In this document: piece after piece, positions 1 through 54,812 of the stretch
Position numbering within the stretch: position 1 is the stretch's first letter
How the letters are laid out: every line of letters starts with the position of its first letter
Assembly (NCBI GenBank): GCA_017465845.1
Contig: JAFTVH010000034.1
Coordinates: 1 to 54,812, forward strand
Direction of reading: 5' to 3'
DNA: 54,812 nt
Source: Lachnospiraceae bacterium
GTDB lineage: Bacteria; Bacillota; Clostridia; Lachnospirales; Lachnospiraceae
The notes under the pieces: model-generated
What the model was told of the DNA's origin: nothing
Databases searched by the model: none
What the model saw: only the letters and a program-made list of their open reading frames with translations
Translations under genes and position numbers: made by a program

Positions 1-228
1 TACTGTCTTGATAACAGACTGTGCCATCTGGGATTTTAAACCAAACCGCTCACGAAGTTCATGGTACAGCACTTTGTTTAGGGAATAATATTTCAGATCA
101 TGACTGCAGAATATGTGGGCAGACACAAAGTTACAGGCATCCGAATAAGCTTTCATTGTTTCAGAAAGCAGTTTTTTCTCTTCTTCGGATGGCAGTATGT
201 GGATTTTAGCTGTAAGTGTCTGTGTCAT
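1..228 (-). CDS. tnpB: IS200/IS605-family TnpB (OrfB) transposon nuclease, N-terminal part, truncated by window edge
   Basis: The minus strand opens with ATG at 228-226 and stays open for 76 codons to the window edge, so only the N-terminus is present. The translation begins MTQTLTAKIHILPSEEEKKL and carries ACNFVSAHIF and LREKFGLKSQMAQSV-like blocks (here LRERFGLKSQMAQSV), which I recognise as the conserved N-terminal region of TnpB/OrfB proteins. TnpB is the RNA-guided endonuclease of IS200/IS605 and IS1341 elements; its catalytic RuvC residues would lie outside the window. A GGGAGG ribosome site lies 8-9 bases upstream of the start. No tnpA is seen upstream, so this may be an IS1341-type solo tnpB. 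The guide RNA would be encoded past the 3' end, before base 1. Family call is confident; activity cannot be judged. Confidence 0.85.
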   Translation of the reverse strand, partial: MTQTLTAKIHILPSEEEKKLLSETMKAYSDACNFVSAHIFCSHDLKYYSLNKVLYHELRERFGLKSQMAQSVIKTV

Positions 229-251
229 AATCAAAGCCTCCCTATAGAGTT

Positions 252-280
252 ATTATAACACAATATGTGCAATTTGCACA
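252..280 (-). promoter_or_regulatory. Promoter -10 of tnpB with overlapping 15-bp palindrome
   Basis: On the minus strand a perfect TATAAT lies at 257-252, about 24 bases before the tnpB start. Where the -35 should be there is no good TTGACA. That space is occupied by a perfect palindrome TGTGCAA-T-TTGCACA at 266-280. An inverted repeat over the -35 is the usual geometry of a repressor operator, but the regulator is unknown. The -10 is seen directly; the operator role is inferred. Confidence 0.45.
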
Positions 281-322
281 GAACAATTGTTTGGAATTTT
301 AAATTAAAGAAAGAAGGAGGAA

Positions 323-397
323 GAGCAGGGGACATGTGTATCCGGGTAATCCGTGACGCATTCCTCCCCTACCTGTAGAGGTAGGAGTATCCTGCTC
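323..397. repeat. Structured inter-gene sequence, possible left end of the tnpB element
   Basis: An outer 7-bp inverted repeat GAGCAGG (323-329)/CCTGCTC (391-397) encloses a perfect hairpin CCTACCT-GTAG-AGGTAGG (368-385). IS200/IS605 elements carry subterminal imperfect hairpins recognised by TnpA, and this lies on the 5' side of tnpB directly before the GH3 start. It could therefore be the element's left end. It could equally be a leader structure of the GH3 mRNA. I cannot define the insertion boundary from one copy. Confidence 0.35.
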
Positions 398-405
398 GCT
401 ATTTG

Positions 406-1956
406 ATGAAAATAACTGACTTATCTTTACAGGAGAAAATATTGCAGACTGTAGTGATCAGAGTGAATAAGGACAAGTTCGTATCCGACCAGATCGGCGC
501 TGCATTTTTCTTCGGAGAGATCATCACGGAAGCAGATGAAATGGGGATCGATTGTGCCAGAGCTACTCTGGCACAGTACATAGACAATGCCAAGATTCCA
601 ATCCTGATTACCTCAGACTTTGAAAACGGATGCGGCAGCATGCTTAAAGGCTTGACACCGCTTCCTTATCTGATGGGACTGGGCGCGACCAACTGTGAAG
701 AAATAGCGTACAATTACGGAAAAGCCACTGCGCTAGAGGCGCGCAGCGTAGGTGCTAACTGGTCTTTTTCACCGGTTTCTGATCTGAACATCAATAAGCG
801 CAATCCGTTAGTGAATGTGCGTGGTATCAGTGACAATCCTGAGGTTGCCATTAAATTGTTGAAACAGGTAATCCGCGGTATGCAGGAGAATGGTCTGGCA
901 GCCTGTGCCAAGCATTTCCCGGGTGACGGCCTGGATTACCGTGACCAGCATATTGTGACCACCAACAATACTTTAAGCTTTGAAGATTGGAAAAAGCTGT
1001 CAGGAAGAGTCTTTCAGGAGCTCATTGACGACGGTGTTTACTCCATCATGGCAGGTCATATCACGCTTCCTGATTACCAGAAGGAGATTTTCGAAAATGG
1101 TATGAAGCTTCCGGCTACATTATCTCACGAGCTGACCACCAATCTGTTAAAGAAAGAAATGGGCTTTAAGGGCGTAGTAGTAACCGATGCCCTTGGCATG
1201 GGCGGCTTCAGCGGCTGGTATGACAAACAGAGAGCGGAGATTGAAAGCTTTAAGGCAGGCTGCGACATGATGCTGTGGCCTACCAAACATTATGTGAAGA
1301 ACATGACAGAGGCTGTGGAAAACGGTTATATTTCTATGGAGCGGCTGGACGACGCCGTATCACGTGTCCTGGAGATGAAGGAGAAGCTTGGTATGTTTGA
1401 TCAGGATAACCATGCGATTCTTTTATCTGAGCAGGATAAGCAGTTCGTGAAGAAGACACAGCAGGAATCCGCAGAGCATTCTGTTACTCTGATCCGCGAT
1501 AAAGGCAATTTCTTCCCCTTATCACCGGAAAAGACGAAAAAGCTCGCAATCGTTCCAATCACCCATCATCAGCCGGCATTTGAAGAAGCAGAGCTCCTTT
1601 GCGAGGAACTGCGCGGCAAGGGATTTGAGGTGACTTACTTGAAGGATGGGGCGACAGACGTAGAGATTGACGAGAATGATCTGGTGATCTATGCATTGTT
1701 CTCCAGACCGTTTAGACCCATTGGATTCTTGGATTTCCATTCTTCAGAGGCGAAGAAGGTGTCTTCTTATCTGAAACACGGAATCGACAAGTCCATTATT
1801 GTGTCCTTCGGTTCGCCTTACTTTGGTAATCAGTACTTTGAGAGAGCGCTTACTTATGTGAACGCGTATTCCATGCTTTCACCCAGCGTCAAGGCATTTG
1901 CGCGGGCGGCTGTGGGAGAGATTCCGTTTGGGGACTTTAGTCCGGTGGAATTGTAA
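406..1956 (+). CDS. Glycoside hydrolase family 3, beta-N-acetylhexosaminidase-like
   Basis: A 516-residue GH3 enzyme expected to remove non-reducing-end sugars, probably N-acetylhexosamine, from oligosaccharides or peptidoglycan fragments. Near residues 168-181 it has KHFPGDG followed by DQH, the place of the mobile His/Asp acid-base loop of NagZ-type GH3 enzymes. The nucleophile block VVTDALGMGG places the catalytic Asp at about residue 261. There is no signal peptide, so it is cytoplasmic. The barrel is followed by a GH3 C-terminal alpha/beta sandwich. Start: ATG 406 directly follows an in-frame TTG at 403, and TAG at 382-384 closes the frame upstream. The only Shine-Dalgarno-like sequence (AGGTAGGAG) is about 17 bases away, which is unusually far. 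The neighbouring tnpB element may have displaced the native promoter and ribosome site. Substrate specificity is inference. Confidence 0.88.
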   Translation: MKITDLSLQEKILQTVVIRVNKDKFVSDQIGAAFFFGEIITEADEMGIDCARATLAQYIDNAKIPILITSDFENGCGSMLKGLTPLPYLMGLGATNCEEIAYNYGKATALEARSVGANWSFSPVSDLNINKRNPLVNVRGISDNPEVAIKLLKQVIRGMQENGLAACAKHFPGDGLDYRDQHIVTTNNTLSFEDWKKLSGRVFQELIDDGVYSIMAGHITLPDYQKEIFENGMKLPATLSHELTTNLLKKEMGFKGVVVTDALGMGGFSGWYDKQRAEIESFKAGCDMMLWPTKHYVKNMTEAVENGYISMERLDDAVSRVLEMKEKLGMFDQDNHAILLSEQDKQFVKKTQQESAEHSVTLIRDKGNFFPLSPEKTKKLAIVPITHHQPAFEEAELLCEELRGKGFEVTYLKDGATDVEIDENDLVIYALFSRPFRPIGFLDFHSSEAKKVSSYLKHGIDKSIIVSFGSPYFGNQYFERALTYVNAYSMLSPSVKAFARAAVGEIPFGDFSPVEL

Positions 1957-1991
1957 GGGCTTCATAAATTACAAATATTCAGAATTAAAAG

Positions 1992-2044
1992 AACTCCTGT
2001 CCATTTTGATATGCTCACATTTCAAAATGAACAGGAGTTTTCTG
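1992..2044 (+). terminator. Intrinsic terminator of the GH3 gene
   Basis: An 18-bp stem with one mismatch (1992-2009 with 2022-2039, starting AACTCCTGT and ending ACAGGAGTT) is followed by a run of T. It lies 36 bases after the GH3 stop. Confidence 0.8.
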
Positions 2045-2434
2045 CGTGATACCTGTTTCGTCATGCCTTTGGATGTATACAGAAAAAACGGTTTCCAGTG
2101 TCCAAAATACATTGCTTTTTCTGTCAAATTTTGTGCTAGGGAACATTTTAAACATTTGTTGTTTACATATACAAAAAAATTGTGTTACCATGTCCATGAT
2201 TTACTCGGTCCTTGGACATTGAGAAGAATTTCCACTTATATATGTCCAAACAACTCGTTAAAACGTATTAATAAATACTATTTTTCACTGTTTGAAGTTT
2301 CTTTTAGGACAATTGAAACAGATTTTTCTGCATATGTCCAATGCTCGTCTTATGTAACCGTTTTTGCCATTATTCCCGGTTGACTTGAGGTTTGTAATTG
2401 CACCAGCAGTGAAAAAAGCCGTAAAGCTGTGAAA
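2045..2434. other. AT-rich non-coding stretch with spaced TGTCCA motifs
   Basis: No convincing gene. A 161-codon frame running through here has neither a ribosome site nor recognisable protein character and overlaps the GH3 stop and terminator. TGTCCA or its complement recurs at 2099, 2191, 2213 (reverse), 2243 and 2335, always within AT-rich context. No promoter or terminator defines a transcript. Confidence 0.4.
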
Positions 2435-2939
2435 TTAAGGTGATAGCGGAATAGTAACGGCACTGTTCTCCAGGGGAGTATAGAAGTCAGCAGCTTCCGT
2501 TAAATTCTCCTTCTTCCACGCCTCGTATTCCGCCGCAGACTTTTTTACGCCATCAATAAATAATTCGTCTCTGATTACAGTACCGACGTCTTCTTCGATG
2601 TAATCTCCATCCACGAACTGCATTCTTTGATAATATGCTGTATCGGCTCCGCCGGAAGCAAAATACAATCCGTTTTTCTGAACGCCCTGAAACCGGCGTA
2701 AAGGCATATCAATGCCGTATATCGCACCATTTTCTTCATAAAGAGTCAGCCAATCCCAGGCGTTGTTTCTGAAAAGAGACTGCCCAGACGTCATCTTGTT
2801 TTGCTTCTAAGCGAACCTGTGTTATGAGAGTACCGTCTGTTTTCTCTAATTTCTCATTCTTCGCATCATAAGAATAGCCTTCTGCCACAAAATGCGCTAA
2901 AAGCGCATTTTGGCGCACGCAAGTCTTGCAAAATCGCAC
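2435..2939 (-). pseudogene. Frameshifted C-terminal remnant of an unrecognised protein
   Basis: Two minus-strand frames join into one protein-like sequence. The upstream frame (2939-2736) reads HFVAEGYSYD and later VRLEAKQDD, with alternating polar and hydrophobic residues. The downstream frame (2794-2435) continues with NNAWDWLTLYEENGAIYGI and a 90-residue acidic tail. The switch lies between about 2740 and 2790, so a frameshift separates them. Neither frame has a ribosome site, and the upstream limit runs into the hairpin repeat at 2930-2953. This is best read as the 3' end of a gene cut off by that repeat and then frameshifted. I do not recognise the family. Confidence 0.55.
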
Positions 2940-2953
2940 TGAAGTGCGATTTT
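2889..2953. repeat. Pair of A4-stem-T4 hairpins
   Basis: Two perfect palindromic hairpins stand 18 bases apart: AAAATGCGCT/AGCGCATTTT at 2889-2911 and AAAATCGCACT/AGTGCGATTTT at 2930-2953. Both have A-runs on one side and T-runs on the other, so they could terminate transcription in both directions. They insulate the remnant gene on the left from the ATPase/nuclease gene on the right. They also look like dispersed REP-type elements. Confidence 0.6.
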
Positions 2954-3022
2954 GACTGCGCGGTGCCGGCTGTCTGAACTGTTCTGCTTCACAGTTTTAT
3001 GTTAATTTTTTTACAAAAGTGG

Positions 3023-3050
3023 TTTTCAATTATCCAAAATAATGTATAAT
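3023..3050 (+). promoter_or_regulatory. Promoter of the first ATPase/nuclease gene
   Basis: A perfect -10 TATAAT at 3045-3050 has a weaker -35 (TTTTCA, 3023-3028) 16 bases upstream. It lies 42 bases before the start codon at 3093, whose ribosome site is AAGGAG at 3081-3086. Confidence 0.6.
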
Positions 3051-3092
3051 GAAAGAGAACTCCGTTAAGTAGAAAGTGGAAAGGAGCATCAT

Positions 3093-4673
3093 ATGAAACG
3101 CTTTAACACAGAAGGAGCCTGTAATCCGTCCGAAAACTATATGGTAGATCTTACAGAACGCTTAAGGCAAATAAAAGGATTAATAGATCAGGGAAAATAT
3201 TTTTCCATTAATAGGGCACGGCAATATGGAAAGACTACGACTCTCAGTGCGTTGGAGCAATTTCTTCAGCCTGAATATTTGGTTATTAGTCTGGATTTTC
3301 AATTTCTTACTCATGAAAATTTCAAGAATGAGCATGCATTCGTATCTGCTTTTGTGGATAATCTGATTTATGCATTACCTTCGGATCACAGTTTGGATGA
3401 AGATGTTTTGGACAATCTTCAAAAATGTGCGGATTTAGAGACGTGTGGCTTGTCTAAGCTTTTTCAATGTCTGAGTGCTTTGTGCAAAGTGTCTGATAAA
3501 CCCATTGTTTTGATTATTGATGAAGTAGACAGTGCCACTAACAATCAGGTATTCCTTGATTTCCTGGCTTTATTACGCGGCTATTATCTTCACAGAGCAA
3601 AACGCCCCTGCTTTCGTTCCGTTATTCTGGCAGGTGTTTACGATATTAAACAGCTGCAATATAAAATTAGACCGGAAGAAGAGCATAAGACCAATAGTCC
3701 ATGGAATATCGCAGCAGATTTTGATATAGATATGGAACTCGATCAAAAGGGAATCCAAAAGATGCTTTCAGAATATGAAAATGACCATCATACCGGCATG
3801 CAGACTGATCAAATGGCTGGGTTGTTGTATGCATATACTTCCGGATATCCCTACCTGGTGTCGCGGCTTTGCAAGCTTATGGATGAAAAGATAGCTGGGA
3901 CTCGTGAATTTAGTGATAAAACTGCCGTTTGGACCAGAGAAGGTTTTCTGGAAGCCGTAAAAATGCTTTTGCTGGAAAAAAACTCCCTGTTTGAGTCCTT
4001 GATCAATAAACTTGTCGATTTTCCTCAATTGAGAGAAATCCTTTATTCGATTTTATTTCTTGGAAATAAAGTTGCTTATAATCCGGATCAGGAAACTATT
4101 GACTTTACATCTATGCTTGGATTTGTAAAAAATGACAATGGAAGCCTGGTAATTTCGAACCGGATTTTTGAAACACGGCTATACAATTACTTTTTGTCAA
4201 ATGAAGAAATCAGCAGTGTGCTTTCCGGTGCCGGGATCGCGGATAAGAATCAGTTTATTCAAGACGGAAAGCTTAATATGGATTTGGTACTAAATAAATT
4301 CCAGATACACTGGAATGAATTATATCATTCTGCTGATGAAAAATTTGTGGAGAATAACTGTAGAAAATTCTTTTTGCTGTATTTGAAACCTATCATTAAC
4401 GGTACCGGTAATTATTATATAGAAGCTCAAACACGAAATAATCGTAGAACCGATGTTATCGTCGATTATCGAGGTATCCAGTATATTATTGAGATTAAAA
4501 TCTGGCGTGGAAATGAATATAATGAGCGGGGCGAGCTTCAACTAGCTGATTATCTGGAAGGATACAATCTGAGTAGGGGATATTTGTTGAGTTTTAATTT
4601 TAATAAGCAAAAAGTAATCGGAAGTAGGGAAATAGTTTGTAAAGGGAAGAAAATCTTGGAAGTGGTGGTATAA
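3093..4673 (+). CDS. AAA-like ATPase with C-terminal PD-(D/E)XK nuclease domain (copy 1)
   Basis: A 526-residue protein. The N-terminal half is an AAA-like P-loop ATPase with a variant Walker A (RARQYGKTTT, Lys about 47) and Walker B LIIDEVD (Asp143-Glu144). The segment NSPWNIAADFDIDM is shared with the second copy at 11346. The C-terminal part has a PD-(D/E)XK signature: Asp454, then IEIK with Glu467 and Lys469, then a Gln in the following helix (ELQLADYL). Such ATPase/nuclease proteins are multi-copy in gut Firmicutes and Bacteroidetes and are of uncertain function; defence or mobile-element roles have been suggested. It is a single-gene unit with its own promoter and sits immediately upstream of gltB. 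Start ATG 3093 is fixed by AAGGAG six bases upstream and by alignment with copy 2. Domain call is confident; function unknown. Confidence 0.85.
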   Translation: MKRFNTEGACNPSENYMVDLTERLRQIKGLIDQGKYFSINRARQYGKTTTLSALEQFLQPEYLVISLDFQFLTHENFKNEHAFVSAFVDNLIYALPSDHSLDEDVLDNLQKCADLETCGLSKLFQCLSALCKVSDKPIVLIIDEVDSATNNQVFLDFLALLRGYYLHRAKRPCFRSVILAGVYDIKQLQYKIRPEEEHKTNSPWNIAADFDIDMELDQKGIQKMLSEYENDHHTGMQTDQMAGLLYAYTSGYPYLVSRLCKLMDEKIAGTREFSDKTAVWTREGFLEAVKMLLLEKNSLFESLINKLVDFPQLREILYSILFLGNKVAYNPDQETIDFTSMLGFVKNDNGSLVISNRIFETRLYNYFLSNEEISSVLSGAGIADKNQFIQDGKLNMDLVLNKFQIHWNELYHSADEKFVENNCRKFFLLYLKPIINGTGNYYIEAQTRNNRRTDVIVDYRGIQYIIEIKIWRGNEYNERGELQLADYLEGYNLSRGYLLSFNFNKQKVIGSREIVCKGKKILEVVV

Positions 4674-4824
4674 TGCGATTTTGTGTAGGTATGAAAATGA
4701 AACATGGACACTCTATTTGTCTCAGAAAGCTATTTATTGCATAAAAACAATATAAGAAAACTGACTTTTGAGAAGAATCTACTGAATTTTCAAATTATCT
4801 GACAATTTTTATAAAAAAAGGGTA

Positions 4825-4853
4825 TTTACAACTTGCACATTTTGGTGTATAGT
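4825..4853 (+). promoter_or_regulatory. Promoter of the gltB leader
   Basis: TTTACA (4825-4830), a 17-base spacer and TATAGT (4848-4853) form a near-consensus promoter. Transcription would start near 4860, which is the first base of the terminator hairpin at 4859-4904. Confidence 0.7.
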
Positions 4854-4858
4854 ACATG

Positions 4859-4904
4859 AAAAGGTCGCAAAGGAGCGCACAAAAGCTTCTTTGCGACCTT
4901 TTTT
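4859..4904 (+). terminator. Intrinsic terminator at the 5' end of the gltBD leader (possible attenuator)
   Basis: A perfect 14-bp stem (4859-4872 with 4889-4902), AAAAGGTCGCAAAG against CTTTGCGACCTTTT, is closed by a 16-base loop and followed by more T. It lies 185 bases after the stop of the upstream gene, but it starts at the predicted transcription start of its own promoter. It could end the upstream transcript, or act as an attenuator that must be overcome before gltB is transcribed. Confidence 0.75.
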
Positions 4905-4940
4905 ATTTTATCCCAACCTAATGCACCATATTTTAATATA

Positions 4941-5023
4941 GGTGATTTACAGTTTGCCAGTAGTCCAGCCTCAGGAATACCTGTTATCCCCGAGGCGGAA
5001 CTAGTGCCAAACTATTAATCACC
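4941..5023 (+). ncRNA. Structured 5' leader of gltB, candidate cis-regulatory RNA
   Basis: A 16-bp closing helix with two mismatches pairs 4941-4956 (GGTGATTTACAGTTTG) with 5008-5023 (CAAACTATTAATCACC). Inside it a second stem GCCTC/GAGGC (4968-4972 with 4991-4995) carries an 18-base loop, with an internal loop between the helices. The closing helix ends only seven bases before the GGAGG of gltB, a position suited to control of ribosome access. I do not match it to a known riboswitch class; a T-box is excluded by the absence of its conserved antiterminator sequence. The structure is read by eye. Confidence 0.45.
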
Positions 5024-5043
5024 CCCCAAAGGAGGAGAAGTAA

Positions 5044-8000
5044 ATGTTTGAAGTAAAGAATGAATTTCCCAAAGCTCCGTTATACCGTGAAGAATTTGAG
5101 CATGATAACTGTGGTATCGGTGCTTGTGTGAATATTAAAGGACAGAAAAGCCACGAGACAGTGGAAAATGCCCTGAAAATCGTAGAAAACCTGGAGCACA
5201 GAGCCGGTAAAGATGCAGAAGGCAAGACCGGTGACGGTGTCGGTATCCTGACCCAGGTGCCCCACAAATTTTTTGAAAGAGTGACAAAACCCCTTGGCAT
5301 TGAGCTGGGCGGAGAGCGGGAATACGGTGTTGGTATGTTCTTCTTCCCGCAGGAGGAGCTGCGCCGCAATCAGGCCAAGAAGATGTTTGAGATCATTGTA
5401 GAGAAAGAAGGACTGAATTTCCTGGGATGGAGAGAAGTACCTACTTTTCCCAATGTATTGGGTCATAAAGCAGTAGAGTGCATGCCTTATATCATGCAGG
5501 CATTTGTGAAGAAGCCGGCTAATGTGGAAAAGGGACTGGCTTTTGACCGCAGACTCTACATTGCAAGACGTGTATTTGAGCAGTCCACGGACGATACCTA
5601 TGTAGTATCTCTGTCCAGCCGTACGATTGTTTATAAAGGAATGTTCCTGGTAGGCCAGCTGCGTACCTTCTTCGCAGATCTGCAGAGCGAGGACTTTGAA
5701 TCTGCCATCGCCATGGTGCACTCCCGTTTCTCCACCAACACCAACCCCAGCTGGGAACGTGCTCATCCGAACCGGTTTATTGTGCACAACGGTGAGATCA
5801 ATACCATCCGCGGTAATGCAGATAAGATGCTGGCTCGTGAGGAGAACATGGAATCTGAGTATCTGACAGGACAGCTGCACAAGGTGCTGCCTGCTATCAA
5901 TAAGACCGGTTCCGACTCTGCAATGCTGGATAACACACTGGAATTCCTGGTTATGAACGGCATGGACCTTCCTTTGGCAGTCATGATCGCCATTCCGGAG
6001 CCCTGGGCCAACAACAAGACCATGGAACAGAAGAAAAAGGATTTCTACCAATATTATGCAACCATGATGGAGCCCTGGGATGGTCCTGCTTCTATCCTGT
6101 TCTCCGATGGTGATATTATGGGAGCCGTGCTGGATCGTAACGGTCTGCGTCCTTCCAGATACATGATTACAGAGGATGATCAGCTGATTCTTTCTTCTGA
6201 AGTAGGTGTGCTGGATATCGATCCTACCAGGATTAAAGTGAAGGAAAGACTCCGTCCCGGTAAGATGCTTCTGGTAGATACCGTGAAGGGAGAAGTCATT
6301 GATGACGATCAGCTGAAAGAAAGCTACGCTTCCAGACAGCCTTACGGTGAATGGCTGGACAATAATCTGGTAATGTTAAAGGAATTAAAGATTCCCAACA
6401 AACGTGTACCCGAGTATTCTTATGAAGAGCGCCAGAGAATGCAGAAGGCTTTCGGTTACACCTATGATGAGATGAAGACCAGCATCCTGCCTATGGCACT
6501 AAGCGGCGGCGAAGCCATCGCAGCAATGGGTGTGGACACACCGCTGCCGGTACTGAGCAAGACCCGTCATCCGCTGTTCCATTACTTTAAGCAGCTGTTT
6601 GCTCAGGTTACCAACCCGCCTATCGATGCCATCCGTGAGGAAGTAGTGACTTCCACCACTGTTTACATCGGTACGGAAGGAAACCTTTTGGAGGAAACTC
6701 CCAAGAACTGTAACGTTCTGAAGGTAAACAACCCGATTCTGACCAATACGGACCTTTTAAAGATTAAAAATATGAAGGCAGAGGGCTTCAAAGTAGAAGT
6801 TGTGCCTATCACTTATTATAAAAATACAAGTCTCGAGCGCGCCATCGACAGACTGTTCGTGGAAGTGGACCGTGCTTACCGTGACGGTGTAAATATCCTG
6901 ATCCTTTCTGACAGAGGTGTGGATGAAAATCATGTGGCTATTCCTTCTCTCCTGGCAGTATCAGCGCTGAACCAGTATCTGGTACGCACCAAGAAGAGAA
7001 CGAGAGTTGCACTGATCCTGGAATCCGGTGAACCCAGAGAAGTGCATCACTTTGCAACCCTTCTGGGCTATGGTGCCTGCGCCATCAACCCTTATCTGGC
7101 ACAGGAGACCATCAAGGAACTGATTGACAACAATATGCTGGATAAAGATTACTATGCAGCAGTGGACGATTACAACAACGCAGTGCTGCACGGTATCGTT
7201 AAGATTGCTTCCAAAATGGGTATCAGCACCATTCAGTCTTATCAGGGTTCCCAGATTTTCGAGGCAATCGGTATCGCACCGGAAGTCATCAGCAAATATT
7301 TTAGAAATACAGTATGCCGCGTAGGCGGTATTACGCTGAAGGATATTGAAAAGCAGGTAGATGAGCTGCATTCCATGGCCTTTGATCCTCTGGGATTAGG
7401 CAACGACCTGACCCTTGACAGCCCGGGACATCATAAGATGAGAAGCGGCGGCGAAGAGCATCTCTACAATCCTGCCACCATCCATCTGCTCCAGGAATCC
7501 ACCAAGCGTGGTGACTACGAAATGTTCAAGCAGTACACTGCTCTGGTAAATGATGAAAATTCCATCAAGAACCTTCGTGGTCTGATGGACTTTAACTTGC
7601 CGAAGAAGAGCGTACCCATTGACGAAGTAGAGAGCGTGGATTCCATCGTGACCCGTTTTAAGACAGGTGCCATGTCTTACGGTTCCATTTCCAAAGAGGC
7701 TCACGAAACGATGGCAATCGCCATGAACAGACTTCATGGTAAGAGCAACTCCGGTGAGGGTGGTGAAGACCTGGAGCGACTTACTGTAGGTCCCGACGGA
7801 CTGAATCGCTGTTCCGCCATCAAGCAGGTGGCAAGCGGACGTTTCGGTGTTACCAGCCGTTACCTTGTCAGTGCTCAGGAGATTCAGATCAAGATGGCGC
7901 AGGGTGCAAAGCCCGGTGAAGGCGGACACCTGCCCGGCGGAAAAGTATATCCCTGGATTGCCAAGACAAGACACTCCACACCCGGTGTGTCCCTGATTTC

Positions 8001-9597
8001 CCCGCCGCCTCATCACGATATTTACTCTATAGAGGATTTGGCGCAGTTAATTTATGATTTGAAAAATTCCAATAAAGATGCCAGAATTTCCGTAAAACTG
8101 GTATCAGAAGCCGGTGTGGGTACCGTAGCAGCCGGTGTAGCCAAAGCAGGTGCACAGGTTATCCTGGTATCCGGTTATGACGGAGGTACCGGTGCAGCAC
8201 CCAGAAGCTCCATCCACAATGCAGGTCTTCCCTGGGAACTGGGCCTGGCTGAGACACATCAGACACTGATTATGAACGGTCTGCGTAACAAGGTCCGCAT
8301 CGAGACCGACGGTAAGCTGATGAGCGGCCGTGACGTAGCCATTGCAGCAATCCTGGGCGCAGAAGAGTTCGGCTTTGCTACTGCTCCGCTGGTAACCATG
8401 GGCTGTGTCATGATGAGAGTCTGCAATCTGGATACCTGTCCGGTAGGTGTAGCTACCCAGAACCCGGAGCTTCGTAAGAACTTTAAGGGGAAACCCGAGT
8501 ACGTTGAGAATTTCATGAGATTTATCGCGCAGGAGCTGCGTGAATATATGGCTGCTCTTGGTGTCCGCACCGTAGCAGAGCTGGTAGGCCGTACCGACCT
8601 TTTGAAAGTAAAAGAGGATTTAACTGAGAGACAGAAAGAAATTGACCTGTCACAGATTCTGGCTAACCCTTATGCAGGCACCAAGGCCAAGGTTACTTTC
8701 GACCCGAAGCAGGTATATGACTTTGAACTGGAAAAGACTCTGGATGAAAAGGTGCTGCTAAAACAGCTTGGCAAAGCCATTGATGCGCACCAGAAGCGCA
8801 GCATTGAAGTGGATGTATCCAACACCGATCGTGCTTTCGGTACCATCCTGGGCAGCGAGATTACGAAGCGTCTTGACGACAACGTAGAGGAAGACACCTA
8901 CAGAGTATTGTGTAAAGGTGCCGGCGGACAGTCCTTCGGCGCATTTATCCCTAAGGGTCTGACGCTGGAACTGGTAGGTGATAGTAACGACTACTTCGGT
9001 AAAGGATTATCCGGCGGTAAGCTGATCGTATATCCGCCTAAGGGAAGCCGATTCAAGGCCGAAGAAAATATCATCATCGGAAACGTAGCGCTTTATGGTG
9101 CAACCAGCGGTAAAGCATTTATCAATGGTGTGGCAGGTGAGCGTTTCTGTGTACGTAACTCCGGTGCAAATGCAGTGGTAGAAGGCGTGGGTGACCATGG
9201 CTGCGAATACATGACCGGTGGTCGTGTGGTAGTTCTGGGACGCACCGGTAAGAACTTTGCAGCAGGTATGAGCGGCGGTATTGCTTATGTTTTGGATGAA
9301 GAGAACGATCTTTACATCCGTCTGAACAAGGAAATGGTATCTTCTCACGAGATTACCTCCAAGTACGATGTACTGGAACTGAAGGAAATGATCAAGGAGC
9401 ACGTAGCTCTCACCAATTCTGAGAAAGGTAAGGAGATTCTGGAGCATTTTGGAGAGTTCCTGCCTAAGTTCAAGAAGATCATCCCTCATGATTATGAGAG
9501 AGTCTTAAAGACGATCGTACAGATGGAAGAGAAGGGCCTGAGCGCTGAACAGGCACAGATTGAAGCTTTTTATGCCAACACTAAGACAAAAAATTAG
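5044..9597 (+). CDS. gltB: Glutamate synthase (NADPH) large subunit
   Basis: A 1517-residue GltB, the expected full length. It hydrolyses glutamine and transfers ammonia through an internal tunnel to 2-oxoglutarate, giving glutamate. The N-terminal class II glutaminase domain has its nucleophile at Cys23 in DNCGIG, so a 22-residue propeptide must be removed to expose it. The central FMN-binding synthase domain follows. The 3Fe-4S cysteines are in MGCVMMRVCNLDTCPVG (about Cys1121, 1127 and 1132). The C-terminal GXGXG beta-helix domain runs from about residue 1220. The start has a strong GGAGGAG ribosome site. It is followed by gltD after 31 bases, so the two form the gltBD operon. The leader carries an attenuator-like terminator and a structured element, suggesting nitrogen-dependent control. 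No frameshift or missing key residue was seen. Confidence 0.98.
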   Translation: MFEVKNEFPKAPLYREEFEHDNCGIGACVNIKGQKSHETVENALKIVENLEHRAGKDAEGKTGDGVGILTQVPHKFFERVTKPLGIELGGEREYGVGMFFFPQEELRRNQAKKMFEIIVEKEGLNFLGWREVPTFPNVLGHKAVECMPYIMQAFVKKPANVEKGLAFDRRLYIARRVFEQSTDDTYVVSLSSRTIVYKGMFLVGQLRTFFADLQSEDFESAIAMVHSRFSTNTNPSWERAHPNRFIVHNGEINTIRGNADKMLAREENMESEYLTGQLHKVLPAINKTGSDSAMLDNTLEFLVMNGMDLPLAVMIAIPEPWANNKTMEQKKKDFYQYYATMMEPWDGPASILFSDGDIMGAVLDRNGLRPSRYMITEDDQLILSSEVGVLDIDPTRIKVKERLRPGKMLLVDTVKGEVIDDDQLKESYASRQPYGEWLDNNLVMLKELKIPNKRVPEYSYEERQRMQKAFGYTYDEMKTSILPMALSGGEAIAAMGVDTPLPVLSKTRHPLFHYFKQLFAQVTNPPIDAIREEVVTSTTVYIGTEGNLLEETPKNCNVLKVNNPILTNTDLLKIKNMKAEGFKVEVVPITYYKNTSLERAIDRLFVEVDRAYRDGVNILILSDRGVDENHVAIPSLLAVSALNQYLVRTKKRTRVALILESGEPREVHHFATLLGYGACAINPYLAQETIKELIDNNMLDKDYYAAVDDYNNAVLHGIVKIASKMGISTIQSYQGSQIFEAIGIAPEVISKYFRNTVCRVGGITLKDIEKQVDELHSMAFDPLGLGNDLTLDSPGHHKMRSGGEEHLYNPATIHLLQESTKRGDYEMFKQYTALVNDENSIKNLRGLMDFNLPKKSVPIDEVESVDSIVTRFKTGAMSYGSISKEAHETMAIAMNRLHGKSNSGEGGEDLERLTVGPDGLNRCSAIKQVASGRFGVTSRYLVSAQEIQIKMAQGAKPGEGGHLPGGKVYPWIAKTRHSTPGVSLISPPPHHDIYSIEDLAQLIYDLKNSNKDARISVKLVSEAGVGTVAAGVAKAGAQVILVSGYDGGTGAAPRSSIHNAGLPWELGLAETHQTLIMNGLRNKVRIETDGKLMSGRDVAIAAILGAEEFGFATAPLVTMGCVMMRVCNLDTCPVGVATQNPELRKNFKGKPEYVENFMRFIAQELREYMAALGVRTVAELVGRTDLLKVKEDLTERQKEIDLSQILANPYAGTKAKVTFDPKQVYDFELEKTLDEKVLLKQLGKAIDAHQKRSIEVDVSNTDRAFGTILGSEITKRLDDNVEEDTYRVLCKGAGGQSFGAFIPKGLTLELVGDSNDYFGKGLSGGKLIVYPPKGSRFKAEENIIIGNVALYGATSGKAFINGVAGERFCVRNSGANAVVEGVGDHGCEYMTGGRVVVLGRTGKNFAAGMSGGIAYVLDEENDLYIRLNKEMVSSHEITSKYDVLELKEMIKEHVALTNSEKGKEILEHFGEFLPKFKKIIPHDYERVLKTIVQMEEKGLSAEQAQIEAFYANTKTKN

Positions 9598-9628
9598 TTT
9601 GTCTGTGAACCGAGACCGGAAAGGATGA

Positions 9629-11128
9629 ATGAAAATGGGTAAGCCGACTGGATTTATGGAATATAAAAGGGAAGTCAGTGTAGCACAGGATCCTGAAGTG
9701 CGTGTCATGCACTTTAAGGAGTTCAAAGAACACCTTCCCAAAGAGCAACAACAGTTACAGGGAGCGCGCTGCATGGAATGCGGCGTCCCCTTCTGTCAGG
9801 CAGGAATGATGATCTGCGGTATGGCAAGCGGATGTCCTCTGCACAACCTGGTGCCGGAGTGGAATGACCTGGTATACACCGGCAACTGGGAGAGAGCATA
9901 TAACCGTCTGAAGAAGACTAACAACTTCCCGGAGTTTACCTCCAGAGTATGTCCTGCACTGTGCGAAGCAGCCTGCACCTGCGGACTGAACGGAGACCCC
10001 GTATCTACCAAGGAAAATGAATATGCCATCATTGAAAATGCCTACGAAGAAGGCTATGCCGGACCTAAGCCTCCTAAGGTGCGCACCGGCAAGCGTGTAG
10101 CCATCGTAGGAAGCGGTCCCTCCGGATTGGCTGCGGCCGACCAGCTGAACAAGAGAGGCCATCAGGTCACTGTATTCGAGCGTTCCGACCGCATAGGCGG
10201 CTTGCTCATGTACGGTATCCCCAACATGAAGCTGGAAAAGCAGATCATTGACCGCAAGATTAAAATCATGGAAGAGGAAGGTGTCACCTTCGTGACCGGC
10301 ACTGATGTGGGCAAAGATATCAAGGCAGATAAACTGCTCCATGATTTTGACAGAGTCATCCTGGCCTGTGGTGCCTCCAATCCCAGAGATATCAAAGCAC
10401 CCGGAAGAGATGCCAAGGGAATCTATTTTGCAGTGGATTTCCTGAAAGCCAACACCAAGAGCCTGTTGGATTCCAATTTTAAAGATAAAGCTTATGTGGA
10501 CACCAAAGGCAAGCACGTTGTGATCATCGGCGGCGGTGACACCGGAAATGACTGCGTGGGTACCTCCATCCGTCACGGCTGCAAGTCCGTGACTCAGATT
10601 GAGATGATGCCCAAAGCACCGGACAAACGCGCCGAGAACAACCCTTGGCCGGAGTGGCCCAAGGTCTGCAAGACCGATTACGGTCAGGAGGAAGCTATCG
10701 CGCTCTTCGGGCACGATCCCAGAATCTACGAGTCAACCGTAAAAGAATTTGTAAAAGATAAAAATGGCAATCTGAAAGCCGTGAAGATCGTGAAGCTTGC
10801 ATGGGAGAAGGATCCTGAAACAGGTCGTATGAATATGAAGGAAGTGCCCGGAAGCGAACAGGTGCTGGATGCAGACATCGTACTCATCGCAGCGGGGTTC
10901 CTGGGAACCCAGCAGTATGTGGCTGATGCGTTCAAAATCGAACTGAACGAGCGTACCAATGTAAAGACAACGCCCGGCGGCTACAAGACCAGCGTGGACA
11001 ATATCTTTGTAACAGGAGATATGCATAGAGGCCAGTCACTGGTAGTGTGGGCGATCAGAGAGGGACGTGAAGTGGCAAGGGAAGTGGACGAAAGCCTGAT
11101 GGGATATTCTAATTTAGTGGTGCAGTAA
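9629..11128 (+). CDS. gltD: Glutamate synthase (NADPH) small subunit
   Basis: A 499-residue GltD that takes electrons from NADPH through FAD and two 4Fe-4S clusters to GltB. The N-terminal cysteine-rich region has CMECGVPFC and later cysteines to about residue 115. An FAD-binding [10 protein letters not shown] lies near residue 160 and an NAD(P)H-binding GGGDTGNDC near residue 300. The start is ambiguous: ATG 9629 sits only four bases from GGAAAGG, while ATG 9635 (giving [10 protein letters not shown], the usual N-terminus of the family) has better spacing. Cotranscribed with gltB. The gene is intact and of normal length. Confidence 0.97.
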
Positions 11129-11172
11129 AGAGCGATTAGTCTTGACTGTCCTGCTTGCATATCTGAATCCTA

Positions 11173-11318
11173 CATGGTAAAATAATTGCACAGGCAGTTA
11201 TTTTACCATGTCAGCAGGAAAACAAGCGGCTGCGCAGCAGACATTTGTTTTCACCTGACATGGTGACGACAGAATCTTTGAGCGCGTAACGCGGCAGCAG
11301 CGTAGCTGCTGGATTCTG
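11173..11318 (+). repeat. Three-hairpin structured element between gltD and the second ATPase gene
   Basis: Hairpin I pairs CATGGTAAAATAA (11173-11185) perfectly with TTATTTTACCATG (11198-11210). Hairpin II pairs CCATGTCAG (11206-11214) with CTGACATGG (11255-11263), extended by GAAAACAA against TTGTTTTC. The two share 11206-11210, so they cannot form together. A third module has CAGAATC/GATTCTG (11270-11276 with 11312-11318) enclosing CAGCAGC-GTA-GCTGCTG. No T-run follows, so it is not a standard terminator. Confidence 0.6.
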
Positions 11319-11345
11319 GAGTTTTCAAAAAGCGAGGTGAGAATA

Positions 11346-12935
11346 GTGGCAAAAATGAAAAAGTTTAACACAACAGGTGTATGTATTCCGGCACTTCATT
11401 ATATGGTAGATACAAGTGATGTTTTGAATCAGATTATAGAAGAGTACATTGAGAATGGTGAATATTTTACAATAAATCGCGCTCGCCAGTTTGGAAAAAC
11501 AACCACTCTGGAATTGCTTTATCAGAAATTGAAGAAAAAGTATATCGTTCTGGATATCAGTTTTGAATCAGCGGATGATTGCTTTACCTCGTTGTATACA
11601 TTGGCGCAGGGCTTTGTGAACAAAGTTGCTGACGCATTGGAGAATAATGATGTTCAGGAAGAATTGATGCAGCGTTGGATGAAACCTGTTTCCAGGGAAC
11701 TGCCACTTAATTCTTTAAGTAAAAAGATATCAGATTTCTGCAAGTTTAGTGACAGAGAAGTAATACTGATGGTGGATGAGGTGGATAAGAATTCAGATAA
11801 TCAGATATTTCTTTCTTTTCTTGGCTTGTTGCGTGAGAAATATTTGAAACAGAAAATGGGAAAGGACTATACCTTTAAATCGGTCATTCTTGCAGGCGTA
11901 TATGATATCAAGAATTTGAAATTAAAACTTCATCCCGATGAAGAATCCAAATATAACAGTCCGTGGAACATCGCTGCCGATTTTGATATAGACATGAGCT
12001 TTTCCTGTGTCGGCATAGAGGGAATGTTGCGAGCGTATGAAGCGGATCATCATACCGGAATGGATATTCAGAAAATAGCTGAGCTTATTTATGAATATAC
12101 CGGTGGATATCCTTACATGGTTTCCTATATTTGCAAAAAGGTTGATGAAGAAATTACAGGAAGCAGGAAATTCCCTGACCGGTCGGCGGCGTGGACCAAA
12201 GAAGGTATTCTGGAGGCTGTTAAGCTGTTAGTTAAGGGACCAAATACTTTATATGATGACATGATCAAACATGTGGCGGAATATCCTGACTTATATGAAA
12301 TGTTGAATAATATCCTGTTTGAGGGACAGGAATATGCATACTACGAATATGATAAAGCAGTCAATATCGGGAGAATGTTCGGCTTTATTATTGAGAAAAA
12401 TGCAGTAGTAACTGTTGCAAACCGTATCTTTGAAACACAGTTATACCATTTTTTCCTGTCGGAGTCATTGAAGAAAGAGGATCGTCAGAGAGAAGCACTG
12501 CCTGACAGAAATCAATTCGTTAAGAACGGTCAGTTGGATATGGATCTGGTCATGCAGAAATTTTACGAGTACTATACAAGCCTCTATTCTGAGGAAGATG
12601 AGAGATTTGTAGAAAAATATGGAAGAACGATCTTTCTGATGTATCTGAAACCGATTATTAACGGCACCGGTAATTTTTATGTGGAAGATCAGAGCAGAAC
12701 CAGAATGAGATCAGATATTGTGGTTGAGTATAATGGCGCCCAATATGTTATTGAATGCAAAATATGGCGTGGTGAGGAATATAACCGCAGAGGAGAAGAA
12801 CAGTTGGCGGCATATATGGATGCGTATCATGTCAAAAAGGGATATTTGCTAAGCTTTAATTTTAACAAGAAGAAATGTGCCGGAGTGAAAACGATTCAGT
12901 GTGAAGGAAAAGTATTGTTGGAAGTAGTTGTGTAA
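11346..12935 (+). CDS. AAA-like ATPase with C-terminal PD-(D/E)XK nuclease domain (copy 2)
   Basis: A 529-residue paralogue of the protein at 3093, colinear over the whole length: shared opening (KKFNTTGVC against KRFNTEGAC), Walker A RARQFGKTTT (Lys about 51), Walker B MVDEVD (Asp144-Glu145), the shared NSPWNIAADFDIDM block, and nuclease residues Asp457, Glu470 and Lys472 in IECK. The frame reaches back to GTG 11337, but GAGGTGA at 11334-11340 gives correct spacing only to GTG 11346, which I choose; ATG 11355 would align exactly with the start of copy 1. It follows gltD in the same direction after a structured element and ends in a bidirectional terminator. Function is unknown; by family it is a presumed DNA-acting ATPase/nuclease. 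Confidence 0.85.
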   Translation: MAKMKKFNTTGVCIPALHYMVDTSDVLNQIIEEYIENGEYFTINRARQFGKTTTLELLYQKLKKKYIVLDISFESADDCFTSLYTLAQGFVNKVADALENNDVQEELMQRWMKPVSRELPLNSLSKKISDFCKFSDREVILMVDEVDKNSDNQIFLSFLGLLREKYLKQKMGKDYTFKSVILAGVYDIKNLKLKLHPDEESKYNSPWNIAADFDIDMSFSCVGIEGMLRAYEADHHTGMDIQKIAELIYEYTGGYPYMVSYICKKVDEEITGSRKFPDRSAAWTKEGILEAVKLLVKGPNTLYDDMIKHVAEYPDLYEMLNNILFEGQEYAYYEYDKAVNIGRMFGFIIEKNAVVTVANRIFETQLYHFFLSESLKKEDRQREALPDRNQFVKNGQLDMDLVMQKFYEYYTSLYSEEDERFVEKYGRTIFLMYLKPIINGTGNFYVEDQSRTRMRSDIVVEYNGAQYVIECKIWRGEEYNRRGEEQLAAYMDAYHVKKGYLLSFNFNKKKCAGVKTIQCEGKVLLEVVV

Positions 12936-12938
12936 CGG

Positions 12939-12980
12939 AAAAATAACCGCATCAGTCTTAGGACTGAGCGGTTATTTTTT
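12939..12980. terminator. Bidirectional terminator between copy 2 and the MATE gene
   Basis: AAAAATAACCGC (12939-12950) pairs with GCGGTTATTTTT (12968-12979), with an inner TCAGTC/GACTGA stem. A-runs and T-runs on both sides serve the plus-strand nuclease gene and the minus-strand MATE gene. Confidence 0.9.
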
Positions 12981-12984
12981 TGCC

Positions 12985-14325
12985 TCAGCCGCCTTTCGGC
13001 AAAGTCTTCCTCCACCCACCTGAGAAATAAGAAACACCCGCCAAAATACTTTCCGTAATCCAGGAAAGCACCCATCCGATATAAACTCCCTCCATACCAT
13101 ATCTTTGCGCAAAAATCATGCTGAACACAATTCTGGACACTGCACCGGTCCCTGTCAGCAAAAGCAGCAGCTTCATAGAAGCCATTCCCCTGTAAAAAGC
13201 GTGGAACAGGTTGTTCACCAGGTTAAACAAGATAAACGGCAGATATACCCGTACGAACAGTATTGCATAATCTAAGCCCTCGCCGGTATATCCTTCCGGG
13301 AAAAATAGCGCGCAGACAGGCCTTGCCCAGATAAAACACACAAGAAGCGGAAGTGAAAGAAATACGATACCCTGCAGGAGCCCTACCCGTACTCCTTTCT
13401 TAAGCTGGTCTGTTTTGCCTGCTCCGACACACTGAGCAGTATAGTTGCTCAGCGTCTTGGCAGAATTCTGGGAAACGATTGCATTGATATTATAAATCTG
13501 CATGACCACGGTATATGCCGCACTGGTTGAACTGCCGATTCCATTCACCATGGGTGAGATCATCAGACCGGCTACATACATGATCAGCTGCTGCATGGCA
13601 ACCGGCAGCCCATAGATGGAAATCTTCTTAAGAAGCCCGAGATTGAAAGAGACCTTGTCCTTTAACACACCCATTTCCAGAAAACATTTCTTAATCTTGA
13701 ACATATAGCAGATATCCACCACAAGCGCTGAAAACAGTGTGGAAAACGCAATACCGGTAACACCTGCCCTGAGTACAGCTACAGAGAAAATATTTCCTCC
13801 GATATTCAGCACTGCGGAAAGCAGTGACATAAGGAACGGATAAGAGCTTAATCCGAAAGCATTCATGATATGCGCGCAATTATTGCTTAACAGCATCAGG
13901 AAAAATCCCATGATATAAATATCCAGATACAGCTTTGCATCGGAATAAACTGTTTTGTCCACACAAAGCATCTTTAATATAAAGTCATCGCACAGCACTA
14001 CTATGATTCCGAATGCAATGGCAGCCAGTACCAGACTGATCAGATTATGATAAACCGCCGACTTGATCTCTTTATACTTCTTCGCGCCGAAAAGGGAAGC
14101 CGTATGAATGGAAGAGCCTGCAGCGTATCCCCAGAAGATGGATGAGGAAAAGGAGATAAAGGCAGAAGTAGCACCGATGGCAGCAAGCCCGTCAGCGCCC
14201 AGAAATTTGCCGGCGATCACAGTATCGATCAGGTTGTATCCCTGAGATAAAATACCTGCAAGTACCAGGGGGATTGCAAATAAGATAAAAGTTTTATAGA
14301 TATTACCTTTGGTTAAGTCCTTCAT
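12985..14325 (-). CDS. MATE-family multidrug/metabolite exporter
   Basis: A 446-residue polytopic membrane protein with about 12 hydrophobic segments. The N-terminal signature (SQGYNLIDTVIAGKFLG then ALAAIGAT-like LAAIGATSAF) and the repeated two-lobe arrangement are typical of MATE Na+/H+-coupled exporters such as the NorM/DinF group. The start is the internal ATG at 14325, not an earlier in-frame ATG at 14376, because AAGGAGG lies seven bases before it and MKDLTKGNIYKTF is the usual MATE opening. It is divergent from a DeoR-family regulator, with overlapping promoters, so that regulator is the likely controller. The exported substrate cannot be read from sequence. Confidence 0.9.
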   Translation of the reverse strand: MKDLTKGNIYKTFILFAIPLVLAGILSQGYNLIDTVIAGKFLGADGLAAIGATSAFISFSSSIFWGYAAGSSIHTASLFGAKKYKEIKSAVYHNLISLVLAAIAFGIIVVLCDDFILKMLCVDKTVYSDAKLYLDIYIMGFFLMLLSNNCAHIMNAFGLSSYPFLMSLLSAVLNIGGNIFSVAVLRAGVTGIAFSTLFSALVVDICYMFKIKKCFLEMGVLKDKVSFNLGLLKKISIYGLPVAMQQLIMYVAGLMISPMVNGIGSSTSAAYTVVMQIYNINAIVSQNSAKTLSNYTAQCVGAGKTDQLKKGVRVGLLQGIVFLSLPLLVCFIWARPVCALFFPEGYTGEGLDYAILFVRVYLPFILFNLVNNLFHAFYRGMASMKLLLLLTGTGAVSRIVFSMIFAQRYGMEGVYIGWVLSWITESILAGVSYFSGGWRKTLPKGG

Positions 14326-14335
14326 ATGTACCTCC

Positions 14336-14383
14336 TTGACAAATGAGCGTTGTCCTATATAATGAATCATATACATTTATCAA
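14336..14383. promoter_or_regulatory. Overlapping divergent promoters for the MATE exporter and DeoR regulator
   Basis: Plus strand: consensus TTGACA (14336-14341), 16 bases, TATAAT (14358-14363), pointing to the DeoR gene. Minus strand: TTGATA (14383-14378), 16 bases, TATATA (14361-14356), pointing to the MATE gene. The two -10 elements overlap, and the plus-strand -35 overlaps the MATE ribosome site. RNA polymerase could hardly occupy both at once. Confidence 0.8.
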
Positions 14384-14480
14384 AAATTTGCAAGAGCGGT
14401 TAAAATAAAGAAAAATTCTCAACAATTCTCAAAAAGAGTAGAAATCAGTTAAGATTTTGGCTGAACAGGAGGAGGGACCA

Positions 14481-15227
14481 ATGTTTCAAAAAGAGCGAAT
14501 GGATACCATAGTGGACATTTTAAATCAAAACGGATATGTGACAGTGAAATACTTGACAGAGGAGCTGCATTACAGCAATGCTACGGTTAACCGGGACCTG
14601 AACCTTCTGGAAAAGCAAAACCTGGTAAAGCGCAGCTACGGCGGCGTGGAACTGATGGAACAAAAAGGTGTTCCCCTTCTGTTTCGCTATCATAAAATGA
14701 AATCCGCCAAGAACAAAATCGGACAGAAGGCAGCAGAATATGTCCGGGATGGTGATACCATCTTTGTGGATGCCAGCACAACTGCAGAATACATGGGAAG
14801 ACACCTGATCGATAAGAAAGATGTCACAGTTATTACCAACAATATGGCGCTTGTCATGTTTCTCAGCGAATATAATATCCGCACCATCTGCCTGGGCGGT
14901 GAAGTGGTGGAGAAACCCAGCATGCTCTACAGCGATGAGACAGTGGAAAACGCAAGGCACTATCATGCTGATAAAATGTTTTTTTCTTCCAGTTCTTTTA
15001 CTGCAGATGGTAAAATCGGCAGCAGTGATACATACTATCAGCTGCATCGCGTCATGATGGAGAATGCAGACCAGTGCTTTTATCTGGTGGATCATGAAAA
15101 GATGGGCTGCCCGTTTAAACGTATGCATAGCTTTGGGGAGATGGACTATATTATTACGGACTATCAGTTTGATGAGGAATTGAAGGAGAAGTTTGGGGAT
15201 GTGAGGTTTGTCGAGGTATTATCCTAA
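14481..15227 (+). CDS. DeoR/GlpR-family transcriptional regulator
   Basis: A 248-residue regulator. Residues 1-55 form the DeoR winged helix-turn-helix (ERMDTIVDILNQNGYVTV, then the recognition region SNATVNRDL). The rest is the DeoRC sugar-phosphate sensor domain, with the ISOCOT-type DGDTIFVDASTT block near residue 95 and LGGEV near 140. Such proteins repress sugar-metabolism genes until a phosphorylated sugar binds. Start ATG 14481 is preceded by GGAGGAGGG; an upstream in-frame TTG (14457) lacks one. It is divergent from the MATE gene, which it probably controls along with itself. No sugar kinase lies beside it, so the ligand is open. Confidence 0.92.
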   Translation: MFQKERMDTIVDILNQNGYVTVKYLTEELHYSNATVNRDLNLLEKQNLVKRSYGGVELMEQKGVPLLFRYHKMKSAKNKIGQKAAEYVRDGDTIFVDASTTAEYMGRHLIDKKDVTVITNNMALVMFLSEYNIRTICLGGEVVEKPSMLYSDETVENARHYHADKMFFSSSSFTADGKIGSSDTYYQLHRVMMENADQCFYLVDHEKMGCPFKRMHSFGEMDYIITDYQFDEELKEKFGDVRFVEVLS

Positions 15228-15233
15228 AAGAAC

Positions 15234-15262
15234 TTGACGTTTCAACAAAAAGATGTTACTAT
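15234..15262 (+). promoter_or_regulatory. Promoter for antisense RNA to the candidate type I toxin
   Basis: TTGACG (15234-15239), 17 bases, TACTAT (15257-15262) on the plus strand directly after the DeoR stop. The start near 15269 would give an RNA running antisense into the 3' untranslated region and coding end of the minus-strand small gene at 15320-15568. Confidence 0.65.
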
Positions 15263-15268
15263 CAAAAC

Positions 15269-15354
15269 AAGAAAAGGCACTACCGTAAAGCAAACGGTTA
15301 GGCCTTCAGTTTAAAACTGTTACTTATGCAGATAACCGTCGTCGCTGGCAGGCT
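15269..15354 (+). ncRNA. Candidate antisense antitoxin RNA
   Basis: The RNA is inferred from its promoter. It would cover 15276-15304, the complement of the toxin mRNA's terminator, and then the last codons of the toxin gene. A stem ATAACCG/CGGTTAT near 15332-15354, followed by TTTGC, could end it; this is weak. The arrangement matches type I modules such as txpA/ratA or bsrG/SR4, where the antitoxin overlaps the 3' end of the toxin mRNA. No product is proven. Confidence 0.45.
15271..15304 (-). terminator. Terminator of the candidate toxin mRNA
   Basis: Read on the minus strand, GGCCTAACCGT pairs imperfectly with ACGGTAGTGCC across a 7-base loop (15304-15276) and is followed by TTTTC. It doubles as the antisense target. 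Confidence 0.6.
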
Positions 15355-15568
15355 GGGCGGTTATTTGCATGTTCACACTAATTGTTACATTACTGTCTGC
15401 TGTCACGTCACATTTGAAATTCGCCTGTGACCCCGGATGTCCTTGATTTCTGCTTTTAGGTCTGCCGCGTTTCCGCTTTCTATAGCTTTTGTACGTAAAA
15501 TATGTACCAGCTATTCCTGTAAGCATACTCACAATCGTTGCCAATAACATTAACACTTGTATATCCAT
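15320..15568 (-). CDS. Small single-span membrane protein, candidate type I toxin
   Basis: An 82-residue protein with one hydrophobic span at residues 4-24 (VLMLLATIVSMLTGIAG), then a very basic stretch (YRKRKRGRPKSR) and a polar C-terminus. The ribosome site AAGGAGG lies seven bases upstream of ATG 15568. A short span followed by basic residues is the form of holin-like type I toxins (TxpA, BsrG, Fst), although this one is longer than most. The promoter is TTGTCA-17-TATAAT on the minus strand (15658-15630). The predicted mRNA starts within a sequence complementary to its own 3' end, and the ribosome site can pair with TCCTT just upstream. An antisense promoter faces it. The gene is clear; the toxin role is inferred from architecture. 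Confidence 0.7.
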   Translation of the reverse strand: MDIQVLMLLATIVSMLTGIAGTYFTYKSYRKRKRGRPKSRNQGHPGSQANFKCDVTADSNVTISVNMQITAQPASDDGYLHK

Positions 15569-15574
15569 GCGTTC

Positions 15575-15658
15575 ATCCTCCTTTATTAGAAGGACATAAC
15601 CGCTTACCGTTTAGGCAGTGCTGACTTTGATTATATCAATAAAATGAAATACTGACAA
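15575..15658 (-). promoter_or_regulatory. Toxin promoter and 5' untranslated region complementary to the 3' end
   Basis: On the minus strand TTGTCA (15658-15653), 17 bases, TATAAT (15635-15630) start the mRNA near 15624. The leader begins GTCAGCACTGCC and contains AAGCGGTTA and CCTTC blocks that match, in order, the complement of the 3' region at 15276-15310 (GCACT, TAAA, CGGTTA, CCTTC). Within the leader TCCTT (15594-15590) can pair with AAGGA of the ribosome site (15583-15579). These are features of metastable type I toxin mRNAs. Confidence 0.65.
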
Positions 15659-15774
15659 TAGATTCTCATAAAAAAATAAATATTTTTTATTATATGCATT
15701 TCTTGACATTGTATTATAAAATCAGGTTTTGTCCGATATAGTAACAGACAATGAGTCAGGCAGCAATTATTATG

Positions 15775-15809
15775 AAAAAAGCAGGAAACTGTGAAGTCTC
15801 CTGTTTTTT
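15775..15809 (-). terminator. Terminator of asnA
   Basis: AAAAAAGCAGGA (15775-15786) pairs with TCCTGTTTTTT (15799-15809) allowing one G-T pair. On the minus strand the hairpin ends in a T-run 29 bases after the asnA stop. Confidence 0.75.
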
Positions 15810-15837
15810 CAAATACATAATATTCAAAAGGATTAGA

Positions 15838-16848
15838 TTACAATAACTGCAATCCATACTCCTCAGCTTCCTTCATGGTCTCCTCCGGCCACAGTGAACA
15901 CTGCACTTCCCCAATATGAGCTTTCCTCAACAGGAACATACAGATACGTGACTGACCGATACCTCCGCCGATGGTGTAAGGCAGTTCTTCGTTAATAACA
16001 GACTTCTGGAAAGGCAGCTCTGCGCGTTCCGGACAGCCTGCTTTCTCAAGCTGGGACAGGAGTGCATCTTTGTCTACGCGGATACCCATACTTGAAAGCT
16101 CCAACGCGATATCCAGAACAGGATAATAAACCACGATATCAGCATTCAGTGCCCAGTCATCGTAGTCCGGTGCGCGGCCGTCATGAGGCTCGCCGTTTTC
16201 AAGCACATCTCCGATCTGCATGATGCAGACAGCTCCCTTAGCCTTGGTGATGTAATACTCTCTCTCCTTGGGAGTATAGTCGGGGAACATTTCCTCCAGT
16301 TCTTTCGTAGTGATAAAGAAGATATCGTGAGGAAGGATCTCTTCTATGTAATCGTAGTGGATAGCCATATACTTCTCGGTCTTACGAAGTACCTTGTATA
16401 CCGTTTTTACTACCTTCTTCAGCGTATCCATGGTGCGCTCTTCTTTGGTGATGATCTTTTCCCAGTCCCACTGATCCACATAAATGGAATGGATATTGTC
16501 AACTTCCTCATCTCTGCGGATGGCGTTCATGTCTGTGTACAGACCTTCGCCGGGATGGAAACCGTATTTTTTCAGAGCAAAGCGCTTCCACTTTGCCAGG
16601 GAGTGAACAATTTCTGCTTCACGACCATCCTGGTATTTGATATCAAAAGTAACGGGGCGCTCTACACCGTTTAAGTTATCGTTGAGGCCGGAAGTAGGAT
16701 CTACAAATAAAGGGGCTGATACACGCAAAAGATGAAGTCTTTCTGCCAGAAGAGACTGGAAGAAATCCTTTACTGTTTTAATCGCCACCTGTGTTTCGTA
16801 CAGGTTCAGTTCGGATTTATAATCCTTAGGGGTGCATAACTTAGGCAT
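15838..16848 (-). CDS. asnA: Aspartate-ammonia ligase (asparagine synthetase A)
   Basis: A 336-residue AsnA, the normal length, related to class II aminoacyl-tRNA synthetases. It makes asparagine from aspartate, ammonia and ATP in the cytoplasm. Recognisable blocks are the opening YETQVAIKTVKDFF, the substrate region RVSAPLFVD near residue 45, HSLAKWKR, DMNAIRRDEE with VDQWDWEK near 120-140, and GGGIGQSR at about 300, the class II motif 3. Start ATG 16848 has a modest AGGT ribosome site. No T-box antiterminator is visible, although asparagine genes often have one; instead the upstream 16881-17036 region is highly structured. Together with gltBD, this gives the window an ammonia-assimilation theme. 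Confidence 0.96.
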   Translation of the reverse strand: MPKLCTPKDYKSELNLYETQVAIKTVKDFFQSLLAERLHLLRVSAPLFVDPTSGLNDNLNGVERPVTFDIKYQDGREAEIVHSLAKWKRFALKKYGFHPGEGLYTDMNAIRRDEEVDNIHSIYVDQWDWEKIITKEERTMDTLKKVVKTVYKVLRKTEKYMAIHYDYIEEILPHDIFFITTKELEEMFPDYTPKEREYYITKAKGAVCIMQIGDVLENGEPHDGRAPDYDDWALNADIVVYYPVLDIALELSSMGIRVDKDALLSQLEKAGCPERAELPFQKSVINEELPYTIGGGIGQSRICMFLLRKAHIGEVQCSLWPEETMKEAEEYGLQLL

Positions 16849-16880
16849 AAATGTTACCTGCTTTCTTTCTTTTCGTTATT

Positions 16881-17036
16881 GTTCACACCCGCGCCACTCG
16901 CAAAGCCGTACCTTCGGTACTTTTCCGCCGCTTCGCGGCTGCCTTTGCTCATAAGATGGCGCTCCTTTTGTCAGTCACAACAGAAAAAGCTGCATGCAAG
17001 CATGCACTTTTCCCTGTTTGTGACTGACGTGTGAAC
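16881..17036 (-). ncRNA. Highly structured region between asnA and the third ATPase gene
   Basis: An 8-bp outer helix GTTCACAC (16881-16888)/GTGTGAAC (17029-17036) encloses two modules. One is branched: GCGCCA (16891-16896) with TGGCGC (16957-16962), inside it GCAAAG with CTTTGC, and inside that the tetraloop-type hairpins GTACC-TTC-GGTAC and CCGC-TTC-GCGG. The other is a long hairpin 16970-17028 with arms GTCAGTCACAA/TTGTGACTGAC and a GCATGC-AA-GCATGC tip. Compact nested pairing implies a selected RNA, either the asnA leader or a dispersed element. I do not recognise a known class. Confidence 0.55.
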
Positions 17037-17130
17037 TGGAAGTTATATTCTGCTAATATTTAACCGCGTTTTGAAAGAATTTGCAATAGTTTTTACACAT
17101 TTTTCCTGAAAAACTTTTTGCGGCATTTAC

Positions 17131-17160
17131 TTGACATTTCTAAGCAGGTTATGCAAAATA
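17131..17160 (+). promoter_or_regulatory. Possible promoter of the third ATPase gene
   Basis: A perfect -35 TTGACA (17131-17136) has only a weak -10 (AAAATA, 17155-17160) at 18-base spacing. It lies 64 bases before the chosen start codon. Confidence 0.4.
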
Positions 17161-17223
17161 AAAGTGTAACGACACCAATGGGTGGAAGCATGGCTGAAAG
17201 TGCAGGAATGCCGGGAGGGTGAT

Positions 17224-18915
17224 ATGGGAAGAAAGGTAGCCATCGGTATACAGAATTATAATGAAATCATAGAAAATAATTACTTTTATGTAGATAAAAC
17301 TTCTTTCATAAAAGAGTGGTGGGAAAGCGGAGATTCGGTTACGCTGATTACCCGTCCGCGCCGTTTCGGCAAGACCCTGACCATGAGTATGGTGGAGCAG
17401 TTTTTTTCGCTGAATTATAGAGGGCGACATGATTTGTTTGAAGGTCTGTCCATTTGGAAAGAAGAGAAGTTCCGTGGTCTGCAGGGGACTTATCCGGTCG
17501 TCAGCCTTTCCTTTGCAAATGTAAAAGAGAAAAGCTATGAGATGACAGTTTACCGGATCTGTCAGTTGTTGATGAAGCAGTATGAACAGCACTCTTATCT
17601 GCGGGAATGCGAAAAGCTATCAAAGGCGGAGAAAGCTTATTTTGAGCGTATGGCTTCTGATATGAATGAAGTGGAAGCACCGCTTGCACTTTATCAGCTT
17701 TCCGATTTTTTGTGCCGTTATCATGGAAAAAAAGTGATCATTCTGTTGGATGAATACGATACTCCTATGCAGGAGGCTTATGTGCACGGATATTGGACGG
17801 AATTGGTGGAATTTACCAGGAGCCTGTTTAATTCCACTTTTAAAACGAATCCCTGGCTGGAACGTGCTATCATGACGGGAATTACAAGGATTAGTAAGGA
17901 ATCCATTTTTTCAGATTTGAATCATCTTGAAGTAGTGACGACGACCTCTGATAAATATGCAGAGTGTTTTGGCTTTACAGAAGAAGAAGTATTTGCGGGT
18001 ATGGATGAGTGCGGCTATACGAATAAAGATGAAGTGAAAAAATGGTATGACGGTTTTGTGTTTGGCGAGAAAAAGGATATTTATAATCCATGGTCCATTT
18101 TGAATTATCTTAATAAAGGAAAAATTGGCACTTACTGGGCTAATACCAGCTCTAACAGCCTGGCAGGGAAGCTTGTACGGGAAGGAAAGCCGGGAGTCAA
18201 GCAGTCCTTTGAGAAGCTGCTGAAAGGAGAACACCTGCATATAGCCATTGATGAGCAGATTGTATATAGCCAGCTTGACGGAAATGAAAGGGCAGTGTGG
18301 AGTCTGTTCGTGGCCAGCGGCTATTTGAAGGTAATTGGTTATGAAGACTATCTCGATATACCGGTAGGTCAGAAACCTGTCTACGAGCTTGCAATTACGA
18401 ATAATGAAGTGAGAGCTATGTTTGAGGAGCTGGTAAGCAGATGGTTCTCACAGGCGGATGAGGAATATAACGAATTTATCCGTGCTTTGCTTAGAAATGA
18501 TGTTGAAAGTATGAACTATTATATGAATGAGGTTGCGCTTGCAACGTTCAGTTCTTTTGATACCGGGAAAAGGCCTTCTGAAAAAGCCAAACCGGAACGG
18601 TTTTATCACGGTTTCGTATTAGGACTGATGGTGGAATTGCGGGAAAAGTACGTAATTACATCGAATCGTGAAAGCGGTTTGGGGCGATATGATATCATGC
18701 TGGAACCGTTAGCGGAAAATCTGGATGCTATCATCATTGAATTTAAGGTGCGCAATCCGCTGAAGGAGGAAACGCTTGAGGATACCCTGGCAACTGCGCT
18801 TTTGCAGATTGAGAACCGGCATTATGAAGCAGATTTGCGGGCAAGAGGAATACCGAAAGAACGCATCAGAAAGTATGGATTTGCTTTTGAAGGAAAGCAG
18901 GTACTGATTGGTTAA
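17224..18915 (+). CDS. AAA-ATPase-like protein with C-terminal PD-(D/E)XK nuclease domain (PF09820/PF08011 type)
   Basis: A 563-residue protein of the widespread AAA-ATPase_like plus PD-(D/E)XK group. The conserved opening VAIGIQNYNEIIENNYFYVD leads to Walker A RPRRFGKT (Lys about 50), Walker B LLDEYD (Asp176-Glu177), and the family block KKWYDGFVFGE then YNPWSILN. The C-terminal nuclease has Asp490, then IIEFK with Glu506 and Lys508, and ends RKYGFAFEGKQVLI. It belongs to a different subfamily from the two copies around gltBD. Start ATG 17224 is fixed by GGGAGGGTG; the longer in-frame ATG at 17182 has no ribosome site. It is monocistronic, between a structured region and a bidirectional terminator. 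Function is unknown despite the clear domains. Confidence 0.88.
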   Translation: MGRKVAIGIQNYNEIIENNYFYVDKTSFIKEWWESGDSVTLITRPRRFGKTLTMSMVEQFFSLNYRGRHDLFEGLSIWKEEKFRGLQGTYPVVSLSFANVKEKSYEMTVYRICQLLMKQYEQHSYLRECEKLSKAEKAYFERMASDMNEVEAPLALYQLSDFLCRYHGKKVIILLDEYDTPMQEAYVHGYWTELVEFTRSLFNSTFKTNPWLERAIMTGITRISKESIFSDLNHLEVVTTTSDKYAECFGFTEEEVFAGMDECGYTNKDEVKKWYDGFVFGEKKDIYNPWSILNYLNKGKIGTYWANTSSNSLAGKLVREGKPGVKQSFEKLLKGEHLHIAIDEQIVYSQLDGNERAVWSLFVASGYLKVIGYEDYLDIPVGQKPVYELAITNNEVRAMFEELVSRWFSQADEEYNEFIRALLRNDVESMNYYMNEVALATFSSFDTGKRPSEKAKPERFYHGFVLGLMVELREKYVITSNRESGLGRYDIMLEPLAENLDAIIIEFKVRNPLKEETLEDTLATALLQIENRHYEADLRARGIPKERIRKYGFAFEGKQVLIG

Positions 18916-18922
18916 ATAGCAG

Positions 18923-18960
18923 AAGCTGTCACACGAAATGAAACGTGTGACAGCTTTTAC
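18923..18960. terminator. Bidirectional terminator
   Basis: A perfect 13-bp stem (AAGCTGTCACACG 18923-18935 with CGTGTGACAGCTT 18944-18956) lies between the converging third ATPase gene and lacZ. Confidence 0.88.
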
Positions 18961-18964
18961 TACA

Positions 18965-21874
<2,910 letters not shown>

Positions 21875-21934
21875 TTAGCGACATATCCCGCATCCCTTTC
21901 GGTTACGGGAAATTTGTACACATCGGGCTTGATT

Positions 21935-21946
21935 TGTAATATTACA
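21935..21946. promoter_or_regulatory. 12-bp palindrome upstream of lacZ
   Basis: TGTAATATTACA is a perfect palindrome 82 bases before the lacZ start, within a 230-base AT-rich intergenic region. It is the sort of site a dimeric regulator binds. I found no convincing -35/-10 pair around it. Confidence 0.35.
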
Positions 21947-22077
21947 GTTCAACCCTGCTTTGCTTAATTTCACAATATCATAAAAAGGACTTTTCTAAAA
22001 TACACTTAATTGTTCAATTTATGCATAAAATGTAACAGTACCGGAGGGAAAGGAGAAAGGCTATAGAGTAAGAAGAA

Positions 22078-22116
22078 GGCGGCTTAAATGGACCATGTCT
22101 GTTTAAGCCGTCTTTT
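22078..22116. terminator. Terminator after the GH42 gene
   Basis: GGCGGCTTAAAT (22078-22089) pairs fully, with two G-T pairs, with GTTTAAGCCGTC (22101-22112). T-rich sequence follows on both sides, better on the plus strand. Confidence 0.65.
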
Positions 22117-22126
22117 CTCAATGAAA

Positions 22127-24139
22127 TTAATAAGCAACAGGTATTATCTTAACATCGAATTTAGCCATTGTATCACCGGATTTGATGTTTTCCCCTGTAA
22201 TGGCATCCGTGTAACCTACAAAGCAGGAAGGAACCGCAAGCTCTTTTTCTTTAAAATTCATAACAAAGTAGTAAGCGCAGGTATCTGCTTTGCGGCATGT
22301 GATTTCCAGTTCTGTAGCCTCATCAATAACAGAAGCCACGCCGGCTTCCGCCATGGCCATCTCCAGAACCTTTGCGATACCGTCACTGTTCATATTTGTG
22401 CCGATATAATAAGTGCTTCCTTTGCCAAATTGATTTTTGGTGATAGCGGGAGTGCCTGCATAGAAATCAGTAGAGTACTCTGCCAGACACCGGGCACCTT
22501 CGACATGCATCAAATCACATAACATGCTGCAGGGTATTTTGGTTCCATCGTGAAAGGTTATCGTGTTAGTCTGTTCCGGAGCAAGGGCATCAATTTCCTC
22601 TACCCATACACCGGCAAGCTCCCTTAAGGGTCCCGGGTAGCCGCCAAGATATACATTGTCAGACTGGTCTACGATGCCACTCATGAAAGTAGTAATCAGG
22701 ATGCCGCCGTTTTTTACAAATTCGGTCAAAGCTTCCTGCATTCCTTCTTTTACCATATAAAGGACAGGCGCCACTACCACCTTATATTTGCTGAAATCTG
22801 CGTCAAACGGAATCATGTTAACTGCAATATTTTTCTCATAAAAGAAATTATAATATTGGTAAATCTGATTTACATAGGTCAGATCTTTTGTAGGACCGCT
22901 GGTATATTCCAAAGCCCAATAGTTGTCCCAGTCAAACAGGATTCCTGCCTGTGCCTCATTGACAGATCCAAGAGTGGCAGTGCCGAGACGTTCCAGCTCT
23001 TCTCCTAACTGCTTTACTTCCCGGAAGACTCTTGTGTCATTCGTTCCAACGTGGGCGATTACTGCGCCGTGGAATTTTTCGCAGCCGCCAACGCTTCGTC
23101 TAAGCTGGAAAAACTGGATGGTATCAGCACCGTGGGCAATGGTTTGATAGCTCTGAGCACGCATCTGTCCCGGTTTCTTCAGGGAATTATAGGGCTGCCA
23201 GTTTTGCTGACTTGGAGTCTGCTCCATAAGCATAAAAGGAGCATCCTTCAGGCCGCGCATCAGATCATGACGCATTGCTGTGTAACTCCAGGGAGTGTTG
23301 TAACCCGGATAATTATCCCAGGAAACAATATCCATTTCCTTTGCCCATTTAAAATAGTCCAGCCACTTATAAGTACCCATCAGGTTAGTGGTGATGGTAG
23401 CGTCTTTATCATATGCACGGATGATGTCCCGCTCCATTTTGTAATTACCAAGCAGGCTGTCGGACATGAACCTGCGATAATCAATGGAGAGGCCGGCAAA
23501 AGAAGTACTAATTCCATTTTCCATTCCATCTCCAAGGAGATTGGGGAGCACGATTTCATCCCAGTCGTAAACAGTATGTCCCCAGAATTCCAGATTCCAT
23601 GCTCTGTTCAGTGCAGAAATGGACTGATATTTTTTTTTGAGCCATACACGGAAGGCTTTTTCGCAGTTCTCACAGTAGCATTCTCCGCCGTATTCATTGT
23701 TGATATGCCAACAGGTGACATGCTCATTTTGGGCGTATCGCCCGGCGAGCTGTTCCACCAGAGCCTTGGCATATTTCTGATAAATGGCAGAATTAGGGCA
23801 GGCATTGTGACGCTGGCCGAATTTATGATGGCGCCCCTGATAGTCGGTTCTTGCGACCTCCGGATATTTGCGGAATAACCAGGCGGGCATCGATGCTGTG
23901 GAGGTTGCCAGCACAATGTCATAACCCTCTTTGCTTAGCATGTCCACAATGTCGTCCAGTTCTGCAAAGTTGTATTCTTCCTCAGAAGGCTGAAGCTTTG
24001 CCCAGGAAAAGACATTAATGGTGGCACTGTTAATCCTGGCATCTTTGAAATATTCCATGTCTTTCTCCCAGATTTCCCGGGACCACTGGTTGGGATTATA
24101 ATCTCCCCCGTAAAGAATTCTTTTGAATTTGCTCTCCAT
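22127..24139 (-). CDS. Beta-galactosidase, glycoside hydrolase family 42
   Basis: A 670-residue GH42 enzyme acting on small beta-galactosides or galacto-oligosaccharides in the cytoplasm. The opening YGGDYNPNQW is diagnostic. The acid/base Glu is in WHINNEYGG (about residue 150) and the nucleophile Glu in FMLMEQTPSQQNW (about 313). A zinc-cluster type CYCENCEKAF follows the acid/base. The second half contains the trimerisation domain with the FVKNGGILITTFMSG block (about 480-495) and a C-terminal beta domain. Start ATG 24139 has GAGGT about ten bases upstream. It lies 273 bases upstream of lacZ in the same direction but is separated by a terminator-like hairpin, so each probably has its own promoter. 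Two galactosidase families side by side suggest use of varied galactosides. Confidence 0.95.
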   Translation of the reverse strand: MESKFKRILYGGDYNPNQWSREIWEKDMEYFKDARINSATINVFSWAKLQPSEEEYNFAELDDIVDMLSKEGYDIVLATSTASMPAWLFRKYPEVARTDYQGRHHKFGQRHNACPNSAIYQKYAKALVEQLAGRYAQNEHVTCWHINNEYGGECYCENCEKAFRVWLKKKYQSISALNRAWNLEFWGHTVYDWDEIVLPNLLGDGMENGISTSFAGLSIDYRRFMSDSLLGNYKMERDIIRAYDKDATITTNLMGTYKWLDYFKWAKEMDIVSWDNYPGYNTPWSYTAMRHDLMRGLKDAPFMLMEQTPSQQNWQPYNSLKKPGQMRAQSYQTIAHGADTIQFFQLRRSVGGCEKFHGAVIAHVGTNDTRVFREVKQLGEELERLGTATLGSVNEAQAGILFDWDNYWALEYTSGPTKDLTYVNQIYQYYNFFYEKNIAVNMIPFDADFSKYKVVVAPVLYMVKEGMQEALTEFVKNGGILITTFMSGIVDQSDNVYLGGYPGPLRELAGVWVEEIDALAPEQTNTITFHDGTKIPCSMLCDLMHVEGARCLAEYSTDFYAGTPAITKNQFGKGSTYYIGTNMNSDGIAKVLEMAMAEAGVASVIDEATELEITCRKADTCAYYFVMNFKEKELAVPSCFVGYTDAITGENIKSGDTMAKFDVKIIPVAY

Positions 24140-24170
24140 AATTAGTTACCTCATATTCTTGTGTGATGAA

Positions 24171-24238
24171 CATGTTACTGTTCACAGATTCGCTGCTCAC
24201 AGCAACATGAACAGTACAATGCATCTAAAATGATTATA
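24171..24238 (-). promoter_or_regulatory. Upstream region of the GH42 gene: -10 element and inverted repeat
   Basis: On the minus strand a TATAAT lies at 24238-24233 without a good -35, suggesting an activator. Downstream, in the leader, ACTGTTCA (24177-24184) is repeated inverted as TGAACAGT (24208-24215), and CATGTT/AACATG overlaps it. The region can form a hairpin or bind a dimer. Confidence 0.4.
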
Positions 24239-24347
24239 TATCAGATAGATAATAAGATGTATGGTATGTTAAACTTAATAATATAACATTCTGAAACTAA
24301 ACTGTGAAAAGACTAGAATTCATGAGGAAGGAGTAAAGGGGACATGA

Positions 24348-24605
24348 ATGTCCGCTTTATATAGTCATTCTTATAAAAAATATCAGAAAAGTGGACGACT
24401 TCCTTTATCACGATTACGGGGAGAATGGAAAGTCAGATTTCAGGGCTCCTGGGAAACGGAAAGATTATTTACTAAAAAAGAACAGGGAGAGCGAATCGCA
24501 GTCATCATAAATGATATTATTACAAAACACAGGAGCCTGCCGGCAGCCACAAAGTCCCTTTCTGTTGAACATTCACCACATTATCAGTGTATCGAAAGAG
24601 CTTAA
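24348..24605 (+). pseudogene. Doubtful 85-codon frame, probably a decayed gene
   Basis: An open frame from ATG 24348. A better ribosome site (GAAGGAG) precedes another ATG (24343) in a different frame that stops after six codons. The protein is basic with no recognisable domain. Fragments in other frames also look protein-like, suggesting frameshift decay, possibly of a regulator of the adjacent GH42 gene. I cannot support a functional product. Confidence 0.25.
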
Positions 24606-24614
24606 CAGTGAGAA

Positions 24615-24645
24615 AGAGCAGCTCTGAATAAACCAGGACTGCTCT
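24615..24645 (-). terminator. Possible terminator of the toxin-antitoxin pair
   Basis: On the minus strand AGAGCAG (24645-24639) pairs with CTGCTCT (24621-24615), followed by TTCTC. The T-run is weak. Confidence 0.4.
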
Positions 24646-24685
24646 GAATGTAATTCTTTCCTATGTATGACACGAGCCTCTAATC

Positions 24686-25018
24686 TTATAACATACTTTT
24701 TATTCTGGCTAATTCGCCCGCATCTAATGTTCTACCATTGTTCAGTATTTGCAGATTTTCCCATTCGCATTCCGGAACCCTTATAAGAGAATCCAGCTTA
24801 ACAAAGGACGGCATTACAAACGGTGGATTATAACTCCTTAACCTTTCGTTTGTAGGAAATGCTAATTTACGTTCCTTTCCTCTTATTGAAGAAACATTAA
24901 GAACCTCAATATAATTATTACCAACGGATACAACTAAATATGTTCTATCATACCCCGGCATTGTCCCGTCTACAAATCTGATACGCCCTAAGATTCCATG
25001 ACCTTCAACGAAATTCAT
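24686..25018 (-). CDS. PemK/MazF-like small protein, likely toxin partner of the Panacea protein
   Basis: A 110-residue protein overlapping the upstream gene: its ATG (25018-25016) shares bases with that gene's TAA, so translation is coupled. The N-terminal half reads as a small SH3-like beta barrel: GHGILGRIRFVDG, then RTYLVVSV and EVLNVSSIRGKE, a spacing seen in PemK/MazF-type mRNA interferases and their relatives. The second half has PSFVKLDSLIRV. The PemK assignment is by pattern only; the catalytic residues are not certain. Position directly after a Panacea antitoxin is the strongest argument for a toxin. It lacks its own ribosome site, as expected for coupling. Confidence 0.6.
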   Translation of the reverse strand: MNFVEGHGILGRIRFVDGTMPGYDRTYLVVSVGNNYIEVLNVSSIRGKERKLAFPTNERLRSYNPPFVMPSFVKLDSLIRVPECEWENLQILNNGRTLDAGELARIKSML

Positions 25019-25671
25019 TAATAGATCACCAACCTTCCATTATCCACATATACGCTATATGCGTCATCGTCAGCCGATAATGAAAAGCTTTCCAACTGTT
25101 CAATCATCTCGTCTGTCAATATAAAGCCATCATAATAGAATGTTACTCCATTAATAATTTCACTTGCTGTCACATCACTGGACACTTCTTTATATGCACA
25201 TATAATTTCGCGCATTCGATCAATATCCCCCGTTTGTGACATCATGTCAACAACAGAACGAGTCTTGTCATGATATCCATTATTGTTAGTTCCATTATCA
25301 AATGCTATTTTCCAAAAATCAAATGTATGGTTTATTTCTGAGAGTTCCCTTGCAGATGCTTTGCCGAATACCTCCATGATAAGATTTAATACGGCATATT
25401 CTCTTTCTGAAAATTCTGGCTGAAATGCTTCGCTATCACGTTTAAAGCCGATATAATCATTTTTATACCTTAAACGGACTTTTTCAACCACGCATCCATT
25501 TTTAAATGCAAGCACTTGTTCGCTAAACAAAGGCTCCCCATACTCAGCTATGTTCGCTAAATCTGCCAAAACTAAAAGCTTTTGCAATTTCATGTTTCCG
25601 TCATATGTGTTCGGCATTGAATCAGCACCATTTTTAATGAAAAATTTCGCAAAATCATATACGTCTTTCAT
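25018..25671 (-). CDS. Panacea-domain (DUF4065) antitoxin
   Basis: A 217-residue protein. Its N-terminal 130 residues have the SocA/GepA-like Panacea pattern: VYDFAKFFIK, then MKLQKLLVLADLA, then FKNGCVVEKVRLRYK, followed by a helical segment. Panacea domains are known as promiscuous antitoxins that neutralise unrelated toxins encoded next to them (PanAT systems). The remainder (about 150-217) is an additional acidic domain. Start ATG 25671 follows AAGGAGG by eight bases; the longer frame from 25719 has none. The promoter is the consensus site at 25809-25781 on the minus strand, and a palindrome at 25725-25740 lies in the leader. It shares its intergenic region with a divergent SOS-regulated operon. 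Confidence 0.82.
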   Translation of the reverse strand: MKDVYDFAKFFIKNGADSMPNTYDGNMKLQKLLVLADLANIAEYGEPLFSEQVLAFKNGCVVEKVRLRYKNDYIGFKRDSEAFQPEFSEREYAVLNLIMEVFGKASARELSEINHTFDFWKIAFDNGTNNNGYHDKTRSVVDMMSQTGDIDRMREIICAYKEVSSDVTASEIINGVTFYYDGFILTDEMIEQLESFSLSADDDAYSVYVDNGRLVIY

Positions 25672-25724
25672 TTTGACATCCTCCTTAAATAATTTCCACT
25701 CCAATTTGAAGTGGCCCAAAATAG

Positions 25725-25809
25725 ATCAAACACATTTGATATTCAACCGGAAACAATAACCTGTGTTAGTGTTATAAAAGATTATAGCTTCAACCATGGT
25801 TTTCGTCAA
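25725..25809 (-). promoter_or_regulatory. Promoter and palindrome of the Panacea operon
   Basis: Minus strand TTGACG (25809-25804), 17 bases, TATAAT (25786-25781). Downstream in the leader is a palindrome ATCAAA-CACA-TTTGAT (25725-25740), a plausible autoregulatory operator, 54 bases before the start codon. Confidence 0.7.
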
Positions 25810-25846
25810 GACTCGCGCGTTAACAAACTTAGGAAAAAAATTGGTC

Positions 25847-25900
25847 TTGACAAATCAGAACAAACGTTCTATTCTATATACAGAACATTTGTTCTGATTT
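25847..25900 (+). promoter_or_regulatory. SOS promoter with two LexA boxes
   Basis: TTGACA (25847-25852), 17 bases, TATTCT (25870-25875). Box 1 GAACAAACGTTC (25858-25869) fills the spacer. Box 2 GAACATTTGTTC (25883-25894), within the 16-bp palindrome CAGAACATTTGTTCTG, covers the expected transcription start. Both match the GAAC-N4-GTTC core of Firmicute LexA/DinR sites. A perfect 13-bp inverted repeat AAATCAGAACAAA/TTTGTTCTGATTT (25852-25864 with 25888-25900) spans both. Confidence 0.85.
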
Positions 25901-25967
25901 TGATTGTTCGCTTTGCAAAGAACCGGACAAGACTGTACAAGGATTTGTAGAACTTGTAGAGGCATTA

Positions 25968-25993
25968 TGTAAAGGTGTTTTGTAAAGGTGTTT
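25968..25993 (+). repeat. 13-bp tandem duplication in the leader
   Basis: TGTAAAGGTGTTT occurs twice in direct succession (25968-25980 and 25981-25993) in the leader of the radical SAM gene. It looks like a recent slippage event. Confidence 0.7.
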
Positions 25994-26038
25994 TGCGAAG
26001 GCATGTAAACCACATGAGGAAAGGATGGGGCAAGGCGT

Positions 26039-27391
26039 ATGCAATATCTGGCGGCAGGTCATGAGATGACATTAATGGAGAAGCTGGAGATTCTGACGGA
26101 TGCGGCCAAATATGATGTAGCCTGTACTTCCAGCGGAGTGGAGCGTAAAGGAAACGGGAAGGACATGGGGAATTGCCTGAAGGCCGGAATCTGTCACAGT
26201 TTCAGCAGTGATGGAAGGTGTGTATCCCTGCTTAAGATCTTATTTACCAACGAGTGTATTTACGACTGTAAATATTGTCTGAACAGGAAAAGCAATGATG
26301 TACCAAGGGCGACTTTTACACCGGAGGAGGTCTGCACGCTGACGATGGAGTTTTATCGCAGAAATTATATCGAGGGGTTGTTCTTAAGCTCGGGAATTAT
26401 TCAGAATCCGACCTATACCATGGAACTGATTTACCATACGTTATTGTTGCTGCGCCGTAAGTATCGCTTTAATGGTTATGTGCATGTGAAAGCCATACCG
26501 GGAGCCGATGCGAGGTTGATTCAAAGTGTAGGATTTCTGGCAGACAGGATGAGCATCAATCTGGAATTGCCTACAGCACAAGGGCTTAAGGAACTGGCCC
26601 CCAACAAGCACCGGAAGAGTATTTTGGCACCTATGAGACAGATTCAGAATGGGATCGCGGAGAATAAAAATGAACTGATGGTCTACCGCCATGCGCCTCA
26701 TTTTGTATCGGGCGGGCAGTCTACCCAGATGATCATCGGTGCTACGCCGGAGAATGATTTTCAGATTATGTCAGTGGCAGAGAATCTGTACCGGAAATTC
26801 GAACTGAAGAGAGTGTTCTATTCTGCTTTCGTCAATGTGAATCAGGATGCATCACTGCCGGCGCTGCCGGGAGGACCGCCGCTGCTTCGGGAACACAGGC
26901 TGTATCAGGCGGACTGGCTGCTTCGTTTTTATGGATTCTCGGCGGGAGAGCTTCTGGACGAGCAGAGACCGTTCTTCAATGTGATGCTGGACCCGAAGGA
27001 AGATTGGGCTGTCCGTCATTTGGAGTATTTTCCGGTGGAAATCAACAGGGCGCCTATGAATATGTTGCTGAGAGTGCCGGGGGTGGGGGTAAAGAGCGCA
27101 CAAAGGATTATAGCAGCCAGGAGGAGTACGAAGCTGACCTTTGCCGATTTGAAGAAAATAGGCGTGGTGCTGAAACGTGCCCTTTATTTTATTACCTGCA
27201 GTGGGCGGATGATGTATCCTACTAAATTGGAGGAGGATTATATCATCAGGAACCTGACCGGTGAGAAAGACAGAATACGGTTCGGCAGTGATGGGATGAC
27301 TTATCGGCAGATGTCGTTGTTTGACGACAACAGCTTTGCGGGGCTTCCGGCTATTGACGACAGGCTTAAGGTGGCATCAGGACAGCTATAG
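26039..27391 (+). CDS. Putative DNA modification/repair radical SAM protein (TIGR03916-like)
   Basis: A 450-residue radical SAM enzyme. The 4Fe-4S motif is CIYDCKYC (Cys73, 77 and 80), preceded by DAAKYDVACTSSG and followed by the conserved FLSSGI region. C-terminally, LRVPGVGVKSAQRIIAARR (about 342-360) is a helix-hairpin-helix that binds DNA. This layout matches the family described as radical SAM proteins linked to a uracil-DNA-glycosylase-like partner; the chemistry is unknown. The next gene is that partner family. Start ATG 26039 has only a weak AAGG site; ATG 26066 (MTLMEKLEIL) is an alternative closer to the family start. Two LexA boxes in the promoter indicate induction by DNA damage. 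Confidence 0.85.
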   Translation: MQYLAAGHEMTLMEKLEILTDAAKYDVACTSSGVERKGNGKDMGNCLKAGICHSFSSDGRCVSLLKILFTNECIYDCKYCLNRKSNDVPRATFTPEEVCTLTMEFYRRNYIEGLFLSSGIIQNPTYTMELIYHTLLLLRRKYRFNGYVHVKAIPGADARLIQSVGFLADRMSINLELPTAQGLKELAPNKHRKSILAPMRQIQNGIAENKNELMVYRHAPHFVSGGQSTQMIIGATPENDFQIMSVAENLYRKFELKRVFYSAFVNVNQDASLPALPGGPPLLREHRLYQADWLLRFYGFSAGELLDEQRPFFNVMLDPKEDWAVRHLEYFPVEINRAPMNMLLRVPGVGVKSAQRIIAARRSTKLTFADLKKIGVVLKRALYFITCSGRMMYPTKLEEDYIIRNLTGEKDRIRFGSDGMTYRQMSLFDDNSFAGLPAIDDRLKVASGQL

Positions 27392-27415
27392 TGCTTTGGC
27401 AGCAGGGGGGACGGA

Positions 27416-28183
27416 ATGATCGTATATCAGTGCAAGGATTCACTGGAAAGTATTTTTACAGCAGTCTTTAACGCCTATGAAGAGCATCGTGACCATAATG
27501 ATACCAGAATCAGCCTGGACGATGAATACTATCTTTTTGCAGAGTATGTTCCGGTCGAAACAGATATAGAAAAGGCTGCCAAAGTTATACGTACTTTGAA
27601 AAGGCGGTTTGGAGAAGAGGACTATTTGTCAATCTGCCATGCGTTGTCCTCTCCGGAACCGGATAAAGCGCAGGCGGTTTATCAGACGATCGTAAAAGGG
27701 CTTAAGGGAAAAGTGCGCCCCGGTCATCTATTGGACAATTTGGCGGATAATGACTGCAACAGGACATTTGTACTGGCCAGGGCTGCCGGACGGGAAATGA
27801 GCCACTTATATGGTTTCCTGCGTTTTCAGGAGGTGAAGAACGGTATTCTGTATGCCAAAATCGGACCGAAGAATAATCTTATGACGTTTTTGATGCCGCA
27901 TTTTGCGGACAGATTCCCTATGGAGAATTTTGTTATTTATGATGACAATCGTGGAATCTTTGGGATTCATCCGGCAGGAAGGGAGTGGTATCTGGCGTGC
28001 GGATCGGAGAACGACCTGGAAGAAGAGATGTTGGCCGTTTCAGAAAGTGAACAACAGATACAGGGGCTATTCAGGCACTTTTGCAAGAGCATTGCCATTC
28101 AGGAAAGGGAGAACAAAAAGCTGCAGCAGAATATGCTCCCACTCAGATTTCAGGAATATATGTTGGAATTCGATAACAATTGA
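27416..28183 (+). CDS. DUF4130 protein linked to DNA-repair radical SAM (TIGR03915-like)
   Basis: A 255-residue protein following the radical SAM gene by 24 bases with a G-rich ribosome site. It contains the conserved block RAAGREMSHLYGFLRFQE, then YAKIGPKNNLM and VIYDDNRGIFGIH, which mark the DUF4130 domain. In other bacteria this domain is found alone beside a radical SAM protein or fused to a uracil-DNA-glycosylase domain. No glycosylase domain is fused here. The function is unknown; a role in repairing or modifying DNA is inferred from constant pairing with the radical SAM family and, here, from the shared SOS promoter. Confidence 0.8.
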   Translation: MIVYQCKDSLESIFTAVFNAYEEHRDHNDTRISLDDEYYLFAEYVPVETDIEKAAKVIRTLKRRFGEEDYLSICHALSSPEPDKAQAVYQTIVKGLKGKVRPGHLLDNLADNDCNRTFVLARAAGREMSHLYGFLRFQEVKNGILYAKIGPKNNLMTFLMPHFADRFPMENFVIYDDNRGIFGIHPAGREWYLACGSENDLEEEMLAVSESEQQIQGLFRHFCKSIAIQERENKKLQQNMLPLRFQEYMLEFDNN

Positions 28184-28253
28184 CTACCTGTCCGGGATAG
28201 TGTACTATCTGAATAGAAGTTATATCAGACACTTGGGTGGAAGGACGAATTCT

Positions 28254-30671
28254 ATGGAAGAAATGAGGATATCTGTTCGCAGACTGGTTGAATTTTTACT
28301 GCGTCAAGGCGATATTGACAATCGGTTTCAGGGAGCGCCGGAGGATGCCATGCAGGAGGGAAGCAGGATTCATCGGATGATTCAGAAGCGCATGGGCGGG
28401 GATTATCAAGCCGAGGTGTTCCTGCGGTATTCCTATCCCACAGACAATTACATGCTGGTAGTGGAGGGAAGAGCCGACGGAGTGATAGACACCTCATCAC
28501 AGGATGAAGGAAATAATTCTGGCAGGGATGTGACAATTGACGAAATTAAAGGGACTTATCGTGATGTGGCGCGGATGAAAGAGCCGGTGTTTGTCCATCT
28601 TGCTCAGGCCAGATGCTATGCCTATATGTATGGCATCAAAGAAAATCTGCAGGCCGTTAAGATCAGGATGACTTATTGTAATATCGACTCAGAGGATATT
28701 CGCTACTTTTATGAAGAGCACTCTATGGAAGTACTGGCGGAGTGGTTCCTGTGGCTGGTGGAAGAATATAAGAAGTGGTCAGATTTTGAATGGGAATGGC
28801 GTCAGGTGAAGAAAGAATCCATTGAGAAGCTGCCCTTTCCTTTTCCTTATAGAGAAGGTCAGAAGGAACTGGTGACTTATGTGTACCAGACAATTTATCA
28901 TAAGAGGAAGCTGTTTCTGGAGGCTCCAACGGGAGTGGGGAAGACGATTTCTACAGTGTTCCCGTCAGTGAAAGCTGTAGGGAAGGGAATGGCTGACCGG
29001 ATTTTTTACCTGACAGCCAAGACAATTACCAGAACGGTGGCAGATGATACGTTCCAGCTGTTGCGTGATAAGGGGCTGCGGTTTAAAAGTGTGATACTGA
29101 CAGCCAAGGACAAAATCTGCTTTATGGAACAGGTGGAGTGTAATCCTCAGCATTGTCCATATGCCAAAGGACATTACGACAGAATCAATGACGCGGTGTA
29201 TGATTTTCTGGTCCATGAGGAGAGTTTTTCAAGGGAAAAGGTAGAAGAGTACGCAAGGAAGTATACAGTGTGTCCTTTTGAATTGTGCCTGGATATGAGT
29301 TTGTTTGCGGATGGTGTCATATGCGATTATAACTATCTGTTTGACCCACATGTGTATTTAAAGAGGTTCTTTGGAGACAATTCTCAGGGAAATCACATTT
29401 TTCTCATAGATGAGGCTCATAACTTGTTGGAACGCGGGAGGGAGATGTACAGTGCTTCTCTGATCAAAGAAGAGTTTCTGGAGTTGAAACGTGGTCTTGA
29501 CAAAGAAGAGTCTGATTGTGTCTTGGTGAAAGAAGGCTACAGCGGCTGGATCATGAAGCAGCTGGAAGCATGCAACAAACAGATGCTTGCGCTGAAGCGT
29601 GAATGCGAGGACTACCAGGTAGTAACGGAAATAGATCCTTTTGTGAATTCAGTGCTTCGGCTGCACACGGCCATTGACAGTTATCTGGACGAGCAGGAGG
29701 AAGGTCAGCCGGAGATAAAAGAACAGCTGCTGGAATTTTACTTTAAGATCTGCCACTTCCTGGACATCTATGAGCGGGTAGATGAGAATTATGTGAAATA
29801 TACCCAGATTATGGAGGACGGAAGCTTTCTGCTGAAGCTGTTTTGCGTGGATCCTTCCAAGAATCTGAAAGAATGTATGGCAAGAGGGCGGAGCAGTATT
29901 TTATTTTCAGCCACTTTTTTGCCTATCCAGTATTATAAGGGACTTCTGGGAGGGGAAAAAGAAGACTACGAAGTGTATGCCAAGTCGGTATTTCAGCCCG
30001 AAAATCGGGCACTTCTGGTGGCACGGGATGTTACCAGCAAGTATACCAGACGATCAGAGGAAGAGTTTCTGGCTATTGCCAGGTATATTGATGAAATTGT
30101 GACGAAGCGAAGCGGCAATTATATGGTGTTCTGTCCTTCTTATGCATTCCTTCAGAATATCTATGATATTTACACAGAACAGTTTGCTGCGGAAGGAAAA
30201 GAGTGCATTATCCAACAGGACTATATGAACGAGCAGGCAAGAGAAGAGTTCCTGGAATATTTTCAGGAGGAGACGGATCATATTCTCATTGGTTTCTGCG
30301 TGCTGGGCGGTATCTTCAGTGAGGGCATCGATCTGAAGAATGACAGGCTGATCGGTGTCATGATCGTCGGGACAGGGATTCCGCAGGTATGCCAGGAAAG
30401 GGAACTTCTGAAGAATCATTTTAATAAGAATGGTGAAAACGGCTTCGATTATTCCTATCGGTATCCGGGAATGAATAAAGTGCTGCAGGCAGCAGGGCGA
30501 GTCATCCGCACAGCTGAAGACGTGGGAATTATTGCCCTTTTGGATGAAAGATTTCTCCAATATGCTTACCAGAAGATGTTCCCAAGAGAGTGGGAACGCT
30601 TTGAAGTTGTCACGGTGGATACAGTAGGAAAACAGGTACAGGACTTTTGGAACCGAGTTATCCACAAGTGA
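28254..30671 (+). CDS. XPD/DinG-like DNA helicase with N-terminal Cas4/RecB-like nuclease domain
   Basis: An 805-residue protein. The N-terminal 170 residues have a PD-(D/E)XK-like fold pattern: EGSRIHRMIQ, VEGRADGVID, then IDEIKG (Asp-Glu-x-Lys near 97). Superfamily 2 helicase motifs follow: Walker A EAPTGVGKT (Lys about 230), DEAH at about 386, and QAAGRVIRT (motif VI) near the end. Four cysteines between about 289 and 360 (KICFMEQVEC, HCPYA, VCPFELC) can hold the 4Fe-4S cluster of XPD/DinG helicases. Such proteins unwind 5'-3' at damaged DNA. The frame extends back to 27903 inside the previous gene, but AAGGA before ATG 28254 fixes the start. It follows the DUF4130 gene by 70 bases with no terminator, so it is probably under the same SOS promoter. 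Confidence 0.88.
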   Translation: MEEMRISVRRLVEFLLRQGDIDNRFQGAPEDAMQEGSRIHRMIQKRMGGDYQAEVFLRYSYPTDNYMLVVEGRADGVIDTSSQDEGNNSGRDVTIDEIKGTYRDVARMKEPVFVHLAQARCYAYMYGIKENLQAVKIRMTYCNIDSEDIRYFYEEHSMEVLAEWFLWLVEEYKKWSDFEWEWRQVKKESIEKLPFPFPYREGQKELVTYVYQTIYHKRKLFLEAPTGVGKTISTVFPSVKAVGKGMADRIFYLTAKTITRTVADDTFQLLRDKGLRFKSVILTAKDKICFMEQVECNPQHCPYAKGHYDRINDAVYDFLVHEESFSREKVEEYARKYTVCPFELCLDMSLFADGVICDYNYLFDPHVYLKRFFGDNSQGNHIFLIDEAHNLLERGREMYSASLIKEEFLELKRGLDKEESDCVLVKEGYSGWIMKQLEACNKQMLALKRECEDYQVVTEIDPFVNSVLRLHTAIDSYLDEQEEGQPEIKEQLLEFYFKICHFLDIYERVDENYVKYTQIMEDGSFLLKLFCVDPSKNLKECMARGRSSILFSATFLPIQYYKGLLGGEKEDYEVYAKSVFQPENRALLVARDVTSKYTRRSEEEFLAIARYIDEIVTKRSGNYMVFCPSYAFLQNIYDIYTEQFAAEGKECIIQQDYMNEQAREEFLEYFQEETDHILIGFCVLGGIFSEGIDLKNDRLIGVMIVGTGIPQVCQERELLKNHFNKNGENGFDYSYRYPGMNKVLQAAGRVIRTAEDVGIIALLDERFLQYAYQKMFPREWERFEVVTVDTVGKQVQDFWNRVIHK

Positions 30672-31056
30672 TTGTGGATAGGCATGTCGGAAAGTGGAAA
30701 AACAGGGTTCACATAATGTTTTCACTGTAACCTTTTTATGTATTCCGAACAAATGTTGCAAATAGACGTAAAAAAGCAGATTTGACGTTAAAAAATGCAG
30801 GAATGAAAGGGAAAAAGCAGATTTTTGAAATACACAAACATATGTGGATAACTATGTGGAAATGGTGGATTTCCTCAGAATCCATCGACAAAATGCGACA
30901 GTGGATACTTTTGAAAGTTTCGTTTAAGCTTGCAGGACAAGTTGCAAAAATAACCGCCGGCAGTTTCTAAGTTATGTGAAGTGATTATGGGAAGACAATG
31001 GCTGTTATGTAAATATGTGGATTTCATCTTGGGGAAAATGTGGATAATGTGGACAA
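30658..31056. other. DnaA-box cluster in a non-coding region
   Basis: TTATCCACA or its complement occurs perfectly at 30658-30666, 30843-30851 and 31039-31047. Near matches are at 30673-30681 (TGTGGATAG), 30855-30863 (TGTGGAAAT), 31016-31024 (TGTGGATTT) and 31048-31056 (TGTGGACAA). All but the first are in the complement orientation. An AT-rich tract with ATTTATTTTTAATAAAATAA lies just beyond at about 31115-31138. No gene is convincing in 30672-31220. DnaA titration, a regulatory cluster, or an origin-like site are possible. Confidence 0.7.
30705..30737 (+). terminator. Possible terminator of the repair operon
   Basis: GGTT-C-ACA (30706-30713) pairs with TGTAACC (30726-30732) with one bulge, followed by TTTTT. 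It is a short stem of moderate strength. Confidence 0.45.
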
Positions 31057-31234
31057 AAAATATATGAGGAAGTTAGTGGATGTGACATAATATTATAAGA
31101 AGGAATGGCATCTGTTTATTTATTTTTAATAAAATAATCACCTTGCTTCCCTTGATTTTGACGAATAAAAGGTGTAAGCTTCTTATTTGGAGACATGAGT
31201 AATCCTGGCTCACAAGAATGGGAGGGTGAAGTTA

Positions 31235-32065
31235 TTGAAGCCATTAGTATCGATTATTGTACCGGTGTATAATGGGGAAAAGTGTGTAGAGAGGTGTTTG
31301 TGCAGTATCCGTAACCAGACTTATAAGAATATTGAAGTGCTGGTGATCAATGACGGAAGTACAGACCATACGGAGAGAATATTGACGAGATTTGAGCAGT
31401 CTGATTCCAGATTCCATATTATCAGGAAAGAAAATTCAGGTGTATCGGACAGCCGTAATACTGCAATCATGCAGGCGAAGGGCGAATTTCTTCAGTTTGT
31501 AGACTGTGATGACTGGATCGTAAAAGATGCCACAGAAAGTCTGGTGAGAGCTGCCTGTGACCATCAGTGTGATTTGGTGATAACGGATTTCTATCGTGTT
31601 ATCGGGCATGCCATCGTACATAAAGGACATATTCCGGTTGACGGACCTATTTCCCGTAAGGAATATGCAGAGTATATGATGAAGGCACCTGCTAATTTCT
31701 ATTATGGAGTGCTTTGGAATAAGTTCTTCCGCACGGAGGTGATCAGGAGACAGGAGTTGTTGTGTTCTACTGAACTTGACTGGTGTGAGGACTTCCTGTT
31801 TAATCTGGAATATCTGCAGTATGTGAACAGAATCTATGTGTTGCAGAAGCCGATTTATTATTATGTGAAGACGAAAGGTAGTCTGGTAGATACCAAGATT
31901 GATCTGCCTAATACCGTCAGAACTAAGAAGCTTTTGTTTGATTATTACAAGGATCTTTATCAGTCGCTGGAACTGTATGAGAAGAATAAGCTGCGGATTC
32001 AGTCGTTTTATATTGAATTTGCAAGGGATAAAAAGAGAAAGAATGAGCATGTAAAGCTGGCTTAA
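31235..32065 (+). CDS. Family 2 glycosyltransferase
   Basis: A 276-residue GT-A fold glycosyltransferase. The N-terminal nucleotide-sugar-binding pattern VSIIVPVYNGEKCVERCL is followed by VINDGSTDHT, then the metal-binding DxD-type FVDCDDW near residue 91 and ENSGVSDSRN before it. Such enzymes add sugars to cell-surface polysaccharides or teichoic acids. The frame starts at GTG 31226, but this overlaps the GGGAGGG ribosome site; TTG 31235, giving LKPLVSIIVPVYNG, has correct spacing and is chosen. No transmembrane segment, so it is cytosolic or peripheral. It stands alone, with no surface-polysaccharide cluster around it, and ends in a strong terminator. Substrate unknown. Confidence 0.88.
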   Translation: MKPLVSIIVPVYNGEKCVERCLCSIRNQTYKNIEVLVINDGSTDHTERILTRFEQSDSRFHIIRKENSGVSDSRNTAIMQAKGEFLQFVDCDDWIVKDATESLVRAACDHQCDLVITDFYRVIGHAIVHKGHIPVDGPISRKEYAEYMMKAPANFYYGVLWNKFFRTEVIRRQELLCSTELDWCEDFLFNLEYLQYVNRIYVLQKPIYYYVKTKGSLVDTKIDLPNTVRTKKLLFDYYKDLYQSLELYEKNKLRIQSFYIEFARDKKRKNEHVKLA

Positions 32066-32138
32066 AAAATGCTGTAGGTTAGATGAAGGTGTTGCATTAT
32101 GGGTTGGCATTACAGCACCATACAGTGTGGTAGTTGCG

Positions 32139-32182
32139 AATTGCCCTGTCGTACTTAAGTTAGTGCGACAGGGCAATTTTAA
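32139..32182 (+). terminator. Terminator of the glycosyltransferase gene
   Basis: A perfect 13-bp stem, AATTGCCCTGTCG (32139-32151) with CGACAGGGCAATT (32166-32178), followed by TTAATAAT. Confidence 0.85.
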
Positions 32183-32196
32183 TAATATATTTTTAC

Positions 32197-32310
32197 TTAC
32201 AGGGCAATAATACCATTCTTAATAAATTCTTGATAAGCAGAATAAATCGCCGCAGCATTTAATTCCTGATTCAGTTTGATTACTTCTTCCTGATAACCTT
32301 CTTTATTGGA
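32197..32310 (-). pseudogene. C-terminal scar of a minus-strand gene
   Basis: A protein-like frame of about 35 codons ends in TAA (32199-32197): helical GYQEEVIKLNQELNAAAIYS then QEFIKNGIIAL. It has no start codon or ribosome site and abuts an unrelated plus-strand scar at about 32300. The parent protein is not identified. Confidence 0.4.
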
Positions 32311-32315
32311 ATGGC

Positions 32316-32507
32316 ATGGGTCCTGACACCACCATTAAGATTACAGAGTTAAAGCTTATCACAACCTGCAAGACTGTAGCGATTGTATTCGGTATCCTCT
32401 TTGTAATCGGTGCTGTAATGTGGACACTTGGCGGACGTAAATTCAAGAAGACAGCAGCTTATAAGGAATATAAGGCATTTAAGGCGGAACAGAAGGCTGC
32501 GAAGTAA
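32316..32507 (+). pseudogene. C-terminal scar of a membrane transporter-like gene
   Basis: A 63-residue frame with one hydrophobic span (VAIVFGILFVIGAVMW) and a Lys-rich tail (YKEYKAFKAEQKAAK). It looks like the last membrane helix and cytoplasmic tail of a larger transporter. ATG 32316 has no ribosome site, and the frame stays open upstream without a start. It could be a tiny membrane protein, but a deletion scar is more likely because an unrelated scar on the opposite strand abuts it. Confidence 0.45.
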
Positions 32508-32709
32508 TATAGAATAATAGTATTGGATCAGACTCCCCACAGGTTTTGCGGGAGTTTATTTATTGCATAATTTATTCGTGTTTTTTTGCACAGAGGGCAG
32601 AAGGACGGGATGGCAAAATATTTCACTTGAAAAAGAAAAAAGCAGATGCTAAGCTTAATATAGAATTGTTACTGTGTGAATTTGTGAAAAAGAGAGTGTG
32701 GGATGTTAT

Positions 32710-34545
32710 ATGAAAAAACGCAAATACTTATTTCGGCTTATTGCAGTTGTAATTTTATTAATGATTTTTCCGGTAATTTTGTTTTTTGATTTTTTCTGGA
32801 AAAAATCTTTTGATGAGCTGGAAAAAGCGAATGAGGCGTATTACAACAAGGTGTTAGATTCTTACATATCTCTCTATGATGAAACTGTTCGTAGTTTGAA
32901 TATGTTTGCTGCATCTATCAGTACGGAAAGCAGGGAGCAGACAAGCCTTTTGTGGAATGGCATAGAGGAGCTTGGTGGGGATTATCTACAGCTTTATAAG
33001 GTGTCAAAGAGTCTGGAAGAAAAATATAGCCGGAGCGATGTCAGCGAATGGGGCATCTATTTGCATGATGTGGATAAGATTATAAAACCCAGTACTACTA
33101 TGTCATCCATGCAATTTATATATGGTATAGAAAGTCGGTATGGCGAGAATGAGCAATTATCAGAATTCTTTTCATTAGAAAGTTACACCCCAGGTGACAA
33201 GCTGTTTTGTACAACAAGCAGTGAGGGTACATATAATGGATACCTGGTAGTGGGAATCTGTATCAAGATAGGGGAAAACGATGATAAGGCACTTGTCTGG
33301 TTTGCTTTGTCTCCAAAGGATATTGAAGATTCTCTGATTATAATGAATGAACAGGGAATGGAATTTTACCTGATAGATGAAGCAACTAACCAAATTATGT
33401 TGGCCTGGGGGGATAATGCAGGGGAGGATATAGAAAGCGTCATTTCTCTGGAAGAGGTACGTAAGATTGCCGGAAGGGAACAAAAGGTACTATACCGGAA
33501 GAATAGTGCATATACGGAATTTTCTATTTGGGCATACGTATCGGAAGAGTCTTTGCAGAATAATATTATTGATTATGTTTATAGTATGCGCAAGCTTTTA
33601 GTGGTTACTTTCGTAGTTCTGATATTTATCTGTCTAGGTGCCATATATATTGTATACAAGCCTGTGTATAAACTGACAACAGAATTGGACTATTCCGGAG
33701 AAAGTGAGTTTGAAGCTATTCGTAATTTGCTGGATGACAGGCATTCCACAATCAAGGAACAGGAAATGTTAATCATGGACCTGCTGCTGAACCATCTGGT
33801 TTACGGGGTACATGTTTCAGAAAAAAGAATAAAACGTCTCGGTGTAGACGCTTCCATGCGGTATTATTGTGTGTTTTTGCTGGAGGGCTATGTGCTTACC
33901 AATGGTGAAGTGGAAAGACTTGCTGATGAAATGGCAAAAGAGCATCAGTCTCGTTTGTTTGTCACGGACTGGGAGGGAGAGAATAGCAGCGTATTTATTC
34001 TATTTTTGAAAAATTCCGATGTTTCATCCATTGAAGCATGTTTGAGAAAGAGGCTGAGAGGGAACTTTATAGAGAATTGTGATCTGTACGTAGGGAAAAT
34101 TGTGGACAGGCTAGACGATATTCAAATGAGTCTTCGTTCCTGTTTTGAACAGGCCAAGAAAAAAGCTGTAGAAGAAAAAAGGCGAATTGCCAGTGAAGAA
34201 GGCTCCAATGCCAAGGAAGAAGTGCGGAGAAAGCTAAAAGAGGAGGTTTTGGCATATCTGGAACTGAATTATAGGGATGCAGATTTAAATCAGGCTCAGG
34301 TTGCCGATATGTTCCGGATTTCTAATTATACACTAAGTCGCTTATTTAAAAATCAGGTAGGTGTGGGTTTCACAGAATATCTGGTGGCCAAGCGTATAGA
34401 ATACGCAAAGGAGTTATTGCTTACCACATCTCATTCCGTGAGTGAAATATCGACCATGGCAGGCTTTTCCGGTATTAATCATTTTTCTAAAAGTTTTAAA
34501 TTATACGTCGGCATGTCACCTACAGCCTTTCGTAAGCAAGTATAA
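32710..34545 (+). CDS. Membrane-bound AraC-family sensor-regulator
   Basis: A 611-residue protein with an N-terminal transmembrane helix (about 8-28), an extracellular region of roughly 265 residues of Cache type, a second transmembrane helix (LLVVTFVVLIFICLGAIYIV, about 295-314), a cytoplasmic linker, and a C-terminal AraC helix-turn-helix pair (about 510-610: NQAQVADMFRISNYTLSRLFK, ending GMSPTAFRKQV). One-piece membrane AraC regulators of this form control sugar ABC transporters and polysaccharide genes in Firmicutes. The frame begins at GTG 32698; ATG 32710 (MKKRKYLFRL) is the likelier start, although its ribosome site is weak. It lies directly upstream of the uptake genes and is probably their activator, sensing an extracellular glycan fragment. 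Confidence 0.88.
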   Translation: MKKRKYLFRLIAVVILLMIFPVILFFDFFWKKSFDELEKANEAYYNKVLDSYISLYDETVRSLNMFAASISTESREQTSLLWNGIEELGGDYLQLYKVSKSLEEKYSRSDVSEWGIYLHDVDKIIKPSTTMSSMQFIYGIESRYGENEQLSEFFSLESYTPGDKLFCTTSSEGTYNGYLVVGICIKIGENDDKALVWFALSPKDIEDSLIIMNEQGMEFYLIDEATNQIMLAWGDNAGEDIESVISLEEVRKIAGREQKVLYRKNSAYTEFSIWAYVSEESLQNNIIDYVYSMRKLLVVTFVVLIFICLGAIYIVYKPVYKLTTELDYSGESEFEAIRNLLDDRHSTIKEQEMLIMDLLLNHLVYGVHVSEKRIKRLGVDASMRYYCVFLLEGYVLTNGEVERLADEMAKEHQSRLFVTDWEGENSSVFILFLKNSDVSSIEACLRKRLRGNFIENCDLYVGKIVDRLDDIQMSLRSCFEQAKKKAVEEKRRIASEEGSNAKEEVRRKLKEEVLAYLELNYRDADLNQAQVADMFRISNYTLSRLFKNQVGVGFTEYLVAKRIEYAKELLLTTSHSVSEISTMAGFSGINHFSKSFKLYVGMSPTAFRKQV

Positions 34546-34550
34546 TCAAC

Positions 34551-34584
34551 CCGGGCATTGAGACAAGATGCCCGGATTTTTTTT
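34551..34584 (+). terminator. Terminator of the AraC sensor gene
   Basis: CCGGGCAT (34551-34558) pairs with ATGCCCGG (34568-34575), followed by eight T. The downstream transporter operon therefore needs its own promoter. Confidence 0.9.
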
Positions 34585-34705
34585 GCCTAAAAAATGGAAA
34601 ACATGTGCAAAATGACTTGAAATCCATTAGTTTATTTTTGTAAATTGGTCATTTTGGGGTGTTTGTAAAAAATGAATAATGAAAAAGGGAGAAAGGAGTG
34701 CTAAT

Positions 34706-34732
34706 ATGACCATATCAGACATGGCATGTTGA
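34706..34732 (+). CDS. Eight-codon upstream open reading frame
   Basis: ATG 34706 has an excellent ribosome site (AAAGGAG, seven bases upstream) and encodes MTISDMAC before TGA at 34730-34732. It lies in the leader of the permease gene at 34756, 24 bases upstream. It may be a leader peptide controlling the operon or a chance relic. No transcription-attenuator structure was found after it. Confidence 0.4.
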   Translation: MTISDMAC

Positions 34733-34755
34733 ATGAAATGACAAGGAGATGAAGG

Positions 34756-35691
34756 ATGAAAAAAGAAAAAAATAAAAGTGAAACAAAAAGTGTAAGTCTG
34801 AAGACACGCATGTGGAAAAGCAGGTACTACTATCTCATGCTTTTACCTGCAGTGGTTTATGTATTGATTTTTAATTATGCTCCTATGGCAGGTTTACAGA
34901 TAGCATTTAAAAACTATAAGGTTACTCTTGGGATGTGGGACAGTCCATGGATTGGATTTAGAAATTTCAGAGATTTCTTTAATAGCTATTCATTCGCACA
35001 ATTGATGGAAAATACCTTTGTTCTTTCACTGTATCAAATACTGGTAGGATTTCCGATACCAATTATTGTGGCATTAATTTTAAATGAATTAAAGGGTGGT
35101 TTCAAGAAAGCAACACAGACAATTTTGTATGCTCCTCACTTTATTTCGACGGTTGTATTGGTAGGTGTTATTACTACTATGTTTTCTCCTTCGCAGGGCG
35201 TGGTAAATACGATTTTGGATGCCATAGGAATGGAACGTATCTACTTTATGGGCGAACCGAAGTATTTTAGACATCTGTATGTATGGAGCGGTGTATGGCA
35301 GAACATGGGATGGAGTGCCATCGTTTATCTGGCAGCACTTGCCGGTGTAGACCCGGCCCTTCATGAAGCAGCTGATATTGACGGAGCAACCAGAATGCAG
35401 AAGATAATACATATTAATCTTCCAACCATCATGCCGACGATTATCATTATGCTCATTCTCAGAATGGGTCAGATTGCATCTATAGGTTATGAAAAGGTCT
35501 ACTTAATGCAGAACGATTTGAATGTATCCACAGCGGAAGTAATTTCTACGTATGTATATAAGAGAGGTATTATAAACAGTAATTATAGTTTTTCTACTGC
35601 AATGGGTCTATTCAACAATGTAATAAACGTAACCATGCTGTTGATTGCCAACAAGGTTTCCAAAAAAGTTAGTGGTTCTGGTCTTTTCTAA
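34756..35691 (+). CDS. Carbohydrate ABC transporter permease, LplB type
   Basis: A 311-residue inner-membrane permease with about six membrane helices and the permease EAA loop (EAADIDGATRMQKIIHINLP, about 213-232), which contacts the ATPase. N-terminal YYLMLLPAVVYVLIFNYAPM is typical of the LplB/YtcP-type sugar and oligouronide permeases. It pairs with the next permease and the binding protein as an importer. No ATPase gene is present, so a shared MsmX-type ATPase elsewhere is expected. The ribosome site AAGGAG lies eight bases before ATG 34756. The promoter region 34585-34700 is AT-rich with a possible TTGAAA-18-TAAATT, likely activator-dependent. Confidence 0.94.
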   Translation: MKKEKNKSETKSVSLKTRMWKSRYYYLMLLPAVVYVLIFNYAPMAGLQIAFKNYKVTLGMWDSPWIGFRNFRDFFNSYSFAQLMENTFVLSLYQILVGFPIPIIVALILNELKGGFKKATQTILYAPHFISTVVLVGVITTMFSPSQGVVNTILDAIGMERIYFMGEPKYFRHLYVWSGVWQNMGWSAIVYLAALAGVDPALHEAADIDGATRMQKIIHINLPTIMPTIIIMLILRMGQIASIGYEKVYLMQNDLNVSTAEVISTYVYKRGIINSNYSFSTAMGLFNNVINVTMLLIANKVSKKVSGSGLF

Positions 35692-35718
35692 ACTGGTTTG
35701 AGAGGATGTAAATAATAA

Positions 35719-36594
35719 ATGAAGAAAAAGAAGATTACATTATTTGATGTTATAGTGCATATTATTTCAGGATTTCTATTACTGATTGTTTTGTATCCCT
35801 TGATTGTCGTTTTGTCCAGTTCTGTCAGTGATCCGGCTATGGTTGCTACGGGACAGGTTGTATTGCTGCCAAAGGGAATTAATCTGGAAGGATACAGGGC
35901 AGTATTCAAGAACAGCGATATTATGATTGGTTATGCAAATACTATTTTTTATACCGTATTTGGTACTATCATTAACCTGTTTGTTACGGTTCCTGCCGGT
36001 TATGCTTTGACCAAAAGGATGGTTCCTGGACGCAACTTTGTTATGACTCTGTTTATGATTACTATGTATTTTTCGGGCGGATTAATTCCTACCTTTCTTT
36101 TGATAAATTCCCTGGGATTGTATAACACTCGTTTTATATTGTTGATTCTGGGGGCTTTCAGTACATACAACTGTATTATTTGTCGTTCCTTCTTTGCAGC
36201 TATGCCTGTGGAGCTTGAGGAAGCAGCAGAAATTGATGGTTCTAATCCATTGAGAACGTTTGTGCAGATAGTGCTCCCGTTATCGAAGGCTCTATTGGGC
36301 GTAATGGTTCTGTACTTTGGTGTAGCGCATTGGAATTCCTACTTTAATGCCATGATTTATATTAAAGAAGATAGTATGCAGCCTCTGCAGGTTTTCTTAA
36401 GAAGAATATTGATTCTGGCGCAGTCAGCAATGAATGTGGAAGAGGGGGGGGAATATGTCCAGGCAATGGCGGACAGGGAAGCACTGATCCGATATGCAGT
36501 TATCGTGGTATCTTCGTTGCCACTGTTGGTAATTTATCCGTTCTTACAAAAGTATTTTGACAAGGGTGTATTAATCGGAAGCGTCAAAGGATGA
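35719..36594 (+). CDS. Carbohydrate ABC transporter permease, LplC/YtcP type
   Basis: A 291-residue second permease, 27 bases after the first. It has six predicted membrane helices and the EAA loop (EAAEIDGSNPLRTFVQIVLP, about 173-192). The opening FDVIVHIISGFLLLIVLYPL and closing FDKGVLIGSVKG are characteristic of the partner permease in LplABC-type importers. It forms a heterodimer with the preceding protein. A run of seven G at about 36446-36452 lies inside the gene without breaking the frame. Confidence 0.94.
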   Translation: MKKKKITLFDVIVHIISGFLLLIVLYPLIVVLSSSVSDPAMVATGQVVLLPKGINLEGYRAVFKNSDIMIGYANTIFYTVFGTIINLFVTVPAGYALTKRMVPGRNFVMTLFMITMYFSGGLIPTFLLINSLGLYNTRFILLILGAFSTYNCIICRSFFAAMPVELEEAAEIDGSNPLRTFVQIVLPLSKALLGVMVLYFGVAHWNSYFNAMIYIKEDSMQPLQVFLRRILILAQSAMNVEEGGEYVQAMADREALIRYAVIVVSSLPLLVIYPFLQKYFDKGVLIGSVKG

Positions 36595-36678
36595 TTGTTG
36601 CAAAAAAAAGGTTAAATCTGCCTAAAGGCAGTTAACATAAAATATAGGGCCACCGAAGTGGCAGAAAGGACAAGTTTT

Positions 36679-38331
36679 ATGAAAAAGAAACTTTTATCAG
36701 TTGTATTGGCAGCTTCTATGGTGCTGTCAGTATGTGCATGCGGCAACGATGCTGCAAATGCAAACGGAACAAGTGAATCACAGGTTGTTCAGAACACTAC
36801 AGAAACTTCTGTATCTATGGAACCGGAAAAATATGTTCCAACCTATCCGATTGTGGAAGAGCCAATTACAATAAAAGGTCTTGTGGTTGGCAAGGACACA
36901 AGCTTTATGGAAAGCAGAATTGTTTGGGATAAGGTGTCAGAGGTTACAGGCATTAATATTGAGTGGGAAGTAATAGATAAGGATGCTCTTTCTACTTATC
37001 TTGCAGGCGGCGACTGGCCGGATATTTTCCATACAGAATTTGATGCAAATACTGTAAATGACTATGGCATTACAGGTGGTAAATTTGTAAATTACCTTAA
37101 TTATCTGGATATTATGCCTAATCTGGCACAAACTTACGAAGATTATCCGATGACATTAGCGGCATCTACCCAGTTAAACGGTGAAGTTTACAATCTGTTC
37201 AAGTGCAACGGTGCTCTTGCAACTGCTGTTGTGTGTAGACCACATGTTAGACTGGATGTATTAGAAGATGCAGGTATCACAGAGCTGCCTAGTACCGTAG
37301 ATGAATTTTATAAGCAGCTGGTAAGCTTAAAGGCTCATTATGGCACACCAAGCTTCATTCTTGGTAATGAATATGAAAGTGATTGGGCTCCGATGCTTTT
37401 TGCAGCATTTGGTACTTTGACACAGATGGATTTTGCTGATGATGGTACAGGTAATGTTGTATTCTCACGTACTTCTGAACAGATGAAGTATTATTATGAA
37501 TTCTTAAATAAGCTGTATGAAGAAGAGTTGATGAACCGCGAATGGTTAACACTGGATAATACTGCTAAGGCTCAGCTTGCGGAGTCTGGTACCTATGCAT
37601 ATATTACCAGAATTGCTGCACAGTCTTTGGCAGCAGATAAGCTGAAAGATGGCAACTGGGATTATCTTGGTACCTGTGCTCCTTTAACCAGTGAATATGA
37701 CAGCACACAGGAAATCATGGGTTATGTGGATTATGCTTCGACATGCGGTATGTATATTAACGCAGATAGCGAGTATGTAGAAGAAATTTGTAAGATGCTT
37801 GATATTGCTTTTGCGACCGAAGAAGTAGTAGAAGGTACAGGTTTATGCGGTCAGTCCTTTATGTATGGTATGGAAGGTGTGGACTGGGTAATTAACGAAG
37901 ATGGTACTTACAGCCAGATGTTTCCTGAAACATACAAGTCCTTCTCAGAATATCAGCTGGGCGCTCTTATTTGGATAAACTTTGGTCGTGCAGATCAGTT
38001 CGGCAGTGCAGTCACATCTACCCCGGGTAATGCACAGGCTAGAGCAAAAGGCTTTGTTGAAAATGTAATTCCTTATCAGTCTGATACCGTTATTAAGAAA
38101 TCACTTCTTAAATTTACGGAGGATGAGCAGTATGTTCTTGACAATAAGCTTGGTGAAATTGAATCTTATTATAAGCAGATGGAAGCTGAATTTATTACCG
38201 GTGCAGCTGATATCGAGACTAAGTGGGATGAGTATGTAGCTACTATTGAAAAGATGGGTATTGCAGATGTATTGGAAGTATACCAGGCGGCATATGACAG
38301 ATGGAATACTGCAATGGCTGCAATCGAATAG
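36679..38331 (+). CDS. Extracellular solute-binding lipoprotein of the carbohydrate ABC transporter
   Basis: A 550-residue binding protein (family 1, LplA-like, the large form). Signal sequence MKKKLLSVVLAASMVLSVCAC has a lipobox ending in Cys19 or Cys21, so it is lipid-anchored outside. A short Asn/Ser/Thr-rich linker precedes two binding lobes. Large binding proteins of this type capture oligosaccharides, including unsaturated oligouronides released by lyases. The frame extends to 36658, but AAAGGA before ATG 36679 sets the start. It follows the permeases by 84 bases and is followed by an intrinsic terminator, which would give more binding protein than downstream enzyme. Confidence 0.93.
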   Translation: MKKKLLSVVLAASMVLSVCACGNDAANANGTSESQVVQNTTETSVSMEPEKYVPTYPIVEEPITIKGLVVGKDTSFMESRIVWDKVSEVTGINIEWEVIDKDALSTYLAGGDWPDIFHTEFDANTVNDYGITGGKFVNYLNYLDIMPNLAQTYEDYPMTLAASTQLNGEVYNLFKCNGALATAVVCRPHVRLDVLEDAGITELPSTVDEFYKQLVSLKAHYGTPSFILGNEYESDWAPMLFAAFGTLTQMDFADDGTGNVVFSRTSEQMKYYYEFLNKLYEEELMNREWLTLDNTAKAQLAESGTYAYITRIAAQSLAADKLKDGNWDYLGTCAPLTSEYDSTQEIMGYVDYASTCGMYINADSEYVEEICKMLDIAFATEEVVEGTGLCGQSFMYGMEGVDWVINEDGTYSQMFPETYKSFSEYQLGALIWINFGRADQFGSAVTSTPGNAQARAKGFVENVIPYQSDTVIKKSLLKFTEDEQYVLDNKLGEIESYYKQMEAEFITGAADIETKWDEYVATIEKMGIADVLEVYQAAYDRWNTAMAAIE

Positions 38332-38370
38332 AAAAATGATTTAAATTCAGTCTGATAAGTGAATCACAAG

Positions 38371-38426
38371 AACCTGCAGATAACTGTTGTGGTCGATTTG
38401 ACAGAGCAGGGGCTGCAGGTTTTTTG
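38371..38426 (+). terminator. Terminator between binding protein and GH88 gene
   Basis: AACCTGCAG (38371-38379) pairs with CTGCAGGTT (38413-38421), followed by TTTTTT. The GH88 start is only 17 bases downstream, so read-through is probably needed for the enzymes. Confidence 0.8.
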
Positions 38427-38442
38427 TAAGAGGTAACCTGAA

Positions 38443-39579
38443 ATGTTTGATTTGAAGAAGAATGAAAAAGAATGGGTATATGAAACTTGGAAAAAGCTGG
38501 ATGAAAAACTGCAGGTTGTTGCCAAGCGTTCCCGTGGTAAATTTCCTTTCTGGACTGCAGACGGTATGCATGACGACATAAAGGATACCAGTATCAATTG
38601 TTGGACCAATGGTTTTTGGCCGGGACTAAACTGGCTGATGTACATTGGTACAGGAAACGAGGAGTACAGGAAAACAGCAGAAGCAGGAGAGGAACTTCTG
38701 GATATGGCATTGGCAAGACCTGAAAAAATCAGCCATGATGTAGGCTTTATATGGATGTTAGCCGCAAGACCGGATTTTGAACTGACAGGGGCTCATAAGT
38801 CATGGCAGCGCTTAAAGGTTGCCGCAAGCTATCTCATGGGCCGCTTTAATCCGGAGGCCGGATATGTACGTGCTTGGGACTGGGGCAAGGACAACATGGA
38901 GAAGGTAGGATGGACCATCATTGATACTATGATGAATCTGCCGCTTCTGTACTGGGCAAGCGAGGACTGTGGAGATCCGAGATATAAGTTTGCAGCCATG
39001 AAGCATGCAGATATGGCAATGTGGGATCATATCCGACCGGATGGCAGTGTGTATCATATTGTAGTTCATGACCCGGTTACGGCAGAAATCGTAGAAAAGC
39101 GCGGCCTTCAGGGCTACGGCAAAGAATCTTCCTGGTCCAGAGGACAGTCTTGGGCGATTTACGGATTTACTCTGAGCTACTTACATACCGGCAAGCAGGA
39201 ATATTTGGATACCGCTAAGAGAGTTGCACACTATTTTATTGCGTCCACCTGTGAGGACTGGCTTCCTAAGAGTGATTTTCGTGCTCCAGAGACACCTATT
39301 TATTACGATTCCAGTGCGGGACTTTGTGCAGCATGCGGATTTTTAGAGCTTGCTAAAATTGTATCGGAATATGAGAAACGCCTGTATGTACATGCGGCAA
39401 TGAAGCTTCTGATGACTATTGAAAAAAATTTTGCAGACTGGTCTACAGATACAGATTTCATTATCGGAAACTCTTCAGGCTGGTTTTCCAAGGAACAGAA
39501 TGTAAATATTATATATGCAGATTATTTCTTTGCAGAGGCTGTATATAAATTAAAGGAATTTGAACCATTGTTTTGGTAA
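38443..39579 (+). CDS. ugl: Unsaturated glucuronyl hydrolase, glycoside hydrolase family 88
   Basis: A 378-residue alpha/alpha-barrel enzyme that removes the 4,5-unsaturated uronic acid left at the non-reducing end when a polysaccharide lyase cuts. Conserved residues are Asp99 in SHDVGF and Asp161 in TIIDTMMNLPLLYWA, corresponding to the two catalytic Asp residues of bacterial UGL. CWTNGFWPG (about 50) and the late QNVNIIYADYFFAEA complete the family pattern. No signal peptide, so it works in the cytoplasm on imported disaccharides or oligosaccharides. The ribosome site AGAGGT is adequate. It implies that the target polysaccharide contains uronic acid and is cleaved by a lyase; the large secreted protein next door is the likely lyase. 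Confidence 0.92.
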   Translation: MFDLKKNEKEWVYETWKKLDEKLQVVAKRSRGKFPFWTADGMHDDIKDTSINCWTNGFWPGLNWLMYIGTGNEEYRKTAEAGEELLDMALARPEKISHDVGFIWMLAARPDFELTGAHKSWQRLKVAASYLMGRFNPEAGYVRAWDWGKDNMEKVGWTIIDTMMNLPLLYWASEDCGDPRYKFAAMKHADMAMWDHIRPDGSVYHIVVHDPVTAEIVEKRGLQGYGKESSWSRGQSWAIYGFTLSYLHTGKQEYLDTAKRVAHYFIASTCEDWLPKSDFRAPETPIYYDSSAGLCAACGFLELAKIVSEYEKRLYVHAAMKLLMTIEKNFADWSTDTDFIIGNSSGWFSKEQNVNIIYADYFFAEAVYKLKEFEPLFW

Positions 39580-39620
39580 AGGAGACGTCACTTATTAACT
39601 TTTCAGGAAGGAGAACGAAC

Positions 39621-42600
39621 GTGAAAAAGTTAAGCTGTTTTTTGACTGTTTTATTATCGCTTATACTAAGTGCTATCACGGTAATACCAGTTCATGCTGC
39701 CATCGGCAGCATGAATGGCCTGGACATTACTGTTGTTACTGACAAGACAAGTTATAGCACAGATGAAACCATTACTGCAACAGTTACATTGAAAAATAAT
39801 AATAGTGTTGCAGTAAAAGATGTGTCTCTTGAGGGTATTGTTCCAGAAGGATATGAGTTAGTTCTTGCAGAAGGTGTAAATACGATTATTGGGACCCTTG
39901 ATGCAGGTGTAGAGAAGGTGCTGGAAGTACAATTTGTACCCGAAACTGACAGCATAGAACCAAACGGATACATCGCTATCACGGAAAGCGATGCAGGCGG
40001 CAGATATTTTGGCGGCAAAATTAGTGGTGCCCAATTGACAGATACATTAATTATGGATGTAGCGCTGCGGGTAGAAGATAATTTGTCAAGGGTAGATGTG
40101 TATTATCCTTATGATACAGGTAAAACTGGCCTTTTGTACAGAATTACAGAAGATGGTACTATAAGCATTGGTGAAGAGACGCTCAAACTTTCTGATACTG
40201 AATGGACCAAGGTTCGTATGGTTTGGGATATTGATGCTATAAAATATTCTATATATGAGTATGATGAGGAGGAGAGTCTATATGTATATAAGGGAGAAAA
40301 AGCCTTCTCTCAGGAATCATCAATTCCTCCATCTTATCTGAGATTTCAGGTCATTAAAGATGGTGATGGAAATATAGCTTCTTTATATGTGGACGACTTT
40401 GCAATATATACCAGTACATCAACAGATTATACTGCCGCAACGCTTGAAAAGGCCAGTACATATTATGATGCAACATATGATGAATTTACCTGCACTCATG
40501 AGGACAGGGGATGTCCTGCACTTAATACGGGTATTGTAGTAAGAAGTAACGATAGTGTTACGCATATTATAGAAGGATATACCGGGGGAGATACAGAAGA
40601 AGATGACACAGAGTATACGGGTGAAATTGTTATTGACCGCACCAAGTCTATCTTTAATCTGGATAAACTTGATACAAGCAAGATTGAAAGTATGCTGAAT
40701 GGTTATGTTTCACTCCACACCAGAAACGGTATGGTTTATAATAATGGTATCAAAACCAAGTTGGCTACTATGCCGGTGGAAAACGAAGACGGGTTCCAGG
40801 TAGTTGCTGAAGAAATTTGCCAGATATTAAATGTGGCATATGAAGTGAGTGGCAGCACTGCAACTATCAACGGAAAGCAGGCTACAGTTACGGAAAGAGA
40901 TGGAAAGCTTTGGATTAATGCAAAATATTTCTTTGAGACAATTTTGAACAAAAAAGTGGCTGTCGATACAGAAGCAAAGAGTGATGGTATGATGATAGCC
41001 GGTGATGAGTTGTTTGAATTTCCGTCTGCAGAGCTTTTTTCCTTTGGCGATGTTAATAATTTGCGTTCTGAATTACAGAATTTAAATGATTATTTATTTT
41101 TTGATCGTCTGTCAGAAGAACAGATTTTTGAAGCATATAAAGAATCAGAGTTATATGGAAAGCATCCTAGAATTATGGCAACTGCAGATGACTTTGCAAA
41201 ATTAAGAGAAGAAGTAAAAACAGATACTTACAAGAGTATTTGGTATCAGCAGTTAATTGCTGAAGCTGACTATTTAGTAAATGATAAGACAGACCCTGTT
41301 ACATATACTAAGCCTGATGGCATCAGACTTGCTCCTGTAGCACAGGAAGTGAAGAACAATATGTATGTACTTGGTATGGCATATCAGCTGACAGGAGAGC
41401 AGAAATATGCAGAACGTGCATGGGCAGACTTAAATGCTGTATCTAATTTTAAGGATTGGTTTGGAATTCCTTTAGACCCAGCTGAATTCAGTGCGGCTGT
41501 AGCAATCGGGTATGATTGGCTGTATGAAGCTCTTACACAGGAGCAAAGAACAATTATTGAACAGGCAATGTATGATAATTGCTATAGAGTTGCATGTGAA
41601 GAATATATGGGATTGGGTACTTTGAAATATCGTACAGTTGTTAGTTATAATCAGTGTGTTGTAATTAATGGTGGCTTTGCGATGGGAGCATTAGCATTTA
41701 TGGATGTATATCCGGAAGTGAGTTCTTATATTGCTTCTAATGCTTTAAGAGCAGCAGATGTAACTCTTACAGAATATGGTCCGGACGGTGCATGGATGGA
41801 AGGACCGGGGTATTGGGCATATACTACAGGGTTTGCTTCTTCCATGTTTGCTACGTTGGATAGTGTTTTTGGAACATGCTTTAGCTTAGATTTATGCGAG
41901 GGACTTTCCACTACAGCAAATTATATGCTGGGCATACAGTCGGATGTAAGTATATTCAACTATAATGATTGTGGAACGGCAATTATATATGGTCCGGAAA
42001 TGCTTTATTTATCAAATAAATATAACGATCCGTCTGTAACAAGTGCAGTACTTCATTTAACAGAAGGAAAGGTATGGGGAAATTCGCAAATAGGCGAAGA
42101 TGTAGTATTATCACTTCTTTGGTATGATACTGATATTAAGGCAGATGAAGATTCTATGCCCGCATTAGACACTATATATTGGGGTGAAGGTGTGGCTACT
42201 TTCCGCGATAGGTGGAGTAGTGAGTCAACTGCTTTTGTAGGTATTCATGGAGGTTACAATTTGATTGTTCACGGACAATTAGATGCCGGAAGCTTTGTAT
42301 ATGATTATGAAGGATTTAGATGGATCAAGGAACTTGGTAAGACACCATATGACACAAGTGTAACAGGACAGTATAGCGCAAATACCGGTAAACGTTGGAT
42401 GTTATTCCGTTCAAAAGCAGAAGCTCATAATACCATTGTTATTGTGAATGATAACACGACACCAACAGGTAAAGATCAAGTAATAGATGCAAAAGCAATT
42501 TTAACACGTGTTGAGAGTGATGATAAAGGTGCAATAGCTGTGTTAGATATGTCAGCAAATTACGCACAGGGTGCTTCACGTGCAATTAGAGGGTTTTTCT

Positions 42601-45600
42601 TTACAGATGACAGAAATAGTATTGTAGTCAGAGACGAAATTAGTTTGTCCATGTCAGATTCCACGGTATATTCTTTCTTCCTGACAGATGCTGAGGTAGA
42701 AATTGCAGAGGATGGACAGTCAGCAACGCTAACCAACAATGGTAAGCAGATGAAACTGGAATTTGTTACATCGGGTAATGGAACAGCAACGTTGGGGTAT
42801 GGACCGGCTACACGTGAATTGTTAGGCACAACAAGTCCAATCAATGCACCGGTTGTTGAGGACGAGGATAAATATGATGTTGAGGACGCAACTGTAAACA
42901 GAATTTATGTAAAGTTGGATGGTGTCAGTGGAGATGTGAGCATTACTGTGAAACTTACACCGGTAGGTATAAGTAATAGTACCTCTGTTACGGAATACAA
43001 TAACAGCATTGCTACATGGACAGTGCCTGAAGGTGAAATTGCAGCGAAACCTGAAATACAGAGTGTTGTTATTGAAGGACGTGAAATGAACTTTGATTCT
43101 ACCAATCAGGCAACTTTTTTGAGTGTAGTAGGTAAATATGCGACAGTTCCGGAAACTATAGTATCTATAGATGAGACGAAATTTACATATCAGGTTACAA
43201 AGGCAGAAAGTGTAAATGGCGGAACCACGACTATTGTGGTATCAGATAAAACAGACCCAGATGTATATACAACGTACCTGATTAATTTTGTAGAGATACC
43301 TGAACCAATCGAATTTGAAGGAATGACTTCACTTCAGGTGGTAAATGTAGAAGCAAGTGATGAACCGCAAGCCGACCGTGGCTATCACAGATGGTGTGTT
43401 CTTGATAATGACACAAACAGCCGGTGGACGTCAAAAGGTGCAGGGAATTGGATTTCGTTAGAGTTGGAAGAGGAAACTACCATTGACAACATGATGATTT
43501 CCTTTGTTAATGGTTCGAAACGAGCCTCCTACTTTGGTATCAGTGTATCAACAGACAACAAAAATTGGGAAATGATATGGAATGGAAAATCTGCTATCGC
43601 AGAAAAAGAAGGTGCATATGAACAAATCAAGTTGGGTGGTGTAACAGCAAAGTACATCAGGCTTGATTGTAATGGAAACAGTGCTCAGGGAATTACGGCA
43701 GGTTGGAATAACATTGGAGAAATTGTATTTACAAAGAATGGTATAGTATCAGAGCCAACAGTCAGCCCAACACCAGATCCGACACTAAGTGAAACACCTA
43801 CACCAACACCTAATGAAGAGGATAATACTGAAGTGACGATAGTACGTGAAAGTTCCGATACAAGTTATACGCTTTCAAGTAATGACACAGTGAATATCTA
43901 TTGTACTGGTGAATATAATGAGTTTGTTGGCGTAGATATGGATGGTAATGAGGTTAAGGTATCGGATTATACCGTTACTGAAGGTTCTACTATTGTGAAG
44001 TTTAAGAGAGAATATCTGGAAACACTTTCTGTTGGTACTCATACAGTAACCCTTCGATATACAAATGGTCGTAGCGTTAATTCTGAACTGATAATTATTG
44101 CAAAGACAAGTAATGATACAGATAATGCAACAGAAGATGCGGATACTTACAGCAATGATGTTGACAGCACGAGTGATTCATATAGTCCAACCGCGGTAAC
44201 AAAAACGACTGACCAGACGGCAACTGGTGACAGCAGTAATATTTTGCTTTGGAGTATAGGATTAATTCTGGCACTTTCCGGAACAGTTGCGGTTGGTATT
44301 AGTTACCGCAAGAAATGTAAAGACATTCTATCAGTGTTACTTGTGTGCGTATTGGTATACGGGGTTCTTACAAACGGATTACAGGTACATGCGAGTAATA
44401 ATCAAAATGGTTATATCAAGGTTACGGAATGCGCTTCAGGTAGTTCGCAATACGGCACAAAGATTAGCGGAATGACTGAAAATGATACGTTAATCATGGA
44501 TGTTTCATTGCGTGCAGAGGATAATTTATCAAGAGTAACAGTATATGCAGCAGTAGGATCTTCTGGTACAACTACAGAATTGTTAAGAATTGAAGACCGT
44601 ACAATAAACCGTGGAGGTACAATTTCTGCTGATGATTGGACCGAAGTCCGTATGGTTTGGAAAAATAAGGATAAAACATGTACTGTATATATATATGACG
44701 GAGAAAAGTATGTGCAAACGGGCAGTGGTACTATAGCAAATTCCGGCACGCCAACACAGTTGAGATTTCAAGTGGGCAGTGATGCTGACAGCACAATAAA
44801 ATCTTCATTATATATTGATAATTTTTCAGTATACACAAGTACGTCAGCCGATTATACAGCAGAGGCACTTGAGAAAAATACATCCTATTTTTGTGATACA
44901 TATGATGTATTTGATTGTATTCATGATGCTTCAACATGTCCGGCAAAGAATGCGGGTGTACTGAAGAATACGGTAACACATGTTGTAGAAGCGGTGACTG
45001 AACCAGCGCCGACTCCAACAGAAGCGCCGACGGAGGCTCCAACAGAAGCACCAACGGAAACTCCAACAGAAGCCCCGACGGAGGCCCCAACAGAGGCTCC
45101 AACAGAAACACCAACACCAAGCACGAGTAGTCTGATAGTTACTGAGCAAATAACGCTTGGAGAAAATACAGTTGAGGTAGGTGTTAAGGTGACATATACC
45201 ATTGAACAATCGATAGCAACATTATCACCATACGAGACAATGATTGCATCCTATGGTTCCCCTGTTGTGTATGAAAATTTTAATCATTATACTATAGATG
45301 ATGCAGTTTCTGATGTATTCGATGTGTATAAAGATGATGAAAATAAAATTACGTTTGCAAAGGATGTTTTTGGAGGGACATATATACTAATGAAAAATCC
45401 TGCAGCAGCTGCACGTATTGAGGTGAAGCCGCCAAGCGTAAACCTTATAGTATTTGAATGCGAGGTTGGCTATAATACCAGTGGAATACAGTTTAGATTT
45501 TTTGGACGAGGAACTAGCTCAACGGCTACATATACTTTTGGAGATCTGACGAATGGTATCTTTACGTATGCTGGTAATCAGACAATGCAATTCACAGCAG

Positions 45601-45815
45601 GTGAAATGTATAAAGTTACTTATGTAATAGACACGGAAGCTGATACGCATGATGTTTATATTGATGGCGAACCGAAAGCAACAGGAATCAGTAATGGGCC
45701 TTTCGATAATTTCAGCAATGCGGCTAGTGCAATGAGATTATATGTAAGAACTGTTGAGGGGAACACTGATGAAGATGTTATGCTTGATAATATTAAAGTC
45801 TATGTGAAACAATAA
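39621..45815 (+). CDS. Giant secreted heparinase-II/III-like polysaccharide lyase with carbohydrate-binding domains
   Basis: A 2064-residue protein. Start GTG 39621 has AAGGAG and gives a signal peptide ending PVHA; the frame reaches back to 39573. Order: stalk-like domain (to about 110); domain A (about 114-310); amine-oxidase-N-like segment (337-460); alpha/alpha toroid and beta-sandwich of heparinase II/III type (513-1190), with NQCVVINGGFAMG (about 675) and VHGQLDAGSFVYDYEGFRW (about 882); discoidin/CBM32-like domain (1231-1373); PT linker; X2-like domain (1403-1495); a sorting-tail-like segment ATGDS plus hydrophobic LLWSIGLILALSG and YRKK (1534-1560); a second signal-like segment ending QVHA (1567-1591); domain A repeated (1594-1786); a PTEA repeat linker (1795-1835); a lectin-like C-terminal domain. 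It is the likely lyase acting ahead of GH88. The internal tail-plus-signal suggests fusion of two secreted proteins. The exact lyase family is not certain. Confidence 0.82.
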   Translation: MKKLSCFLTVLLSLILSAITVIPVHAAIGSMNGLDITVVTDKTSYSTDETITATVTLKNNNSVAVKDVSLEGIVPEGYELVLAEGVNTIIGTLDAGVEKVLEVQFVPETDSIEPNGYIAITESDAGGRYFGGKISGAQLTDTLIMDVALRVEDNLSRVDVYYPYDTGKTGLLYRITEDGTISIGEETLKLSDTEWTKVRMVWDIDAIKYSIYEYDEEESLYVYKGEKAFSQESSIPPSYLRFQVIKDGDGNIASLYVDDFAIYTSTSTDYTAATLEKASTYYDATYDEFTCTHEDRGCPALNTGIVVRSNDSVTHIIEGYTGGDTEEDDTEYTGEIVIDRTKSIFNLDKLDTSKIESMLNGYVSLHTRNGMVYNNGIKTKLATMPVENEDGFQVVAEEICQILNVAYEVSGSTATINGKQATVTERDGKLWINAKYFFETILNKKVAVDTEAKSDGMMIAGDELFEFPSAELFSFGDVNNLRSELQNLNDYLFFDRLSEEQIFEAYKESELYGKHPRIMATADDFAKLREEVKTDTYKSIWYQQLIAEADYLVNDKTDPVTYTKPDGIRLAPVAQEVKNNMYVLGMAYQLTGEQKYAERAWADLNAVSNFKDWFGIPLDPAEFSAAVAIGYDWLYEALTQEQRTIIEQAMYDNCYRVACEEYMGLGTLKYRTVVSYNQCVVINGGFAMGALAFMDVYPEVSSYIASNALRAADVTLTEYGPDGAWMEGPGYWAYTTGFASSMFATLDSVFGTCFSLDLCEGLSTTANYMLGIQSDVSIFNYNDCGTAIIYGPEMLYLSNKYNDPSVTSAVLHLTEGKVWGNSQIGEDVVLSLLWYDTDIKADEDSMPALDTIYWGEGVATFRDRWSSESTAFVGIHGGYNLIVHGQLDAGSFVYDYEGFRWIKELGKTPYDTSVTGQYSANTGKRWMLFRSKAEAHNTIVIVNDNTTPTGKDQVIDAKAILTRVESDDKGAIAVLDMSANYAQGASRAIRGFFFTDDRNSIVVRDEISLSMSDSTVYSFFLTDAEVEIAEDGQSATLTNNGKQMKLEFVTSGNGTATLGYGPATRELLGTTSPINAPVVEDEDKYDVEDATVNRIYVKLDGVSGDVSITVKLTPVGISNSTSVTEYNNSIATWTVPEGEIAAKPEIQSVVIEGREMNFDSTNQATFLSVVGKYATVPETIVSIDETKFTYQVTKAESVNGGTTTIVVSDKTDPDVYTTYLINFVEIPEPIEFEGMTSLQVVNVEASDEPQADRGYHRWCVLDNDTNSRWTSKGAGNWISLELEEETTIDNMMISFVNGSKRASYFGISVSTDNKNWEMIWNGKSAIAEKEGAYEQIKLGGVTAKYIRLDCNGNSAQGITAGWNNIGEIVFTKNGIVSEPTVSPTPDPTLSETPTPTPNEEDNTEVTIVRESSDTSYTLSSNDTVNIYCTGEYNEFVGVDMDGNEVKVSDYTVTEGSTIVKFKREYLETLSVGTHTVTLRYTNGRSVNSELIIIAKTSNDTDNATEDADTYSNDVDSTSDSYSPTAVTKTTDQTATGDSSNILLWSIGLILALSGTVAVGISYRKKCKDILSVLLVCVLVYGVLTNGLQVHASNNQNGYIKVTECASGSSQYGTKISGMTENDTLIMDVSLRAEDNLSRVTVYAAVGSSGTTTELLRIEDRTINRGGTISADDWTEVRMVWKNKDKTCTVYIYDGEKYVQTGSGTIANSGTPTQLRFQVGSDADSTIKSSLYIDNFSVYTSTSADYTAEALEKNTSYFCDTYDVFDCIHDASTCPAKNAGVLKNTVTHVVEAVTEPAPTPTEAPTEAPTEAPTETPTEAPTEAPTEAPTETPTPSTSSLIVTEQITLGENTVEVGVKVTYTIEQSIATLSPYETMIASYGSPVVYENFNHYTIDDAVSDVFDVYKDDENKITFAKDVFGGTYILMKNPAAAARIEVKPPSVNLIVFECEVGYNTSGIQFRFFGRGTSSTATYTFGDLTNGIFTYAGNQTMQFTAGEMYKVTYVIDTEADTHDVYIDGEPKATGISNGPFDNFSNAASAMRLYVRTVEGNTDEDVMLDNIKVYVKQ
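45003..45123 (+). repeat. Tandem 12-base repeat coding a PTEA/PTET linker
   Basis: About nine copies of a 12-base unit of the form CCAACAGAAGCG encode alternating PTEA and PTET. The unit drifts at third positions. It forms a flexible extracellular linker in the giant lyase and is prone to copy-number change. Confidence 0.85.
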
Positions 45816-45860
45816 CAAAAAAATGTGCTAAGGCAGGAGAGTACTCCTGCCTTAGGTATA

Positions 45861-46233
45861 CTGTGGGATACAGAGGATTATGCGGTGATTGGTTTTTCAG
45901 CAGGAGCACATTTAGCAGCCAGTTTCGGAATTTCAGAACTTGGTTATGAGAAGTATCATCTGCCAAAGCCAGGCGCTATGTTTCTAGGGTATCCAGTAGT
46001 GTCTATGGGAAAAAGGGGCATGCCGAATCGAGGGAGAACTTTTTGGGAAAAGAGCATACGATGATGTGGTTCCGTTTGTAAACTCCATGCTGCTTGCAAG
46101 GGCATTAGAGGAAAACAACGTGCAGCATTGCTATGAGATTTTTCATTATCCTACTCATGGGTTGGGCGATGATGCGGATGAAGATGCGAAGAACTGACTG
46201 GAGAGAGCAGTTAAATTCTGGGAAGGAAGATAA
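45861..46233 (+). pseudogene. Broken alpha/beta-hydrolase esterase
   Basis: The first frame (to 46064) reads DTEDYAVIGFSAGAHLAASF, with the nucleophile elbow G-F-S-A-G, and later PGAMFLGYPVVSMG. After about 46010 the similarity continues in another frame: AYDDVVPFVNSMLLARALEE, then HYPTHGLG with the catalytic His, interrupted by TGA at 46195-46197 and ending TAA 46231-46233. The N-terminal third is missing. It resembles acetyl-xylan-esterase-like enzymes (BD-FAE type) that deacetylate polysaccharides. Its loss is a decayed step of the locus. Confidence 0.75.
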
Positions 46234-46235
46234 GA

Positions 46236-48704
46236 ATGTTTAAGCGAGTAAATCTGGAAGTGAGTATGAAGGTCTTTAAAAAGACTGACAGAGAATATAT
46301 AAAAAATGTAGTGAATTGCATTTACGATCACTGGTCTGCCATGCTAAAAAATCGCGAAGCAATATCATTATTATTGTGGGTATCTGACGGCAGTAATATT
46401 CTGGACTACACCGGAAACCTGGATGAAGAAATCGAATGGAACTATTTTATGGGCTGTGCCAAAATGGAATCTTTAAAGGAAGATGAAGATAGGGATGTGA
46501 ACCTGCATGAAAAGAATGTGGTGTACTTAAAGGAGCTTCCAGTGGTAACCCATAGAACCATTAAGGACATTGTAGAGGCAGTTAAAGTAGAAGGGTACAA
46601 AAGGTACCCGGATACAGAGATTACGGTTGGTATTCCTTTTGATATCGGTCCGGAGTTCGCACGGTCTAAATTCAAATACGAGAGACATCCTGAAATCTGT
46701 ACAGGTAGCGGGGAGGGGGTAAATACCTTTGTCAATTCTTATGGCGAACTTGCGGCGGATACTTATTCTTATGCAGGTTTTCCGAACGGTATTCCGGAGG
46801 GAACACCTTTTGGTACGTTTTTGGGAAGGCAGACAAATATCTATTTGCGTGACATGGGTATGGATTATCTGTGGCTGTCTAATGGTGTAGGCTTTTCTGC
46901 AACTTCCTGGTCGCCGGTAGGTGAGGTGTTTGATGGAAGGCAGTTTCACACGGATAAGTTTGAAGAAGTGGAAAATAAGGTATTTAGTTTTTGGCAGAAT
47001 TTTCGTAAGGAATGTCCGGATTATCTGGTGTATACCAGAGGAACCAATTTCTCTGCGGGAATTGATTATGTAAAGGATGCAGTTGGTCTGCACAAAATTT
47101 ACAATGCAGGGCTGAATATCGTGCCGCCTCCCAATTCACCATGGGCAGCGCTCAACGAGAATTATGGGCTGGAGCTGATGGGGCATATGACCAGAAACTG
47201 TGAGCTACCGGGTGAGAATTATATGTTCCGTTATTATCTGCATGATTGCTGGTGGGTGAATTCACCATGGTATGACCGCTATGGAGGAAAGCCTCAGGAC
47301 ATTTACTTACCTATGGCACTTTCCAGGATCGATGAAAGTGGTAAGGCACAGCCGGCAGATGTTTTTAATATTTTTACGTTAGATAATACTTATGGCAATA
47401 TGCCGGATTTATGTGTGCAGGAAGCTTTGCCGCATTTTATGAAGGCGGAAAAAGATTGTGCAGATGAAGCGGCCCCTTTTGTGTGGGTATATCCGTTTAG
47501 AGAGTATACCACTGCCCTGAATGAAAAGGAGCTGGTGGAAATATTAAGCGGTGACTTGTTTATTTGCAGAGCAATTTCCAATGGTTTCCCGTTAAGTTGT
47601 GTGGTTTCTTGTGATAATTTCCTGAAGCATGGCAGGGAGGTGTACAATCGCAGTGTGCTGGTTACACCAGTGCCGACGGCAGACAGTGATTTTGAAAAGG
47701 CGATACTGGAATACGTGGAAGATGGCGGGAAGGTGCTGTTTTACGGTTCATTGGACAAGGCAAGTGATACTTTTATGAAGATGTTTAAGCTTCAGAAACT
47801 GGAGGGAGTAACCGGGGAAATTCATGTAGACAGCAGGTATAATCCGGATAAAAACCGCAACGGAGAGATGCCAGACAGAGTGATTATTCGTGAGGGTGTG
47901 TGTAATGGGATGTTGGACAGTGTACCAGCAGATGCGGGTGGTATAGTAGCCTGCCCAGACGCATTGCATGTAATGCAAAATGACTACGCTATCTCAGCTG
48001 GCAAATACGTTCTGACTGCTTCCTGCAAAAACGCAGTCTGGTACCGCGCCCCACTTAGTCTTCAGTCTCTGGATTACGATACCAGAGAAAGGAAATATAT
48101 TGACAATCCGAGCACCTGCATCTGGGGAGAAGTACTTTTAAGAAAAGTATTGGAGCAGTTTGGCTACGCCATTTCTTATTCTAAGGTTTCCTCTGACAGC
48201 AAGTTGCCTGTAATGATGATTAACCGCAGCGATAACGCAGAGTTTTTTAATGTATATGCGCCAGATCTTACGGTGGATACACAGTTAAAATTTCCGCTGG
48301 GTGCGCCAATCCTGATAGGATATGATGTAGAGCTGAAAGGCGGCGCTGCATTGTATCGTTTTCCAAAGGCAGAGCATGCCGAGTGCAGAGTCTACGTAGA
48401 GCAGGATGGTGGCATGGTCAGCGTTAAGGAACGTCCTTCGGTCAGTGCAAAATTTCGCCGCAGGATACAGGTGGCAGGCTTACAGAATGCCACAGTCCGT
48501 TTATTTGGGGAAAGCTATTGTAAAGAAAATGTGACCGTTGGAGTAGATATTCTGGAAAACTGGTGCGATTGCCCAGGCATATTTGGCAAAGACTTTGAGG
48601 GTGGTTTAGTAAAGGATGAGCAGTACGGTACGTATTATGAGGTGAGAAATTTTACCGGGAACCTGGTATTTTCAATGCCTGTAGAAAATAGTGAGAACAT
48701 GTAA
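46236..48704 (+). CDS. Unrecognised 822-residue protein, possible glycoside hydrolase with TIM barrel and trimerisation-like domain
   Basis: Large cytoplasmic protein without signal peptide; ATG 46236 follows GGAAGGA. I do not recognise a named family. The first 430 residues have barrel-like features: strands such as MDYLWLSNGVGF (about 210) and aromatic-rich stretches YYLHDCWWVNSPWYDRYGG, with many Trp, Tyr and acidic residues suited to a sugar-binding cleft. The middle, FEKAILEYVEDGGKVLFYG (about 485-510), resembles the glutaminase-like trimerisation domain of GH42 enzymes. A beta-rich C-terminus follows. Candidate acids cannot be assigned. It lies between the esterase relic and the beta-helix gene in a polysaccharide locus, so a new or divergent glycosidase is a reasonable inference. 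It is followed by the next gene after 25 bases. Confidence 0.6.
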   Translation: MFKRVNLEVSMKVFKKTDREYIKNVVNCIYDHWSAMLKNREAISLLLWVSDGSNILDYTGNLDEEIEWNYFMGCAKMESLKEDEDRDVNLHEKNVVYLKELPVVTHRTIKDIVEAVKVEGYKRYPDTEITVGIPFDIGPEFARSKFKYERHPEICTGSGEGVNTFVNSYGELAADTYSYAGFPNGIPEGTPFGTFLGRQTNIYLRDMGMDYLWLSNGVGFSATSWSPVGEVFDGRQFHTDKFEEVENKVFSFWQNFRKECPDYLVYTRGTNFSAGIDYVKDAVGLHKIYNAGLNIVPPPNSPWAALNENYGLELMGHMTRNCELPGENYMFRYYLHDCWWVNSPWYDRYGGKPQDIYLPMALSRIDESGKAQPADVFNIFTLDNTYGNMPDLCVQEALPHFMKAEKDCADEAAPFVWVYPFREYTTALNEKELVEILSGDLFICRAISNGFPLSCVVSCDNFLKHGREVYNRSVLVTPVPTADSDFEKAILEYVEDGGKVLFYGSLDKASDTFMKMFKLQKLEGVTGEIHVDSRYNPDKNRNGEMPDRVIIREGVCNGMLDSVPADAGGIVACPDALHVMQNDYAISAGKYVLTASCKNAVWYRAPLSLQSLDYDTRERKYIDNPSTCIWGEVLLRKVLEQFGYAISYSKVSSDSKLPVMMINRSDNAEFFNVYAPDLTVDTQLKFPLGAPILIGYDVELKGGAALYRFPKAEHAECRVYVEQDGGMVSVKERPSVSAKFRRRIQVAGLQNATVRLFGESYCKENVTVGVDILENWCDCPGIFGKDFEGGLVKDEQYGTYYEVRNFTGNLVFSMPVENSENM

Positions 48705-48729
48705 AGAATAGGAAGATGGAAAAAGAACT

Positions 48730-50829
48730 ATGTATAACGAATCACAAATAAAAGAAAATTATATATATCCGCCGGAGTGCCAAGCAATCATTGACGTCAC
48801 AAAGCCTCCTTATAATATCGACAATACCGGTAAAGTGGACTGTACAAAACAGCTCTGCGCGCTGGTTGACGAAATCTTAGGTGCTTATGAGAAAAACTTC
48901 TACGAAACCAAGGAAAAACTGGAGGCTATGGAAAATCCGGATGCTCTTATTTCCTTTGAAATTCGTAAAGTGAAGGGCAGAAGCAATGTAATCTTTCCGG
49001 AAAAACTGCCGCTATCCCAAATTATTTATTTCCCTAACGGTACCTATTTAGTGAGTGATACCATTTCCTATTCCATGGAGGAGTTTCGTAACTTTATCGC
49101 CAGCGTTCGTGCTATGGAGATGAACTGCCAGCTACGTTTTATGGGGCAGAGCAGAGATGGTGTGGTTATTAAGCTACAGGATAACTGCAAGGGCTTTGAG
49201 TTTGGTAATGACCGTCCGGTAATTGATTTCATGCGGGGTGAGCAGTCCAATATTGCCATGACCAATATGCTGGAGAGCCTGACCGTTGATATCGGCAGCG
49301 GTAATCCGGGTGCAACGGGCGTGCGTTATTTTGCCAATAATACCGGTGCCATTCGTAATGTGAAAATAATGTCCAGTGACCCTGAGTTTCGGGGACACAC
49401 GGGGCTTTCTGTTTTACATACCAAGGTGTCCTCCGGTTATACCAAAAATGTGGAAATCATCGGTTTCAATTATGGTATCCGCGTTGCGTCCAGATATATT
49501 TTTTGCACCTTCGAGCATATCGTACTGAAGAATCAGAAACGCTGGGGCATTTTTGTGGAAGGCAATATGGTGGCTGTCCGCGACCTGTATAGTGAAAACT
49601 TTGTGCCTGCAGTGAAGGTGGATGGGCTGACTGCCTGTGTAGTCCTGACAGACGCTAAGCTTGTGGGAGGCAATCCTTTAGATGCTGCTATCAGACATTT
49701 GTTTGGACATATGATGCTTAGAAACATTCTGACGGAAGGATATGAGACTGTTTTAAGTACGAACTGGGAAGTAGTACCTGAGGAAGCAAGGAAAGGCTGC
49801 CTGGAGGAATTTGTTATTCATGGGCCGAAAACACTTTTTAAAGATACAGACGCAGAGCAGAAAGTGAAATCTCTGAATCTTACTGTGGAAGAAACGCCGG
49901 AGGTGGCATGGGACCCGGTAGAGGATTGGGTCAGTGTAAATCAGTTCGGTGCCGTCGGTGATGGTATTACGGATGATACGGAAGCCATTCGAAAGGCCTT
50001 CGCTTGCGGCAAAACGACGATTTACTTCCAGCCAGGATGTTACCTGATAGATGATGTAATTGAAATACCGGAAAACGTTCATCGAATTAACTTTATGTAT
50101 TCTGACCTTGCTTCCGGCGAAAAGCTGGAGAAAAGAAAAAATACCGGTGCTTTTTTGGTAAAAGAAGAAACGGGTGAGCCGGTAATAATAGAGGACCTGT
50201 TTGCGTGGGAGAAATTCAAAGGTTTTGTAACTCTGGTAGAGCATGCCTGCACCAGACCGGTGATTTTCAGTGATGTGCATGTACAGACCGCATCCATTTA
50301 CTTTAATACAGTATCGGGTGGAAAGGTATTTATGGAAAATACCGGCTGCACCATTGGCGGTATCCCAGGTGCGGGAGCAAGAACATTACCATTGCCAAAT
50401 GAGGACTGGAATTCATACTCCAGAGAGATGCCGTGCTTTTATTTTAAAGGCCAGGAAGTGTACTGCAGACAGATTAATCCGGAGCGTTCTTTGCATGAAG
50501 TTATCAATGACGGTGGAAAACTTTGGGTATTAGGCTGCAAAACAGAAGAAGAGGGAACTGCTTACGAAACTCGAAATGGAGGTAGTACGGAAGTATTGGG
50601 AGCAGTGTTTGCAATCGGACTGGGGAAGAAATATCCTGCTATTGTCAATGACAACTCCAATGTTTCCGTATATGCAGCTACTTTTGGTATGGGTTTGAAA
50701 CAACAATGGCCAATAGCAGTCAGAGAAATGCAAGGTACGGAGTGTCGTGAGCTACACAAAGCAGAAATGCCCGTATTGTATATGGAGAATTATGTGATAC
50801 CACTATATGTGGGTGTGCGAGAGGAGTGA
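48730..50829 (+). CDS. Right-handed parallel beta-helix protein, pectate-lyase-3/GH55-like
   Basis: A 699-residue protein with two beta-helix modules. The second begins VSVNQFGAVGDGITDDTEAI (about 398-417), the diagnostic start of pectate-lyase-superfamily-3 repeats found in GH28, GH55 and tail-spike enzymes. The first module has IYFPNGTYLVSD (about 97) and the same style of turns. No signal peptide, so it probably acts in the cytoplasm on imported oligosaccharides, which is unusual for this fold. Catalytic residues cannot be assigned. It is coupled to the next gene: its TGA overlaps the ribosome site of the MBL-fold gene. Whether it is a lyase or a hydrolase is open. Confidence 0.7.
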   Translation: MYNESQIKENYIYPPECQAIIDVTKPPYNIDNTGKVDCTKQLCALVDEILGAYEKNFYETKEKLEAMENPDALISFEIRKVKGRSNVIFPEKLPLSQIIYFPNGTYLVSDTISYSMEEFRNFIASVRAMEMNCQLRFMGQSRDGVVIKLQDNCKGFEFGNDRPVIDFMRGEQSNIAMTNMLESLTVDIGSGNPGATGVRYFANNTGAIRNVKIMSSDPEFRGHTGLSVLHTKVSSGYTKNVEIIGFNYGIRVASRYIFCTFEHIVLKNQKRWGIFVEGNMVAVRDLYSENFVPAVKVDGLTACVVLTDAKLVGGNPLDAAIRHLFGHMMLRNILTEGYETVLSTNWEVVPEEARKGCLEEFVIHGPKTLFKDTDAEQKVKSLNLTVEETPEVAWDPVEDWVSVNQFGAVGDGITDDTEAIRKAFACGKTTIYFQPGCYLIDDVIEIPENVHRINFMYSDLASGEKLEKRKNTGAFLVKEETGEPVIIEDLFAWEKFKGFVTLVEHACTRPVIFSDVHVQTASIYFNTVSGGKVFMENTGCTIGGIPGAGARTLPLPNEDWNSYSREMPCFYFKGQEVYCRQINPERSLHEVINDGGKLWVLGCKTEEEGTAYETRNGGSTEVLGAVFAIGLGKKYPAIVNDNSNVSVYAATFGMGLKQQWPIAVREMQGTECRELHKAEMPVLYMENYVIPLYVGVREE

Positions 50830-50837
50830 TATTCAAA

Positions 50838-51692
50838 ATGAAACTAAACAGAGCAGATTTAGGACTTGGCGGTGGCAGTCTTTTGCAGGTTGCAAACCGC
50901 AGCCTTACCCAGATGATGTCTTACATCATTGACACGCCGGATGGAAATGTAATTGTGATTGACGGCGGTCATTGTTGTGAAGTGGATGCCACATATTTGT
51001 ACGAGCTTTTGGCAGAGCGAGGAAAGAAGGTAGACTTGTGGCTGATGACCCATGCCCATGTGGACCATCTCGGAGCACTTTTATGGCTGTTTGAAAATTG
51101 CCTGAATTTTGATATTGTAATCGAGAAAATGGTCTATAAATTTCCGCCTGTAGAGTGGCTTGCAGAGCGGAAGGATGATGGTTGTACCGCCAGATTTCTG
51201 GAGGCAATTAAGACATGGAACATTCCTACATATACACCACAGGCAGGAGAGCTTTTAACCTGTGGTGGAATGAGCCTGGAAATTGTCAGCGTACCGGAGG
51301 AGTATGAAAACTATCCTACCATTAATGCTACCAGCATAATAACCGTGGCACATTTTCCAAAGCGGGATGTACTGTTCCTGGCAGACTTTGATATTCACGG
51401 TCAGGACGAGTTCCTACGTAAGCACGATCCGGAAAGCATTCGTAAGGACATTGTGCAGATGGCACATCATGGCCAGGGTGGTGTAGATTTTTCTTTTTAT
51501 AAATTAATACACCCGAAGATTTGCTTGTACCCCACACCTCAGTGGCTCTGGGAAAATAACAAGTACAGGTGTACTGTCCCTGCAAGCGCAGGCACCGGTC
51601 CTTTTACCACTCTGGAGACAAGGCAGTGGATGGAAGAGCTGGGCGTGGAGCAAAGTCTCACTCATGCGGAGGGCGATTACGTCATCACCTGA
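50838..51692 (+). CDS. MBL-fold metallo-hydrolase
   Basis: A 284-residue metallo-beta-lactamase-fold enzyme. The metal motif is THAHVDHLG (His72, His74, Asp76 and His77), followed by LADFDIHG (Asp about 176) and MAHHGQGG (His about 200), a layout close to ComEC-type and RNase-Z-like hydrolases. It binds two metals and hydrolyses an ester, phosphodiester or lactone; the substrate is unknown. GAGGAG at 50821-50826 overlaps the end of the beta-helix gene, so translation is coupled. The frame opens at GTG 50826, but ATG 50838 fits the spacing better. Coupling suggests it acts on a product of the beta-helix enzyme, for example a lactone. Confidence 0.82.
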   Translation: MKLNRADLGLGGGSLLQVANRSLTQMMSYIIDTPDGNVIVIDGGHCCEVDATYLYELLAERGKKVDLWLMTHAHVDHLGALLWLFENCLNFDIVIEKMVYKFPPVEWLAERKDDGCTARFLEAIKTWNIPTYTPQAGELLTCGGMSLEIVSVPEEYENYPTINATSIITVAHFPKRDVLFLADFDIHGQDEFLRKHDPESIRKDIVQMAHHGQGGVDFSFYKLIHPKICLYPTPQWLWENNKYRCTVPASAGTGPFTTLETRQWMEELGVEQSLTHAEGDYVIT

Positions 51693-51750
51693 CGGTAGAA
51701 TAGGAGAGTGTAATGAGAGAATTAAATAACAGAAATTCAGCCAATTACCC

Positions 51751-51987
51751 AAGGCTGGCAACGGACTTATTTTTGTAGATTACTACAATTTCAGCAGCTA
51801 TCATGGTTTCATGGATAAGGTATTTGATTTTGTGGAGGAGTCTCAGTTATTAAGAACGGACCTATGGAAGCGATTTGTGCAGCAGTTCAAGGAGGGGGAC
51901 ATTGAAGTATTGCCATTTGACAGTTACAGTCCGCTGACCGCAGCCGTGTTTCCGAAATTGACTGGGATCGCCGGTTTCTTTTTTTAG
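51751..51987 (+). pseudogene. Internal remnant of an unrecognised gene
   Basis: A 78-codon frame reading GNGLIFVDYYNFSSYHGF and then FVEESQLLRTDLWKRFVQQF looks like real protein but has no start codon or ribosome site. A small ATG frame at 51713 with GGAGAG runs out after about 20 codons in another frame. It follows the polysaccharide locus and is probably a deletion product of its last gene. 51988-52175 holds nothing I can identify. Confidence 0.5.
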
Positions 51988-52175
51988 GCATCACAAAAAT
52001 AAGATGGGTGTGCAAACAGTGTTATTGATAAAACAATCAGGAAGAATGTGCGAAGATGCGTAAGGCTATGGAGTATTTGGGGGCAATTTCATAATGCAGG
52101 AAAGCTAATCCCTCTGTCGCGGCGAGCAATGTGTAATTGATAGCTTGCCTCTAGAGGAGTTGAATACAAAAATAT

Positions 52176-52218
52176 AGTGCTAAGCCAAGGATTAAAACCT
52201 GTGGCTTAGCACTTTTTT
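52176..52218. terminator. Bidirectional terminator
   Basis: AGTGCTAAGCCA (52176-52187) pairs perfectly with TGGCTTAGCACT (52202-52213), followed by TTTTTT. It closes the polysaccharide locus and overlaps the end of the transposase relic. Confidence 0.85.
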
Positions 52219-52634
52219 GATTTCTCCATCACTCAAAAAATATGATGTTAAAGGCAGTCCGGTAAGAGATGCAAATTCCGTAATGAAGGAGGATGCTCTG
52301 GTGAGATTAATATACTTGCGGTCTGATATTTTCGTCACCCTAAAATCATGGATAAAATCAAACAATTCTTCAGAACAGTATTCATTTTTTAATACTTTGA
52401 ACTGGAGAAGTCTTGTCAATAATCCTTTTTTGTCAGTTGTAATAAAAGTAACATACTTCGCACAGTCGCCGTATTCTGTTTTTTTGCTTTGGCAGCTTTT
52501 AGTGCAATGGCTTTTTCTACTTGCTTGTTAATCTCTAGCGTTTGTTTCTCGGCAAGTTTGGGGTTGAATGTAGCAATTCTTTTTTCACGTAATTGCACTT
52601 TTCTGTAACAGGTAGTTGAGATTAGTATTGACAT
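52192..52634 (-). pseudogene. C-terminal remnant of a DDE transposase (IS1634/IS4-like)
   Basis: The first frame (52634-52416) reads FNPKLAEKQTLEINKQVEKA, then KAAKAKK. The following frame (52460-52192) continues EYGDCAKYVTFITTDKKG-like sequence and ends NEYCSEELFDFIH and FLSDGEIKKVL. Together these match the C-terminal third of large DDE transposases of the IS1634/IS4 kind. The two frames join at a run of seven A in GCAAAAAAACAG; one extra A would restore the frame. The N-terminal two thirds, with most catalytic residues, are missing and no terminal inverted repeats are seen. It is a dead relic. Confidence 0.7.
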
Positions 52635-52694
52635 ATAATATTATATGTCGTATATTATAGATATAAACAATATTATACAGCATATAATATTATA
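52628..52694 (+). promoter_or_regulatory. Promoter and palindromic operators of the padR operon
   Basis: TTGACA (52628-52633), 17 bases, TATATT (52651-52656). The spacer contains an 18-bp perfect palindrome ACATATAATATTATATGT (52631-52648). A partial copy, CATATAATATTATA, recurs at 52681-52694. PadR proteins bind AT-rich palindromes at their own promoters, so autoregulation is likely. Confidence 0.75.
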
Positions 52695-52786
52695 AAAATA
52701 CATAGGATTATTAGAAATATGATTGTGGAACTACATAATACCAATAAGAAGCCATAATGAAATTTATTTAGGATGGGAGTGAAAGG

Positions 52787-53149
52787 ATGATTTTCAATAC
52801 GGGCGCGGCATTGTTGGATGCAATTGTGCTGGCGGTAGTGTCCAAGGAGCCGGAGGGAACATACGGATATAAGATTACCCAGGAAGTTAGGCAGGTCATT
52901 GATTTGTCAGAGTCCACGCTATATCCGGTACTGAGGCGGTTGCAGAAGGACGACTGTCTGGAAGTATACGATATGGAGTGTGCCGGCAGGAACAGACGAT
53001 ATTACAAGACCACTTCCAGAGGCTGGGCGCAGCTTAAACTGTATGAAAGCGAATGGAGAGAATACAGCAGTAAGATAACAGGGCTGTTTGAAGGGAAGAC
53101 AGAGTGGAAACACGATGACCACAGGGAGGGAATGGAGCAACATGAATAG
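52787..53149 (+). CDS. PadR-family transcriptional regulator
   Basis: A 120-residue regulator with a PadR winged helix: ALLDAIVLAVVSKEPEGTYGYKI, then SESTLYPVLRRLQKDDCL (recognition helix region, about 44-61), and RNRRYYKTT in the wing. A short C-terminal helix mediates dimerisation. The ribosome site GGATGGGAGTG precedes ATG 52787. It overlaps the next gene by eight bases. PadR-DUF1700-DUF4097 is a recurrent envelope-related operon in Firmicutes; the palindromes at its promoter are its probable operators. Confidence 0.93.
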   Translation: MIFNTGAALLDAIVLAVVSKEPEGTYGYKITQEVRQVIDLSESTLYPVLRRLQKDDCLEVYDMECAGRNRRYYKTTSRGWAQLKLYESEWREYSSKITGLFEGKTEWKHDDHREGMEQHE

Positions 53150-53930
53150 AGCGGAGTATATGAGTCAATTAGAAGGACTGTTAAAAGATATTTCTCCGGC
53201 AGAAAGGGTTTCCGCATTAGAGTATTATAATGATTATTTTGATGATGCGGGACCGGAGAACGAACAGGCAGTCATGGAAGCGTTGGGGTCGCCTGCCAGG
53301 GTGGCGGAGACCATTCGGGAAGAAGTACCGGGAAATGATTTTGAGGGGAATGCCCGTCAGGCGGTTCCGGAGGATAGAGCTGTGATAAAGTATGGTCAGT
53401 CAGGTCGATATATTCAATCCGGCAGCGACCAGCAGAATGGACATAATCAAACTGACCAAACAGAACAGTACCGGCAGGCAGATCAGTATCAGCATACTCA
53501 TCAGTATCAGCAAGCTGACCAACATCAACAGCCGGGGCATAGTAGGTCCGGGATGTCCGGTGGCACCATTGCAGTCATTGTGATTCTGTGTATCTTGGCA
53601 TCTCCGGTAATATTTACCCTTGCAACCGGCATAGGCGGTGTGCTGTTTGGAATCGTTGTGGCATGGTTTTGCCTCATTCTGGGTTTTGGCCTGGCAGCAG
53701 CTATCCTGCTGATGGTTATGGTGATTTTGCTGGTTGTGGGAATTGCAGGAATCATGATCGCACCCGCAGGGGCAATAGGAGTCATTGGTGGAGCACTTAT
53801 TTGCGGAGGTCTCGGCCTGGTATTTTTGATGCTGACAGTGGCTATGGCCGGAATTGTGGTACCGGCAGCTGCAAAAGGAATTGCATCATTATTTAGAAAA
53901 ATATTTGGGAGGAGGAAAGCAAGCGTATGA
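53142..53930 (+). CDS. DUF1700 (HAAS-type) membrane protein
   Basis: A 262-residue protein. Residues 1-70 form the helical DUF1700 region: MNRAEYMSQLEGLLKDIS, then ALEYYNDYFDDAG and VMEALGSPARVAETIREE. A polar Gln/His/Tyr-rich linker follows (about 95-145, with repeats such as QYQHTHQYQQADQ). Three or four closely packed hydrophobic segments make up about 150-245, and a basic tail ends it. Start ATG 53142 lies inside the padR end with GGAG eight bases upstream; the longer frame is a padR shadow. Its ATGA overlap with the next gene shows coupling. Members act with PadR and DUF4097 partners; function is unknown. Confidence 0.88.
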   Translation: MNRAEYMSQLEGLLKDISPAERVSALEYYNDYFDDAGPENEQAVMEALGSPARVAETIREEVPGNDFEGNARQAVPEDRAVIKYGQSGRYIQSGSDQQNGHNQTDQTEQYRQADQYQHTHQYQQADQHQQPGHSRSGMSGGTIAVIVILCILASPVIFTLATGIGGVLFGIVVAWFCLILGFGLAAAILLMVMVILLVVGIAGIMIAPAGAIGVIGGALICGGLGLVFLMLTVAMAGIVVPAAAKGIASLFRKIFGRRKASV

Positions 53931-54812
53931 AAAAGTTTATGAAATTTTGCGCCATTGCGGCAGTTTCCATGGTAATCATCGGTTTTCTGCTGGCAGCAGC
54001 GGTAAGCGTGATCAAAGGAACAGAATATCTCAATGATTTCCTGCGCCAGGTGACAGAGGGCAGAATTGATACCTGGGTGGAAAATGCTGAAAACTGGCAG
54101 GACGGAGGAAAGGAACTGCTTGATAATGTAGGGGAAGGAGCCAATAACCTGGTAGAAGGCGTTATCACGGAGTATGAGAATTTTGATGGATATGACATTG
54201 AAGACTCTACTATGTTCGATAAAAATTATGCCATAGAAAGCGGTAATCTCGAACGGGAATTTCAGAATATGAGTGCCACTAAGCTGGATATCGAACTGGG
54301 GGGATGCGAACTGGAGATTCAGCCTTCTAACGATGAAAATATTCGTATCACCACGGAAAACATAGGGAAATTTCAGGCATATCTAAAAGATGATCAGCTG
54401 AATATCAAGGCTACCAGGAAAACGAAGGAAGATTCAACAAACTGTAAGATCGTACTCTATCTTCCGGAAGGGCATACTTGGGAGAAAATTGATGCGGAAG
54501 TGGGCGCCGGTGTCATTCGCATTCAAAATATGGCAGCCGCGGAAATAGACTTGGAAGTGGGTGCAGGACAGATACTTGCAGAATATATGGAAGCAGGAGA
54601 CCTGGATATCTCAGTTGGTGCCGGAGAAGCCAGACTGGATGATATGAAGATACGTGATTTGGATGTCAGTGTAGGCATGGGAAATTTTGAGGCTGCCGGT
54701 ATTGTAGAAGGTAAAGTGGATGCGGAGTGCTCCATGGGTAATTTGACCTTACAGCTTGCTGCTGCCCAGACAGACTATGATTATGAAATTGAGTGTGTTA
54801 TGGGAAATATCA
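53927..54812 (+). CDS. DUF4097-family beta-repeat protein, truncated by window edge
   Basis: An open frame of 295 codons that runs off the window. ATG 53927 overlaps the stop of the previous gene and has GGAGGAGG upstream. An N-terminal membrane helix (FCAIAAVSMVIIGFLLAAAV, about 7-27) anchors it, with the rest outside. From about residue 125 come short beta repeats of the form LDIELGGCEL, IDLEVGAGQI, LDISVGAGEA and LDVSVGMGNF, typical of DUF4097 beta-helix proteins. The likely role is envelope-associated; the family's molecular function is not established. Confidence 0.88.
   Translation, partial: MKKFMKFCAIAAVSMVIIGFLLAAAVSVIKGTEYLNDFLRQVTEGRIDTWVENAENWQDGGKELLDNVGEGANNLVEGVITEYENFDGYDIEDSTMFDKNYAIESGNLEREFQNMSATKLDIELGGCELEIQPSNDENIRITTENIGKFQAYLKDDQLNIKATRKTKEDSTNCKIVLYLPEGHTWEKIDAEVGAGVIRIQNMAAAEIDLEVGAGQILAEYMEAGDLDISVGAGEARLDDMKIRDLDVSVGMGNFEAAGIVEGKVDAECSMGNLTLQLAAAQTDYDYEIECVMGNI

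Follow-up and report, generated by a model that had tools for sequence, protein, structure and literature searches.

Gene content of the locus

The window analyzed here is the 54,812-nt contig JAFTVH010000034.1 of the assembly GCA_017465845.1, a draft genome (85% complete) from the family Lachnospiraceae, phylum Bacillota. It encompasses a promoter that contains two LexA (SOS) boxes and is followed by three closely spaced genes, for a radical SAM protein, a DUF4130 protein and a nuclease-helicase (Table 1).

Table 1 Promoter elements and genes of the predicted SOS operon in the window
Feature	Position	Strand	Evidence
Sigma-70-type promoter, TTGACA-17-TATTCT	25847..25875	+	recA of the same genome also has TTGACA-17-TATTCT
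LexA (SOS) box 1, in the promoter spacer	25858..25869	+	exact, GAACAAACGTTC
LexA (SOS) box 2, at the expected transcription start	25883..25894	+	exact, GAACATTTGTTC
Radical SAM protein, TIGR03916, C-terminal helix-hairpin-helix	26039..27391	+	686 bits
DUF4130 protein, TIGR03915, no uracil-DNA glycosylase fusion	27416..28183	+	201 bits; PF13566
EndoDinG, N-terminal PD-(D/E)XK nuclease and XPD-like Fe-S helicase	28254..30671	+	invariant residues; PDB 9kqh

The identities that the first-pass annotation, made from the sequence without database searches, gave to the first two gene products hold up in profile searches. The radical SAM protein scores far above the curated cut-off of TIGR03916 (343.5 bits), a family that we take to be of the COG4277 type, and the DUF4130 protein far above those of TIGR03915 (112 bits) and, at 145 bits, above that of PF13566; only the helix-hairpin-helix (24.1 against 27) and the Radical_SAM domain (24.6 against 29.5) fall just below their Pfam cut-offs. 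The CxxxCxxC motif of the radical SAM protein (C73, C77 and C80) is invariant among 39 sequences, and so are C29, C52, H53 and C61. With E values from 0.006 to 0.9, the 12 PDB matches of the radical SAM profile are weak and mostly involve a ComEA-type helix-hairpin-helix and radical SAM cores; the DUF4130 profile has none up to an E value of 10. The literature searched assigns no chemistry to this pair of families. Domain search detected no uracil-DNA glycosylase gene inside the operon, and TIGR03914 (UdgX) had no match at E values up to 1e-10 in the host draft genome, at 85% completeness; among 199 sampled genomes of the phylum, TIGR03915 is found above cut-off in 35 and TIGR03914 in none.

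The open reading frame listed for the third gene (922 amino acids from TTG 27903) overlaps the DUF4130 gene, and the ATG at 28254 was taken as the start. Helicase_C_2 (PF13307) and DEAD_2 (PF06733) score above cut-off in its product. Across 47 sequences, the Walker A and DEAH motifs are invariant, as are the Fe-S cysteines C289, C296, C301 and C340 in the helicase part and the nuclease residues H40, E54, D75, E97 and K99, the latter matched to the named EndoDinG residues by their order rather than by structure. The structure 9kqh is matched over nearly the full length, with an E value of 4e-223 for the profile and 4e-154 for the single sequence. By its domains, residues and this match, the protein is an EndoDinG, with its activities predicted accordingly. 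The first-pass annotation had described an XPD/DinG-like Fe-S helicase with a Cas4-like N-terminus, and the former part of this description stands. In Cas4, the Fe-S cysteines sit inside the nuclease domain; here, no cysteine is invariant within columns 1-190 of the 47 sequences, C121 alone being nearly so, and a Cas4-type Fe-S cluster is therefore not indicated. The N-terminus is instead a PD-(D/E)XK nuclease as in EndoDinG.

The gaps between the three genes are 24 bp and 70 bp, with no terminator-like site in either, as noted in the first pass. Overall counts in the terminator scan are close to chance; its hits include the box 2 palindrome itself (25881-25896), which precedes the first gene. 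A promoter-like sequence with 9 of 12 matching positions lies ahead of the helicase gene at 28180-28208; such matches are about as frequent in shuffled sequences.

The predicted SOS promoter

Both boxes match the pattern GAAC-N4-GTTC exactly and are placed as first proposed: box 1 fills the 17-bp spacer between the -35 element (TTGACA, 25847-25852) and the -10 element (TATTCT, 25870-25875), and the presumed transcription start falls within box 2. They are the sole exact matches within the window. The number of boxes is by itself weak evidence because chance alone would give 0.67 exact matches per window and two or more occur in 10 of 100 shuffled windows; nor are exact sites enriched genome-wide, with 32 occurrences against 52 for the reversed pattern. 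The position of the boxes, unlike their number, is not weak evidence. The layout of the recA promoter in the host genome is nearly the same: box 1 begins 11 nt from the start of the -35 element, exactly as does the imperfect first recA box, and the 12-mer of box 2 recurs identically upstream of recA and at lexA. The operon has in its promoter the palindrome that is common to the host's own recA and lexA.

Conservation of the boxes was assessed in the region preceding the radical SAM gene at 120 fetched loci of the family, with exact and weight-matrix matches counted apart and two control patterns run alongside. The radical SAM and DUF4130 genes are both present in 118 of these loci, in line with the linkage of the two families noted in the first pass. 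An exact box was found in 67 of the 120 loci, compared to 1 and 0 for the control patterns, and 47 of the remaining 53 have a weight-matrix box. Given these counts, the pair appears to be a near-constant member of the SOS regulon, a prediction that holds with or without the helicase, so that the SOS control first proposed is strongly supported by genome comparison. A contig scan of 80 loci, which partly overlap the assemblies of the 120-locus set, detected an exact box in 39, Paenibacillus and Heliobacterium among them. Boxes overlap a promoter-like site in 51 of 86 cases, against 5.3 expected. Loci from the rest of the order, families f1 and f2 apart, had an exact box in just 1 of 21 cases.

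Linkage of EndoDinG to the pair

The first-pass annotation looked to related genomes for both the boxes and the three-gene order; the boxes are kept, the order only in part. EndoDinG lies downstream of the pair in at least 49 of 134 genomes of the host family, and in the order sample the three genes occur together in 4 genomes, all from that family. Among 105 classifiable loci, 55 have no helicase downstream, and the pair is also found before comM-, dprA- and topA-type genes. Where linkage exists, the gap is shorter than 300 bp in 21 of 50 loci, four of which, judging from first-start gene calls, have genes that overlap or lie within 4 bp of each other. An HPr-like gene separates the pair from the helicase in 24 of the 50 loci, which leaves room for a separate promoter, and in five long-gap loci three or four other genes intervene. 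The recurrent neighbors of the helicase include NUBPL-type, HPr-like and PurL-like genes: at 40 loci where it is apart from the pair, HPr is upstream in 22 and a NUBPL-type ATPase gene in 5, and these loci have no exact box and only 3 weight-matrix boxes.

Because the helicase lacks exact boxes when apart, an HPr-like gene often intervenes and the helicase has other recurrent neighbors, the claim that the three genes form one complete lesion-processing pathway is weakened and stays unproven, and on the same observations a single ancestral three-gene pathway was rejected. The gene orders point to an insertion of the pair where a NUBPL-type ATPase gene had adjoined an HPr-like–EndoDinG cluster, followed by a loss of HPr that the window also shows. 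Judging from the tree, this loss seems to have produced the compact order on more than one occasion. EndoDinG would then be an optional partner, one that looks recruited rather than founding.

The best overall explanation, which we consider probable, is a LexA-repressed operon with a radical SAM-DUF4130 core to which EndoDinG has been added under the same switch. Its most serious competitor, which strikes us as rather unlikely, limits the SOS unit to the pair and regards EndoDinG as a housekeeping helicase that came to lie downstream by chance insertion and is transcribed by read-through, with no shared task. The nearly boxless unlinked helicases and their own neighbors fit this reading, as do the long-gap loci and the distribution of the linkage, which requires 9 changes and is largely restricted to one part of the tree. 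It is countered by the 49 linked genomes listed, each from a different genus code, and by the apparently repeated origin of the compact order, in some cases with overlapping genes.

We give far less credence to a defense module in which the nuclease-helicase and the radical SAM enzyme target phage or plasmid DNA, with the SOS response sensing infection. The helicase does match the type IV DinG model of PADLOC (7.8e-125), and matches to the radical SAM protein occur among plasmids (158 of 72,556 records) and phages (10 of 50,697 records). However, this DinG model is CRISPR-associated, and neither the radical SAM nor the DUF4130 protein matches anything in PADLOC; of the 158 plasmids, 142 are typed as non-mobilizable, 8 of the 10 phage records are, by name, unannotated fecal contigs, and the pair recurs in ordinary gene orders. 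That the boxes arose by chance and play no part in LexA control, as their frequency in shuffles and the lack of genome-wide enrichment might allow, is hardly credible given their location in the promoter, the near identity to the recA layout and the enrichment over control patterns upstream of orthologous genes.

Relation to known systems

The NCBIfam pair TIGR03916/TIGR03915 is present here without any difference, and the third gene is an addition. SOS control is already known for a related operon in other phyla: the available part of PMC8565304 describes a COG4277-COG1573 operon (radical SAM/helix-hairpin-helix protein and uracil-DNA glycosylase) as SOS-regulated in Bacteroidetes, Verrucomicrobia and Alphaproteobacteria. 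That operon consists of two LexA-controlled genes, and we equate its COG4277 protein with the TIGR03916 radical SAM family. In the Thioclava version, the partner is DUF4130 fused to UdgX, whereas the DUF4130 protein of the window has no such fusion; no glycosylase domain is present, and a nuclease-helicase follows instead. The box type also differs from the two Bacteroidetes motifs given in that part of PMC8565304. With the glycosylase missing, membership in the COG4277–uracil-glycosylase operon was rejected and that operon retained as a relative, of which the glycosylase-free, EndoDinG-bearing form is a variant.

The window helicase shares with the EndoDinG of the review PMC11981726, as far as the available text goes, the domain order, the H-E-D-E-K residues and the four-cysteine Fe-S set, resembles PDB 9kqh in sequence over nearly its full length, and differs in standing behind an SOS promoter and a radical SAM gene. 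For the endonuclease and helicase activities of EndoDinG, the review cites unpublished Bdellovibrio data, and the terms 'radical SAM', 'Clostridi' and 'Lachnospir' are absent from its main text. In the literature searched, part of it available only as partial text, neither SOS control of the pair in Bacillota nor a connection between the pair and EndoDinG was reported.

Proposed mechanism

The locus resembles an operon of gut Clostridia that DNA damage switches on; its two core genes belong to a known, biochemically unsolved repair family. This core, the fixed part, would represent in Bacillota a widespread SOS repair family in its glycosylase-free form. Comparison supports regulation by LexA; upon DNA damage, active RecA would promote the cleavage of LexA, the promoter would open and the three genes would be transcribed together. 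The most likely role of the radical SAM enzyme, with its helix-hairpin-helix and DUF4130 as guides, would be radical chemistry whose substrate is either a damaged or modified base or an adduct between an enzyme and DNA, a proposal that we infer from family membership. In part of the family, the pair precedes the HPr-like and EndoDinG genes or, where HPr is gone, EndoDinG directly, and this position would place the helicase-nuclease under the same switch. EndoDinG could then open and cut the strand around lesions bound or converted by the pair.

A bolder version, which we find improbable, is that EndoDinG took the operon position held by UdgX in other phyla, the pair converting or tagging the lesion by radical chemistry without a glycosylase and the helicase-nuclease excising the tagged strand. 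If true, DNA would be excised under SOS control without recourse to UvrABC or to base-excision glycosylases. For the widespread radical SAM-DUF4130 family, near-constant predicted SOS membership within one large bacterial family, without the glycosylase of other phyla, narrows the possible functions. The predicted SOS control supplies an induction condition, and EndoDinG is a natural partner enzyme for probing the lesion and the order of events.

Radical SAM genes also appear in other reports on the SOS response. The portions available of PMC7739468, which counts a radical SAM protein, not further specified, among a Gram-positive SOS core, and of PMC9380542, in which an unspecified radical SAM gene of Streptomyces is LexA-bound, may refer to this family or to another one. 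Spore photoproduct lyase (SplB), likewise a DNA-linked radical SAM enzyme, is SOS-controlled in several species according to the available part of PMC8565304. The window protein appears distinct from it, belonging to a different family model and having additional invariant Cys/His residues ahead of the radical SAM motif as well as the helix-hairpin-helix.

Operon layout and promoter

The first-pass annotation placed two boxes within a promoter ahead of three genes, and boxes, promoter and gene order can all be read directly in the window, with intergenic gaps of 24 bp and then 70 bp across the unit. The source is a draft genome of 4.19 Mb that is 85% complete. Beside the operon lies a divergent SocA/Panacea antitoxin-like gene, overlapped by a small gene without a Pfam match; the two possibly form a toxin-antitoxin pair.

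Features of the operon and its flank in the window
Feature	Position	Strand	Assignment
SocA/Panacea antitoxin-like gene and overlapping small gene	24686-25719	-	
Promoter	25847-25875	+	TTGACA-17-TATTCT
Exact box	25858-25869		GAAC-N4-GTTC
Exact box	25883-25894		GAAC-N4-GTTC
Gene 1, radical SAM	26039-27391	+	TIGR03916, 686 bits
Gene 2, DUF4130	27416-28183	+	TIGR03915/DUF4130, 201 bits
Gene 3, EndoDinG	28254-30671	+	DinG/XPD-group helicase; six NCBIfam models matched, all below cut-off

The recA promoter of the same genome is likewise TTGACA-17-TATTCT, and its first box, which is imperfect, is offset by 11 nt from the start of the -35 element, as in the window; the second recA box is displaced by 3 nt relative to its counterpart. 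Exact boxes as such are not enriched in this genome, given that 32 sites were found on the plus strand vs 52 for the reversed control. Outside the window there are 30 exact sites, and among the 20 whose surroundings were inspected, 11 fall within a predicted reading frame. Of the other nine, single sites precede recA and an Mrr-type endonuclease gene, another separates lexA from a gene for a LysM-domain protein, and six are at loci L008, L009, L011, L012, L014 and L020. At the Mrr-type locus (L007, contig C55, about position 23278), a perfect SOS-type box stands just 5' of the restriction endonuclease-like gene (PF04471), which is likely a further SOS gene of this genome. L008 and L014, each near the start of its contig (C76 and C130), share a near-identical stretch in which the site GAACAATTGTTC lies outside reading frames, possibly a repeat or mobile element carrying an SOS-type box.

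Conservation of the predicted LexA boxes

Among 250 genomes of the family of the window, the radical SAM and DUF4130 proteins each exceed the cut-off in 138, and the helicase is found at E <=1e-20 in 210. After exclusion of fragmented cases (genomes G174, G205, G321 and G347), 134 radical SAM entries were used, and 120 of the 134 loci were fetched. Of these 120 loci, 67 have an exact box in the 600 bp preceding the radical SAM gene (for three of the 120, the available upstream stretch was shorter than that); the fraction is 31/49 for loci marked as helicase-linked vs 36/71 for the rest. The same upstream search with the control patterns CTTG-N4-CAAG and GTTC-N4-GAAC yielded 1/120 and 0/120, respectively, and the remainder of the loci (965,088 bases) contains seven exact boxes. 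A weight matrix built from 86 exact sites, taking as threshold the 99th percentile of scores in shuffled and random stretches of 350 bp (about 1% of the null stretches pass, a few with high scores), detected a box within 350 bp in 47 of the 53 loci without an exact one, bringing the loci with an exact or matrix box to 114/120. A sigma-70-like promoter is overlapped by 51 of the 86 exact boxes vs 5.3 with shuffled flanks. The proposed SOS control, with boxes across Lachnospiraceae genomes, is supported by this comparison, and the radical SAM-DUF4130 pair is very probably controlled by LexA.

In the genome_contigs set, 39 of 80 loci, Paenibacillus and Heliobacterium among them, have an exact box, but this set is not independent of the 120 family loci because several of its contigs are equal in length to family contigs that were fetched. 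The order sample, with 30 loci scored, has exact upstream boxes at 5/5 loci of family f1, 3/4 of f2 and 1/21 of the other families; not all members of the order therefore share this control. We read f1 as Lachnospiraceae because the best genome_contigs matches of the radical SAM protein of the window mostly carry that title. In a tree of 118 loci built with FastTree, the presence of exact boxes requires 31 changes, indicating that exact matches come and go.

Linkage of the helicase to the pair

That the three genes are kept together holds for only part of the family. In at least 49/134 family genomes, the helicase follows on the same strand at a distance of 0.8-4.2 kb, a lower bound among the helicase matches listed, which leave out G073 and the fragmented cases. 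In contrast, in the order sample, where each family of the pair exceeds the cut-off in 57 of 146 genomes (the two lists agree by inspection), coordinate comparison places the helicase after the pair in four genomes (G000, G073, G110 and G142), all f1, although split contigs could conceal further cases. Among the 120 fetched loci, the helicase is in line in 50 (one truncated by the end of the stretch) and convergent in one. The gap is below 300 bp in 21 of the 50, the compact kind to which the window locus belongs, and 300-1000 bp in 24, every one with an HPr-like match; longer gaps holding other genes account for five.

In another family of the order, genome G109 (contig C11, 12106-15488) encodes a diverged second radical SAM protein, below the cut-off and convergent beside a helicase; similar below-cut-off paralogues occur in G019, G027, G101, G117 and G130.

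Origin of the three-gene unit

Forty unlinked helicases were taken from those listed rather than at random, 20 with the pair elsewhere in the genome and 20 without an entry for the pair; none of the 40 has an exact box (one had just 188 upstream bases), and three have a matrix box. The 50 linked loci contain a single exact box between the start of the radical SAM match and that of the helicase; it stands immediately before the helicase of locus L067. A matrix-box search of the same interval gave little more, as 2 of the 45 DUF4130-helicase gaps scored contain a matrix box.

An HPr-like protein, of PTS type, adjoins EndoDinG in 24/50 linked loci and, on the upstream side, in 22/40 unlinked ones; it seems to lack, for example at locus L121, the histidine usual in HPr. 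Farther upstream of the unlinked helicases is a NUBPL-type ATPase gene (PF10609; 5/40), and downstream a gene that we take to be PurL-like (9/40), whose product has no Pfam match in its first 150 residues; these neighbour counts are lower bounds because the flanks are short. The same ATPase precedes the radical SAM gene in 12/50 linked loci, the PurL-like gene follows in 19/50, and among the 55 loci that lack the helicase each appears once. The simplest scenario is insertion of the SOS-controlled pair between the ATPase and HPr genes, followed by loss of HPr on more than one occasion. On the tree, linked vs unlinked status (13 unclassifiable entries omitted) requires nine changes, and the compact state (21 entries) 10 vs 19.6 with shuffled labels; the number of HPr losses is uncertain because 45 of the 115 inner branches are weakly supported.

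A second recurrent neighbourhood is apparent in 9 of the 55 loci without the helicase (for example, L106, L139 and L144), where the pair precedes comM-, dprA- and topA-type genes. Radical SAM homologues were also found in 158 plasmid and 10 phage-collection records, indicating that large replicons, and possibly phages, carry the family too.

Proteins and possible mechanism

SOS control of the radical SAM family is not new, considering what has been described for COG4277, which we take to be TIGR03916. In its passages on the COG1573-COG4277 operon, PMC8565304 predicts SOS control in Bacteroidetes and cites reports of the same in Verrucomicrobia and Alphaproteobacteria. The form in Bacillota that has EndoDinG but no glycosylase represents a variant of this SOS-controlled family. 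The UdgX model TIGR03914 had no match at E <=1e-10 in the 85% complete draft genome of the window and exceeded the cut-off in 0/199 genomes of the phylum sample, where TIGR03915 did so in 35; we take the weaker TIGR03914 matches in 138/199 to be other family-4-like glycosylases. In Thioclava, by comparison, DUF4130 is fused to UdgX in a 478-aa protein.

The helicase fits the definition of EndoDinG in section 3.7 of PMC11981726, which uses the Bdellovibrio protein, and matches PDB 9kqh ('DNA 5'-3' helicase') over nearly its full length. Across 47 sequences, H40, E54, D75, E97, K99 and Y122 are invariant, as are Walker A, DEAH, C289, C296, C301 and C340. For the radical SAM protein, 39 sequences from different phyla, including Thioclava and Spirosoma, share invariant C73, C77 and C80 and, ahead of the radical SAM motif, C29, C52, H53 and C61; a second metal site can fairly be predicted from the latter four. 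DUF4130 has R136, F137, F163, R166 and R231 invariant in two alignments.

The three genes of the window are probably co-transcribed from the putative LexA-controlled promoter, with the helicase as the distal gene. The radical SAM protein would act on DNA or on an adduct by radical chemistry, and EndoDinG would unwind and cut DNA; that the pair and the helicase serve one lesion pathway is a tentative proposal, somewhat less likely than not.
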